Of a DNA stretch of 48,713 nt, positions 1 through 48,713 are shown one piece after another; the stretch's first letter is position 1; every line of letters starts with the position of its first letter. A model generated the notes under the pieces. It searched no databases and had not been told where the DNA came from. It worked only from the letters and a program-made list of their open reading frames with translations. The position numbers and the translations under genes are program-made. Source of the stretch: Bacteroidales bacterium (lineage in GTDB: Bacteria; Bacteroidota; Bacteroidia; Bacteroidales; VadinHA17); contig JAAYUS010000237.1 of assembly GCA_012517605.1 (NCBI GenBank), forward strand, positions 1 to 48,713. Reading direction: 5' to 3'.

Positions 1-504
1 TACCTGAACGACTTTTATGAAGACATGCAGCGCTGGTCATTCAACCTGCAGATTTATTTTCTGAATTCAAGGTTCTCACAGATAATCGAAATCAGGAAGT
101 CGGAAAAGACCGTCGTCCAGGACCGTACTATTTATGAAGATGCTTATATATTCGCTCCTAACCTGCATTCGATGGGGCTAATGTCGACACGCGACTTCGA
201 CAATTATTCGACACTTTTCAATATGATGAGCAAGTTCATCCAGCCTCCTGATCTGCTGCTTTATCTTAGAGCCTCTGTGCCGACACTTGTCAGCCAGATC
301 CAGAAAAGAGGACGTGAATATGAAAGCTCCATCCGTCTCGATTATCTGAAAAGGCTTAATGAGCGCTATGAAGCATGGATACAATCATACAAGCTTGGTA
401 AAATGCTGATTATTGAAGCTGATCATTATAATTTCCCCAACAACAAGGACCATCTGAGCGAGGTCATCGATAAGATCAACGCTGAATTGCACGGACTTTT
501 CTGA
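1..504 (+). CDS. Deoxynucleoside kinase (dAK/dGK-like), 5' truncated by window start
   Basis: Frame open from base 1 (YLNDFYEDMQRWSFNLQIYFLNSRF...); 'VVQDRTIYEDAYIFA' and 'RGREYESSIRLDYLKRLNERYEAW' are typical of the dNK family. Confidence 0.9.
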   Translation, partial: YLNDFYEDMQRWSFNLQIYFLNSRFSQIIEIRKSEKTVVQDRTIYEDAYIFAPNLHSMGLMSTRDFDNYSTLFNMMSKFIQPPDLLLYLRASVPTLVSQIQKRGREYESSIRLDYLKRLNERYEAWIQSYKLGKMLIIEADHYNFPNNKDHLSEVIDKINAELHGLF

Positions 505-557
505 CATTCCTGAACTTCCCGGCAGGCAATTATTCATTAGTGAATGGAAACCACCGA

Positions 558-3377
558 CTATTCCTTTTTCTCAGCAGGAGTCAAAGTCACCTTAACATAG
601 TGCTCAGTATCCAGATATTTGTCCGCAATCTTCTTTATGTCCTTAACTGTGAAAGAATTAACAAATTCCTTATATTCGTCAAGGGTCATCAGCCTGTCGC
701 CGTTAAGGAACAGGTTCTGAAGGGCCGATAACCAGAAACTGTTCTCCTTGATCCTTGTCTCCCGCTCCCGCATAAAAGTCTCCTTTACCTTGTTAAGATC
801 TTCCACAGCAGGCCCCTCTTTCCTTATCCTGTTCATTTCATCAAGAACTGTCTGCGAAAGCTTTTCAGTGTTGCCGGGATCGCAGCCCCACATTGAGGTT
901 ATCGAAAATTCAGGGGTTGGATATCTCGTCGGACTGCCGGAAAAGCTTACGCCATAAACACCGCCCTGGTCCTCGCGCATCGACTCCCTCAGCTTTATTG
1001 AAAGGATGTTCATCAGCATGGCAAAGCCCTGCCGGTATTTATCCTTCCACCTGAAATCGCCGTTCCATATCATTGCAACCCTGCTCTGCGGTTCTGAGTT
1101 CTTTGGAACATCGGCTATCACCTTTCCTTCAGGAAACCTGGGTTCGACATCTTTCCATTCCTCCTTTCTTCCTTTTGAAGGGAGGCCTCCCAGATAAGTC
1201 TCAAGGAGAGGTAACACAGAGTCAGTATTAAAATTGCCGACCATGAAATATGTGAAATCGCCGGCATCAGAGAACCTGTCCCTGAAAATTGCCATAATGC
1301 GGTCGAGACTGATCTTGTCGATCTGGGCATCAGTCGGAACGGCTATTACCCTTTTTGAAAATGAAGAGACGATCTTTGTAAGAGTATCCTGGAATATTAC
1401 AAGAGGATTTGACCGCATGGGCTTTATCATATTCCTTATACGGGAGACATATGCATTAAAAGCCGTTTCATCCCGCCTGACCGCCGTGAAATACATATAA
1501 TTGAGCTGAAGCAGTGTTTCCAGGTCTTTCGGGGAACAACTTCCGGTTATGCCTTCATGAAGGTTGTTAATATACGGGGTGACTTTTGCAGTGTTCCCCG
1601 ATAATTTCTTCTGCAGGCCAATAAAATCGAAATCCCCAAGTCCGCTCTGGGAAACAATGGCCGGAGCGACAGTAGCCGACATTATATCATCATCAGGATA
1701 AAGGGAGGTGCCACCGGGACTGTAGGATGAGAAAAGTATTTCATCATTCTTGAAATCAGTAGGTTTAAGTATGACCCTTACACCATTGCTCAGTTTAAGG
1801 TCAGTATATCCGAATATTGAGTTTTCTGTACGTTGTACAACCTTCCCCGGATCCGGTATCCTGTCAAGAAGTGGAGCTTCAGAGACATCTTCGCTGTAAG
1901 CGTCGATTTTCATTCCCTTTACCGATTTAATAATATCAAGAACCTGCGACACTGAAGGAACCTTTACTCCTTCCTTCTCCTGGGCGGTGACAAGCACGAC
2001 TATATTATCATCAGAGATAAGATTTTTGCCAAGATTGTTTATTTCTTCCAGTGTGACGCCAGGAAGAAAAGAGCTTACTAATTCAAACTCTTTTTTTATC
2101 CCTGGTATCGGTTCATTCTCAAGATAGTTTCTAAGATATTCATCGGCATATGATGAGGATTCTGTCTTATCTGCTTCTTTGGCCATTGTCTCGTACATAG
2201 CAAGCATGTCCTTTTTCTGCCTTTCAAGTTCGGAGGCAAGGAATCCGAAGCGACGTACCCTCTCATTCTCAGCAAGTATGACCTCAATGCTTTTTTCAAT
2301 CTGGTTTTCCTTTGCACTTGCCATAAGCTGGTATGTTTCAATACTCCGGCCAATGAATGATCCATATCCCGATCCGGCATACATGAAAGGAGCTTCAGGT
2401 TTCTGGGTTATCTCCTGAAAGCGGTTGTTCAGCATTCCCGTATAAAGCGACCTGAGAACCTGATCCCTGTATTCACCGTATGTACCGTTGGCCGACCTGG
2501 GATGCTTGAAAAATATCATGGCAGTATAACCTGTCGCTTCCTTGTCGGTGACCACACTAATCAAGGGTTCACTGTTGCCGGGAACAGCAAATTCCTTCCT
2601 GGTCTTGGGATCAGCTGCTGCCGGAACCCTGTTGAAATATTCCCTGACCTTTTTTTCGGCAACATCCGGATCAATGTCTCCAACCACGGCCACTGCCATA
2701 AGATCAGGCCTGTACCATGTATGGTAAAAGCTTCTCAATGTATCATATGCAAAGCTTTTAATAATATCTATCTTTCCTATCGGAAGTCTTTCAGCATATT
2801 TTGATCCTTTCAGCAAAACAGGGATGTATTTTGACTGCATCCTGTCTTCAGCACCAAGGCCTAGTCTCCATTCCTCAACGATGACACCGCGCTCCTTGTC
2901 TATTTCCTTTTCATCAAGCGTGACCTGGTGGGCCCAGTCTTCAAGTACCTGAAATCCCCTGTTGATCCATTCATCCTTGTCTGAAGGAACTTTGAGCATA
3001 TATATTGTCTCATCAAAACTGGTATAAGCATTCAGCTCGGCGCCGAATTTTACGCCCATCTCCTCAAGCATATCAACCATCCGGTTACTTGGGAAATTTT
3101 TTGTCCCGTTGAAACACATATGTTCCATAAAATGCGCCAGCCCCTGCTGTCCGTCTGTTTCGCACACCGATCCTGCATTTATTGCAAGCCTGAGCTCTAT
3201 ACGCTGTTCAGGCTTTTTGTTCTGCCTGATATAATAGGTCATTCCGTTTTCAAGCCTGCCAATCCGTATGCCGGGATCCGGTGGAATGACATCTCCGGGA
3301 TTAATTGTCTGTGAACATACAATACCGGAGAAAATTCCGGTTAAAGCCAGGATAAGTAACAGTTTAGGATTTTTCAT
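558..3377 (-). CDS. M16 family (insulinase/pitrilysin) metallopeptidase, secreted
   Basis: 939-aa ORF with signal peptide; inverted zinc motif HFMEH (HxxEH) in 'GLAHFMEHMCFNGTKNFP'; duplicated M16 architecture. Confidence 0.95.
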   Translation of the reverse strand: MKNPKLLLILALTGIFSGIVCSQTINPGDVIPPDPGIRIGRLENGMTYYIRQNKKPEQRIELRLAINAGSVCETDGQQGLAHFMEHMCFNGTKNFPSNRMVDMLEEMGVKFGAELNAYTSFDETIYMLKVPSDKDEWINRGFQVLEDWAHQVTLDEKEIDKERGVIVEEWRLGLGAEDRMQSKYIPVLLKGSKYAERLPIGKIDIIKSFAYDTLRSFYHTWYRPDLMAVAVVGDIDPDVAEKKVREYFNRVPAAADPKTRKEFAVPGNSEPLISVVTDKEATGYTAMIFFKHPRSANGTYGEYRDQVLRSLYTGMLNNRFQEITQKPEAPFMYAGSGYGSFIGRSIETYQLMASAKENQIEKSIEVILAENERVRRFGFLASELERQKKDMLAMYETMAKEADKTESSSYADEYLRNYLENEPIPGIKKEFELVSSFLPGVTLEEINNLGKNLISDDNIVVLVTAQEKEGVKVPSVSQVLDIIKSVKGMKIDAYSEDVSEAPLLDRIPDPGKVVQRTENSIFGYTDLKLSNGVRVILKPTDFKNDEILFSSYSPGGTSLYPDDDIMSATVAPAIVSQSGLGDFDFIGLQKKLSGNTAKVTPYINNLHEGITGSCSPKDLETLLQLNYMYFTAVRRDETAFNAYVSRIRNMIKPMRSNPLVIFQDTLTKIVSSFSKRVIAVPTDAQIDKISLDRIMAIFRDRFSDAGDFTYFMVGNFNTDSVLPLLETYLGGLPSKGRKEEWKDVEPRFPEGKVIADVPKNSEPQSRVAMIWNGDFRWKDKYRQGFAMLMNILSIKLRESMREDQGGVYGVSFSGSPTRYPTPEFSITSMWGCDPGNTEKLSQTVLDEMNRIRKEGPAVEDLNKVKETFMRERETRIKENSFWLSALQNLFLNGDRLMTLDEYKEFVNSFTVKDIKKIADKYLDTEHYVKVTLTPAEKKE

Positions 3378-3625
3378 TGCAGGAATTATGGATTTGACTT
3401 GGCATTCAGTATGACCATAAAAAGTAAAAGTATGAAATAAAGGTTAAGAAACAAAAGTAAGTACACTTCATTTGACTGTATGTCGCTTTTTACAGGGCAT
3501 CGCGAAAGACAGTATTATTTCCTTTTAATCCCTGAATTGAATTTTTACACTTTTTCTGGGATCAGACATTGATCGTGATTCAATAAAATATTACCTTGGC
3601 ACTTATATCATAAAAATTCACAGTC

Positions 3626-4933
3626 ATGAACTCTACGCGAAGAAACTTTATAAAGACAGCATCCGTACTTGCAGCAGGAACACTACTGCCGGCTGATTTA
3701 ATATCAGGAACAGGTAAGGCAGTTCCGCCCAGCGACAGAATAAATATCGGCCTGATAGGCGTAAGAAGCCAGGGATTCAGCGACCTGTCATCATTTCTTA
3801 AGAACAAGGAGGTTCAATGTGTGGCAATGAGCGATATTGACAGCAACCTTCTTGAAAGCAGGACAGCTGATATCGTGAAGCTTGGCTATGAGAAACCAAA
3901 ACTTTATGGCGATTACAGAAAAATGCTTGAGAACAAGGATATCGATGTTGTTATTATTGGGACACCCGATCACTGGCATTGTCTTCAGTTTGTTGACTCG
4001 CTCGAAGCCGGAAAGCATATTTATGTTGAAAAACCTATCGGTAACTCTATCGCCGAGATAAACATAATGAACAATGCTGCCAGGAAGCATGGCAAAATCG
4101 TTCAGGTGGGCCAGTGGCAAAGAAGTCAGCCTCATTTTGTAGATGCAATTAATTATCTTAAATCCGGAAAGCTCGGGCGCATCCGTACCTGCAAGGCATG
4201 GTCGTATGTTGACTGGAAAGGCGCTGTTCCGAAAGTTCCGGATGCACCAGTTCCGGCAGGAGTAAATTATGACATGTGGCTCGGTCCGGCTCCCAAAAGG
4301 CCATTCAACATGAACAGGTTCCATTTTACATGGAGATGGTACTGGGAATATGGTAACGGTCTGATGACAGACTGGGGCGTTCATCTTATAGACTACATCC
4401 TTTACGGAATGGGAAAATCAATACCTGCTTCGGTGATGGCAATCGGCGGCAAATATGCTTTCCCCGATGATGACATGGTGACTCCCGACACAATGACGGC
4501 TGTTTATGATTTCAATGATTTTACAATGATATGGGAACATACAATCGGCATCGGACTCGGGAACTGGAAAAGACCCCACGGCATGTCGTATATTGGGGAG
4601 AACGGAACTCTTGTCCTCGACCGCAACGGATGGGAAGTATTCCCAGAAAAACAAAAGATCGAGGCGGTTCCCGTTCAGAAGAATGTAGGTAACGGGCAGG
4701 ACCTCCATGCAAGAAATTTCCTGGATTGTCTCGAAAACAATACACCTGATAAGCTGAATGCAGGGATTGAGGTCGGAAGAAGAGTGGCTCTCGTTGCACA
4801 GATGGGTAATGTTGCCTATCGCACCGGTGAAAAGGTATCCTGGGATGATGCAAAACAGCAATTCAAGACCGAAACTGCCAATAAGCTCATAACCCCTGTC
4901 TATAATAACGGATATAAATTACCAGGTTATTGA
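3626..4933 (+). CDS. Gfo/Idh/MocA family oxidoreductase with Tat-like signal
   Basis: N-terminal 'STRRNFIKTASVLAAGTLLPA' (twin Arg), NAD-binding GLIGVRSQG, 'EKPIGNS' motif. Confidence 0.93.
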   Translation: MNSTRRNFIKTASVLAAGTLLPADLISGTGKAVPPSDRINIGLIGVRSQGFSDLSSFLKNKEVQCVAMSDIDSNLLESRTADIVKLGYEKPKLYGDYRKMLENKDIDVVIIGTPDHWHCLQFVDSLEAGKHIYVEKPIGNSIAEINIMNNAARKHGKIVQVGQWQRSQPHFVDAINYLKSGKLGRIRTCKAWSYVDWKGAVPKVPDAPVPAGVNYDMWLGPAPKRPFNMNRFHFTWRWYWEYGNGLMTDWGVHLIDYILYGMGKSIPASVMAIGGKYAFPDDDMVTPDTMTAVYDFNDFTMIWEHTIGIGLGNWKRPHGMSYIGENGTLVLDRNGWEVFPEKQKIEAVPVQKNVGNGQDLHARNFLDCLENNTPDKLNAGIEVGRRVALVAQMGNVAYRTGEKVSWDDAKQQFKTETANKLITPVYNNGYKLPGY

Positions 4934-5013
4934 GTTGTGAGTAGCGAGTAGTGAGTTTGACCAGAACCCAGCACCCGGCACGGGGAATACTTGTAACTTT
5001 TTTTGCGCTTTGG

Positions 5014-6480
5014 TTATTCTCCAACAATTTTTATCAGTTTTCCTGCAGGAACCTGATCGGTCAGCTCGAGGTCGTTGAGCAGAGATAATTCCTTGTACAT
5101 CGAATTGGGAACCCTGTAATATGCAAAGGCATCCGAAAGAGTGCTGTTCCTCTGTACCCTGACAACCTGAACCTTCTTTGGCCTGACATTAATCTTCGAG
5201 GCATCAGTAAGCTGTGCAAATGAGACCATTGAAGAGTTGAACGTATTTGCAAAATTGTTGAAATCGGCTTCTGTTGTAACTCCGTGGAATACATATATCA
5301 GTTTATTGTAGCTGATAAAATATGATAGAATCATATTTGTCTGTGTGGCGCCTGTCGACTGGTCCTGGACAACCTGTTTGCTTTGGGTGAGTATAGCAGG
5401 AAGGCCGTTAACAGTGGTCCTTTTGCTTCCCTGAAGTTCGAGGCCGTATTGTTTTATTGTACTGTCGGCTGCCGATTCAAGCGTTTTTTGCTGTGCAAGT
5501 GTAAAAAGCATCAGCGCCCTTTGATCCTGTGGTGTTATTGTAACCTGTAATGGTGAATTTTCAAGCTTCCAGCCTGCAGGAAATGCAAATCTGAATTTAA
5601 GGTCGGGATGATAAAAAGTATTTCCTTCCACATACCCCTGACGTGGATCTTCGCCGTAAACTATTCCGTTAATAAGCTGGAGATAACTGTCCTGGTTGAC
5701 CTTGAACTCAGAAAGGGCAAGAGTTTTCTGCCACTCTGTGGCCTGTTGGTTTACTGCGTTGTACCTGTCACCCGGATCAGGATGGGTCGATAAGAATGTA
5801 GGAATGCCTCCCTGGCTTTCAGAAAGTGTCATTTTCTGGAGGACCTTGAAAAAATCAGCCATTTTATGAGCATCGTAGCCCATTTTCGATGAATATTCAA
5901 CACCGAGCCTGTCGGCCTCACGTTCATCATCACGGCTGAAGCTGAGGAAAAGAAGCTGCATCCCCTGAAGTGCATACTGGGCATATTGTGCAAACTTTTC
6001 CGAAGCAATCATCCCGCCTATAAGCAACAACTGGGCCAGTTGCTGCTTTGATTGCTGGCTTACCGTATGACGGGCTGCAATATGTCCCATTTCGTGAGCC
6101 AGCACCCCCATCAGCTCAGCTTCATTGTTAAGCTGGGCAAGAATGCCACGCGTAAGATATATATAGCCTCCCGGTACAGCAAAGGCATTGACAACCGGAG
6201 AATCCACCACCCTGACATAATATGTCAGATTAGGGCGGTGCGAAATTTTACCCATCTCCGTTCCGCGGGTCTGAACGAAATTTTGAATATTCTGGTCAGG
6301 ATAAACTCCGAAGGTCATCAGAACCTGGGGATCATAGGAACGTCCGAGCTCAACTTCCTGGGCTTCTGACATGAGCATTATCTGCTTCTTCCCCGTGACC
6401 GGATTGACAGCGCATGAGATAACAAGCAGAAGGGTTGCCGTAAAAATGACAACCACCAGCGGGATATTCAGCCTTTTCAT
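5014..6480 (-). CDS. M48 family metalloprotease lipoprotein with LysM-like C-terminal tail
   Basis: Lipobox 'LLVISCAVNP', HEMGH in 'GVLAHEMGHIAARHT', 'DDEREADRLGVEY'. Confidence 0.93.
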   Translation of the reverse strand: MKRLNIPLVVVIFTATLLLVISCAVNPVTGKKQIMLMSEAQEVELGRSYDPQVLMTFGVYPDQNIQNFVQTRGTEMGKISHRPNLTYYVRVVDSPVVNAFAVPGGYIYLTRGILAQLNNEAELMGVLAHEMGHIAARHTVSQQSKQQLAQLLLIGGMIASEKFAQYAQYALQGMQLLFLSFSRDDEREADRLGVEYSSKMGYDAHKMADFFKVLQKMTLSESQGGIPTFLSTHPDPGDRYNAVNQQATEWQKTLALSEFKVNQDSYLQLINGIVYGEDPRQGYVEGNTFYHPDLKFRFAFPAGWKLENSPLQVTITPQDQRALMLFTLAQQKTLESAADSTIKQYGLELQGSKRTTVNGLPAILTQSKQVVQDQSTGATQTNMILSYFISYNKLIYVFHGVTTEADFNNFANTFNSSMVSFAQLTDASKINVRPKKVQVVRVQRNSTLSDAFAYYRVPNSMYKELSLLNDLELTDQVPAGKLIKIVGE

Positions 6481-6596
6481 GATATTGTTATGTTAATTGA
6501 ATACAACCTGCTTTAGCGCAAATATCTAAATAATCAGATTCATTCAAATATAATAAAAGAAAAGGTCTTTTTAAAGAGAAGACATAATAATATGGA

Positions 6597-7694
6597 TTAT
6601 TGATTTTCCCTGCTTACTGCCACAGCGATCTTTGAATCGGCTGTTCCGTAATACAAAAACCAACGTTCTTTAAAACGGACCAATCCCTCAACAAAACATA
6701 CGTTGTTCACCTCTCCCGTTATTTCATATGGCTTTTCAGGCCTGATGAACAGAGTATCCATTCTGCTTCTGAGTTTATAGGGGTATTCCCTGTCGAACAG
6801 CGCCTGGCCTCCTGAATAGGTAAATCGTGGCAAGGATGGATCGTTGCAGTTTGCAGCATTGCTGCTGTTATATACAAGTAAAATGCCTTCATTGCGCACC
6901 AGGGCGTAAGGGCCCGGTTCCACAAGCCGGCTGTCAAAGTAACCCGGTCGTGGATGAAGAACTGATATCATCTTGCCGCTTTCTATATTTTCTACTGCGT
7001 TCCAGTGAATAAGATCATCAGAATTTGCCATGAAAAGATCGGTGTCGCCAAAATACATCCAGTATTTTCCTCTAATCCTTTCAGCAATGATCCTGTTGCC
7101 TTCAAGCCTGGAAACAATAGCTCCTGATTTTGACCAGAGATCCCTGTATTTTTCAGAATTCAGAACCAGACCCTTTTTCGACCATACCCTGAGATCTTTT
7201 GATGTGGCAAGGCATAACCTTGCCGTTTTGCCGTCGTAAGAGGTATAAGTCAGAATAAATGTGCCATCGTCGCTCTCAACTATCCTGGGATCCTCCACCC
7301 CGCCTTTCCATTCATAAACCTTCATACTGTCATTGTCAGGATAAAAGACAGGCTCCGGTTCCTTCGTGAAATGCAGGCCGTCGTCGCTGACTGCAAGTCC
7401 AAGCCGCGATGTCATCTCATTGTCCTGAGCCCTGTAGATCATCCACACCTTCCCGTCTTTTACCACAGCAGTGGGATTAAGAACATTTCTCTCCTCCCAC
7501 CTGACTTTTTTCCCTGACACAGGGCATGTAAAAAGCTGGTCAGCCGATGGTGACAATATGGGATTTATGCTGTCGGCTTTTTCAAACCCTGTAAAAGCCC
7601 ATTTATAAAAGGTTCCCGCGGGAGTAACTGATTCGGGAGCCCCTGAACAGCCCGATAAAACCAATGCCAGGAGTGTAATGACTTTGTATTTCAT
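6597..7694 (-). CDS. GH130-like five-bladed propeller glycosidase/phosphorylase, lipoprotein
   Basis: Lipobox 'LALVLSGCSG'; 'VLNPTAVVKDGKVWMIYRAQD', 'GGVEDPRIVE', 'NVCFVEGLVRFKERWFLYYGTADSKIAVA'. Confidence 0.8.
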   Translation of the reverse strand: MKYKVITLLALVLSGCSGAPESVTPAGTFYKWAFTGFEKADSINPILSPSADQLFTCPVSGKKVRWEERNVLNPTAVVKDGKVWMIYRAQDNEMTSRLGLAVSDDGLHFTKEPEPVFYPDNDSMKVYEWKGGVEDPRIVESDDGTFILTYTSYDGKTARLCLATSKDLRVWSKKGLVLNSEKYRDLWSKSGAIVSRLEGNRIIAERIRGKYWMYFGDTDLFMANSDDLIHWNAVENIESGKMISVLHPRPGYFDSRLVEPGPYALVRNEGILLVYNSSNAANCNDPSLPRFTYSGGQALFDREYPYKLRSRMDTLFIRPEKPYEITGEVNNVCFVEGLVRFKERWFLYYGTADSKIAVAVSRENQ

Positions 7695-7769
7695 GACAAT
7701 ATAAAATATGCAGGATAATCAAAATGATGTCACTGCAAATTTACACTCCTTTAAGGAATTACAGGTTAT

Positions 7770-8591
7770 TTATCGTGATGAATTCAGCCGCGGGATAAAA
7801 GTATAACCTATCATCACAATAGTTTGTTTGCCGGCTCTTACTCCAACATCAAAGCTTCCGTTTCCGACATACCAGCTTATACCTGCAAGAGCATACGGAG
7901 ATACTGAAGAGGTTTCCGTATCCTCCACTGAATAAGTGGAATATGATATCTCACCACCGATATTTGGGCTTATCCTGAGTTTCTGAATCGGGAAATAGAA
8001 TTTGCTTGATATGCCGACGTTCGATTGAAAGGTCTGACTATCATAATCAATATTGCCAAATATGAACCCTGAAGCAGATGCTGCAAGATCCCATCTGTTC
8101 TTCAACAGGAAAAACCCAAACCTTGTGCTGAATCCCATGTTTATATTATGCTGGGAATCAAACTGTGACTGAAAACCAAAATAAACAAACCACGGATGCT
8201 GTGCAGTTTTTGATTCCGGGATACGGGCAGCCTCTGCTCCTTTATCACCGTCAATCCTCCAGCTTTCAATCAGCATAGCTTTCCCTGTCGTGGCATTAAT
8301 ACCCCAGAGTTCGCGCGACGAACCGTTTTCGACGACAATCAGTGATTGCTGCCACGATCTGACAAGCATGTCCATTACAGTGCTTTTATTCTCCCTTGCA
8401 AGCGAACTGTAACCCGGTGTTGCAGTTAGTTCAAGCTGGCCGTTGACCGCGAGGCGGGCATCTGTGAAATAAATTTTGAACTGGGGCAATACTGAGGATC
8501 TGAACATTTCTATCCCGGTGGTTTTTTCCTGGGCAATAACACCCGAAAATGTTGCAGATATAAAGAATAATATTAAAAGTATCTTTTTCAT
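7770..8591 (-). CDS. Predicted outer-membrane barrel-like secreted protein (operon gene 5)
   Basis: Signal peptide MKKILLILFFISATFSGVIAQ; alternating beta pattern in the C-terminal half; RNSSR end. Confidence 0.75.
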   Translation of the reverse strand: MKKILLILFFISATFSGVIAQEKTTGIEMFRSSVLPQFKIYFTDARLAVNGQLELTATPGYSSLARENKSTVMDMLVRSWQQSLIVVENGSSRELWGINATTGKAMLIESWRIDGDKGAEAARIPESKTAQHPWFVYFGFQSQFDSQHNINMGFSTRFGFFLLKNRWDLAASASGFIFGNIDYDSQTFQSNVGISSKFYFPIQKLRISPNIGGEISYSTYSVEDTETSSVSPYALAGISWYVGNGSFDVGVRAGKQTIVMIGYTFIPRLNSSR

Positions 8592-8596
8592 GTTCC

Positions 8597-9856
8597 TTAT
8601 TTTCTTTTACCGAAATACATGCTTCTTCCTGCTGAAAATCCCACTGTCGTGATCTGAGCCCGTGAGAAAGGCGCCATCCCGTCCCAGAAGATATCCCAGC
8701 TCGACACCTTGTTTTTGCTCTGGAAACTGAAACCGACCGAGATCTTAAAAAAAGCAGCCGAAGTGTTCCCTGTGAAGCTTCCCACAAGTCCGAAACCGCC
8801 AACAAGGACCTTATGCCTCTGATAATATGTCATCCCGACATTATAAGACGTGGTACCCGACATTGAAGAAATGCCAAGGTCGACAGCTGCATTGCCTGAA
8901 CCTGACAGAAAATATCCGAATCGCCCGTTTACATTTGTGTATGAGGGGGATATCATGCCGCCGGCGTATGCCATGAGACGCAGAGCATCCTTTTTGACCG
9001 ATGAACCTGCTATTACCTTTGCGATAGTCACTTTGGCAGGTTGTGATGATTTGGCGCTCAGCGACGAAAGCCTCTTTTCAAGAATTCCCCTTTCTTCATT
9101 TTTAGCAGGGTCTTTCCCCATCAGCTTTATTCCCTTTTCAAGTACCTCAGCGGCCGGTTTGTATAATTCTGCTTTTTCAAGTGCTATACTGTATCCCACA
9201 TAAGGCAGATATACATCCGGAAACGAAGCGTTAATATTGCTGAACAGACAGATGGCCAGCAGATAATTACCCCGGGATGTCAGTTTGTTTGCCCGGCTGA
9301 AGTATTCCGGCGCCTCGTCTGCACTTATCACATACTGTGGTTTTTGTGATTTGTATTTTTCAAGCATCACCGGTGCAACCTCTGAAATCCATGCCGGATC
9401 TTTCCTTCCCGGAAATACCTCATTCAAAGCTTCAGCCACCGCTTCATTGCCCATCAGCGAAAATATCTGCGAGGCATAAAATGACACCTCGGGATATAAA
9501 TACCTTGCCTTCCAGATTACGTCGATTCTGTACAAAGCCGCTTCAAAATTCCCGTTAACAGCAAGCGCGTATGCGTACTCGCTGCTCAGGCCGACATTGG
9601 TCGAATCAGCAGCAACCAGAGGGCTGTAAGCCATCAGAGCCTCAATTGTTTTTCCGCTCAGAAGCAGGCTTCTTGCCTCTTCGATTCCCGGCTGCGATGA
9701 TGTTTCTGATCTACCTTTCGAAGCGCTGCGGGACCTGTCTTTTTTTGACTGGCAGAATCCATTCCCGGTACTTATTGTAATCAGAAGCAAAAATACCAGA
9801 AATCCCCTGAGGGCTCCGCCACGTTTCTCAAAATGCTTATTTATATAATTGAGCAT
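8597..9856 (-). CDS. Secreted TPR-like protein with C-terminal barrel-like region (operon gene 4)
   Basis: Start chosen at MLNYINKHFEKRGG (9856) to avoid overlapping the upstream gene; signal segment FLVFLLLITISTGNGFCQ; helical repeats then beta-rich C-terminus 'YNVGMTYYQRHKVLVGGFGLVG...SAGRSMYFGKRK'. Confidence 0.75.
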   Translation of the reverse strand: MLNYINKHFEKRGGALRGFLVFLLLITISTGNGFCQSKKDRSRSASKGRSETSSQPGIEEARSLLLSGKTIEALMAYSPLVAADSTNVGLSSEYAYALAVNGNFEAALYRIDVIWKARYLYPEVSFYASQIFSLMGNEAVAEALNEVFPGRKDPAWISEVAPVMLEKYKSQKPQYVISADEAPEYFSRANKLTSRGNYLLAICLFSNINASFPDVYLPYVGYSIALEKAELYKPAAEVLEKGIKLMGKDPAKNEERGILEKRLSSLSAKSSQPAKVTIAKVIAGSSVKKDALRLMAYAGGMISPSYTNVNGRFGYFLSGSGNAAVDLGISSMSGTTSYNVGMTYYQRHKVLVGGFGLVGSFTGNTSAAFFKISVGFSFQSKNKVSSWDIFWDGMAPFSRAQITTVGFSAGRSMYFGKRK

Positions 9857-9863
9857 ATGAAAG

Positions 9864-11108
9864 TTATAAAATTGAATTCGTTTTAAAAGCATAATTAATA
9901 TTTTCGATAATATCAGCAAACCGCTGGTCGAGAATCTTCTGGATATCAGAATTTTCCTGCTTGTAAAAACCGGCTAATTCCCTGCTGTCGGCTTCAATAC
10001 TGTCAATCAGGCTCTTTTTCTCCTTTTCAACAGCCGAGATCTGTTTTTTCAAAGTGGCAATCTCATTCTTGTTCTTCTTTTGATCAGTTTGATATTCAGC
10101 AAGTTTCTGCTTAAGAGGCGCCATCTTGCCATCAATTTCACCTGCTTTTGTCACTGCTGCTTTGACTTTCTCATTCCATTGGGATATAACCTTTTCAGCT
10201 TCCCGGATCTTGTTCTTATGCCAGGCCGGAATTTCAAGAGCCGGCGTGAAAAAAGGATTTATATTCTCACTGATATTCAATGCCGTCTGTTTTACGGGAG
10301 TTCCCTTCACAAATCCTGAAGGTTCGGGATCAAACGACTTGATGTCCTGACTTACGTCGCTGTATTTATTGCCTGCTGTTTTTATGCTCTCTTTGCTAAT
10401 CTTTTCAAGTTCAGAAGCGGATTTTTCGCCTGCCTTTACAATCTCGGCCCTTGCATTTTCAAGAGCTTTTCGTTGTTCATTAAGTTTCTTCATTATTGCA
10501 AGAATATTTCCCGAATAAGATTTTGAATCTGCATTTTTAAGTTCCATAAGTTCCTTTTCCGTCGCTCTGATTTCTTCTTCAAGCTTCTTTGCCGAAGCAG
10601 TGAGATCATTTATATGCCTGCTCCATTCATCAACGGAAGCCATGAATTTTTCAATTTCCTTTTCATGGAAAGAAATCAAATCCGCAACAGGCGTTACATA
10701 GCCAAAGGCTTCGTTGTCCGCGAAACTGATGTTTGCAGGGGCCGGCTGGGCAATGACTTTTGGTCTGGCTTCAGCGACAGCGGCAGCCGGGTCTCCTGCT
10801 TTTGCAGATGTCAGTGTTTCCCCGGTATCCGGCCGGGAAGGGACTGCAGTTCCTTTCGTACCTGACGATTTTTTCATTGCCTCAATGACAGGCTTCGAAA
10901 CGTTCTGCCTTATCAGGTCATCTACTGATCCGGGGGAGAGATCAAAATTAACTGCCGAACTCCCTATCACATCAATTATCAGCTCATCTGATAATCTGGC
11001 ATTTACCATTTTGAGAATCGCGCTGTTGGTCAGAGTGTCAGAGCTCTGGGCGCCTGCCTTGTTAATAAGAAACAGACATGGGATTATAAATAATAATAAC
11101 CTTTTCAT
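9864..11108 (-). CDS. Secreted coiled-coil protein with N-terminal repeated ~56-aa domain (operon gene 3)
   Basis: Signal peptide MKRLLLFIIPCLFLINKAGAQ; domain LTNSAILKMVNARLSDELIIDVIGSSAVNFDL...VIEAMKK; long heptad-like K/E-rich segments. Confidence 0.8.
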   Translation of the reverse strand: MKRLLLFIIPCLFLINKAGAQSSDTLTNSAILKMVNARLSDELIIDVIGSSAVNFDLSPGSVDDLIRQNVSKPVIEAMKKSSGTKGTAVPSRPDTGETLTSAKAGDPAAAVAEARPKVIAQPAPANISFADNEAFGYVTPVADLISFHEKEIEKFMASVDEWSRHINDLTASAKKLEEEIRATEKELMELKNADSKSYSGNILAIMKKLNEQRKALENARAEIVKAGEKSASELEKISKESIKTAGNKYSDVSQDIKSFDPEPSGFVKGTPVKQTALNISENINPFFTPALEIPAWHKNKIREAEKVISQWNEKVKAAVTKAGEIDGKMAPLKQKLAEYQTDQKKNKNEIATLKKQISAVEKEKKSLIDSIEADSRELAGFYKQENSDIQKILDQRFADIIENINYAFKTNSIL

Positions 11109-11131
11109 ATTTCACCTTGTTAAATCGGATT

Positions 11132-12214
11132 TTACTGCACTTTTTCTGCTTGCTTTTTCATGGCTTCCTTCATTGCCATTATGACATTCGAGGAAACATT
11201 CCTGTTTGAAAGCTCAATCATCGAATCAACTCCGAGATCAAAACTGACTTTCGACCGGTTGATTATGCTTATTATTATCCCATCCGGAAGCTTGTCCCTG
11301 ACAAAGCCGATTACAGATTCATTTGTCAGAATCCCGTCCGGAGCAGTTTTGTCAGCCGCAACAGCAGGGGCCTGGGAAACTGATGAAATCTTCTTTTCGA
11401 GACCTGTAATCCTTACAAGCAGTTTCCTTTCCGGATTAAAAACTATTAATCCATTGTAAAACATCAGCTTGCCACCTAATTGATCAGTAATTACCGTTTG
11501 TTCCTTATCCCTGAATGAAAAAATCATATTGTCAGTTGAAAAGTAAATCCTGCCGGTTTCGGGATCGGCTGTCAAAGATCTTATTGTTTTATCTTCAGGT
11601 AACGATGCGACGGCTTTCATTTCCTTTTTCCCCGGGACGTATTCAAAAATTGTGTTCCTGTTAGTAAAAAGGATTCTGTCATTTATTTCGACAAGGGAAT
11701 ACACCGGATCAGGCACGCTGAACAAACGTGAATACATGCCTCCGCGCGATAGAACGTAAATACCCTTTTCAGGCTTTGATACTGTCCTGTCGAAAATATA
11801 CATTACATTTTTCCCCCTGGAGATGCCCATTTCCTGCGATGGAAGCGTATAAAGTCGCGTAAGATTGCCATTTCTGTCAAAAACACATAATTCATCATTT
11901 CTGATTGTCATCAGAAGACTGTCGGAAGTATAGGCGAATGAACCTATATTACCGGTTACTTTTCCGGCAAAAGGGACAATCCCTCCCCAGCCGAGAAGAT
12001 AAAATTGTTCCCTGTTTGAAAGCAATATCAGCCTGTTTGCTGTTATATCAATAGAATTAATGAACCTGTTTGCCGGATTTATCTCATCCGCCATTGAGGG
12101 AGTTAGCAGCACCTCGTACTGAAGAGAATCGCCCTCAGGGCGATTGCCATAAACTGATGTCATTGAGGTTGCAGCCAGCAGTACAATAAATAATATCCTT
12201 CCTGTTTTGAGCAT
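11132..12214 (-). CDS. Secreted beta-propeller-like protein with C-terminal repeated ~56-aa domain (operon gene 2)
   Basis: Signal peptide; repeated beta-blade pattern; C-terminal LTNESVIGFVRDKLPDGIIISIINRSKVSFDL...VIMAMKEAMKK. Confidence 0.8.
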   Translation of the reverse strand: MLKTGRILFIVLLAATSMTSVYGNRPEGDSLQYEVLLTPSMADEINPANRFINSIDITANRLILLSNREQFYLLGWGGIVPFAGKVTGNIGSFAYTSDSLLMTIRNDELCVFDRNGNLTRLYTLPSQEMGISRGKNVMYIFDRTVSKPEKGIYVLSRGGMYSRLFSVPDPVYSLVEINDRILFTNRNTIFEYVPGKKEMKAVASLPEDKTIRSLTADPETGRIYFSTDNMIFSFRDKEQTVITDQLGGKLMFYNGLIVFNPERKLLVRITGLEKKISSVSQAPAVAADKTAPDGILTNESVIGFVRDKLPDGIIISIINRSKVSFDLGVDSMIELSNRNVSSNVIMAMKEAMKKQAEKVQ

Positions 12215-12238
12215 ATCTATTATTTGTAGGTTTACTTA

Positions 12239-13369
12239 TTAATTTGATCCGGTTGCTTTTTTCCATGCCTGAACAGCAGCATCAGCGCTTCCGGATACCA
12301 GTTCAAAATCCTTTTTGGCAGCCTCACCGGAAAGAACACCAGTATTAACATTCATTTTGCCGATGGAGAATCCTCCCTTACCAATGACGTTTCCGGCAAC
12401 ATCTCCGATTTTCTTGGTAAGAAGGTCTCCGGCCACATCAACAAGTATTTCCTGTCCGCTCTTTTTATTGATGATGCCCGAGACCACATCAACGCCGGCG
12501 ACCGCCACATATCCGCCCGAAACAAATCCTGCCGTGAACTTGAGGGCATCGGTTCCGAGTTCAAGCATTTCGGGTGTTGTCCAGAAAGGACTTTCCTCAA
12601 GCCTGAAATTTGATTCATCAAGACGATTATCAGGTATTGACTTCAGATTATAGGCGTTTATTCTTTCCCTTTCTTCAGCAGTAAGCGGAGAACTGCCCAT
12701 TATGGGGACAACCATCTGAGGCTCCTCCTTTTTTTCAACTGCTTCGTTTCCCTGTTTCTGAAGGAGATCCACAACACTTGGTCCGCCTGAAAGATCAACT
12801 ACCCCGCCCTGTTCAGGTTTTTCAAATCTGATTGACTGGTCAGCGTAATATTTGTCAAAATCATCCTGTCCGGTGGAAGGTATATCACGATTAACAGGAG
12901 GACTCGAATAAACATCCATTCCCATTGACTTCATTTTCTGAATGTAATCGTCAATCCAGTTCTCAATTGCCTTGCTCTGGTGGGGCGTAAAAAAGGCTGA
13001 GCCCTGAGCAAGACCATCTATTGAAACACTGCCGGGTTGCGATGTATTATCGCCAGGTATTGTCATATCTGAACCCGAGCATGGAGTGCAGGTATAGAAA
13101 ACCGAACAGTCTCCTATATACTCACCTCTGTCATTGTAAACAGGAGTGCTCGCTCGTATGGCAAGGATCTGCTGCCTCAGCGATTCACAAAAGCTCTGCG
13201 TCGGCATATACGGCACCGTAAATGAAGGAATATACGGTAAACTTGAACCGCACGGGCCCGATGATGTCACTGTAAAAGTGAATATCCACCCCTGAGCCAG
13301 AATATCCGATCGGTTGAAGGCCAGAGGTATAACAAGAAGCATAAGAAATCTTAATGTTCGTCGAAACAT
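12239..13369 (-). CDS. Secreted protein with Cys-containing N-terminal region and hydrophobic Gly/Val-rich C-terminal segment (operon gene 1)
   Basis: Start chosen at MFRRTLRFLMLLVIPLAF (13369); Cys in SSGPCGSS, SFCESL, GDCSVFYTCTPCSGSD; 'FTAGFVSGGYVAVAGVDVVSGIINKKSG'. Confidence 0.72.
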   Translation of the reverse strand: MFRRTLRFLMLLVIPLAFNRSDILAQGWIFTFTVTSSGPCGSSLPYIPSFTVPYMPTQSFCESLRQQILAIRASTPVYNDRGEYIGDCSVFYTCTPCSGSDMTIPGDNTSQPGSVSIDGLAQGSAFFTPHQSKAIENWIDDYIQKMKSMGMDVYSSPPVNRDIPSTGQDDFDKYYADQSIRFEKPEQGGVVDLSGGPSVVDLLQKQGNEAVEKKEEPQMVVPIMGSSPLTAEERERINAYNLKSIPDNRLDESNFRLEESPFWTTPEMLELGTDALKFTAGFVSGGYVAVAGVDVVSGIINKKSGQEILVDVAGDLLTKKIGDVAGNVIGKGGFSIGKMNVNTGVLSGEAAKKDFELVSGSADAAVQAWKKATGSN

Positions 13370-13799
13370 GTTTTTAAATTGTAATATTGTAAGGATTAAA
13401 GTATTTGCAGGAACGACATTCTGTATTGCAGTAAGCATGACTGCAGACTTCGTAGAAAAATCACCTTCAGGTCATAAGTTTTAATAAGGTTAGATCAGAT
13501 GTAAAAAAAGCGTTTCCCAAATTTGCTCCGTTGGTGCTGTTGCAGTCCAGAAGATAATGATTTACTTTGTTTTTAATTCGCCATTGTTGCTCCGGTATCA
13601 TTATCCTCTTTTACGGCGACAGGCATAACAGTCGAAAAACGTAAGCATGCATGCCAATATTTTGTATCAGACATAATTTAACTGTCAAGGCCTTCACTAT
13701 TGTCAATAAAAACTGACATAAACACTTCTGCATGATTTTTGTTTGATAAGAAAGGGGACTGGATTAACTTAGCCCCGCCAATTAAGAAAACTTCACGAT

Positions 13800-14600
13800 A
13801 TGAAAAAAATACTATTGACGGTTTCATTGCTTGCCATCGGTGTGCTTATTTATCCGCAAGGATCCTCAGGGCCTTTGATGCCTGTTACAACAGGCTCGGT
13901 AAAAGCACGGGAATACTTTAATGAAGCACTGAAATATTTTGATGATGTCAACCTTAAAAAAGGCCATGACATGCTTGTAAAAGCACTAAAAGAAGACCGT
14001 GATTTTTTCATGGCAAATTACCAGATGGCAATGTATTGCATCTGGACCGAAGATCTTCAGGGTTTTGATGAGTATTCACAAGCCGCTGCCGGCACCAGTG
14101 CAAAGCTGAGTCAGGCTGAGGAAATACTCAGGGGAGCTATATCCAGGTTGAGTGATTATCCCGGGGCTGATGTCACCGATGCAGGTAAAAAGCTGGTTGA
14201 AATGTATCCAAATGATATAAATGCTTATAACAACCTTATATATTTCCAGTCTATAATAAACGACCAGAAAGGCCAGCTCGAAACTGTTGAAAAAGCTCTG
14301 AAGATAGCTAAGAATGCTGCTCCGCTTTATAATACAATGGGTTATATTTATCTTGCCCTGAAGCAATATGATAAGGCTGAATCGGCATTTGACAAATATA
14401 TTGAAGCTGATCCCCGTAATCCGAATGTTTACGATTCAAAGGGTGATTTCTATATGTTAAAAAGAGAATACAAAAAAGCTTATGAATTCTATATCAAAGC
14501 CTGCTCTATGGATCCCGAATGGGACAATGACAAAGCCCTCAGGGCCAAGGCTCTTTACGAACAGACTGAAGGCAAAAGGATTGATATAATCACAATGTGA
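13800..14600 (+). CDS. Secreted tetratricopeptide repeat protein
   Basis: Signal peptide MKKILLTVSLLAIGVLIYPQG; TPR units 'APLYNTMGYIYLALKQYDKAESAFDKYIEADPRNPNVYDSKGDFYMLKREYKKAYEFYIKA'. Confidence 0.88.
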   Translation: MKKILLTVSLLAIGVLIYPQGSSGPLMPVTTGSVKAREYFNEALKYFDDVNLKKGHDMLVKALKEDRDFFMANYQMAMYCIWTEDLQGFDEYSQAAAGTSAKLSQAEEILRGAISRLSDYPGADVTDAGKKLVEMYPNDINAYNNLIYFQSIINDQKGQLETVEKALKIAKNAAPLYNTMGYIYLALKQYDKAESAFDKYIEADPRNPNVYDSKGDFYMLKREYKKAYEFYIKACSMDPEWDNDKALRAKALYEQTEGKRIDIITM

Positions 14601-14618
14601 TACCGCGATATCAAATGA

Positions 14619-15386
14619 TCAGGAATCTATATCCTGACTTTGCCCCGGAATGCCCTTGATGAATAGTATGACTGAGCGCTGTTGTGGTAAATGAATACCC
14701 GGCCATAGCGGCGAATAGTCATAGTCAGAGATTATCCGGTCAAAATAGTTGTGAATGTATGCTGAATCACCCCTGATTGGTCCATCAGGTATTCCGGCAG
14801 CAGCAATCCGTTTTTCCAATACTGTTCTGAATACGGGATCTCTTCTCATTTTTTGAAGATATATTGAAAGGTCATTTCCTCCGGCAACTGCGATTAATTT
14901 TCTTATTTCTGAATTGTGAACTGCAGCAGACAAAGCTAATGCAGCACCCAGGCTGCAGCCACAAATAATAATTTTTGAAGTATCTATTGAGAATTGTTCG
15001 ATGTTATTCTTCTTCTTAAGGAAAGATAAAGCAGCACCTATATCATTCATACAATTTTCCCAACTAAAAATTCCTTCGCTGTTAAAACTTCCTTCGTAAT
15101 TAAAAACCAGTATGTTCATCCCGTTTTTGTTCAGTCTTTCGGCCAATCCATAAGGGCTATTGGGGTTACCAGGAAATCCGTGCAGCAGGATTACGGTTGG
15201 TGTCGAAGAACCTTTGCCGGCAGCGTAAAATTTCGCGTCCAGTTTAACGCCATTGTTCCTTAAATCAATGCCGACCGGGTTTATCTGCGATAGCAGTTGC
15301 AAAGAAATGCCTGCTAGGATTATAGGCAGGATAACTTTTAGTGGTTTCAATTTTTCTGACTTCTTAATAAAACCACAAGGCAGCAA
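14619..15386 (-). CDS. Alpha/beta hydrolase
   Basis: 'VILLHGFPGNPNSPYGLAERL' oxyanion region and nucleophile elbow GCSLG. Confidence 0.85.
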   Translation of the reverse strand: MLPCGFIKKSEKLKPLKVILPIILAGISLQLLSQINPVGIDLRNNGVKLDAKFYAAGKGSSTPTVILLHGFPGNPNSPYGLAERLNKNGMNILVFNYEGSFNSEGIFSWENCMNDIGAALSFLKKKNNIEQFSIDTSKIIICGCSLGAALALSAAVHNSEIRKLIAVAGGNDLSIYLQKMRRDPVFRTVLEKRIAAAGIPDGPIRGDSAYIHNYFDRIISDYDYSPLWPGIHLPQQRSVILFIKGIPGQSQDIDS

Positions 15387-15673
15387 ATGATCGCAATTAT
15401 TTCCAGCACCTTAAAAAGGGCCGACAGAGAAATCAATTCGGGTATTCCGAATTTAATCAGCGAAAGTGTCATCCCGATTAATGGAACGAAGATTGCAAGG
15501 TAAAGCGGGTACTTTCTTCGGTTGAACAGGAGAGCTCCAACGATCAGGTAAATAACTCCAAATGCAAGAACAGGAATGTTTCCCGGGCTTTCCGAAGCCT
15601 GAAAATAAGCAACTATGTGTAAAATACCGGAAATTAAAAGCAGCATTCCGGCCAGAAGACGGATTCTTTTCAT
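15347..15673 (-). CDS. Small integral membrane protein (about 4 predicted TM helices)
   Basis: 108 aa, strongly hydrophobic segments, overlaps the start of the downstream hydrolase. Confidence 0.7.
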   Translation of the reverse strand: MKRIRLLAGMLLLISGILHIVAYFQASESPGNIPVLAFGVIYLIVGALLFNRRKYPLYLAIFVPLIGMTLSLIKFGIPELISLSALFKVLEIIAIICCLVVLLRSQKN

Positions 15674-15685
15674 ATTCGCTCAGTT

Positions 15686-16020
15686 TTAAGTTATAAGTTG
15701 ATTTTTAATGATTTCAATCGTAAAAGGTTTTCAGTGCCCGGGATAGACGAAAGTAACGCCACAATCTCTTTCCCTTTTATGAATGGCGATTTTTGCCCCT
15801 GTAAGATCCCTGATATCGCGTGCTGATCCGCAATGGTCGAAATGCGAATGCGTAATGACAATAAGTTTGATGCGGGCCGGGTCAATTTTATTCTTTGCCA
15901 GTATTTTCCTGAATTGTTGCAGTTTCTTTGGCCCACCGGCGTCAATCATTACGATATCTTTGCCAATGATTAAATAACAACTGGTTAACCCAGGTTAAAT
16001 GCTATGATTTCTGTCTTCAT
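15686..16020 (-). pseudogene. MBL-fold metallo-hydrolase remnant: frameshift, internal deletion and in-frame stop
   Basis: Reverse-strand reading MKTEIIAFNLG/(frameshift)/LTSCYLIIGKDIVMIDAGGPKKLQQFRKILAKNKIDPARIKLIVITHSHFDHCGSARDIRDLTGAKIAIHKRERD-CGVTFVYPGH*KPFTIEIIKNQLIT. Confidence 0.8.
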
Positions 16021-16176
16021 ATAACCATTAACTATAAATTTAAACTGGTAAACCTTAAATGTCAAATTTAATTTTCCAGGAATGTGCTGTAACGGCACGG
16101 CGGTTGAGGGAGTAAACGTTGGTGGTACAGTCCTCCAATTCGAGTCTCGGTTCTTTAGTGCAAAAACAGGTGCCCC

Positions 16177-16285
16177 TGACCGACTCCCGCCGGTACAAAT
16201 TGACCACCCAGCGCCGGAGTTAAACTTTTAATCTACAGGTAAACATAAAAATGGTCAATTTATCGGCGTAATGTGGTCAAGGCGA
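16177..16285. mobile_element. Probable internally deleted IS21-like end pair (MITE-like remnant)
   Basis: Outward TGGTCA sites on both sides: TGACCG 16177-16182, CCGGTACAAATTGACCA ending 16206, TGGTCAATTTATCGGCG from 16252, TGGTCAAGGCGACCGG from 16274; only ~45 bp between the inner sites. Confidence 0.5.
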
Positions 16286-16380
16286 CCGGCTTATACAGGT
16301 TGCATCTTTTCAGAAAAACCCGTTTTTGAAAGGAAGAACTGCAACCACCCCCTGATGCAAGTGTGAGTGTGAGAGTGAGT

Positions 16381-16452
16381 CTTGAGGAAAACAGAACGAG
16401 AGTGTTCATTCGAGCTTCTCGCTCTCACTCTCACCCTCGCTCTGTTTTCAAG
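16381..16452. repeat. Imperfect inverted repeat directly abutting the tRNA-Asn 3' end
   Basis: CTTGAGGAAAACAGAACGAGAGTG (16381-16404) versus the reverse complement of ACTCTCACCCTCGCTCTGTTTTCAAG (16427-16452). Confidence 0.65.
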
Positions 16453-16526
16453 CTCCCCAGGCTGGACTCGAACCGGCGACCCACGGATTAACAGTCCGTT
16501 GCTCTAACCAACTGAGCTACTGAGGA
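16453..16526 (-). tRNA. tRNA-Asn (anticodon GTT)
   Basis: Reverse complement TCCTCAGTAGCTCAGTTGGTTAGAGCAACGGACTGTTAATCCGTGGGTCGCCGGTTCGAGTCCAGCCTGGGGAG; acceptor TCCTCAG/CTGGGGA, D-arm, anticodon GTT, T-arm GGTTCGAGTCC. Confidence 0.95.
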
Positions 16527-16608
16527 GTGTTCTTTTATTCCTTAAATAAGCGTCGCAAAAATAAGGGCTTTCTGTGAATTAAGCAATATCTTTGCCGAAA
16601 ATTTTTGA

Positions 16609-17595
16609 ATGAAAAGGATATTGGGAATCGGCAATGCCCTAGTCGACATAATGACACTGCTGGAGGGAGATTATATTCTTCAGGAATTTAACCTGCCAAA
16701 AGGAAGCATGCAGCTTGTCGACAGGGAAAAATCGGAAGGCATAAAATCAGCAACCCGCTTCTTCCCCAGAAAACTGTCGTCGGGAGGATCAGCTGCAAAC
16801 ACGATACACGGGCTTGCCATGCTTGGAGCAGACACCGGATTCATAGGTTCAATAGGAAGGGATGAGACAGGAGATTTCTTTGAGAATGATATGAAAAAAG
16901 CCGGGGTAAATACACTCCTGATACGCAGAAATTCAGTTACAGGGACAGCCGTAGCCCTTATCTCAGCCGACACGGAAAGGACATTCGCAACACATCTGGG
17001 AGCTGCCGTCGAACTTACAGCTTCCGATCTCAAACCGATGCTTTTTGAAGGATATGACATCCTTTACCTCGAAGGCTATCTTATAAATGATAAGCAGTTA
17101 GTCGAGACCGCCTGCAGGTTTGCCCGGGAAAACGGCATGCAGATCGCCCTCGATCTTGCCAGCTATAACGTGGTGCAAGCTCACCTCGATTCCTTTAAAA
17201 AAATAGTGAAAGATTACGTCGACATACTTTTTGCCAATGAGCAGGAGTCATGGGAATTTACCGGACTTGAACCTGAAAAGGCATTGCCTGAAATGGCTAA
17301 GCTCTGCGAAATAGTCATACTTAAAACCGGTGCTGAAGGTTCATGGATAAAACGGGGTAATGAAACTATCAGGGTAAGCGCATTCCCTGTAAAATGTGTA
17401 GATACAACGGGAGCAGGCGACCTTTATGCCGCAGGATTTCTTTACGGACTTTCAATGGGATCCGGCCTGGAATTCTGCGGAACAATAGGATCATTGATGG
17501 CAGGAAAGGTGATTGAAATTGTAGGGGCAAGGATGGATGTGGAAAAATTTTCCGAAATTATAACAGAAATTGCCTCTCTTGCCGGAAACAAATGA
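16609..17595 (+). CDS. PfkB family carbohydrate/adenosine kinase
   Basis: 'GGSAANTIHGLAMLGADTGFIGSIGRDETGDFF' and 'VDTTGAGDLYAAGFLYGL'. Confidence 0.93.
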   Translation: MKRILGIGNALVDIMTLLEGDYILQEFNLPKGSMQLVDREKSEGIKSATRFFPRKLSSGGSAANTIHGLAMLGADTGFIGSIGRDETGDFFENDMKKAGVNTLLIRRNSVTGTAVALISADTERTFATHLGAAVELTASDLKPMLFEGYDILYLEGYLINDKQLVETACRFARENGMQIALDLASYNVVQAHLDSFKKIVKDYVDILFANEQESWEFTGLEPEKALPEMAKLCEIVILKTGAEGSWIKRGNETIRVSAFPVKCVDTTGAGDLYAAGFLYGLSMGSGLEFCGTIGSLMAGKVIEIVGARMDVEKFSEIITEIASLAGNK

Positions 17596-17652
17596 CAGTT
17601 ATGGTTTATCTTTATCATTATTAGGCTTTACCATGAAAAAAATAGATATTTT

Positions 17653-18177
17653 ATGAAAACAAAAGGTAAGTTTTTTACAGCCCTTTTTATGATATCAGCT
17701 GCTCTTCTTCTTTCAGGTTGCAGCAATGATAAAATGCCTTCCGAAATGCAGACTGCATTCGAAAAATATATCACTTACTGGAATACCGGACAGCTTGATG
17801 ATATCGACAAATACGTCGCCCCCGGTTACGAATTGTATGAAAGTCCCGGTTTTGAGCCACGGCATGGCATTGATTTTTTCGAAAAATATATTGCCAATAC
17901 AAGAGTGACCTATCCTGATTTCAAAATCACTGTCAATGAGGTCTTATTTGATAAGGAAAGGATTGCATACATCTGGACTGTAACAGGGACTAATCTTGGA
18001 ACCGGTGAAATACCGCCAACGGGGCGCACAATAAACGGGAAAGGAATGTCAATCCTTCATTTCACAGATGGTAAAATAAAAGACGAATGGCGAAGCAATA
18101 ACAACCTTCAGTGGCTTATGCAGTTAGGTTTCACTATAAACCCTCCGGCAGCAGAATCTCCGGTTCCGGAGAAATAG
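17653..18177 (+). CDS. SnoaL-like ester cyclase-family lipoprotein
   Basis: Lipobox 'ALLLSGCSND'; 'YWNTGQLDDIDKYVAPGYELYESPG...GKIKDEWRSNNNLQWLMQLG'. Confidence 0.85.
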   Translation: MKTKGKFFTALFMISAALLLSGCSNDKMPSEMQTAFEKYITYWNTGQLDDIDKYVAPGYELYESPGFEPRHGIDFFEKYIANTRVTYPDFKITVNEVLFDKERIAYIWTVTGTNLGTGEIPPTGRTINGKGMSILHFTDGKIKDEWRSNNNLQWLMQLGFTINPPAAESPVPEK

Positions 18178-18188
18178 CTGTCTGCCTG

Positions 18189-19436
18189 TCAGGCGGCCTT
18201 GACCTTGTATCCTCTTATTCCGTAATATACTATAAAGACAAAACAAACAAGCGGAACGATGAATCCCAGCGCCATTGTAGAGATGTCGGCTATATGACCC
18301 ATCAAAACCGGGATCAGCGCACCTCCCACAATCGACATTACAAGAAGCGATGATCCCTTTTTCGTAAGAGGGCCCAATCCTTTTATTCCAAGTGCAAAGA
18401 TCGTCGGGAACATTACCGACATGAAGAAATATGTTGAGAAAAGGGCCACAACAGATGTCCAACCCAGTCCGGCCACCACAAGTGCCATTGTAATCACATT
18501 GGCAGTGGCATAAAATGCAAGAAGCCTGTTTGGGCGGACAACCCGCATGAATATTGTACTGCCTGTAAATCTTCCCAGCCAGAACAACCCCATCCCCCCA
18601 AATCCAAGGATCTGGGCTGCCTGTTGATTGGTCAATGATGGTATCTCCTCAGTGACATAATTAATGAAAAAACTATTGATGCCTGTCTGGGCTGCAACAT
18701 AAAGGAACTGGGCAACAACAGCAAGGACAAAATGAGGATATTTAAAAAGATCCTTAAGCTTTCCGGGCGAAGTCCTTTCTTCTTCTTCCGATTCATCCTT
18801 AAGGTCAGGGAATTTAATCCGCCAGAACAGAATGGCGACAATCAGAACCAAAGAACCTATAAGCATATAAGGCAGGGCAATGGATGAAAACTTATTTGAA
18901 CCATTGCCGTTTACTGAAAATATAAGCACCCCTCCCACCAGTGGGCCGGCTATCCAGCCAAGGCCGTTGAACGACTGCGAGAAGTTTATTCTGCGTTCAC
19001 CGAATTCAGGAGGACCAAGTACCGTCGTATATGGATTCGCTGCGGTTTCGAGGCAGGTAAGCCCGCATGCAATTATAAAAAGACACAAAAGGAAGCTTCC
19101 GAAAGTCTGTATGAGCGTTGCCGGAAACATAAGAAAAGCCCCTGCCGCAAATAACAGAAGACCGAAAATAATACCCTTTTTGTAACCCACTTTCTGCATG
19201 AGCAACCCGGCAGGAATTGCCATAAAAAAATACCCCCCGTAAAAAACAAACTGAACAAATGCCGACCTGGCTTTCGACATGTTCAGCAACTCCTGGAAAT
19301 GCTTGTTGAGAACATCGAGGCAGCCATGAGCAAATCCCCAGAGAAAAAAAAGGCTTGTAATAAGAACAAACGGAACCATAAATCCCTGGTAAACAAGCGA
19401 CTTCTTGTTTCCGTCCACGGAAATTGCATTATTCAT
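18189..19436 (-). CDS. FucP-like sugar MFS transporter
   Basis: 12-TM ORF; 'FLWGFAHGCLDVLNKHFQELLNMSKARSAFVQFVFYGGYFFMAIPAGLLMQKVGYKKGI' matches the FucP family. Confidence 0.92.
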   Translation of the reverse strand: MNNAISVDGNKKSLVYQGFMVPFVLITSLFFLWGFAHGCLDVLNKHFQELLNMSKARSAFVQFVFYGGYFFMAIPAGLLMQKVGYKKGIIFGLLLFAAGAFLMFPATLIQTFGSFLLCLFIIACGLTCLETAANPYTTVLGPPEFGERRINFSQSFNGLGWIAGPLVGGVLIFSVNGNGSNKFSSIALPYMLIGSLVLIVAILFWRIKFPDLKDESEEEERTSPGKLKDLFKYPHFVLAVVAQFLYVAAQTGINSFFINYVTEEIPSLTNQQAAQILGFGGMGLFWLGRFTGSTIFMRVVRPNRLLAFYATANVITMALVVAGLGWTSVVALFSTYFFMSVMFPTIFALGIKGLGPLTKKGSSLLVMSIVGGALIPVLMGHIADISTMALGFIVPLVCFVFIVYYGIRGYKVKAA

Positions 19437-19609
19437 TGATAATCAGATTTAGTCGATACAAGATTGTTATGATTTACGACTTTTCCAATACCTTTGCGCT
19501 GTTTTACAAATATTTCACCAGCTGCATGAAAAAGATCCCCTTTGATCAGGGTTCAGGGCAGCCGTTTGAATGTTTTAAACTACAAATAATAACCAAACTT
19601 AATCTGCAG

Positions 19610-20308
19610 ATGAATCTCAAGCATTCCTTAAAAGTCCTTTTCAGCGGGATCTTTGTAAAAATCAAGTCAGGTCCCCTTAAAGGCAAAAAATGGATTATCA
19701 CCTCGGGTGGCAATTTTATAAGCGGCGATCAGGAATCCTATAAGACAGATGCTTTCCTGAAAAACTTTATACCGGGAAGCATTTTCTTTGACATCGGGGC
19801 TCATATTGGTTATTATTCAGCAATCGGTGCCATGCTTAATGATGGCAAAGGTCATGTCTACTCATTCGAGCCCAGACCAATGAATGCCGGTTTTTTCAGA
19901 AAACATATGAAAAAGAATGGTTTTGAAAATGTGACACTTTTTGAAGCGGCTGTGGGTGAAAAGGATGGTTTTGTACAATTCGATACTGCACATGGTTCAG
20001 CAACGGGCAGGGTGTCGTCGGATGGCGACCTGAAGGTAAAACAGGTTTCGATCGACAGGATGGTCAGCGATGGAGAACTTCCTTCACCGGATTTTATTAA
20101 AATAGATGTTGAAGGTGGTGAAATAGATGTCCTTAAAGGACTCACAGGAGTAGTTTCAAAATTCAGGCCCAGGCTTATTGTCGCAACCCACAACCCTGAA
20201 TGCTATAGCTTTACCGTAGATTTTCTGAAAAACAACAGATACAGGTTTGAGGTTCTGAATCCCGATCCGGTAAAAGGCGATACCGAGATTGTTGCCCTGC
20301 CTGAATGA
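19610..20308 (+). CDS. FkbM family methyltransferase
   Basis: 'FFDIGAHIGYYSAIGAML', 'VYSFEPRPMN', 'PDFIKIDVEGGEIDVLKGL'; start chosen at MNLKHSLK (the ORF extends to 19424). Confidence 0.87.
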   Translation: MNLKHSLKVLFSGIFVKIKSGPLKGKKWIITSGGNFISGDQESYKTDAFLKNFIPGSIFFDIGAHIGYYSAIGAMLNDGKGHVYSFEPRPMNAGFFRKHMKKNGFENVTLFEAAVGEKDGFVQFDTAHGSATGRVSSDGDLKVKQVSIDRMVSDGELPSPDFIKIDVEGGEIDVLKGLTGVVSKFRPRLIVATHNPECYSFTVDFLKNNRYRFEVLNPDPVKGDTEIVALPE

Positions 20309-20327
20309 TCAGACAGCAGGTGGGTTA

Positions 20328-21107
20328 CTATAATTTCTGGATGTTCAGGCCGCCGCTTATCTCGAATACCATTCCTGTTGAAAAACTCCAGTCACCCCTG
20401 GCAATTGAAGCAACAGCCCTTCCGATATCTTCAGGCAATCCCCATCTCTTCTGAGGCACGAGACCATCCCCAATCAGTTTGTCATATTTATCCTTCAGCT
20501 TGATTGTCATATCTGTCTGAATGATACCCGGACGTATCTCATAAACAAGGATTCCTTCCTTCGACAGTCTGTCGGCAAACACTGTTGAAGCCATGCTGAG
20601 GCCTGCCTTCGATATGCAGTATTCGGCCCTGTTCACGGAAGAAAGCTTTGCAGAAACTGAAGTTATGAATATTATAACTGGCTTATAATCAGCTATCTGT
20701 TCTTTCATCCATATCATTTCCTTCGCAATTTTCTGGGCAAAGAAAACCGGGCCTTTCAGGTTGATATTCATAACCCTGTCGTAGCTGTCCTCTGCCATCT
20801 CCAGAACGTCTTTTCTATGAAGAGGGGCAACACCGGCGCAGTTGACAAGAAAATCAATGCGGTCGTAACGGTCAAGGATATTAGCCACTACTTCCTTGTG
20901 ACATTTTGTACATGAAATGTCGAGACCAATGGGAAAGAATTGGCCGCCTCTTTTTTCAACTTCAGGTCCGAGGATTTCCATCCCTTCACTGTCGACCGAT
21001 CTGGCTATTGCAGCGATATCGAATCCTTCACCCGCGAGTGCAATTGCCACAGCCCTGCCAATTCCTCTGCTGGCTCCTGTAATTACAGCTACAGGTTTCC
21101 CGTTCAT
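20328..21107 (-). CDS. SDR family oxidoreductase, 3-ketoacyl-ACP reductase-like
   Basis: TGASRGIGRAVA Rossmann motif, NCAG, YCISK active site. Confidence 0.93.
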   Translation of the reverse strand: MNGKPVAVITGASRGIGRAVAIALAGEGFDIAAIARSVDSEGMEILGPEVEKRGGQFFPIGLDISCTKCHKEVVANILDRYDRIDFLVNCAGVAPLHRKDVLEMAEDSYDRVMNINLKGPVFFAQKIAKEMIWMKEQIADYKPVIIFITSVSAKLSSVNRAEYCISKAGLSMASTVFADRLSKEGILVYEIRPGIIQTDMTIKLKDKYDKLIGDGLVPQKRWGLPEDIGRAVASIARGDWSFSTGMVFEISGGLNIQKL

Positions 21108-21263
21108 GAGAAGTAAGTTTTTTCAGGTTTAGTAGTGCCGGTAAAATTAATAATTTGATCGATTAACACAAACGTAAGCTCAATAATATTAGGGATAATA
21201 TTTCCCGGTCTGTTCCCTGGATTTGTCAGATTTTCATGGCACAGGGTTTCAGGAAAAGACTGA

Positions 21264-21950
21264 TTATCTTTCCCGGGCTGAACCGGAAATCCCGTTTTCT
21301 TCAGTCTCATCCCCGGAAGAAACCTCATCCTCAGGCCATTCATAAACAGGAGCCTGTGGTCCCTGCTTCCTGTATAATACTGCCAGCACAATGCCGGCAA
21401 CAAAACCCAGAAGATGTGATTCCCATGAAACATCCCTGTAAACATCGGGGAATAATCCCCAAACCATTGAACCGTAAAGAAAAACTATGAGAAGTGAAAG
21501 ACCTGCCAACCTGAAATGTTTCCGGATTATGCCGCTGAAAAAGAGAAAGGAGGCCAGCCCGTAAATCAACCCGCTTGCCCCGATATGCCAGGCTTCGCGG
21601 CCGGTAACCCAGACTGCAGCACCTGTAAGGAAATATAACCAGAGAGAGACCTTTACTGCAATCTCCGAATAAAAATAAAACAGGAATGTGCCAAGAAAGA
21701 ACACTGGAAGTGAATTGTTGAACAGGTGCCCGAAACCTTCATGTATCAGAGGAGAAAAAAGTATGCCCTGAAGACCATTGACTGACAGCGGATAGATTCC
21801 CATACGGGTCAGATCAATATCAAACATCAGCTCCACAGCCTTCACAAACCACATAAGGAATACAAAAATACCAGGGATAATCATGCTGATGCCCAGTTTC
21901 CTGCGGAAAAAATCCTTCCCGGCACCCTCGTCTGATAACTGACCTGACAT
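21264..21950 (-). CDS. Rhomboid family intramembrane serine protease
   Basis: 'GFGHLFNNSLPVFFLGT', catalytic GASG in 'WHIGASGLIYGLASFLFF', 'WESHLLGFVAGI'. Confidence 0.9.
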   Translation of the reverse strand: MSGQLSDEGAGKDFFRRKLGISMIIPGIFVFLMWFVKAVELMFDIDLTRMGIYPLSVNGLQGILFSPLIHEGFGHLFNNSLPVFFLGTFLFYFYSEIAVKVSLWLYFLTGAAVWVTGREAWHIGASGLIYGLASFLFFSGIIRKHFRLAGLSLLIVFLYGSMVWGLFPDVYRDVSWESHLLGFVAGIVLAVLYRKQGPQAPVYEWPEDEVSSGDETEENGISGSARER

Positions 21951-21960
21951 TCCCTCAATA

Positions 21961-22950
21961 TTACATGTCAACTCCCGGGAATATTATGCCTGCTTCATGT
22001 CTTATCCTGTCGAGCGTTTTTATCAGGTCGAGACTGAAGGAAAGGGGTACGACAGGACTTTCAACAAGGTTATTATCAAGACAGTTCATTACCTCCTCGG
22101 CCTCCCAGTGGTAACCAAGGGCTGGAGGATTGAAAACAATCGTCTCCTTTTCCTTTCCATGCAGCCCGAGAATAACCCTCTGATTCATATCACGCCCCCG
22201 CGAAAGGGTAAGATTGCCCTTCTCACAGATAAGATCGCAGCCTATTCCGACATTTGTTTTAAATGAACTGTAAATGGTAGCCATGGCACCATTATCATAC
22301 CTGAAAAGGGCGCTTACGGATTCTTCGGCACCTGTCTCCCCGAAAAGGGCACAGGCCTTTATTTCGTCAGGTACCCCTATGAAGGAAAGTGCATCAATTA
22401 CCGGGTAAATGCCAATATCCAGAAGTGAACCGCCGCCAAGGGAAGTGTTAAACTTCCGGTCAGCCGGATCAAATGGCGGTATAAATGAAAAATACGCATG
22501 AAGGTGAATTATCCTTCCAAGGATACCCGAATCAAGTATCTCATGAGCCTTATGGTAGAACGGCTGGAATGGCGGCCATAAAGCTTCCATCAGAAACACA
22601 TTGTGCTTCTTTGCCTCTGCTATCATCTCCCCGGCCTGACGCGTATTGAGGGCAAAAGCCTTTTCGCACAATACGGCTTTTTTATTTTTTAAACATAGTA
22701 TTGCCTGATCATGATGATGTGAATGCGGGGAGGCTATATATACTATTTCGACGCCGGGATCCGCAGCCAGCTCTTCATAGCTGCCATATGATTTTCTGAA
22801 CCCATGTTCGATGGCGAATTTTTCAGCTCTCGCCTTGTCGCGGGATCCTGTTGCATACAATGTAGCATTCTCAACTGTCTTAAGGCCGTTTGTGAATTTT
22901 GCAGCCATCTTTCCGGGGGCAAGTATTCCCCAGTTATACTTTTTTTTCAT
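21961..22950 (-). CDS. Gfo/Idh/MocA family oxidoreductase
   Basis: 'WGILAPGKMAAKF', 'VLCEKAFALN', 'GGGSLLDIGIYPVIDALSFI'. Confidence 0.92.
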   Translation of the reverse strand: MKKKYNWGILAPGKMAAKFTNGLKTVENATLYATGSRDKARAEKFAIEHGFRKSYGSYEELAADPGVEIVYIASPHSHHHDQAILCLKNKKAVLCEKAFALNTRQAGEMIAEAKKHNVFLMEALWPPFQPFYHKAHEILDSGILGRIIHLHAYFSFIPPFDPADRKFNTSLGGGSLLDIGIYPVIDALSFIGVPDEIKACALFGETGAEESVSALFRYDNGAMATIYSSFKTNVGIGCDLICEKGNLTLSRGRDMNQRVILGLHGKEKETIVFNPPALGYHWEAEEVMNCLDNNLVESPVVPLSFSLDLIKTLDRIRHEAGIIFPGVDM

Positions 22951-23164
22951 CAGGAAATGTTTTGCTAAAGATAAGCAAAAATAGGACTAAATCAGGATAC
23001 AGGCCATAATCAGGAGGGTGGTAAAAACATGCAAAAGAAACTTTTTGTGCAATTTATTCACAATAAATCATAACCCTCTGAAACGCCATTATAAAATCGG
23101 TAAATTCTATTCCATTGATTTAGTGACTTTTAAAACCTCATAAACATGACTCAATAATTTTTTC

Positions 23165-23207
23165 AGTACTATGTATTGCATAGTACTTATTATTTAATAT
23201 ATCTTTG
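23165..23207 (+). promoter_or_regulatory. Perfect palindrome overlapping a Bacteroidetes-type promoter; candidate PadR operator
   Basis: AGTACTATG-TATTG-CATAGTACT (23165-23187); TTG (23176-23178) and TAtcTTTG (23200-23207), 21 bp apart. Confidence 0.65.
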
Positions 23208-23340
23208 TATTGTAATGTTGCTTGTCTAATATAGTAGTAAATTTTACAAGGTTCTGTCAGATCTGGAAGACCACGGAATTTTTTCAGATCACAAATGAAA
23301 AAACGGATCTCAAAGAACATAGAATTTAAAACATCCTGAA

Positions 23341-23931
23341 ATGAAAATTACAGTAAGTATCAATCTGGGCGGTTATTCCTTCAACATCGACGAAGATGCA
23401 TACTCTGAGTTAAAGCTATACCTGAAAAATCTTGAACTGCACCTTGCAGCTGAAGAGAGCTCCTCAGAAATCCTTTCGGATATTGAAACCAGGATGGCCG
23501 AACTATTCCGCTCAAGGCTGACAGCCTATAAGCAGGTTATAAGCATGACCGATGTCAGGGAAGTTATTGCAATAATGGGAAACCCTGAAGATTTTTCTGA
23601 TGGCGAAACCACATCCGGAAAAGAAAGATTTGCCAGTCCCGGCCCTCACCGCATGTACCGCGATCCTGACCACAGGATAATAGGCGGGGTATGTTCAGGG
23701 ATGGGTGCCTACTGGGACATAGAACCCTGGATAATACGTGCGATAATGCTGGCTCTGGTTTTTGCAGGCGGACTCGGGATAGTTGTTTATCTCATACTTT
23801 ATATTGTCCTCCCGGAAGCCAGAACCACTGCACAGAAAATAGAGATGAAAGGAGAGCCGGTGAACATAAACAATATCAGGGAATCGGTCAAAAAGGAATT
23901 TGAAACGGTAAGGAAGAACATGAAATTATAG
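23341..23931 (+). CDS. PspC domain-containing protein
   Basis: 'MYRDPDHRIIGGVCSGMGAYWDIEPWIIRAIMLALVFAGGLGIVVYLILYIVLPEA'. Confidence 0.93.
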   Translation: MKITVSINLGGYSFNIDEDAYSELKLYLKNLELHLAAEESSSEILSDIETRMAELFRSRLTAYKQVISMTDVREVIAIMGNPEDFSDGETTSGKERFASPGPHRMYRDPDHRIIGGVCSGMGAYWDIEPWIIRAIMLALVFAGGLGIVVYLILYIVLPEARTTAQKIEMKGEPVNINNIRESVKKEFETVRKNMKL

Positions 23932-23951
23932 AATCATTAAAAAATAACGAT

Positions 23952-24278
23952 ATGGACCTGGAAAATACAAAAGCACAAATGAGGAAAGGGATTCTTGAGT
24001 ACTGCATTTTATCGGTACTTTCAAAGAATTCCTGCTACGCGAGCGATATAATCAGGGAACTTAAGGAGGCAAAGGTGATCGTGGTCGAAGGCACTCTTTA
24101 CCCTCTTCTGACCAGGCAGAAAAATTCAGGACTGCTGAGTTACCGCTGGGAAGAATCACAGCAGGGGCCTCCCCGCAAATATTACGAGCTTACTCCTGAA
24201 GGGAAAACTTACCTTGAAGAACTCGATAAATCGTGGGATGAACTTGTGGAATCCGTTAACCTGATAAGATCAAAATAA
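23952..24278 (+). CDS. PadR family transcriptional regulator
   Basis: 'RKGILEYCILSVLSKNSCYASDIIRELKEAKVIVVEGTLYPLLTRQKNSGLLSYRWEESQQGPPRKYYELTPEG'. Confidence 0.95.
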   Translation: MDLENTKAQMRKGILEYCILSVLSKNSCYASDIIRELKEAKVIVVEGTLYPLLTRQKNSGLLSYRWEESQQGPPRKYYELTPEGKTYLEELDKSWDELVESVNLIRSK

Positions 24279-24308
24279 CCGTTTTCAAACCTGTTAAAAT
24301 AGAATAAA

Positions 24309-25901
24309 ATGGACAAAACAATTAAAATAAATCTTGGCGGCACTCTGTTCCAGATCGATGAAGAAGCATACAAAATCCTCCGCGGGTATCTTCAGGATAT
24401 TACCAACAGATTGCGCAATACGCCCGGAGCAGCAGAAACGGTTGAAGACATTGAATTGAGAATTGCAGAGATATTCCAGTCGCAGGGAGCTTCTGCCGGT
24501 ATAATTTCAGGCGATAATGTCGAAGCAATGATGGCAATAATAGGAAGACCCGAGGATTTTGATACAGGCGATGAAGACAATACCTTGCATGAGCCGGCAT
24601 TCCGTTCATCCGCAGCTAAAAAACTGTACAGGAACCCTGATGACCAGATAATAAGCGGCGTTTGCAGCGGACTTGGTGCATACCTGAATATAGAGCCGGT
24701 GTGGGTTCGCATCTTATTTGTTCTTTTTACCTGTTTTTTCGGAATAGGATTCTTCGTTTATGTAGCCCTGTGGATAGCGCTCCCGTCAGCAACCTCTGAT
24801 CTGCAGAAAAGAGAGATGTACGGAATGGATGATTATATGGCATTTCTCAAAAAAAGTCATTCCCCGGGATCATCGGGACCAGGATCATATACAGGGTCCC
24901 GCATTGGCAGCGCCTTCAACGAGGTTTTCAGGGCATTGGGAAGAGTAATTTTCATTTTTGTAAGGGTTTTGCTGATTTTTTTTGGCGTTTGTCTTGTTCT
25001 GACCGGCTTCATTACCCTTGTGTTTTTCGTAATGGTCTTTTTCTTTAAATATCCGGGATATTTCTCAACGACTTCCTTTGGTGTAAACCTGTTCTATTTC
25101 CCCGATTTTTTGAACTATGTTGTAAATCCTGCAATAGCTCCATGGATCCTTGCACTGTCATTCATTGTTATCCTCCTTCCGCTTCTTGCAATGATATACT
25201 GGGGTGTAAAGATGATTTTCTGGTTCAGGGCCAAAGACGGAATTATAAGTCTTTCCGGACTTGTAATCTGGGTCATGTGTGTCGCAGCTCTTTCAATACT
25301 TCTTTTCAATGAAGGGATAAGCTTTGCCGAAACGGCTAAAAGTGTTACCGGAGAGATTATTGAAAAAGCTCCCAAAGAAATCTACGTTTTGTCGGGTCAA
25401 AAAGTCTCTGACCTTCATTATGACAAGGAAATTGCATTTGACGAAGAAGATTACAAGATCTTCTTTACTGATGGCAACAAGGGCCTTTTCATAAGTACAG
25501 ACCTGAATATTGAAAAATCCGATGATAATTCCGTAAAATTGAGCATCAGCAGGCGATCTGCAGGAAGAAGCAGGATGGATGCCCAGATGAAATCAGAGAA
25601 AATTATTTATAACTACAAGATAGCTGGCGATACCATCCGTCTTGACGAGTATTTTACCCTTCCGGCAGGCTCAAAATGGTCAGTCGATGATGTCTGGGTC
25701 AGCTTGTTTGTCCCTGAAGGAACTATTGTCCATTTTGATAAAACGACAGAAGATATGTTCAGACACGATTACCTTAGAAATAATGAATGGAACGGGAGCG
25801 ATGGCTCAAGGGACATGGAATATGTGAGATCAGACAATGCAAATCCTTCCTGGATTATGACGGAAGAAGGACTTAGGAAAAGGCCTTCAAATGATAAATA
25901 A
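24309..25901 (+). CDS. PspC domain-containing membrane protein, long form
   Basis: 'LYRNPDDQIISGVCSGLGAYLNIEPVWVRILFVLFTCFFGIGFFVYVALWIALPSA' plus multiple TM helices and a soluble C-terminal domain. Confidence 0.93.
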   Translation: MDKTIKINLGGTLFQIDEEAYKILRGYLQDITNRLRNTPGAAETVEDIELRIAEIFQSQGASAGIISGDNVEAMMAIIGRPEDFDTGDEDNTLHEPAFRSSAAKKLYRNPDDQIISGVCSGLGAYLNIEPVWVRILFVLFTCFFGIGFFVYVALWIALPSATSDLQKREMYGMDDYMAFLKKSHSPGSSGPGSYTGSRIGSAFNEVFRALGRVIFIFVRVLLIFFGVCLVLTGFITLVFFVMVFFFKYPGYFSTTSFGVNLFYFPDFLNYVVNPAIAPWILALSFIVILLPLLAMIYWGVKMIFWFRAKDGIISLSGLVIWVMCVAALSILLFNEGISFAETAKSVTGEIIEKAPKEIYVLSGQKVSDLHYDKEIAFDEEDYKIFFTDGNKGLFISTDLNIEKSDDNSVKLSISRRSAGRSRMDAQMKSEKIIYNYKIAGDTIRLDEYFTLPAGSKWSVDDVWVSLFVPEGTIVHFDKTTEDMFRHDYLRNNEWNGSDGSRDMEYVRSDNANPSWIMTEEGLRKRPSNDK

Positions 25902-25942
25902 CGGAACTTCCAGTTTTTCATTCCTGATATCTTCATGACAAT

Positions 25943-25975
25943 CCGGCACCGGGCTTCTGGTGCCGGTTTTTTATT
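25943..25975 (+). terminator. Rho-independent terminator after the PspC-PadR-PspC cluster
   Basis: CCGGCACC-gggcttct-GGTGCCGG followed by TTTTTTATTT. Confidence 0.9.
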
Positions 25976-26010
25976 TGCAAAATTTCGTATAATTGCTTAA
26001 ATATAATTAA

Positions 26011-27078
26011 ATGAATCTCACTGACCTTGGCTTTTCAAATGAGCTTTATAATTACCTGAAGGAAAAAGAGCTTTCCGATTTTTACATAGGAAGGGTAACT
26101 CAGGAACACAAGGAAAGATATGTTGTCTCTGACGGCAACAATGAATATGTTGCTGAAATAACAGGGAATCTCCGGTATTCTGCAAATTCGCGTGCCGATT
26201 TCCCGGCTGTCGGCGACTGGGTTGCCATGACGATCTATGATTCTGATAAAGCAATAATCAACAGTGTCCTTCCTCGCAGCACAGTCCTTGAAAGACAGGC
26301 TGTGGGGAAACATGGTGAGATACAAATAATCTCTGTAAATATTGATGTTGCCTTTATAATGCAGGCAATTAACAATAATTTCAATATCAACAGGCTGGAA
26401 AGATATCTGACCATCTGTTATTCGGCAGGCATTGAGCCGGTCCTTGTTCTCAGCAAAACTGACCTTGCTACGGAGGAAATTTTAAGGGAGGCATTAAAGG
26501 AACTTGAAAAACGCGACAAAAAGATCAAACACATTCTTCTCAGCAATATTACAGGCAACGGCCTTGATCAGATCATGAGTTTTATTCAGAAAGGCAGAAC
26601 ATATTGCGTAATTGGATCATCAGGTGTCGGGAAATCGACACTGATAAATAATCTTCTCAAAAAGAATGTTTTAAAAACCGGGGAAATAAGCCTCAGCACC
26701 AACAAGGGAAAGCATGTTACGGAACATCGCGAGCTGTTCGTACTTGAAAACGGAGGAATAATAATTGACACTCCGGGGATGAAGGAAATTGGCGTCACGG
26801 GTAATAATGAGGGGATAAGAACGACATATGACGAGATCTTTGAGTTATCAAAGAAATGCAGGTTCCCCGACTGCAAACATATTAACGAGACTGGCTGCGC
26901 GGTGATTGAGGCAGTGGAAAAAGGGGAACTGGATGAACATTCCTACGAAAACTTTCTTAAAATCAGGAAAGAACAGGAGAGATTTCAAACCACTGAAGCG
27001 GAAAAAAGAAGGAAGGATAAGATTTTTGGCAAAATTATAAAGGACTATCTTAAAAACAGGGAAAAGAACGGATTTTAG
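26011..27078 (+). CDS. rsgA: Ribosome small subunit-dependent GTPase A
   Basis: Circularly permuted GTPase: 'SKTD', 'GSSGVGKSTLINNL', 'DTPGMKEIG', C-terminal zinc motif 'CRFPDCKHINETGCAV'. Confidence 0.96.
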   Translation: MNLTDLGFSNELYNYLKEKELSDFYIGRVTQEHKERYVVSDGNNEYVAEITGNLRYSANSRADFPAVGDWVAMTIYDSDKAIINSVLPRSTVLERQAVGKHGEIQIISVNIDVAFIMQAINNNFNINRLERYLTICYSAGIEPVLVLSKTDLATEEILREALKELEKRDKKIKHILLSNITGNGLDQIMSFIQKGRTYCVIGSSGVGKSTLINNLLKKNVLKTGEISLSTNKGKHVTEHRELFVLENGGIIIDTPGMKEIGVTGNNEGIRTTYDEIFELSKKCRFPDCKHINETGCAVIEAVEKGELDEHSYENFLKIRKEQERFQTTEAEKRRKDKIFGKIIKDYLKNREKNGF

Positions 27079-27165
27079 CTGAGGATCTGTGAAAAACCCC
27101 ATAGGGTAAAATCCTTCTGAAGGATCATATAGAAAAATTATGCTTTCATAATTAAACCTGTAAAG

Positions 27166-27699
27166 ATGAAAAAACTTAACAGCCGAATGATCCTGACCTG
27201 TCTGGTCCTCCTGTCATTTGCTCCGGCCGGAAATTTATTTTCCCGGAACTCCGCCGACCGTGATACCATAATGGTTGCAGCCCGTGAAATCATAAAAGAA
27301 ACTACTTATTGTGCACTGGTAACTGTAGATTCTTCCGGACAACCCCAGATACGAACCATGAATCCTTTTCCTCCAAACGAAGAATTTATTACATGGTTTG
27401 CAACTTCAAGAACAAGCAGAAAGGTAAGGGAGATAAGAAACAATCCGAAGGTTTGCGTCTATTATGCAGATCACATAACCGCAAAGGGTTACGTAAATAT
27501 CACAGGAACAGCGACTGTTATTGATGATAAGGACCTGCTTTTGAAAATGAAAAGGGAATACTGGAACGGGATCCCGGGATGGCAGGAAAAATTCGTCCTG
27601 ATCAAAATAATCCCTAAGACTCTTGAGGTTATCAATTACAAGCACGGGCTTACAAATGATCCCAATACTTTCAGAGCTCCATCCATTAAGCTTAATTAA
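27166..27699 (+). CDS. Pyridoxamine 5'-phosphate oxidase-like FMN-binding protein with putative signal peptide
   Basis: 'YCALVTVDSSGQPQIRTMNPF...ITWFATSRTSRKVREIRNNPKVCVYYAD'; hydrophobic N-terminus. Confidence 0.85.
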   Translation: MKKLNSRMILTCLVLLSFAPAGNLFSRNSADRDTIMVAAREIIKETTYCALVTVDSSGQPQIRTMNPFPPNEEFITWFATSRTSRKVREIRNNPKVCVYYADHITAKGYVNITGTATVIDDKDLLLKMKREYWNGIPGWQEKFVLIKIIPKTLEVINYKHGLTNDPNTFRAPSIKLN

Positions 27700-27712
27700 A
27701 TGTTCAAGATCC

Positions 27713-28147
27713 ATGAATAAGACATTTTTTACTCTGCTGATGCTTTCAGTCATTGTTTCATGCAGAAACTCCGCTGATAATGAAACAATAAAAAATGAAG
27801 TTTTGCAGGCAGAAAAAGCATTTGAAAAAATGGCTGCAGAAAAGGGGCTTGCCGAGGCATTCTGGTTCTTTGCCTCTGAAGATGCCGTTATACCGAGGGG
27901 CAATGATTCGCTCATAAAGGGAAAGGAAAACATTAAAGCCTATTATTCGTTAAATGCAAATCCGGATGAAGCAGTGAGCTGGACCCCAGATTTTATTGAT
28001 GTTTCATCCTGCGGGACACTTGCCTACACCTATGGCAGATATGTTTATTCAGGTAAAGACAGCCTGGGAAACCCAACTGAACGTACAGGGATCTTTCATA
28101 CTGTCTGGAAGAAAGAAAACAAGACCTGGAGGTATGTCTGGGATTAA
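27713..28147 (+). CDS. DUF4440/SnoaL-like lipoprotein
   Basis: Start at MNKTFFTLLMLSVIVSC (lipobox); 'FFASEDAVIPRGNDSLIKGKENIKAYY...WKKENKTWRYVWD'. Confidence 0.82.
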   Translation: MNKTFFTLLMLSVIVSCRNSADNETIKNEVLQAEKAFEKMAAEKGLAEAFWFFASEDAVIPRGNDSLIKGKENIKAYYSLNANPDEAVSWTPDFIDVSSCGTLAYTYGRYVYSGKDSLGNPTERTGIFHTVWKKENKTWRYVWD

Positions 28148-28292
28148 ATCTTACAGCTGGACATCATACCCCGGTAATCTGCCGTCAGGTAAATAATCAG
28201 GAGTACTTTTATTCAACCAGCCTCAGCATATAACTGAATACTTTTTGGAACAAAATTTGATGATGTTTCAGGGTATTAAATCATACCGGCAT

Positions 28293-28847
28293 ATGAACAC
28301 CAAAATCATATTTATTCCGATTTTTGCGCTTTTTCTTGCCAGCTGTGAGAAAAATGACATTCTAAAGCCGGATCCCGGTCAGCTTGTTCTGTTTCAGGTG
28401 GAATATGTAAACCACGCATGGGGCTATGCACACAGCGGCATAGTAATAGATTCCGCCGGAAAAGTTGGTTATTTCAGATTGCCTGAAAACTGGCACTCGC
28501 CTGATTCGCTGGGATATATTTCCGAATCGGATATGAACGATAATTACAGGCAGCTTAATGACGTTCAGATAACAGTCACCAAAGATGCCCTGCTTAAATA
28601 CTACGGAATGCTGCCTGACGCCTCACAGGGGAAACTCTCAAAACCATATAACAGGATGTTTGATGCCGGTGTTACCGTTTATTCAGGTTTTCTATATCTC
28701 CCATCCTTGAAAAAGTACAAACAGGTTCTGATAAAGCAATGGGGTGACTGGCAGATTGACAATTACTCACAAGAGGCTGAAGAAATTTTCAAGTGGCTTA
28801 AAAGTGTATATACAGGAACACTGGAATCGATGCATAACAAACAGTGA
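28293..28847 (+). CDS. Hypothetical lipoprotein
   Basis: MNTKIIFIPIFALFLASCEKND lipobox; no family recognised. Confidence 0.7.
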   Translation: MNTKIIFIPIFALFLASCEKNDILKPDPGQLVLFQVEYVNHAWGYAHSGIVIDSAGKVGYFRLPENWHSPDSLGYISESDMNDNYRQLNDVQITVTKDALLKYYGMLPDASQGKLSKPYNRMFDAGVTVYSGFLYLPSLKKYKQVLIKQWGDWQIDNYSQEAEEIFKWLKSVYTGTLESMHNKQ

Positions 28848-28943
28848 AGATCAGGGATTTTATAAAACACTGATGATATGGGGTTCTCCCGGGACAGGCA
28901 GAAAAAATGCCAGAGAATTGATAATTATTCGTGCAGGTGTGAT

Positions 28944-29180
28944 TCAGAGTTTGCTTGTCAGATGCCAGAAACCGCAGATATTGCATTTGTAAGCCTTTAT
29001 ATCACGCGTCACTCTGGTTTCATTAATATATCTTATCATATCCTCTGCCTCCTCCTTAGAGTGATAGATGGTCTTTTTGCAGGGAGGCTCCACTGATCCG
29101 ATCCGGATCTTTTTTAATGCTCTGAAAACCATGATGCTTAACAACATAAGGAAAATCTCCACCGCAAATATACAAAACAA
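28944..29180 (-). CDS. Small membrane-anchored protein with CxxC-GFWHLTSK motif
   Basis: N-terminal hydrophobic helix and 'AYKCNICGFWHLTSKL'; short ORF, moderate support. Confidence 0.5.
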   Translation of the reverse strand: MFCIFAVEIFLMLLSIMVFRALKKIRIGSVEPPCKKTIYHSKEEAEDMIRYINETRVTRDIKAYKCNICGFWHLTSKL

Positions 29181-29344
29181 ACTTCACGACCTTTAATAAT
29201 ATCAGTCAGGAATAAACAGATTCCTCATTGTGCCAGACCCTAGCCGGCTCTGATCTGGCTCCATTATTTATGACATGATAGCATAATCAACATATCAAAA
29301 GACGTTACCTTTATAAGTTGCTGTTGCAAAAGGGCATAGCTCAT

Positions 29345-29450
29345 GTTCAGCCCCTTCGGGGCTGATATGGCTTGGGGGAGTTCGCAAACCCCCGGTGGCA
29401 ACAGGGGGAAATACAACCCCGACCTGATTACAGCCCTGAAGGGGCTGAAC
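29345..29450. repeat. Nested inverted-repeat element (REP/BIME-like)
   Basis: GTTCAGCCCCTTCGGGGCTG (29345-29364) and CAGCCCTGAAGGGGCTGAAC (29431-29450), 19/20 complementary; each arm is itself a hairpin; internal GGGGG/CCCCC stem. Confidence 0.85.
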
Positions 29451-29648
29451 AAGAATATATCTTTCAGCACAGGAACTTCACAAGTTTCTGCGAAATGAGG
29501 GATATCCCTTTAACAAACAAGGTATTATTAAAACCACAAATCAAAATGCCCTCATAATCTTGGAAAATCTCCGCAAGATTGCTTATTTTAGTTCCTGCAT
29601 TAATTTGTTAAATGCTGTTCTGTCAAATCTGTAATAATTAAATCCCGG

Positions 29649-30323
29649 ATGAAAATTAGAATAACTGTTTTTCTGACTACATGCATATTATTAATAAGCA
29701 GCTGCTCGCGCTTCCAGTATGCAAGCGTGAACAGCTACCTACCGAAAAATGATTCAGGAGAATACATTGTTGAAAATGATACAGTGGCCATAAGGTATTC
29801 CTTTGCCGGACAGAATCTTTCTCTATCCCTGAATATTTTCAACAAACTAAGGCAGCCTGTTTATCTTGATCAGGAAAGATCACTTATAGTCCTTAACGAC
29901 GAACAGATAAATGGTTCATTCTATGGCGACGACCAGGTTAGTTTTATTGCCCCGTTGTCAAATGCCAGGATCACAAGCATACCCCTCAGGGATGAACTGT
30001 TTGAGATAAACAGGAAGGATTCGACGCTGCAAAAGACAAGAATAGTTAATGAAGGAATTAGCTATTCATACGATATAAATACAACGCCTCTTTATTTCAG
30101 GGTGATACTTGCAATCTCTCCAAATGAGAATTATTCCATGCCCACGTTCTTTGATTATTCGTTCTGGGTATCTGATATTCTTCAGTCAACGGCGGGGCCA
30201 AAAACCATTTCAGCGAAGCCTTCAAACATGTTTTATCTAAAGAAATCAACCGGTTTCGGAAATGCAATATTCTGGACTGCCATTATAACATTACTTCTGA
30301 TCGGGGGTGCATTGGGGGAATAA
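29649..30323 (+). CDS. Hypothetical lipoprotein with C-terminal TM segment
   Basis: 'TTCILLISSCSRF' lipobox; C-terminal 'AIFWTAIITLLLIGGALGE'. Confidence 0.75.
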   Translation: MKIRITVFLTTCILLISSCSRFQYASVNSYLPKNDSGEYIVENDTVAIRYSFAGQNLSLSLNIFNKLRQPVYLDQERSLIVLNDEQINGSFYGDDQVSFIAPLSNARITSIPLRDELFEINRKDSTLQKTRIVNEGISYSYDINTTPLYFRVILAISPNENYSMPTFFDYSFWVSDILQSTAGPKTISAKPSNMFYLKKSTGFGNAIFWTAIITLLLIGGALGE

Positions 30324-30432
30324 TCTCCTTACCTGAAAAAAACTTGACATTAAATCAACCATTGCGTAACTTTATTCTTTGCATACAACTTATTTTAATT
30401 ATCTGTTGTTGATCATTAAACCTTAAACTATC

Positions 30433-31272
30433 ATGAAGACCAGAGCAGCAATTCTAATAATCTTTTCTTTGGTTTTTAACTTCAGGGCTGAAGCCCAGGA
30501 AGACGAAATTAAAGATACTCCTTACTTTTCAGGGATGAATGACTTCACGATCTATGACGGAGAAGACATAGAGTTTGACAGCTATAATTTCTTCAACGGA
30601 AAAAACTGCGTGACAATTGAAGGCAGAATTTACAAAAGACATTACACCTTAAAGGAAGACGTCCAGAAATCAAGTCCTCTGCAGGTTGTCAGGAATTATT
30701 CAAATGCAATAAAAAGCATGGGTGGAACGATCATTTTTGACGGAGAGCCTCAGGAAGCAGAGTGCGCAGAAAATAACGGGCGCCGGATGCTAGTCGGGAA
30801 AGCCGTAAGAGGAGCCGATGAATTATGGATTGAGATCGTACCGACAGGCAATGAGGATTACTTTATGACGCTGGCATTAAAGGAGAAAATGGAACAGGAG
30901 GTTACTGCCAATGAAATGTTTGAAGCCCTCAACCGGGATGGCCATATTGCATTGTATATTAATTTTGATACGGGCAAATCGGTTATCAGGGATGAATCAA
31001 AGCCGGTTATAGATCAGATCGTTGAAATGATGAAATCAAACTCAGGTCTTAAAATAGCAGTCGAAGGTCATACTGATAACGTGGGTAATCCTGCCTCAAA
31101 CCAGGCACTTTCAGTTGAAAGGGCAAAAGCAGTTGTTGCAGCAATAGCAGCACAGGGAATAGCTTCTGACCGGCTTACCCCGGCAGGCTTCGGACAAAAT
31201 AAGCCGATTGCGGATAACAGCACTGAGGAAGGAAGAGCCAAGAACAGGAGGGTTGAGCTTGTTAAGAAGTAA
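30433..31272 (+). CDS. OmpA family protein
   Basis: 'INFDTGKSVIRDESKPVIDQIVEMMKSNSGLKIAVEGHTDNVGNPASNQALSVERAKAVVAAIAAQGIASDRLTPAGFGQNKPIADNSTEEGRAKNRRVEL'. Confidence 0.95.
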   Translation: MKTRAAILIIFSLVFNFRAEAQEDEIKDTPYFSGMNDFTIYDGEDIEFDSYNFFNGKNCVTIEGRIYKRHYTLKEDVQKSSPLQVVRNYSNAIKSMGGTIIFDGEPQEAECAENNGRRMLVGKAVRGADELWIEIVPTGNEDYFMTLALKEKMEQEVTANEMFEALNRDGHIALYINFDTGKSVIRDESKPVIDQIVEMMKSNSGLKIAVEGHTDNVGNPASNQALSVERAKAVVAAIAAQGIASDRLTPAGFGQNKPIADNSTEEGRAKNRRVELVKK

Positions 31273-31315
31273 TAAACTCCATATCTGCAGTAAAAAATAC
31301 TTCCGGCAGCTTATC

Positions 31316-31942
31316 TCATTCAAGTCCGAATCTTTTTTCTGCAAATCGTTTTATGAAACCGACAGTTTCTTCTATTCCCAGAACCGATGAATTGATGCAA
31401 AAATGATATGACTCTGCTGCACCCCATTTTTTGTTTGTAAAATAATTATAATATCCGGCCCTGTCCTTGTCGGCTTTTTCGACAATGTCCCTTGCCTTTT
31501 TTTCAGTTACCTGATCTCTTTCGGCTATCCTTTTAATCCTGTCATCAAGGTTGGCTGTTATGTAAATATTCAACAGCCGTGGTCTTCCTGCAAGAACATA
31601 ATCGGCACATCTCCCTACAAACAGGCACGACCCCTGATCTGCAACTTTTCTGATGACATCACTCTGAATCGTAAATAATGTTTCGTTGTTCAGATAATAT
31701 GTAGAAAACGGTTCTTCTGTCATCAATCCGCGCATGCCGAACAAACCGCCAAAGACAGAGTATCCTTTTCTCTCATCAGCCCTTTCGAAAAATTCCTTCC
31801 CGAGTCCGCTTTCCTGGGAAGCAATCTGAATAAGTTCCTTATCATAAAATGATATACCCAGTTGGCTTGCAAGCTTTTCACCAATTAATCTGCCTCCGCT
31901 GCCAAGTTGACGACCGATTGTTATAACATAATTATCACTCAT
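31316..31942 (-). CDS. Cytidylate kinase-like family protein
   Basis: 'ITIGRQLGSGGRLIGEKLASQLGISFYDKELI', 'GRCADYVL'. Confidence 0.92.
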   Translation of the reverse strand: MSDNYVITIGRQLGSGGRLIGEKLASQLGISFYDKELIQIASQESGLGKEFFERADERKGYSVFGGLFGMRGLMTEEPFSTYYLNNETLFTIQSDVIRKVADQGSCLFVGRCADYVLAGRPRLLNIYITANLDDRIKRIAERDQVTEKKARDIVEKADKDRAGYYNYFTNKKWGAAESYHFCINSSVLGIEETVGFIKRFAEKRFGLE

Positions 31943-31968
31943 CTTCTGGTGTTTTGTAAATTACAGTT

Positions 31969-33318
31969 TCAATTTTTTATAACCGAACTCCGGTATTGCA
32001 TTGTAAGCAGCCAGACAGCAGTTATGCTCGATAACAGGTCTGCAGCCGGCATGCTGAACCATACTCCCTTTACACCATAGAAAGAAGGAAGTATGAGAAG
32101 CAAGGGCAACAATATAAGTACCTGACGGGTAAGGGAAAGAAATATTGCTTTCCCGGCTTTTCCGATACTCTGGAAGAATGTGGCAGCAACCATCTGCATG
32201 CCTATAATGGGGAAAAACATGAACACGATCCTCATTCCGGGTATTGCAATTCCGATAAGTTCCCTGTCGTTGGTAAATGCAGAGACAACAGCCCGGGGAA
32301 ACAATTCACCAAGAAGAAATCCGGCAGTCATAACACCTGTTGCAAGCATAATGGTAAGCTTCAGCACCCTGTTCACCCTGCCATACTGTCGTGCACCAAA
32401 GTTATAGCCTGCAATAGGCTGCATTCCCATATTCAATCCGAATACAACCATTACGAACAGGGCCGCCAACCTGTTAATTACACCGTAAGCTCCGACAGCA
32501 AGATCTCCGCCGTACCTGATAAGGCCCTGGTTAATTATAATTACGATTATGCTTGCAGCAATATTCATAAGAAAGGGAGCCAGTCCGATTGACATTGAAT
32601 CAATGACGATTTTGCGCTTTAGTCCGAATATGCCTTTGCGGAAATGGATAAAACTATTCTTGTCACGGAAATAATTAAGCTGCCATATAAGCATCGAGGT
32701 TTGTGCAATCACAGTGGCGAGGGCGGCGCCACGTATTCCCCATTTAAAAACAAAGATAAAAAGAGGTGCAAGAATCACATTTATCAATACTGAGTATATT
32801 GTCGCGAACATCGATCTTCTCGGATTTCCCGAAGCTCTTAAAAGGGCATTCAACCCCAGGTACATGTGGGTGACCACATTCCCCAGAGATATTATTATCA
32901 TAAAATCCCTTGCAAATGGCAATGTAGCTTTGCTGGCACCGAAAAACAACAATATGGGTTCCAGAAACATAAGAATGAAAAAAGTATATGTTGTCCCCAA
33001 TATCAGATTTAACAAAAGGACATTGCCAAGAATATGGTTTGCAGTTTCATAGTCTTTCTGTCCCAGCCTTAATGACATGAGTGCCGAACCACCAACCCCG
33101 ACAAGGGAGCCGAAAGCAGCTGAAAGGTTCATCAGAGGGAATGTGATTGCAAGCCCGGAAATGGCAAGGGCGCCCACTCCATGGCCAATAAAAATGCTGT
33201 CGGTGATATTATAGAGAGAAGAGGCTGTCATCGCAATGACAGAAGGTATTGCATACTGCAGAAGCAGTTTCCATACATCCTCAGTTCCCAGGGCAAGAGG
33301 AGTCCCTTTCTGTTCCAT
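31969..33318 (-). CDS. MATE family efflux transporter
   Basis: 12-TM ORF; 'YNITDSIFIGHGVGALAISGLAITFPL', 'GMQPIAGYNFGARQY'. Confidence 0.95.
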   Translation of the reverse strand: MEQKGTPLALGTEDVWKLLLQYAIPSVIAMTASSLYNITDSIFIGHGVGALAISGLAITFPLMNLSAAFGSLVGVGGSALMSLRLGQKDYETANHILGNVLLLNLILGTTYTFFILMFLEPILLFFGASKATLPFARDFMIIISLGNVVTHMYLGLNALLRASGNPRRSMFATIYSVLINVILAPLFIFVFKWGIRGAALATVIAQTSMLIWQLNYFRDKNSFIHFRKGIFGLKRKIVIDSMSIGLAPFLMNIAASIIVIIINQGLIRYGGDLAVGAYGVINRLAALFVMVVFGLNMGMQPIAGYNFGARQYGRVNRVLKLTIMLATGVMTAGFLLGELFPRAVVSAFTNDRELIGIAIPGMRIVFMFFPIIGMQMVAATFFQSIGKAGKAIFLSLTRQVLILLPLLLILPSFYGVKGVWFSMPAADLLSSITAVWLLTMQYRSSVIKN

Positions 33319-33513
33319 TTACACAGTTTACTTCAGAGTCATAAAATTCAGAAAAAGAGTTGGAATACACAAGCCATCGATGTCAGCAGGGATGATAAAT
33401 GCAGCAATTTCAGATAGTCAGGCAGATCAATCAGGATGTAACTGAAACCTGGATTTGCTTTGTTCTCAACAGTTAAGTAACTTTATAACAATTTAATAAT
33501 TAAAACTGATATC

Positions 33514-33924
33514 ATGCACAGGATAATAATGAACAAACTTGATTATGCAAGAATTCTTAAAAGCATTCAGGATGGTAAAAGCAGGAAAACAATCAACGCT
33601 GCAGAAGCAGAAAACCTGCTTAAAGAGCTGCATGCCGCAAAAATAGTCGAGCCATATGAAGTTCCGGCCAATATAGTTACCATGAATTCTGTTGTCAGGA
33701 TAAAATTCCTTAAGACAGGCAAAGAGATAAAATTCCAGATAGTATATCCGGATCAGGCCAATATGAAGGAAAATAAAATTTCAATATTTTCACCTGTAGC
33801 TACTGCCCTTATCGGATATAAAGTTTCGGATGAGATCGACTGGATGGTCCCTTCGGGGATGACAAAGATCAGAATTGAAGAAATAATATATCAGCCCGAG
33901 GCAGAAGGTAATTACGAATTATAG
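33514..33924 (+). CDS. GreA/GreB-family (Rnk-like) elongation factor/NDK regulator
   Basis: 'VTMNSVVRIKFLKTGKEIKFQIVYPDQANMKENKISIFSPVATALIGYKVSDEIDWMVPSG'. Confidence 0.9.
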   Translation: MHRIIMNKLDYARILKSIQDGKSRKTINAAEAENLLKELHAAKIVEPYEVPANIVTMNSVVRIKFLKTGKEIKFQIVYPDQANMKENKISIFSPVATALIGYKVSDEIDWMVPSGMTKIRIEEIIYQPEAEGNYEL

Positions 33925-33971
33925 ATCCTGCCATAAAAAAATAGCTGCGAAAAAAGGTTACTGACCAACAC

Positions 33972-35204
33972 CTAATACAGCATACGAACCCTTATAGTAC
34001 CTCTTATTGCCCTGAGTTCATCGAGAATTGAGTTGCTGAGACGGCTTTCGGTATCGATAATTACATACCCGATTTCAGGGTCGGTTTGAAGATATTCACC
34101 GGCAATATTTATTCCCTTGGAGGTGAACACATAGTTCACCTCTTTGAGGATTCCTGGTTCGTTCTTGTGAATATGAAGGAACCTTTGTGCATTCATATTG
34201 GGCTGAAGCGAAACCTGAACGAAATTTGTGGCGCCTATAGTTGCTCCCGTGTCGCTGTATCTGACAAGCTTTTCCGCGACTTCCGTGCCTATGTTCGCCT
34301 GGGCTTCCATTGTGCTGCCTCCGACATGCGGCGAAAGGATGACATTATCAAACTGCTGCATGTCAGATATGAAGGGATCATTGTTTGAAGCAGGTTCCTC
34401 GGGAAAAACATCGAGGGCTGCTCCCAGCAGATGACCCGACTTAAGTGCATTGGCAAGGGCCTGAATATTGACCACCGAGCCCCTTGAGGCATTAACCAGA
34501 CAGGCTCCTTTTCTCATGAGTGAAAATTCCTTTTCACCAATCATGTTCTTCGTCAGCGGGGTCTCCGGAACATGAAGGGTAACAATATGTGAAAGTGATA
34601 ACAGCTCTTCGAGTGATGAGCATGGAGCCGCTTTTCCAAGACTCAGCTTTTTCACAATGTCGTAATAGTAGACATTCATGCCAAGGGCTTCGGCAAGAAT
34701 TGAAACCTGTGAACCGATATGTCCATAGCCTATTATGCCAATGTTCTTATCCCGCACTTCAAAGCTGTTGGATGCTGATTTAAGCCATTTACCCCTGTGT
34801 GCCGCAGCATTCTTAACTGGAATATTGCGCATGAGAAGTATCGCTTCGGCAATAACAAGTTCGGCTACGGAGCGTGTATTTGAGAATGGTGCATTGAATA
34901 CAGGTATTCCCATAAGCCTTGCCGCATGACAGTCGACCTGGTTTGTACCGATACTGAAGCATCCTATGGCAAGCAGTTTGCTTGTTGAAGATAAAACATC
35001 CCTGGTAAGATGGGTCCTCGACCTTATGCCGATTATGTTTGCTCCCTGTATTTTTTCCTTGAGAAGCTTATCGTCAAGAGCATTTGGACAGGATTCGATA
35101 TTAGTATATCCGTTGGAGATGAAAAAGTCTGCGGCGCTCTGATGAATTCCTTCGAGCAATAATACCTTTATTTTTTCCTTGTCCAGAGAATACTTCTTAA
35201 CCAT
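33972..35204 (-). CDS. serA: D-3-phosphoglycerate dehydrogenase with C-terminal ACT domain
   Basis: 'GIRSRTHLTRDVLS', 'GCFSIGTNQVD', 'GIIGYGHIGSQVSILAEALGMNVYYYD', C-terminal 'NEPGILKEVNYVFTSKGINIAGEYLQTD'. Confidence 0.94.
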   Translation of the reverse strand: MVKKYSLDKEKIKVLLLEGIHQSAADFFISNGYTNIESCPNALDDKLLKEKIQGANIIGIRSRTHLTRDVLSSTSKLLAIGCFSIGTNQVDCHAARLMGIPVFNAPFSNTRSVAELVIAEAILLMRNIPVKNAAAHRGKWLKSASNSFEVRDKNIGIIGYGHIGSQVSILAEALGMNVYYYDIVKKLSLGKAAPCSSLEELLSLSHIVTLHVPETPLTKNMIGEKEFSLMRKGACLVNASRGSVVNIQALANALKSGHLLGAALDVFPEEPASNNDPFISDMQQFDNVILSPHVGGSTMEAQANIGTEVAEKLVRYSDTGATIGATNFVQVSLQPNMNAQRFLHIHKNEPGILKEVNYVFTSKGINIAGEYLQTDPEIGYVIIDTESRLSNSILDELRAIRGTIRVRMLY

Positions 35205-35261
35205 CTTAAATGCTCCCTTAAAACTTTAATAAACTGATGCCAAAAATATAAAATAATCAGA

Positions 35262-37244
35262 CTAATAATTAAGACCGAATCCAAATGGGAAAAGTGGATT
35301 TTCTGAGTCGTATGGAAGATCTTCCTTCTGTTTTCTGACTGCATCCATTGATGACGGCAATTCAAAGGGAAGTTTTGCAGATGGATTTATTTTGCCGAAT
35401 ATAACATCGAGAAGCGCTTCATCATTCGCTCCAAAATTCACAAAGAGGCCTTTGGAGGAAGATGCTATTTCTGGTATAACGGCAGGCCTGTCGAGATAAA
35501 TATCAACAACGGAAGGCACATGGTTTGCGATATTCAGGATCTGATTCAGCTCTTTGCCTTTAAAATCAAGGTCGCCTGCACTGAACAATCGTCCCAGCAA
35601 TCCGGTTCCCTTGATATGCATTGATGGCGCTTTAAGCCTGACAATGGCAACATCAGCTTCCTCAGGCTTAGTGACCACTATAGTAAATTTTTTCGCAACT
35701 TCCGGGTCCAGATTCTTCAAATAAACTTTAGTTCCCTTTTTGAGAGGAAGAATATTCCCTGAGTTGCCTCTGCTGTTTTTCAGAAGAACTATTGATTTTC
35801 TCTGAGCCATTTCTCCAGCTGCCATGAATTCAGGATTTCCGATAATTCTCACTGCATTTTCAGGATCAACATAAGGATTGTCGAATAAACCAAGTTCAAA
35901 CTTCACTCTTAACAATCTCCTGACGGAAGAATCGATACGTGATTCACTTATCCTTCCTTCCCTGACAAGTTTTATAAGCATCCCTGGCAGCATTTCGCCA
36001 CCGAACTGGTCGACACCCGCATCAATGATTTTCAGCATTCTTTGTTCCGGAGTTGCTTTTTCCATTCCTCTGGCCCTGGCCGGAAGTATCATCAGGCCAA
36101 AAATCTTAACATCACTTATTAATCCCCAGTCAGTGCATACCACTCCGTCAAAATGATACTTATTCCTTAAAAGGCCTGTTATCATTTCTTTATTGAAACT
36201 AAAACCTACATTTTCGCTTGTCTGATCCATCGGGATTCCATAATAAGGCATAATCTCGGCAGTTCGTGCCCGGAATGCCGCCTCAAAGGGTATCAGGTGA
36301 TAATTGAAGTTATTGCCCGGATATATCTGTCCCTTTGCAACGGGGAAATGTGGATCTATACCCTCCTTCTGCGGTCCTCCTCCGGAAAAGTGCTTCGTCA
36401 TGCATGCAACACTCTGAGCACCAAGACTGTCGCCCTGGAATCCGTGAATATAGGCATATGTCAGTCTGGATGAAAGAGCAGCATCCTCGCCAAATGTTCC
36501 GTTGATTCTTCCCCACCTCGGTTCGGTTGCAAGATCTGCCATGGGATGCAGGGCAACTCTGATCCCTGCTGCAAGATATTCCTGCCTTGCAATGTCGGCG
36601 AACTGCATCATCAGGACAGAGTCCCCTATTGCAGCAAACCCCGGAGGTTCAGGCCATAAAGAAAAATCACCTGCAAATGCTGATGCAAGAGGATTATTGC
36701 TGTAACTATTCCTTGGGTCTGAACCAATCGTAACCGGTATCCCCAGCCTTGTCCTTTCAGCCAGTTTCTGGAGATTATTATACCAGATTGCCATGTTCCT
36801 CTTATCAGTACCAGTGAATATGTTGAAATGATTTATTTTCTTTCCAAATAGCATTTCAGATGTACCTGCAGTCATCAGTGAAAAGGGATCCCTGAGCGTG
36901 GGTTTTTCGGAAATCGATCCGTCTTTATTCATGCTTACAGGAGGGAAGAACATCAATCCTGCCTTTTCTTCAAGATTCATTTGATTAAGAAGATCTGTCA
37001 CCCTTTCCCCGACTGTTCGCCTGCTATCTTCATAAATGTCGAGCATACCGTTCTTGTTAAGATCACGGTAAGAAAAACCCTCAGCGTTAAGTGTGCTTAC
37101 CCCCTCCCCGGCCTGAGCCTTGAATTTTTTTGCGTTCATGTTGCCGCTGACGGACATCCACAAAATTCCTGCAAGGATTAATATTATAAATATTCCTGTC
37201 AATACTCCGATTATTGCAACAAGGGTCTTAAAAATCTTTTTCAT
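35262..37244 (-). CDS. Glycoside hydrolase family 3 (beta-glucosidase-like), membrane anchored
   Basis: 'CMTKHFSGGGPQKEG', nucleophile region 'FDGVVCTDWGLISD', C-terminal 'LPYDSENPLFPFGFGLNY'; start chosen at MKKIFKTLV. Confidence 0.93.
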   Translation of the reverse strand: MKKIFKTLVAIIGVLTGIFIILILAGILWMSVSGNMNAKKFKAQAGEGVSTLNAEGFSYRDLNKNGMLDIYEDSRRTVGERVTDLLNQMNLEEKAGLMFFPPVSMNKDGSISEKPTLRDPFSLMTAGTSEMLFGKKINHFNIFTGTDKRNMAIWYNNLQKLAERTRLGIPVTIGSDPRNSYSNNPLASAFAGDFSLWPEPPGFAAIGDSVLMMQFADIARQEYLAAGIRVALHPMADLATEPRWGRINGTFGEDAALSSRLTYAYIHGFQGDSLGAQSVACMTKHFSGGGPQKEGIDPHFPVAKGQIYPGNNFNYHLIPFEAAFRARTAEIMPYYGIPMDQTSENVGFSFNKEMITGLLRNKYHFDGVVCTDWGLISDVKIFGLMILPARARGMEKATPEQRMLKIIDAGVDQFGGEMLPGMLIKLVREGRISESRIDSSVRRLLRVKFELGLFDNPYVDPENAVRIIGNPEFMAAGEMAQRKSIVLLKNSRGNSGNILPLKKGTKVYLKNLDPEVAKKFTIVVTKPEEADVAIVRLKAPSMHIKGTGLLGRLFSAGDLDFKGKELNQILNIANHVPSVVDIYLDRPAVIPEIASSSKGLFVNFGANDEALLDVIFGKINPSAKLPFELPSSMDAVRKQKEDLPYDSENPLFPFGFGLNY

Positions 37245-37431
37245 ATTGCTCTTTTTGATTATCAGGCAGAAAGTTAAACCATTTTTTAACAACACTATTC
37301 TTCGCGGGATAATTTAAAAGGATTTCAAACTTTGCCTTCGGGCGATTGTTTTATAATTATATTCAGTTGTTTATTTAAAGGTTGAACAGGGAAATGGGTC
37401 AAAACAACCAAAATACTCAGATTATTCAGAT

Positions 37432-38265
37432 ATGAAAATACTCGATGAACTTTTATGGCCTAATAAGCCCGGACCGGGTGCCGGGAAAATGCCGGTATTG
37501 TTCCTGGGTCACGGCAGTCCTTTAAATGCTGTTGAAGATAATGAGTTCTCTTCAGGATGGAGGGATGCAATAAAAAATATTGAAAAGCCTTCGGCAATCC
37601 TATGCATATCGGCGCACTGGGAGACCCGTGGTACGCATATAACAGCCATGGAAAAACCAAGAACTATCCATGATTTCGGTGGATTTCCGGAAGAACTTTA
37701 CAATGTTCAGTATCCTGCTCCGGGAGACCCGTTGCTTGCAAAAGCGATTCAGGGGATCTTATCAGGAACCGATGCAGGTCTTGATGAGAAATGGGGCCTC
37801 GATCATGGATGCTGGAGTGTTGTAAAACATATGTACCCTGAGGCTGATATTCCCGTATTGCAACTGAGCCTTGACTATTATGCAGATGCACGCCGGCATT
37901 ATGAACTTGCTGCAGAACTCGCAGTGCTCCGTAAAAAGGGCGTTCTTATTATCGGAAGCGGAAATATGGTGCATAACCTTGGAATGGTGGCATGGCAAAG
38001 GCTTAATGAAACATATGGCTTTGACTGGGCACTGGAAGCCGGCGAAAAGATGAAAAAATACATTCTCTCAGGCAGCCATGACCAGCTTATAAATTACACA
38101 ACACTTGGCAAATCATTTGACCTTGCCATTCCCACTCCGGAACATTATCTCCCGATGCTTTATGTTCTTGCCCTTCAGGATAAAAATGACAGGATCACTT
38201 TGTTCAATGATAAAACTGTTGGAGGATCCATCTCGATGACATGCATAAGGATTGACAGTGTTTGA
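37432..38265 (+). CDS. 4,5-DOPA-extradiol-dioxygenase-like (LigB family) protein
   Basis: 'PVLFLGHGSPLNAVEDNEFS', 'AILCISAHWETRGTHIT', 'KWGLDHGCWSVVKHMYP'. Confidence 0.93.
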   Translation: MKILDELLWPNKPGPGAGKMPVLFLGHGSPLNAVEDNEFSSGWRDAIKNIEKPSAILCISAHWETRGTHITAMEKPRTIHDFGGFPEELYNVQYPAPGDPLLAKAIQGILSGTDAGLDEKWGLDHGCWSVVKHMYPEADIPVLQLSLDYYADARRHYELAAELAVLRKKGVLIIGSGNMVHNLGMVAWQRLNETYGFDWALEAGEKMKKYILSGSHDQLINYTTLGKSFDLAIPTPEHYLPMLYVLALQDKNDRITLFNDKTVGGSISMTCIRIDSV

Positions 38266-38309
38266 AGAAAGATTTGTAACTTTATTTCTTCATCACTTTC
38301 AATGACATT

Positions 38310-39101
38310 ATGACAGGCATGAATAAGGAACCTGACCATTCGGAATTTAATGAATACCCTGATTTCTTTGCTCGGTTTTATGATCTGATATATCATCAGG
38401 TTCGCGACGGGGTTGATAATCAATTCTTTCTCCAAAAAATAAAAAATACTTCAGGTAAGGTACTGGAAGTTGGAACCGGAACCGGCCGGCTTTTTACGGA
38501 GGCTCTCGAAAAAGGAGCTGACATTTACGGGATCGATCTGAGTCCTGCCATGCTTGATATTCTCAGGTCAAAACTGAGCTCCGACCAGCAGCCACGGATC
38601 AGCCTCCAGAATATTGTCGATTTCAGATCTGACTTTAAATACGACCTCATTATCGCTCCGTTCAGGGTGTTTATGCATCTTACAAAAAAAGAGGATCAGC
38701 TTAAGGCGCTGCGGAATGTATATGATCATCTGAATCCCGGAGGAGAATTCATTTTTGATACATTCATACCCGATCTTAATATGCTTATCAACGGTATCGA
38801 AGGAGTAAAGGATTTCGAAGCAGAATTTGAACCTGGGAACCGGATAAGCAGGACAGTAACATCAAAACCTGACCTGATAAATCAGACACTGAACCTGGTT
38901 TTTGTGATAGAATGGAATGAGGGAGAGCAACATTATAAAAAAGAATGGAGATCCATCATGAGATATTTCTTCAGGTACGAGCTGGAACATCTGGTTGAAA
39001 GATCTCCATTTGAAAGTTACAATATTGCAGGCGATTTTTCAGGCAATGGCCTGACCAATGATTCGAAGGAATTTATTGTCACCTGCATCAGGGATAGATA
39101 A
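38310..39101 (+). CDS. Class I SAM-dependent methyltransferase
   Basis: 'GKVLEVGTGTGRLFTEALEKGADIYGIDLSPAMLDILR', 'NPGGEFIFDTFIP'. Confidence 0.92.
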   Translation: MTGMNKEPDHSEFNEYPDFFARFYDLIYHQVRDGVDNQFFLQKIKNTSGKVLEVGTGTGRLFTEALEKGADIYGIDLSPAMLDILRSKLSSDQQPRISLQNIVDFRSDFKYDLIIAPFRVFMHLTKKEDQLKALRNVYDHLNPGGEFIFDTFIPDLNMLINGIEGVKDFEAEFEPGNRISRTVTSKPDLINQTLNLVFVIEWNEGEQHYKKEWRSIMRYFFRYELEHLVERSPFESYNIAGDFSGNGLTNDSKEFIVTCIRDR

Positions 39102-39107
39102 GCTCTA

Positions 39108-42100
39108 TCACCAGCCGGGAGTGAAATTAAGGCCGAACACCCCGTTCCGGAATCCGCCATTCTGAAGCGGGAAAGCGTAATATGGTTCAAGTACAAGCGC
39201 TCCAAGAACATTTATGCGGATCGAAACTCCTGTGCTGTAAACAGGAAATTTCTGATCAAATGAAGCATTCGCCGGATTCCAGTCGAATACAATCCTGTCG
39301 CCTGGAGACCAGGCAAGACCCCCGTCAATAAACAGGTTAAGGTCGGTGAGCAGGAATTTTGATTTTATCAGAGCCAGCCTTTCGGGTCCCGTGAAAGGCA
39401 TTCTTAGTTCAACATTTGCAACAAGGGCTCTCTGTCCCGACAGTCTTGAGATATCGAATGAATTTAAACCCATCCCGCCTTCATTATCAGAGGAAATTCT
39501 TTCATAGCCCCTTATAAGCCATGGATAGCCAAGGTAAAGAGGATAAACACTGCTCAATGTGCCGGCCCCCCCGTACCTCCCATTGTGATATGCCCTGAAA
39601 GCAAGGCTGAACGGCTTTAAATAGAAATACTTCCTGTAGTCGGCAAGTGCCGTGAAAAAATCTACCATGCCGAAATACTTGTCTATTTCATATCTGAGCC
39701 TGTGACCCTGGAATGGAGAAGTCATTGCGAAATATGAATTGTCTTCAACATATGCCAGTGAAATCTGCTGGTAGTTCCCTCCTGACGGAGCATCAAGCTT
39801 TTCGTGCCTGCTTCCCAGGCCAATCCCGTCGAGAGAATAGTAATTGTTGTACCTGTCTACCCTGTAGTAATACCACGACATTGAAAAGCCGGCTTCAAAT
39901 CTTCTGTTCTGTGACAGAGGATAATAGGCAAAACCTGTCACATTGTCCTCAAACATCCTGACATAGTCGAGGACCAGATTCTGTACCGGAATTTTTGACT
40001 CACCGTATTTGATTGAATCAAGAGTCAGAAACATACTTCCGGCCCGGTATGGAATATGTGATACTGCCCCTCCCCATTTTATTTTGCTTTTTTGGTTCAT
40101 GTAAACCGTTTGTCCTCCGAAATCATAAATTTCGCCGTTAAGGGATAATGATGAATACAGCTGGCTGTTGCCAAGAATGTCGCTGAATATCATGTTTATA
40201 CTGCCACCGGCATTGTTTCGGTACATTCCTGTGGATATGCCTATACTGGCATTGTTTGAGATATAATCAAGTTTAAACCTGGGTTTGTAAGGAATCTCTC
40301 TGACGGTATCGGCAGGCAGCCCTGAGACCTGACGGTTAGCCAGTACATAGTCCGTCCTGTTCGGAGCAGTGTTCTGAACTGGTGGAAGTGTTCCGGCATT
40401 AAAATTGACAAAGCTTATATCAACAGTTCTTTCACGGAATTGATTTTCACCGGCTGACCATATCTGATAAGTGTTGTTGGTGTAATATGTATACACAACC
40501 TGAGCCTTTTCCCTGGCTGTGCTTAATGCAGGTGAAAATGGTGTAATCCCGCTGATGCCTGTCAGGTAATCTGTTAATTTATTAACAATTCCGTCATTGA
40601 GCTGAAATTTATAAAGGTTCCTGAAACCATCGGCATCCGAAAGGAAAAACACTGAACTGCCGTCACTTGAAAAGGCCGGATTTACATTCCATGCTCCCGG
40701 AAACACGTTTAATCTCCTGATATCCCGGGTCTTCATATCCATTATTGCCAGATCGAAGAAGAAACGGCGTCTGCCGGGAAGGTTGCTGATGACCTCCTGT
40801 GAAAAGGCAAGATATCGTCCATCAGGTGACCATGCCGGATGTATGTTTGATGGCATGTCGTGAGTAAGCTTTTCAGTGATACCGTCGGTCAGATCATAAA
40901 CAAACAGATCGCTTACTCCATTAACAGTCCCGGTAAAAGCAATCTTTTTGCCATCGGGCGACCAGGCCGGATTGAAAATTGCAGGGACCCCGCTAATGCG
41001 GATTTCGTTCATTCTTTTTTCACGCCTGACATCAACAATGGCAATCCTGTTGGAGCCCTTTGTGAAAACCACAAATGCAAATTTCCTGCTGTCGGGAGAC
41101 CAGGTGCCTGACGATTCTATGAAATTAAAATCGTCAATATCCGCATTTCTGACTACACTTGACAGCTTTTTTATGATTCTGCCCGTAGCGGCATCTGCCA
41201 GAAAAAGATCGAGGGTAAAAAGGTTCCTTTCAGAAAAGAAGGCGATATATTTTCCATCCGGACTCACGGATGGAGAGATATTTACCCGCCCGCCGTTAAG
41301 TTTTGAGATCACCATTCGACCTGCAAGGCTGTCTTTCCTGTTTTCCAGATATGGTTTGAAATGAAGCTCCATAGCGCTTTTCCACATTCCCGACAATGTC
41401 TTTTCGTTGAATCCCAGCACAGAATCAGCAGCTGCATCAAAACCATATCTGGCCGTGTTTTTGAAAAGAGGCATTATTACTGAATCGCCCCAGGTTTTTG
41501 CGACCATAGCCCAGAAAGCCTGACCATAACGGTAAGGGAAATATTTCGATTCATCCGACAGTTTCTTCAATGTCGGGAAATCGTTGCTTACAAGAGCATC
41601 CCTCATCCACATGGCCGTATTAGGATCTTCGCTTCCGATAGAAAGGTATTCTGCCATACCTTCAATCATCCACAGAGGCATGTTTTTCAAAGAATAGAGT
41701 TTTGAAGAATCGGAATTGAGGAACATGTTATATTGAAATGCATGGACAAGTTCATGCCCCAGTGTATGGTCGGTCTGTGACATTGTGGGTGCGACCGGCA
41801 GAATTACCCTGTTCTTGAGCGATTCTGTCACCCCGCCGGTGCCCGTGCTTATTAGCCCGCTGATTGTGTTCGTCTGCTGGAAATCAGCATGGTTATTATA
41901 AAAGATCAGGGGATTTTTTATCCTGAATGTGTCGGCAAATGTTTTCCGGTGGATGTCGTACCAGTCTTCCGACCATCTTACAAGGGTCTTAAGAAGTGAA
42001 TCATTCCTGAGATAATGATAAATCTCAAAATGTGGTGTCTGAAGTACACTGAAGTTGAAATTACTATAGCCTGGCTTTGTCCTTCCAAAATACTGGGCAT

Positions 42101-42200
42101 TCAGATCAGACTGTGTAATTAAAAACAGAATGGTTGCGGGCAGAACAAACCTGGCCATCTGAAATTTCAAATCTCTGATATAGCTGTTCATCGGATTCAT
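39108..42200 (-). CDS. Metalloprotease-like (HELVH) + TolB/PD40 propeller + C-terminal outer-membrane barrel fusion
   Basis: 'HTLGHELVHAFQYNMF...LWMIEGMAEYLS'; repeated 'PAWSPDGKKIAFTG', 'PAWSPDGRYLAFSQ'; C-terminal surface-antigen-like 'LRYEIDKYFGMVDFF...GLAWSPGDRIVF...GVFGLNFTPGW'. Confidence 0.88.
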   Translation of the reverse strand: MNPMNSYIRDLKFQMARFVLPATILFLITQSDLNAQYFGRTKPGYSNFNFSVLQTPHFEIYHYLRNDSLLKTLVRWSEDWYDIHRKTFADTFRIKNPLIFYNNHADFQQTNTISGLISTGTGGVTESLKNRVILPVAPTMSQTDHTLGHELVHAFQYNMFLNSDSSKLYSLKNMPLWMIEGMAEYLSIGSEDPNTAMWMRDALVSNDFPTLKKLSDESKYFPYRYGQAFWAMVAKTWGDSVIMPLFKNTARYGFDAAADSVLGFNEKTLSGMWKSAMELHFKPYLENRKDSLAGRMVISKLNGGRVNISPSVSPDGKYIAFFSERNLFTLDLFLADAATGRIIKKLSSVVRNADIDDFNFIESSGTWSPDSRKFAFVVFTKGSNRIAIVDVRREKRMNEIRISGVPAIFNPAWSPDGKKIAFTGTVNGVSDLFVYDLTDGITEKLTHDMPSNIHPAWSPDGRYLAFSQEVISNLPGRRRFFFDLAIMDMKTRDIRRLNVFPGAWNVNPAFSSDGSSVFFLSDADGFRNLYKFQLNDGIVNKLTDYLTGISGITPFSPALSTAREKAQVVYTYYTNNTYQIWSAGENQFRERTVDISFVNFNAGTLPPVQNTAPNRTDYVLANRQVSGLPADTVREIPYKPRFKLDYISNNASIGISTGMYRNNAGGSINMIFSDILGNSQLYSSLSLNGEIYDFGGQTVYMNQKSKIKWGGAVSHIPYRAGSMFLTLDSIKYGESKIPVQNLVLDYVRMFEDNVTGFAYYPLSQNRRFEAGFSMSWYYYRVDRYNNYYSLDGIGLGSRHEKLDAPSGGNYQQISLAYVEDNSYFAMTSPFQGHRLRYEIDKYFGMVDFFTALADYRKYFYLKPFSLAFRAYHNGRYGGAGTLSSVYPLYLGYPWLIRGYERISSDNEGGMGLNSFDISRLSGQRALVANVELRMPFTGPERLALIKSKFLLTDLNLFIDGGLAWSPGDRIVFDWNPANASFDQKFPVYSTGVSIRINVLGALVLEPYYAFPLQNGGFRNGVFGLNFTPGW

Positions 42201-42434
42201 ATGTGCCTCCTTTCATGAACTGTTTTATCCAATTATGAAATTTTAAAAAGTCAGATCATAGTTCTCCTTCTGACCGGATACTCAAAAATCCTTTTTCAAA
42301 TAATATGCCATTGTAATCTGGTAATCATCATTTTAATCTTAAAAAACTGTTAAAATGGATTATATATAAGAGAAGCGGATTCTTCCGGATAATTATTTTA
42401 ATTTTAAAGTTCAGATAAACTGGTTAATCATCAT

Positions 42435-44642
42435 ATGATAATGAAAAGAAAATTTCTCTCTTCCGCTTTAATCTGCATTTTATTCCTTTCCTGCACCCGG
42501 AATATTAACGATCCTGTGGATTATGTAAATCCCCTGATCGGCAACATAAGTCATTTGCTGGTTCCGACATATCCGACAGTTCATCTTCCGAACAGTATGC
42601 TCCGGTTCACTCCCAACAGGGAGAATTTCACTTCAAACCTGATGCAGGGCCTTCCGCTTAACCTTATATCGCACCGCTCGGGAAAGGTCTTCAATCTTGC
42701 ACCCTTCTCGGGAGATCCCGGAAATGCGGTAAGGAAACTGAACTTCACATATGACGATGAGGCCGTAACACCTTACAGCTATTCCGTAGTCTTTGATGAA
42801 GAGGATATTACAGTCAGATTCGCACCTTCTGAAAAATCCGGTTTCTTTACACTTAAACCCGGCAGTGAAGGGGAGCATGGCATTATACTAAGAACAACAG
42901 GAAACGGAGAAATTGCATTCGAAAAAAATGTAATATCTGGTTATGACACTTTTGATGATATTAAAACCTGGCTGTATCTTGAATTTGAAACTGAACCTTC
43001 CCGGGTTAAAGCTCTTGAAGGCGGGGAACTTTCTGACCGGTCATCCTCATCAGGAAGAAGAGCGGGGCTTCTCCTATCATTTGGGAACAAAGGCCGGAAC
43101 GAGTTGAGGATCCGCTACGGGATCTCATATATTAGTGCAGAGCAGGCCAGGAAGAACCTGATGCATGATATCCCTGACTGGGATTTCGATAAGACTATGT
43201 CAGAGGCCAGAAAGAAGTGGAATGACGTTCTTTCAGCAATTAGTGTTGAAGGAGGAACATCAGATCAGATGACTGTATTCTATACCTCACTATACCGCTG
43301 TTTTGAACGGATGATCGACATAACGGAGGATGGCAAATACTTCAGTCCATGGAATAATAAAGTGGAAGATGCAAATGATACGGCATTTTATACAGACGAC
43401 TGGGTATGGGATACCCATCTTGCCCTTCATCCGCTTCAGGTCATTCTGAATCCGGGCCGGGAGGATGAAAAAATTACCTCATATGTCAGGATGGCAAGAC
43501 AATCGGGATGGATGCCGACATTTCCCACAGTTACCGGCGACAATCATGCCATGAATGGCAACCATTCGGCTGCAGTAATACTTGATGCATGGGAAAAAGG
43601 CATTAGGAACTTTGATCTTGAGGAGGCATATGATCATCTCAAAAATACAATTCTGAACGAGACAAGACTGCCCTGGGTAAAGGACAGTGCAACCTGGCTT
43701 GACAGGTTTTATGATGAAAAGGGATATTATCCTGCACTACGGAAGGATGAACCGGAAACATGTCCGAAGGTCCATCAGTTTGAAAAGCGGCAGGCGGTTG
43801 CAATAACCCTTGCCTCGAGCTATGACGACTGGTGCATGGCACAGATAGCACGTGAACTTGGGAAAGAAGCAGATTATGAATTCTTCACGAAAAGAAGCCT
43901 TAATTACAGAAACCTTTTCAAAAATGATACAGGCTTTTACCATCCAAAGGACAGTTCCGGAAACTGGATTGAACCATTTGATTACAGGTTTGACGGCGGG
44001 ATGGGCGCAAGGGATTACTACGACGAGAATAACGGTTGGACATACATCTGGCAGCCTTACCATGCTTTTGATGATCTCATACAGATGATGGGCGGAAAAG
44101 AGAAATTTGAACAGAAGCTTGACCAGCTGTTTTCAGAAGGACTTGGAAAATCGAAATGGCAGTATTATTCAACATTGCCCGATGCCACGGGTAATGTAGG
44201 CCAGTTCGTTATGGGTAACGAACCCTCTATGCATATCCCCTACCTTTACAACCTTGCCGGGAAACCATGGAAAACACAAAAACGTGTCAGAATGCTTATG
44301 GATACCTGGTTCAGGAACGATCTGATGGGTATTCCCGGTGACGAGGATGGCGGCGGACTCTCAGCCTTTTATGTCTTTTCCGCAATGGGATTTTATCCGA
44401 TCACTCCGGGGATACCTGAATATCAGATAGGAAGCCCGCTGTTCAGCAAAGTAATAATACATCTTGACAATGGTAATACCTTTTCTGTCGTTGCAAAAAA
44501 CAACAGCCTCATTAACAAATATATTCAGTCAGCAATGCTAAACGGCAAGAAGCTGAATGGTCCGGTATTCTCCCACAGCGATATTTTAAACGGCGGAACT
44601 CTTGTTCTGGAGATGGGAGAAAGGCCCGGTTCAAACTGGTAA
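42435..44642 (+). CDS. GH92 family glycosyl hydrolase (alpha-mannosidase-like), lipoprotein
   Basis: Lipobox 'LFLSCTRN'; 'VNPLIGN', 'TDDWVWDTHLALHPL', 'NEPSMHIPYLYNLAGKPWKTQKRVR', 'GIPGDEDGGGLSAFYVFSAMGFYPITPG'. Confidence 0.95.
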   Translation: MIMKRKFLSSALICILFLSCTRNINDPVDYVNPLIGNISHLLVPTYPTVHLPNSMLRFTPNRENFTSNLMQGLPLNLISHRSGKVFNLAPFSGDPGNAVRKLNFTYDDEAVTPYSYSVVFDEEDITVRFAPSEKSGFFTLKPGSEGEHGIILRTTGNGEIAFEKNVISGYDTFDDIKTWLYLEFETEPSRVKALEGGELSDRSSSSGRRAGLLLSFGNKGRNELRIRYGISYISAEQARKNLMHDIPDWDFDKTMSEARKKWNDVLSAISVEGGTSDQMTVFYTSLYRCFERMIDITEDGKYFSPWNNKVEDANDTAFYTDDWVWDTHLALHPLQVILNPGREDEKITSYVRMARQSGWMPTFPTVTGDNHAMNGNHSAAVILDAWEKGIRNFDLEEAYDHLKNTILNETRLPWVKDSATWLDRFYDEKGYYPALRKDEPETCPKVHQFEKRQAVAITLASSYDDWCMAQIARELGKEADYEFFTKRSLNYRNLFKNDTGFYHPKDSSGNWIEPFDYRFDGGMGARDYYDENNGWTYIWQPYHAFDDLIQMMGGKEKFEQKLDQLFSEGLGKSKWQYYSTLPDATGNVGQFVMGNEPSMHIPYLYNLAGKPWKTQKRVRMLMDTWFRNDLMGIPGDEDGGGLSAFYVFSAMGFYPITPGIPEYQIGSPLFSKVIIHLDNGNTFSVVAKNNSLINKYIQSAMLNGKKLNGPVFSHSDILNGGTLVLEMGERPGSNW

Positions 44643-44836
44643 CCGTGGTGAATTCAAAAAGAACCTGTGTAGTTAATATCAGTATATCTGAAATATTTTA
44701 TTAAATTTACATACAGCGTTAATAAAAAACCAGAGCACAGAAAAGCATTACCAAAAAAGGATAGAATAAAAAATCCCATACATCACAATCAACATTTATA
44801 TTGTTTAACTGTTTTTACTTAACAAATCATGTGACT

Positions 44837-45892
44837 ATGAAAAAATCACTCATATTATTAGTTCTGATGTCAGCCGCTTTGACATTGCCGCTTCAATCAC
44901 AAGGTTTACTGAATAAAGTAAAAAAAGCCGTCTCAAAGGAGATTTCAGGGCTGACAGGCAATGATAACAGCAAAACTGCACCGGAGCCATCGTGTGCATG
45001 TGATAATGCAACCCTCATCATCGACATGAAGAAATTCAACCTCGACTACAAGGAGATTTCCATTACTAACGGAATCGATGGCAGCATAATAATCAGGGAC
45101 AAGCTTACACAGAAATATTATATTCTGAAAAACGGACAGACCGAAGGTCCGTTCAATGAAAATGATCCTCGTCTGGCGGCAGTTGGTAACGTCAGTGAAT
45201 CATCCGACGAAGGGGATAAGAAAGATGCTTTTACCAGGGCCTATCCCGGCATCATTGTTAAATCAGGAGAAAAATACCTTATTAAGTTCAACGGAAAAAG
45301 CTATGGCCCTTATGCAATTATAAGCGATTTTGCATTGTCAAGGTCAAAAAACAAGTTCGCTGCGATGGTTACCGAGAATATAATAATGACCGAGTCGGAA
45401 GGGAAAAAGCTGGAGGAAGCCATGAATAATGCAAAGACCGACCAGGAAAGGATGGATATTGCAATGAAGATGAGTCAGCAGATGCAGAACCAGATGATGC
45501 AGGGCGGAGGGCCTTCCTCGATGCAGCCAAAACTTGTTTCAAATATCCCCGGCGCAAGCTATGATGCAATGGCAATGGCCCAGGGCAGACTTGAAGGCAA
45601 TGCAAAATATGACGACATAATTATAGTTACCCCCGACAAGATACTCGACCTGAAGGGAAACAGGATTATGTCGCTGAAAGAGAACGGTTACCAGATTGAG
45701 AAATTATTTGTAAACAGTGCTAACAATAAATATGGATCATATACATCGGGAACCCTGACCTTCAGCGATAATACCAAAATGTCGGACCTGTTCAATCCTT
45801 ATCTGATAAGCAGCAACGGAAATGTGAGCCTGACTTATATGTATTATTCTCCGGGTAAAGATGCGATAATGCAGTGCGCAATTCCATTCTGA
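44837..45892 (+). CDS. Secreted hypothetical protein
   Basis: Signal peptide MKKSLILLVLMSAALTLPLQSQG; no recognised family; Met/Gln-rich central segment 'MSQQMQNQMMQGGG'. Confidence 0.75.
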   Translation: MKKSLILLVLMSAALTLPLQSQGLLNKVKKAVSKEISGLTGNDNSKTAPEPSCACDNATLIIDMKKFNLDYKEISITNGIDGSIIIRDKLTQKYYILKNGQTEGPFNENDPRLAAVGNVSESSDEGDKKDAFTRAYPGIIVKSGEKYLIKFNGKSYGPYAIISDFALSRSKNKFAAMVTENIIMTESEGKKLEEAMNNAKTDQERMDIAMKMSQQMQNQMMQGGGPSSMQPKLVSNIPGASYDAMAMAQGRLEGNAKYDDIIIVTPDKILDLKGNRIMSLKENGYQIEKLFVNSANNKYGSYTSGTLTFSDNTKMSDLFNPYLISSNGNVSLTYMYYSPGKDAIMQCAIPF

Positions 45893-46647
45893 CCTTTTAT
45901 CCGGTACGTATCCGATTTTCCGGGGACTTGACAGGAAGAACTTCATGGCGGAGTTTACTTTCTTTACTGATACTACTTACATTCAGTGATTTATCTGTTT
46001 ATTCTCAGGGATCTGATTACAGGAAGATCTTTGGCAGCGACTGGGAAAAAGCTGAGGAGTTTATCAGGGATAATGAGCCGTGGATGAAGCAGATCTCGGA
46101 AAAGTATAATGTATCATACAAGCTTTCACTTGCGGTAGTCTTTCCAGAACTTGTAAGATATTCGGCGCTCCGCGACAGGATGGAACAGACACTCCTGAAA
46201 ACACTATATATCAGCCTGGGAGATGAATATGCTGATTTTTCCGTAGGCCGGTTCCAGATGAAGCCTTCATTTGCTGAAGCAATAAATGAAAATGCTCATC
46301 TGCTCAAAGGCCGGTTAGGTAAATTTTTCCCTGATCAGGAGAAATATAAACCCGCCTGGAAATACAGGTCGGCTGTGGTAAAATATCTGGAAAATACGCA
46401 GTCGCAGTATCTCTACCTTATTGCATTTATGAAGATCTGCGCGAAAAATTTTGACCTGGGAGTAATGAATGAGGAGGAAAAGGTAAAATTTCTTTCCACG
46501 GCATATAATTTCAGCTTTCAGAAAAGCTTTGCGGAAGTGAATTCAATGATTGACAGGAAATTTTTCACAACTAAATTAGTCACGTCCGAATATTATTCCT
46601 ATTCCGATATTTCTCTGGCATGGTACAGATTGCACTATAAAGATTAG
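45874..46647 (+). CDS. Secreted protein with possible lysozyme/transglycosylase-like fold
   Basis: Hydrophobic leader then 'KYNVSYKLSLAVVFPELVRYSALRDRMEQTLLKTLYISLGDEYADFSVGRFQMKPSFAE'; overlaps the 3' end of the preceding gene. Confidence 0.7.
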   Translation: MRNSILTFYPVRIRFSGDLTGRTSWRSLLSLLILLTFSDLSVYSQGSDYRKIFGSDWEKAEEFIRDNEPWMKQISEKYNVSYKLSLAVVFPELVRYSALRDRMEQTLLKTLYISLGDEYADFSVGRFQMKPSFAEAINENAHLLKGRLGKFFPDQEKYKPAWKYRSAVVKYLENTQSQYLYLIAFMKICAKNFDLGVMNEEEKVKFLSTAYNFSFQKSFAEVNSMIDRKFFTTKLVTSEYYSYSDISLAWYRLHYKD

Positions 46648-46665
46648 ATATACCTATTTAAAAAT

Positions 46666-47409
46666 CTAAAACCTGTATCCTGTAGAAATGCCAAATCCAA
46701 GGTTTTTCTTCGAGGTCCTGTCGTTTGGAAGTCCGTAATCGGAGTTTATTTTGAATAAACCGATCTGGCTGTTCAGGCGGAAGTAAATGTTGCTGTAAAA
46801 CTCATAGCCAAACAGGAGATCAAGTCCTGCATCAATTGCCTTGTAGTATACATATGTTGTTGGTTCTCCTGATGCATCGGCCAGGAACCTGACTTTAAGC
46901 TCCGTCGATGCCGGGCCTGACTTTGTAGTTTCTTTTCCGGTCAGACCTAATGCAGCAAAAGGACCTGCCCCCAACAGCAGGTGGCCATTGCCGGCCTGAG
47001 GCCTGAAAAGAATATCAAGGGGTACAGCCAGGTACAGCAAATTTACCTTCTTTACTATGTTGTCGGATATAATGTCCTGTTTTGCTCCCTTTTTAATAAT
47101 CATAATGCCGGGTTGCAGAAAGAGATCGGGAAGAACAGGTATAATAATATTTACACCCCCGTCATAACCTGCCACCACCCGGTTGTCAAGAGCTTCCCCC
47201 CAGTAATCGTTACCGGTAAGGGTTTGAAGGTTTATTCCTCCCTCAATCCCGAAACTAATCCGGAAAGGTTGCTTCGCAGGCTCCTGAGCAGATACCAGGG
47301 GAAGAATCATCATCAGGATCAGGCTCTGTATGAATAACCTGTATTTCATTTTCCGGATAGCTCCTTTAAAGATCCCTGCGTGGAACCTCTTGTAACGGCA
47401 TTTAAACAT
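46666..47409 (-). CDS. PorT-like outer-membrane beta-barrel protein
   Basis: Signal peptide; 'RISFGIEGGINLQTLTG...LGAGPFAALGLTG...GFGISTGYRF' with C-terminal aromatic. Confidence 0.85.
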   Translation of the reverse strand: MFKCRYKRFHAGIFKGAIRKMKYRLFIQSLILMMILPLVSAQEPAKQPFRISFGIEGGINLQTLTGNDYWGEALDNRVVAGYDGGVNIIIPVLPDLFLQPGIMIIKKGAKQDIISDNIVKKVNLLYLAVPLDILFRPQAGNGHLLLGAGPFAALGLTGKETTKSGPASTELKVRFLADASGEPTTYVYYKAIDAGLDLLFGYEFYSNIYFRLNSQIGLFKINSDYGLPNDRTSKKNLGFGISTGYRF

Positions 47410-47532
47410 GTATATGCAAAATAAGCAATTGTTTATTGAAATAAAATGATTAATTTAGAAACAATAATAATATTCTTTTTAAGAAATGTGATTTTCTGAT
47501 TATAAACCTGTTTATCTAAAAAATCCAAAGCT

Positions 47533-47736
47533 ATGGCAGTCTTAAAAGTTATTGAAATCATGGCTTCTTCACCTAAAAGCTGGGAGGATGCCACCGCCAA
47601 TGCCGTCAAAATGGCAGGCAAAACAGTCAAGGAGATCCGTTCTGTATATGTTCAGGACATGAGCGCGGTGGTCTCAGGCAACAAGATCACCGAATACAGG
47701 GTAAATGTGAAAATTACATTTGAAGTCATAGGCTGA
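47533..47736 (+). CDS. Dodecin family protein
   Basis: 67 aa 'VLKVIEIMASSPKSWEDATANAVKMAGKTVKEIRSVYVQDMSAVV...YRVNVKITFEV'. Confidence 0.94.
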   Translation: MAVLKVIEIMASSPKSWEDATANAVKMAGKTVKEIRSVYVQDMSAVVSGNKITEYRVNVKITFEVIG

Positions 47737-47738
47737 AA

Positions 47739-47845
47739 GTGATTTCGGAATTCGGAATTGTGATTGCGGGATTCGGAATTGTGATTTCGGAATATGGTTT
47801 TATTAAATCCGAATTCAAAAATCCGAAATCCGAAATTCAATAAAT
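47739..47845. repeat. Degenerate 21-bp tandem repeat followed by inverted copies
   Basis: GTGATTTCGGAATTCGGAATT / GTGATTGCGGGATTCGGAATT / GTGATTTCGGAATATGG, then AAATCCGAATTCAAAAATCCGAAATCCGAAATTC. Confidence 0.85.
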
Positions 47846-47901
47846 CTGCCTCTAAGGAGGCAATATCGGATAATTTTTATACTAAAACCAAAACTATAAT
47901 C

Positions 47902-48366
47902 ATGGGACTAATTTCATTCATTAAAAATGCAGGAGAAAAACTGTTCAAATCAGAGGAAAAGAAAGAACAGGAAAAAGCTGAACTTATCAAATCGCATATC
48001 AGCAAATTCGGGTTTGATACCACTGATATTCAGGTAAAGGTTGATGACGACAAGGTGACACTTATGGGAAGTGTAGATACAGTCGAGAACAAGGCTAAGG
48101 TTGTTGTTACAGCTGGCAATGTTGAAGGAATAGCATCTGTCGACGACTGGCTTGTTGTAAAACATCCACCTGTTGTAGCTCCCCCGCCGCCTGAAAAGCA
48201 GTATTATACTGTAAAGAAAGGCGATTATCTTTCAAAGATCGCAAAGGAAGTGTACGGAAACGCAAACAAGTATAATATCATTTTCGAGGCAAACAAGCCG
48301 ATGCTTAAGGATCCTAATCTGATCTACCCGGGACAGGTGCTTGTAATTCCTCCGCTGGAGAAATAA
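47902..48366 (+). CDS. BON + LysM domain protein (Kbp/YgaU-like)
   Basis: 'MGLISFIKNAGEKLF...IQVKVDDDKVTLMGSVDTVENKAKVVVTAGNVEGIASVDD...YYTVKKGDYLSKIAKEVYGNANKYNIIFEANKPMLKDPNLIYPGQVLVIPP'. Confidence 0.93.
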   Translation: MGLISFIKNAGEKLFKSEEKKEQEKAELIKSHISKFGFDTTDIQVKVDDDKVTLMGSVDTVENKAKVVVTAGNVEGIASVDDWLVVKHPPVVAPPPPEKQYYTVKKGDYLSKIAKEVYGNANKYNIIFEANKPMLKDPNLIYPGQVLVIPPLEK

Positions 48367-48713
48367 ACGCTAAGCCGGATAAACAAACAAGAGGCTGTAC
48401 CAGAAATAGACTTTTGAACTAAATTTTGCTCTGATTGCTTGTTGCAGTCCTTTGCGTTCCTTTCTGGTTAATTTCCTGACATGTCACAATTAGTGAGTCA
48501 TGTATGTATTGAGGGTCATTTATTACCTACCTGATCGAGTCATTGATGACGGCACTTTCGCCTCCTTCTCAAGGCTACCCTTTATACACATCTTTGTTCC
48601 AAAATTTGTTTTAAAGGTTTCAGATCCACAAAGAGAAGATTAAATATGTACAGGGATGATCAGGAAGGTGAGATACCGGAGGTATCCAAGTCTAATATCC
48701 ATGGTTACATCCA

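Follow-up and report, generated by a model that had tools for sequence, protein, structure and literature searches.

A candidate outer-membrane client-handling gene set in Bacteroidales, with relatives beside Rhs proteins in Elusimicrobiota

The window, i.e., the whole stretch of 48,713 nucleotides of Bacteroidales DNA analysed here, contains a compact set of genes for exported proteins, G1 to G5. We consider it somewhat probable that this set represents, in Bacteroidales, a client-handling module of the outer membrane that is so far undescribed, in which the barrel proteins G4 and G5 dock or display clients that share a Cys-rich N-terminal module, the N-module. These clients are best seen as mostly Rhs polymorphic toxins in Elusimicrobiota, and as the shorter G1 protein together with a propeller in Bacteroidales. 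The route by which Rhs proteins reach the Gram-negative cell surface outside the T6SS is poorly understood, and a small outer-membrane pair found together with Rhs toxins and a common client N-module is a testable candidate, which also suggests a role for protein families hitherto without annotation. In the open-access literature, no description of an association between barrel pair, Rhs and N-module was found.

The gene set and its conservation in Bacteroidales

The set consists of five minus-strand ORFs, the calls of which were confirmed: G1 (12239-13369, 376 aa), G2 (11132-12214, 360 aa), G3 (9864-11108, 414 aa), G4 (8597-9856, 419 aa) and G5 (7770-8591, 273 aa). The gaps G1/G2, G2/G3, G3/G4 and G4/G5 are 24, 23, 7 and 5 bp, in agreement with an initial annotation in which five consecutive genes were spaced by about 5-25 bp. 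As also stated there, all five proteins begin with a signal peptide, seen here by eye as a charged-hydrophobic signal-peptide-like segment, and no standard family is recognised; no Pfam or NCBIfam model matches any of G1 to G5 at its curated cut-off. The divergent intergenic border, previously put at about 430 bp, is the 430-bp region 13370-13799 between G1 and a divergent TPR gene at 13800; it is the presumed promoter region of the G1-G5 set, and it contains neither an Rfam family nor a perfect TANNTTTG motif.

Downstream of the set lies the co-oriented GH130 gene of the initial annotation (6597-7694; Pfam PF04041, E 2e-49), which is kin of the BT3780 beta-1,2-mannosidase family (NF058598, E 4e-114, below cut-off). 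A TANNTTTG motif at 7736-7743, 42 bp ahead of the GH130 start, suggests that this gene may have its own promoter, with the frequency of the motif in the window being no higher than chance. The GH130 gene is not conserved beside the other loci described below.

The domain labels given earlier to the five products (Cys-containing, propeller-like, coiled coil, TPR plus barrel, barrel-like) were right. G1, the candidate client, has a Cys-rich N-module behind its signal peptide and a divergent C-terminus. G2 is an exported propeller-like protein that resembles the designed propeller Pizza6 (E 1.4e-6), and at its C-terminus it carries a domain of about 60 residues that recurs at the N-terminus of G3, ahead of the coiled coil (41% identity, match E 1.6e-6; copies at 11153-11341 in G2 and 10863-11042 in G3). 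The genome has no third copy of this domain, Pfam gives no match to it, and the other Bacteroidales G2 proteins lack it. Its presence on both G2 and G3 suggests that G3 probably joins the complex through it. When the set was searched as a defence system, PADLOC gave only coiled-coil cross-matches on G3, and this candidate was rejected.

The order G1-G2-G4-G5 is colinear in 8/8 Bacteroidales loci found, that is, in the window and in seven other genomes (L007/G256, L013/G581, L015, L016, L083/G926, L091/G1003 and L092/G1027), which argues for a grouping beyond chance. The first clear relative of G4 came from one genome among 247 Bacteroidales genomes, in a locus with G1-G2-G4-G5 in order and without G3. 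In a leave-one-out check, G2 is found in all eight loci. The most divergent G1 proteins, those of L091 and L092, match the N-module profile with E values of 7e-9 and 1e-11, respectively, and receive no support from the full-length G1 profile. The five-gene unit of the initial annotation thus holds for four genes, while G3 is a local addition specific to the window, without a relative in 59 related genomes. That annotation also took the set for an undescribed dedicated envelope assembly, and this proposal stands: the genes are also found together in other genomes, and no described complex corresponds to them.

Many of the source genomes are fragmented metagenome assemblies. The set occurs in 1/58 genomes of the window's genus and in 5/394 genomes of the order, and from this patchy distribution it appears to have been acquired or frequently lost, though the GC and GC3 contents of the five genes are unremarkable. 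An origin in phages was rejected, with no PHROG match for G1, G2, G4 or G5 and with viral contigs yielding no relative of either G2 or G4, as was an origin in plasmids, with no relatives of G1 among the plasmids searched.

Directly after G5, four of the loci have genes for DUF5106/thioredoxin-like CxxC proteins (L015, 12281-13156; L016, 11886-12764; L083, 6132-7967; L091, 10044-10919), and L083 has a MauE gene there as well. Such CxxC proteins would fit a disulfide-bonded Cys module. At its N-terminus, the G5 protein of L015 (11079-12284) is fused to a lipoprotein-like PEGA domain (PF08308), which is not seen in the other G5 proteins.

The predicted barrel pair

An AF2 model of G4 (seven sequences) predicts a TPR solenoid at residues 55-272, with pLDDT mostly above 85, followed by eight barrel strands at residues 293-415, with a mean pLDDT of 78.6 for the model. 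The Pfam model TPR_19 matches G4 with E 6e-4, below its cut-off. With the G4 model as query, Foldseek returns TPR proteins and the 8-strand barrels OprF (TMt 0.71) and OmpA (TMt 0.65). G5 has a small N-terminal domain with a conserved [RG]ELW motif and then a barrel for which hhalign supports homology to that of G4 (Prob 97, E 9.7e-11). Both proteins are predicted to lie in the outer membrane, each with a small barrel homologous to that of the other.

Barrels of the OmpA type with eight strands are normally closed, without a wide pore. To label G4-G5 a secretion channel would accordingly go past the evidence, and from the predicted fold it is unlikely that G4 and G5 alone form a channel. This bears on the reading that the set performs true secretion or delivery, where G4/G5, perhaps in a larger assembly, would carry toxins with the N-module through the outer membrane to kill in a contact-dependent way, with G1 as a small antibacterial effector. 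The eight predicted strands of the G4 barrel argue against this reading; other evidence on it comes from the clients.

Clients and the N-module

When genomes were scanned with the G4 alignment, two loci in Elusimicrobia also came up, and whole-genome searches gave further ones. In nine Elusimicrobiota loci (L020, L032, L033, L034, L064, L065, L066, L067 and L103), G4-G5 is immediately followed by a gene for an exported Rhs protein, and wherever both ends of the G5/Rhs junction are readable the genes overlap by 4 bases. The Rhs identity of these relatives is firm (PF05593, E 2e-82; Rhs_assc_core, TIGR03696, E 2e-15). Weak G4 matches in many Elusimicrobiota (E 1e-3 to 1e-6), mostly partial and in the TPR region, were not counted.

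The N-module of G1, with cysteines C40, C61, C88, C94 and C97 and a motif 'G.aFFtP......W.ddY' at about 119-145, is homologous to the N-termini of the Elusimicrobiota Rhs proteins. HMM matches have E values of 1.7e-6 and 1.8e-6, and hhalign aligns the two with Prob 95-96 and E 3e-8 to 3e-9 over a significant stretch of only about 57-66 columns, in register at the motif 'G.aFf.P......W.dd'; the best 10 of 30 column-shuffled controls reach a Prob of at most 0.5. When 200 Elusimicrobiota genomes were searched, the N-module was found in seven; six of these had G4 matches, and in the seventh, G1109, the N-module gene comes directly after G4-G5. The initial annotation missed four things: the limits of the four-gene core, with G3 as a local addition, the domain common to G2 and G3, the homology of the barrels, and this link to Rhs proteins with a G1-like N-module. 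It is the link to Rhs proteins that places the set in a concrete class of function.

The L103 locus speaks for the delivery reading. Here the Rhs core is followed, in this order, by a tip, a first small gene for an exported protein, an orphan cassette with an Rhs tip, and another such small gene; over about 1 kb the DNA of the orphan cassette is 91% identical to the core, and it then runs into another tip. The order core-tip, small gene, orphan cassette is how polymorphic toxin/immunity loci are normally arranged (PMC3482391), and the small exported genes of L103 are candidate exported immunity genes. The two tips, which differ from each other, may be toxin domains not yet described, and behind each lies one of these small genes. 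In these tips (4749-5177 and 6896-7555), motifs like those of L,D-transpeptidases are seen by eye (HGG...FGCTR; VHRG...SSGC), and Pfam gives no match. The gene before G4 in L068 (3526-5789) encodes an N-module client without Rhs repeats; its frame is broken by one in-frame TAG, and its pieces were searched separately. The C-terminus of this client has the sequence DCSCLI, NlpC/P60-like by eye and without Pfam support, and an exported gene follows it. Enzyme classes for the L103 tips and the L068 C-terminus were rejected as assignments, and the motifs remain leads.

In Bacteroidales, G1 ends in a divergent part with a glycine-rich hydrophobic stretch (residues 282-300), and hydrophobic Gly-rich stretches are present in the G1 proteins of both the window and L091. 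A hydrophobic C-terminus makes a membrane-active effector possible, and the patchy distribution of the set also speaks for delivery. So does the mean identity of the C-terminal part of G1, 19.6% compared with 25.3% for the N part, with the reservation that the difference is small. Against it, Pfam and NCBIfam scans give no toxin family match in any G1, and no Rhs repeats or recognisable toxin tip in the Bacteroidales G1 proteins. No obvious immunity gene adjoins Bacteroidales G1, and what follows it is always the propeller G2 and never an immunity gene that varies between loci. For G1, the AF2 model is too poor to be used (pLDDT 34.9). On its sequence, a toxin role of G1 is unproven, and we regard the delivery reading as rather unlikely.

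One may also consider a non-toxic structural or adhesive surface complex, where G1 and G2, in this genome with G3, would make an assembly that is adhesin-like or binds glycans and has G4/G5 as its anchor, and where the Rhs clients of Elusimicrobiota would use the same anchor. All gene products are exported, G2 is propeller-like, G3 is a coiled coil and a GH130 gene is the neighbour, all of which agree with such a complex. The GH130 gene is, however, not conserved at the other loci, there are no matches to carbohydrate-binding or adhesin families, and in Elusimicrobiota the barrel pair is strictly paired with toxin-like Rhs clients, so that we judge this complex improbable.

The docking and display module, which we prefer, rests on the gene sets, the homologies and the predicted G4 fold; from these we infer the binding, the export and display at the surface, and the toxicity of G1 if there is any. 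Counting against this module are the closed barrels, the Bacteroidales G1 proteins without Rhs repeats, toxin tip or neighbouring immunity gene, the short stretch of significant N-module homology, the poor G1 model and the fragmented state of many source genomes. It could work in the following way. Sec would export G1, and its Cys-rich N-module would fold in the periplasm, probably acquiring its disulfides through the CxxC thioredoxin-like proteins that are encoded beside several relatives. At the outer membrane, the N-module would then be bound by G4, through its TPR domain, and by G5, and there the client would be tethered, assembled or passed to the surface. The Bacteroidales client would lack the Rhs shell and have the propeller G2 as an extra exported subunit. 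In this genome, the domain of about 60 residues added to G2 and repeated on G3 would probably recruit G3 to the complex. A stronger proposal, put forward tentatively and in our view doubtful, is a new export/display system in at least two phyla, where G4 and its paralogue G5 would recognise the Cys-rich N-module and would deliver polymorphic effectors, which have an Rhs shell in Elusimicrobiota and, in Bacteroidales, no shell but a propeller subunit; the system would work without parts of T5b, T6SS, T9SS or T11SS.

Comparison with known systems

Closest in concept are Slam/T11SS, two-partner secretion as in CDI, and TANFOR, and when the set was compared with their defining features it departed from each of them. 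The type XI system (Slam, DUF560) resembles the set in having an outer-membrane protein with N-terminal TPR and barrel, encoded beside an exported client (PMC8406197). The TPR domain of G4 is likewise N-terminal, with a predicted periplasmic location, and there is a weak TPR_Slam match (E 0.23). The G4 model has, however, an OmpA/OprF-like barrel of eight strands, compared with the 14 strands of Slam; no Pfam match to DUF560 (PF04575-type) is found, two paralogous barrel proteins are present, and the link to the client is an N-terminal Cys module and not a C-terminal 8-strand barrel domain (PMC8406197). As for T9SS, there is a weak PorZ match (E 0.0034; 15.9 bits, compared with a cut-off of 260 bits), but G1 has no C-terminal sorting domain (TIGR04183/TIGR04131) and no NCBIfam match at E<=1, and the barrel pair is also present in Elusimicrobiota, while the described range of T9SS is Bacteroidetes only (PMC7073777). 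That the genes are accessories of T11SS or T9SS, or that G1 is a T9SS client, was rejected; we hold a gene set of either type to be highly improbable.

CdiA/CdiB two-partner secretion (T5b) similarly combines a large exported toxin and its own outer-membrane partner in one operon. It was rejected because G1, G4 and G5 give no Pfam match to POTRA, TpsB or the TPS domain. The TANFOR toxins of Bacteroidetes are exported like the present clients, and like them they join a conserved module at the N-terminus to C-termini that vary (PMC7073777). They were also rejected: NCBIfam scans find no TANFOR domain (TIGR02542) in the G1 proteins, the N-module is another one, there are no T9SS-substrate neighbours, and the module is present in Elusimicrobiota.

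The clients of Elusimicrobiota share repeats, core, divergent tips, orphan cassette and small exported neighbours with the Rhs/YD-repeat polymorphic toxins (PMC3482391). They differ from these in that the scanned proteins carry no PAAR/T6SS part (in L066 and L032, Pfam gives only RHS families and one sub-threshold unrelated match, and neither PAAR nor VgrG), and in that its place is taken by an outer-membrane partner of two barrels, private to these clients; in Bacteroidales, moreover, G1 differs in being without Rhs repeats. The 8-strand barrels of the OmpA/OprF type, finally, share their fold with the C-terminal half of G4, to which G4 adds a TPR domain on the N-terminal side, a tandem paralogue in G5 and the linkage to N-module clients.
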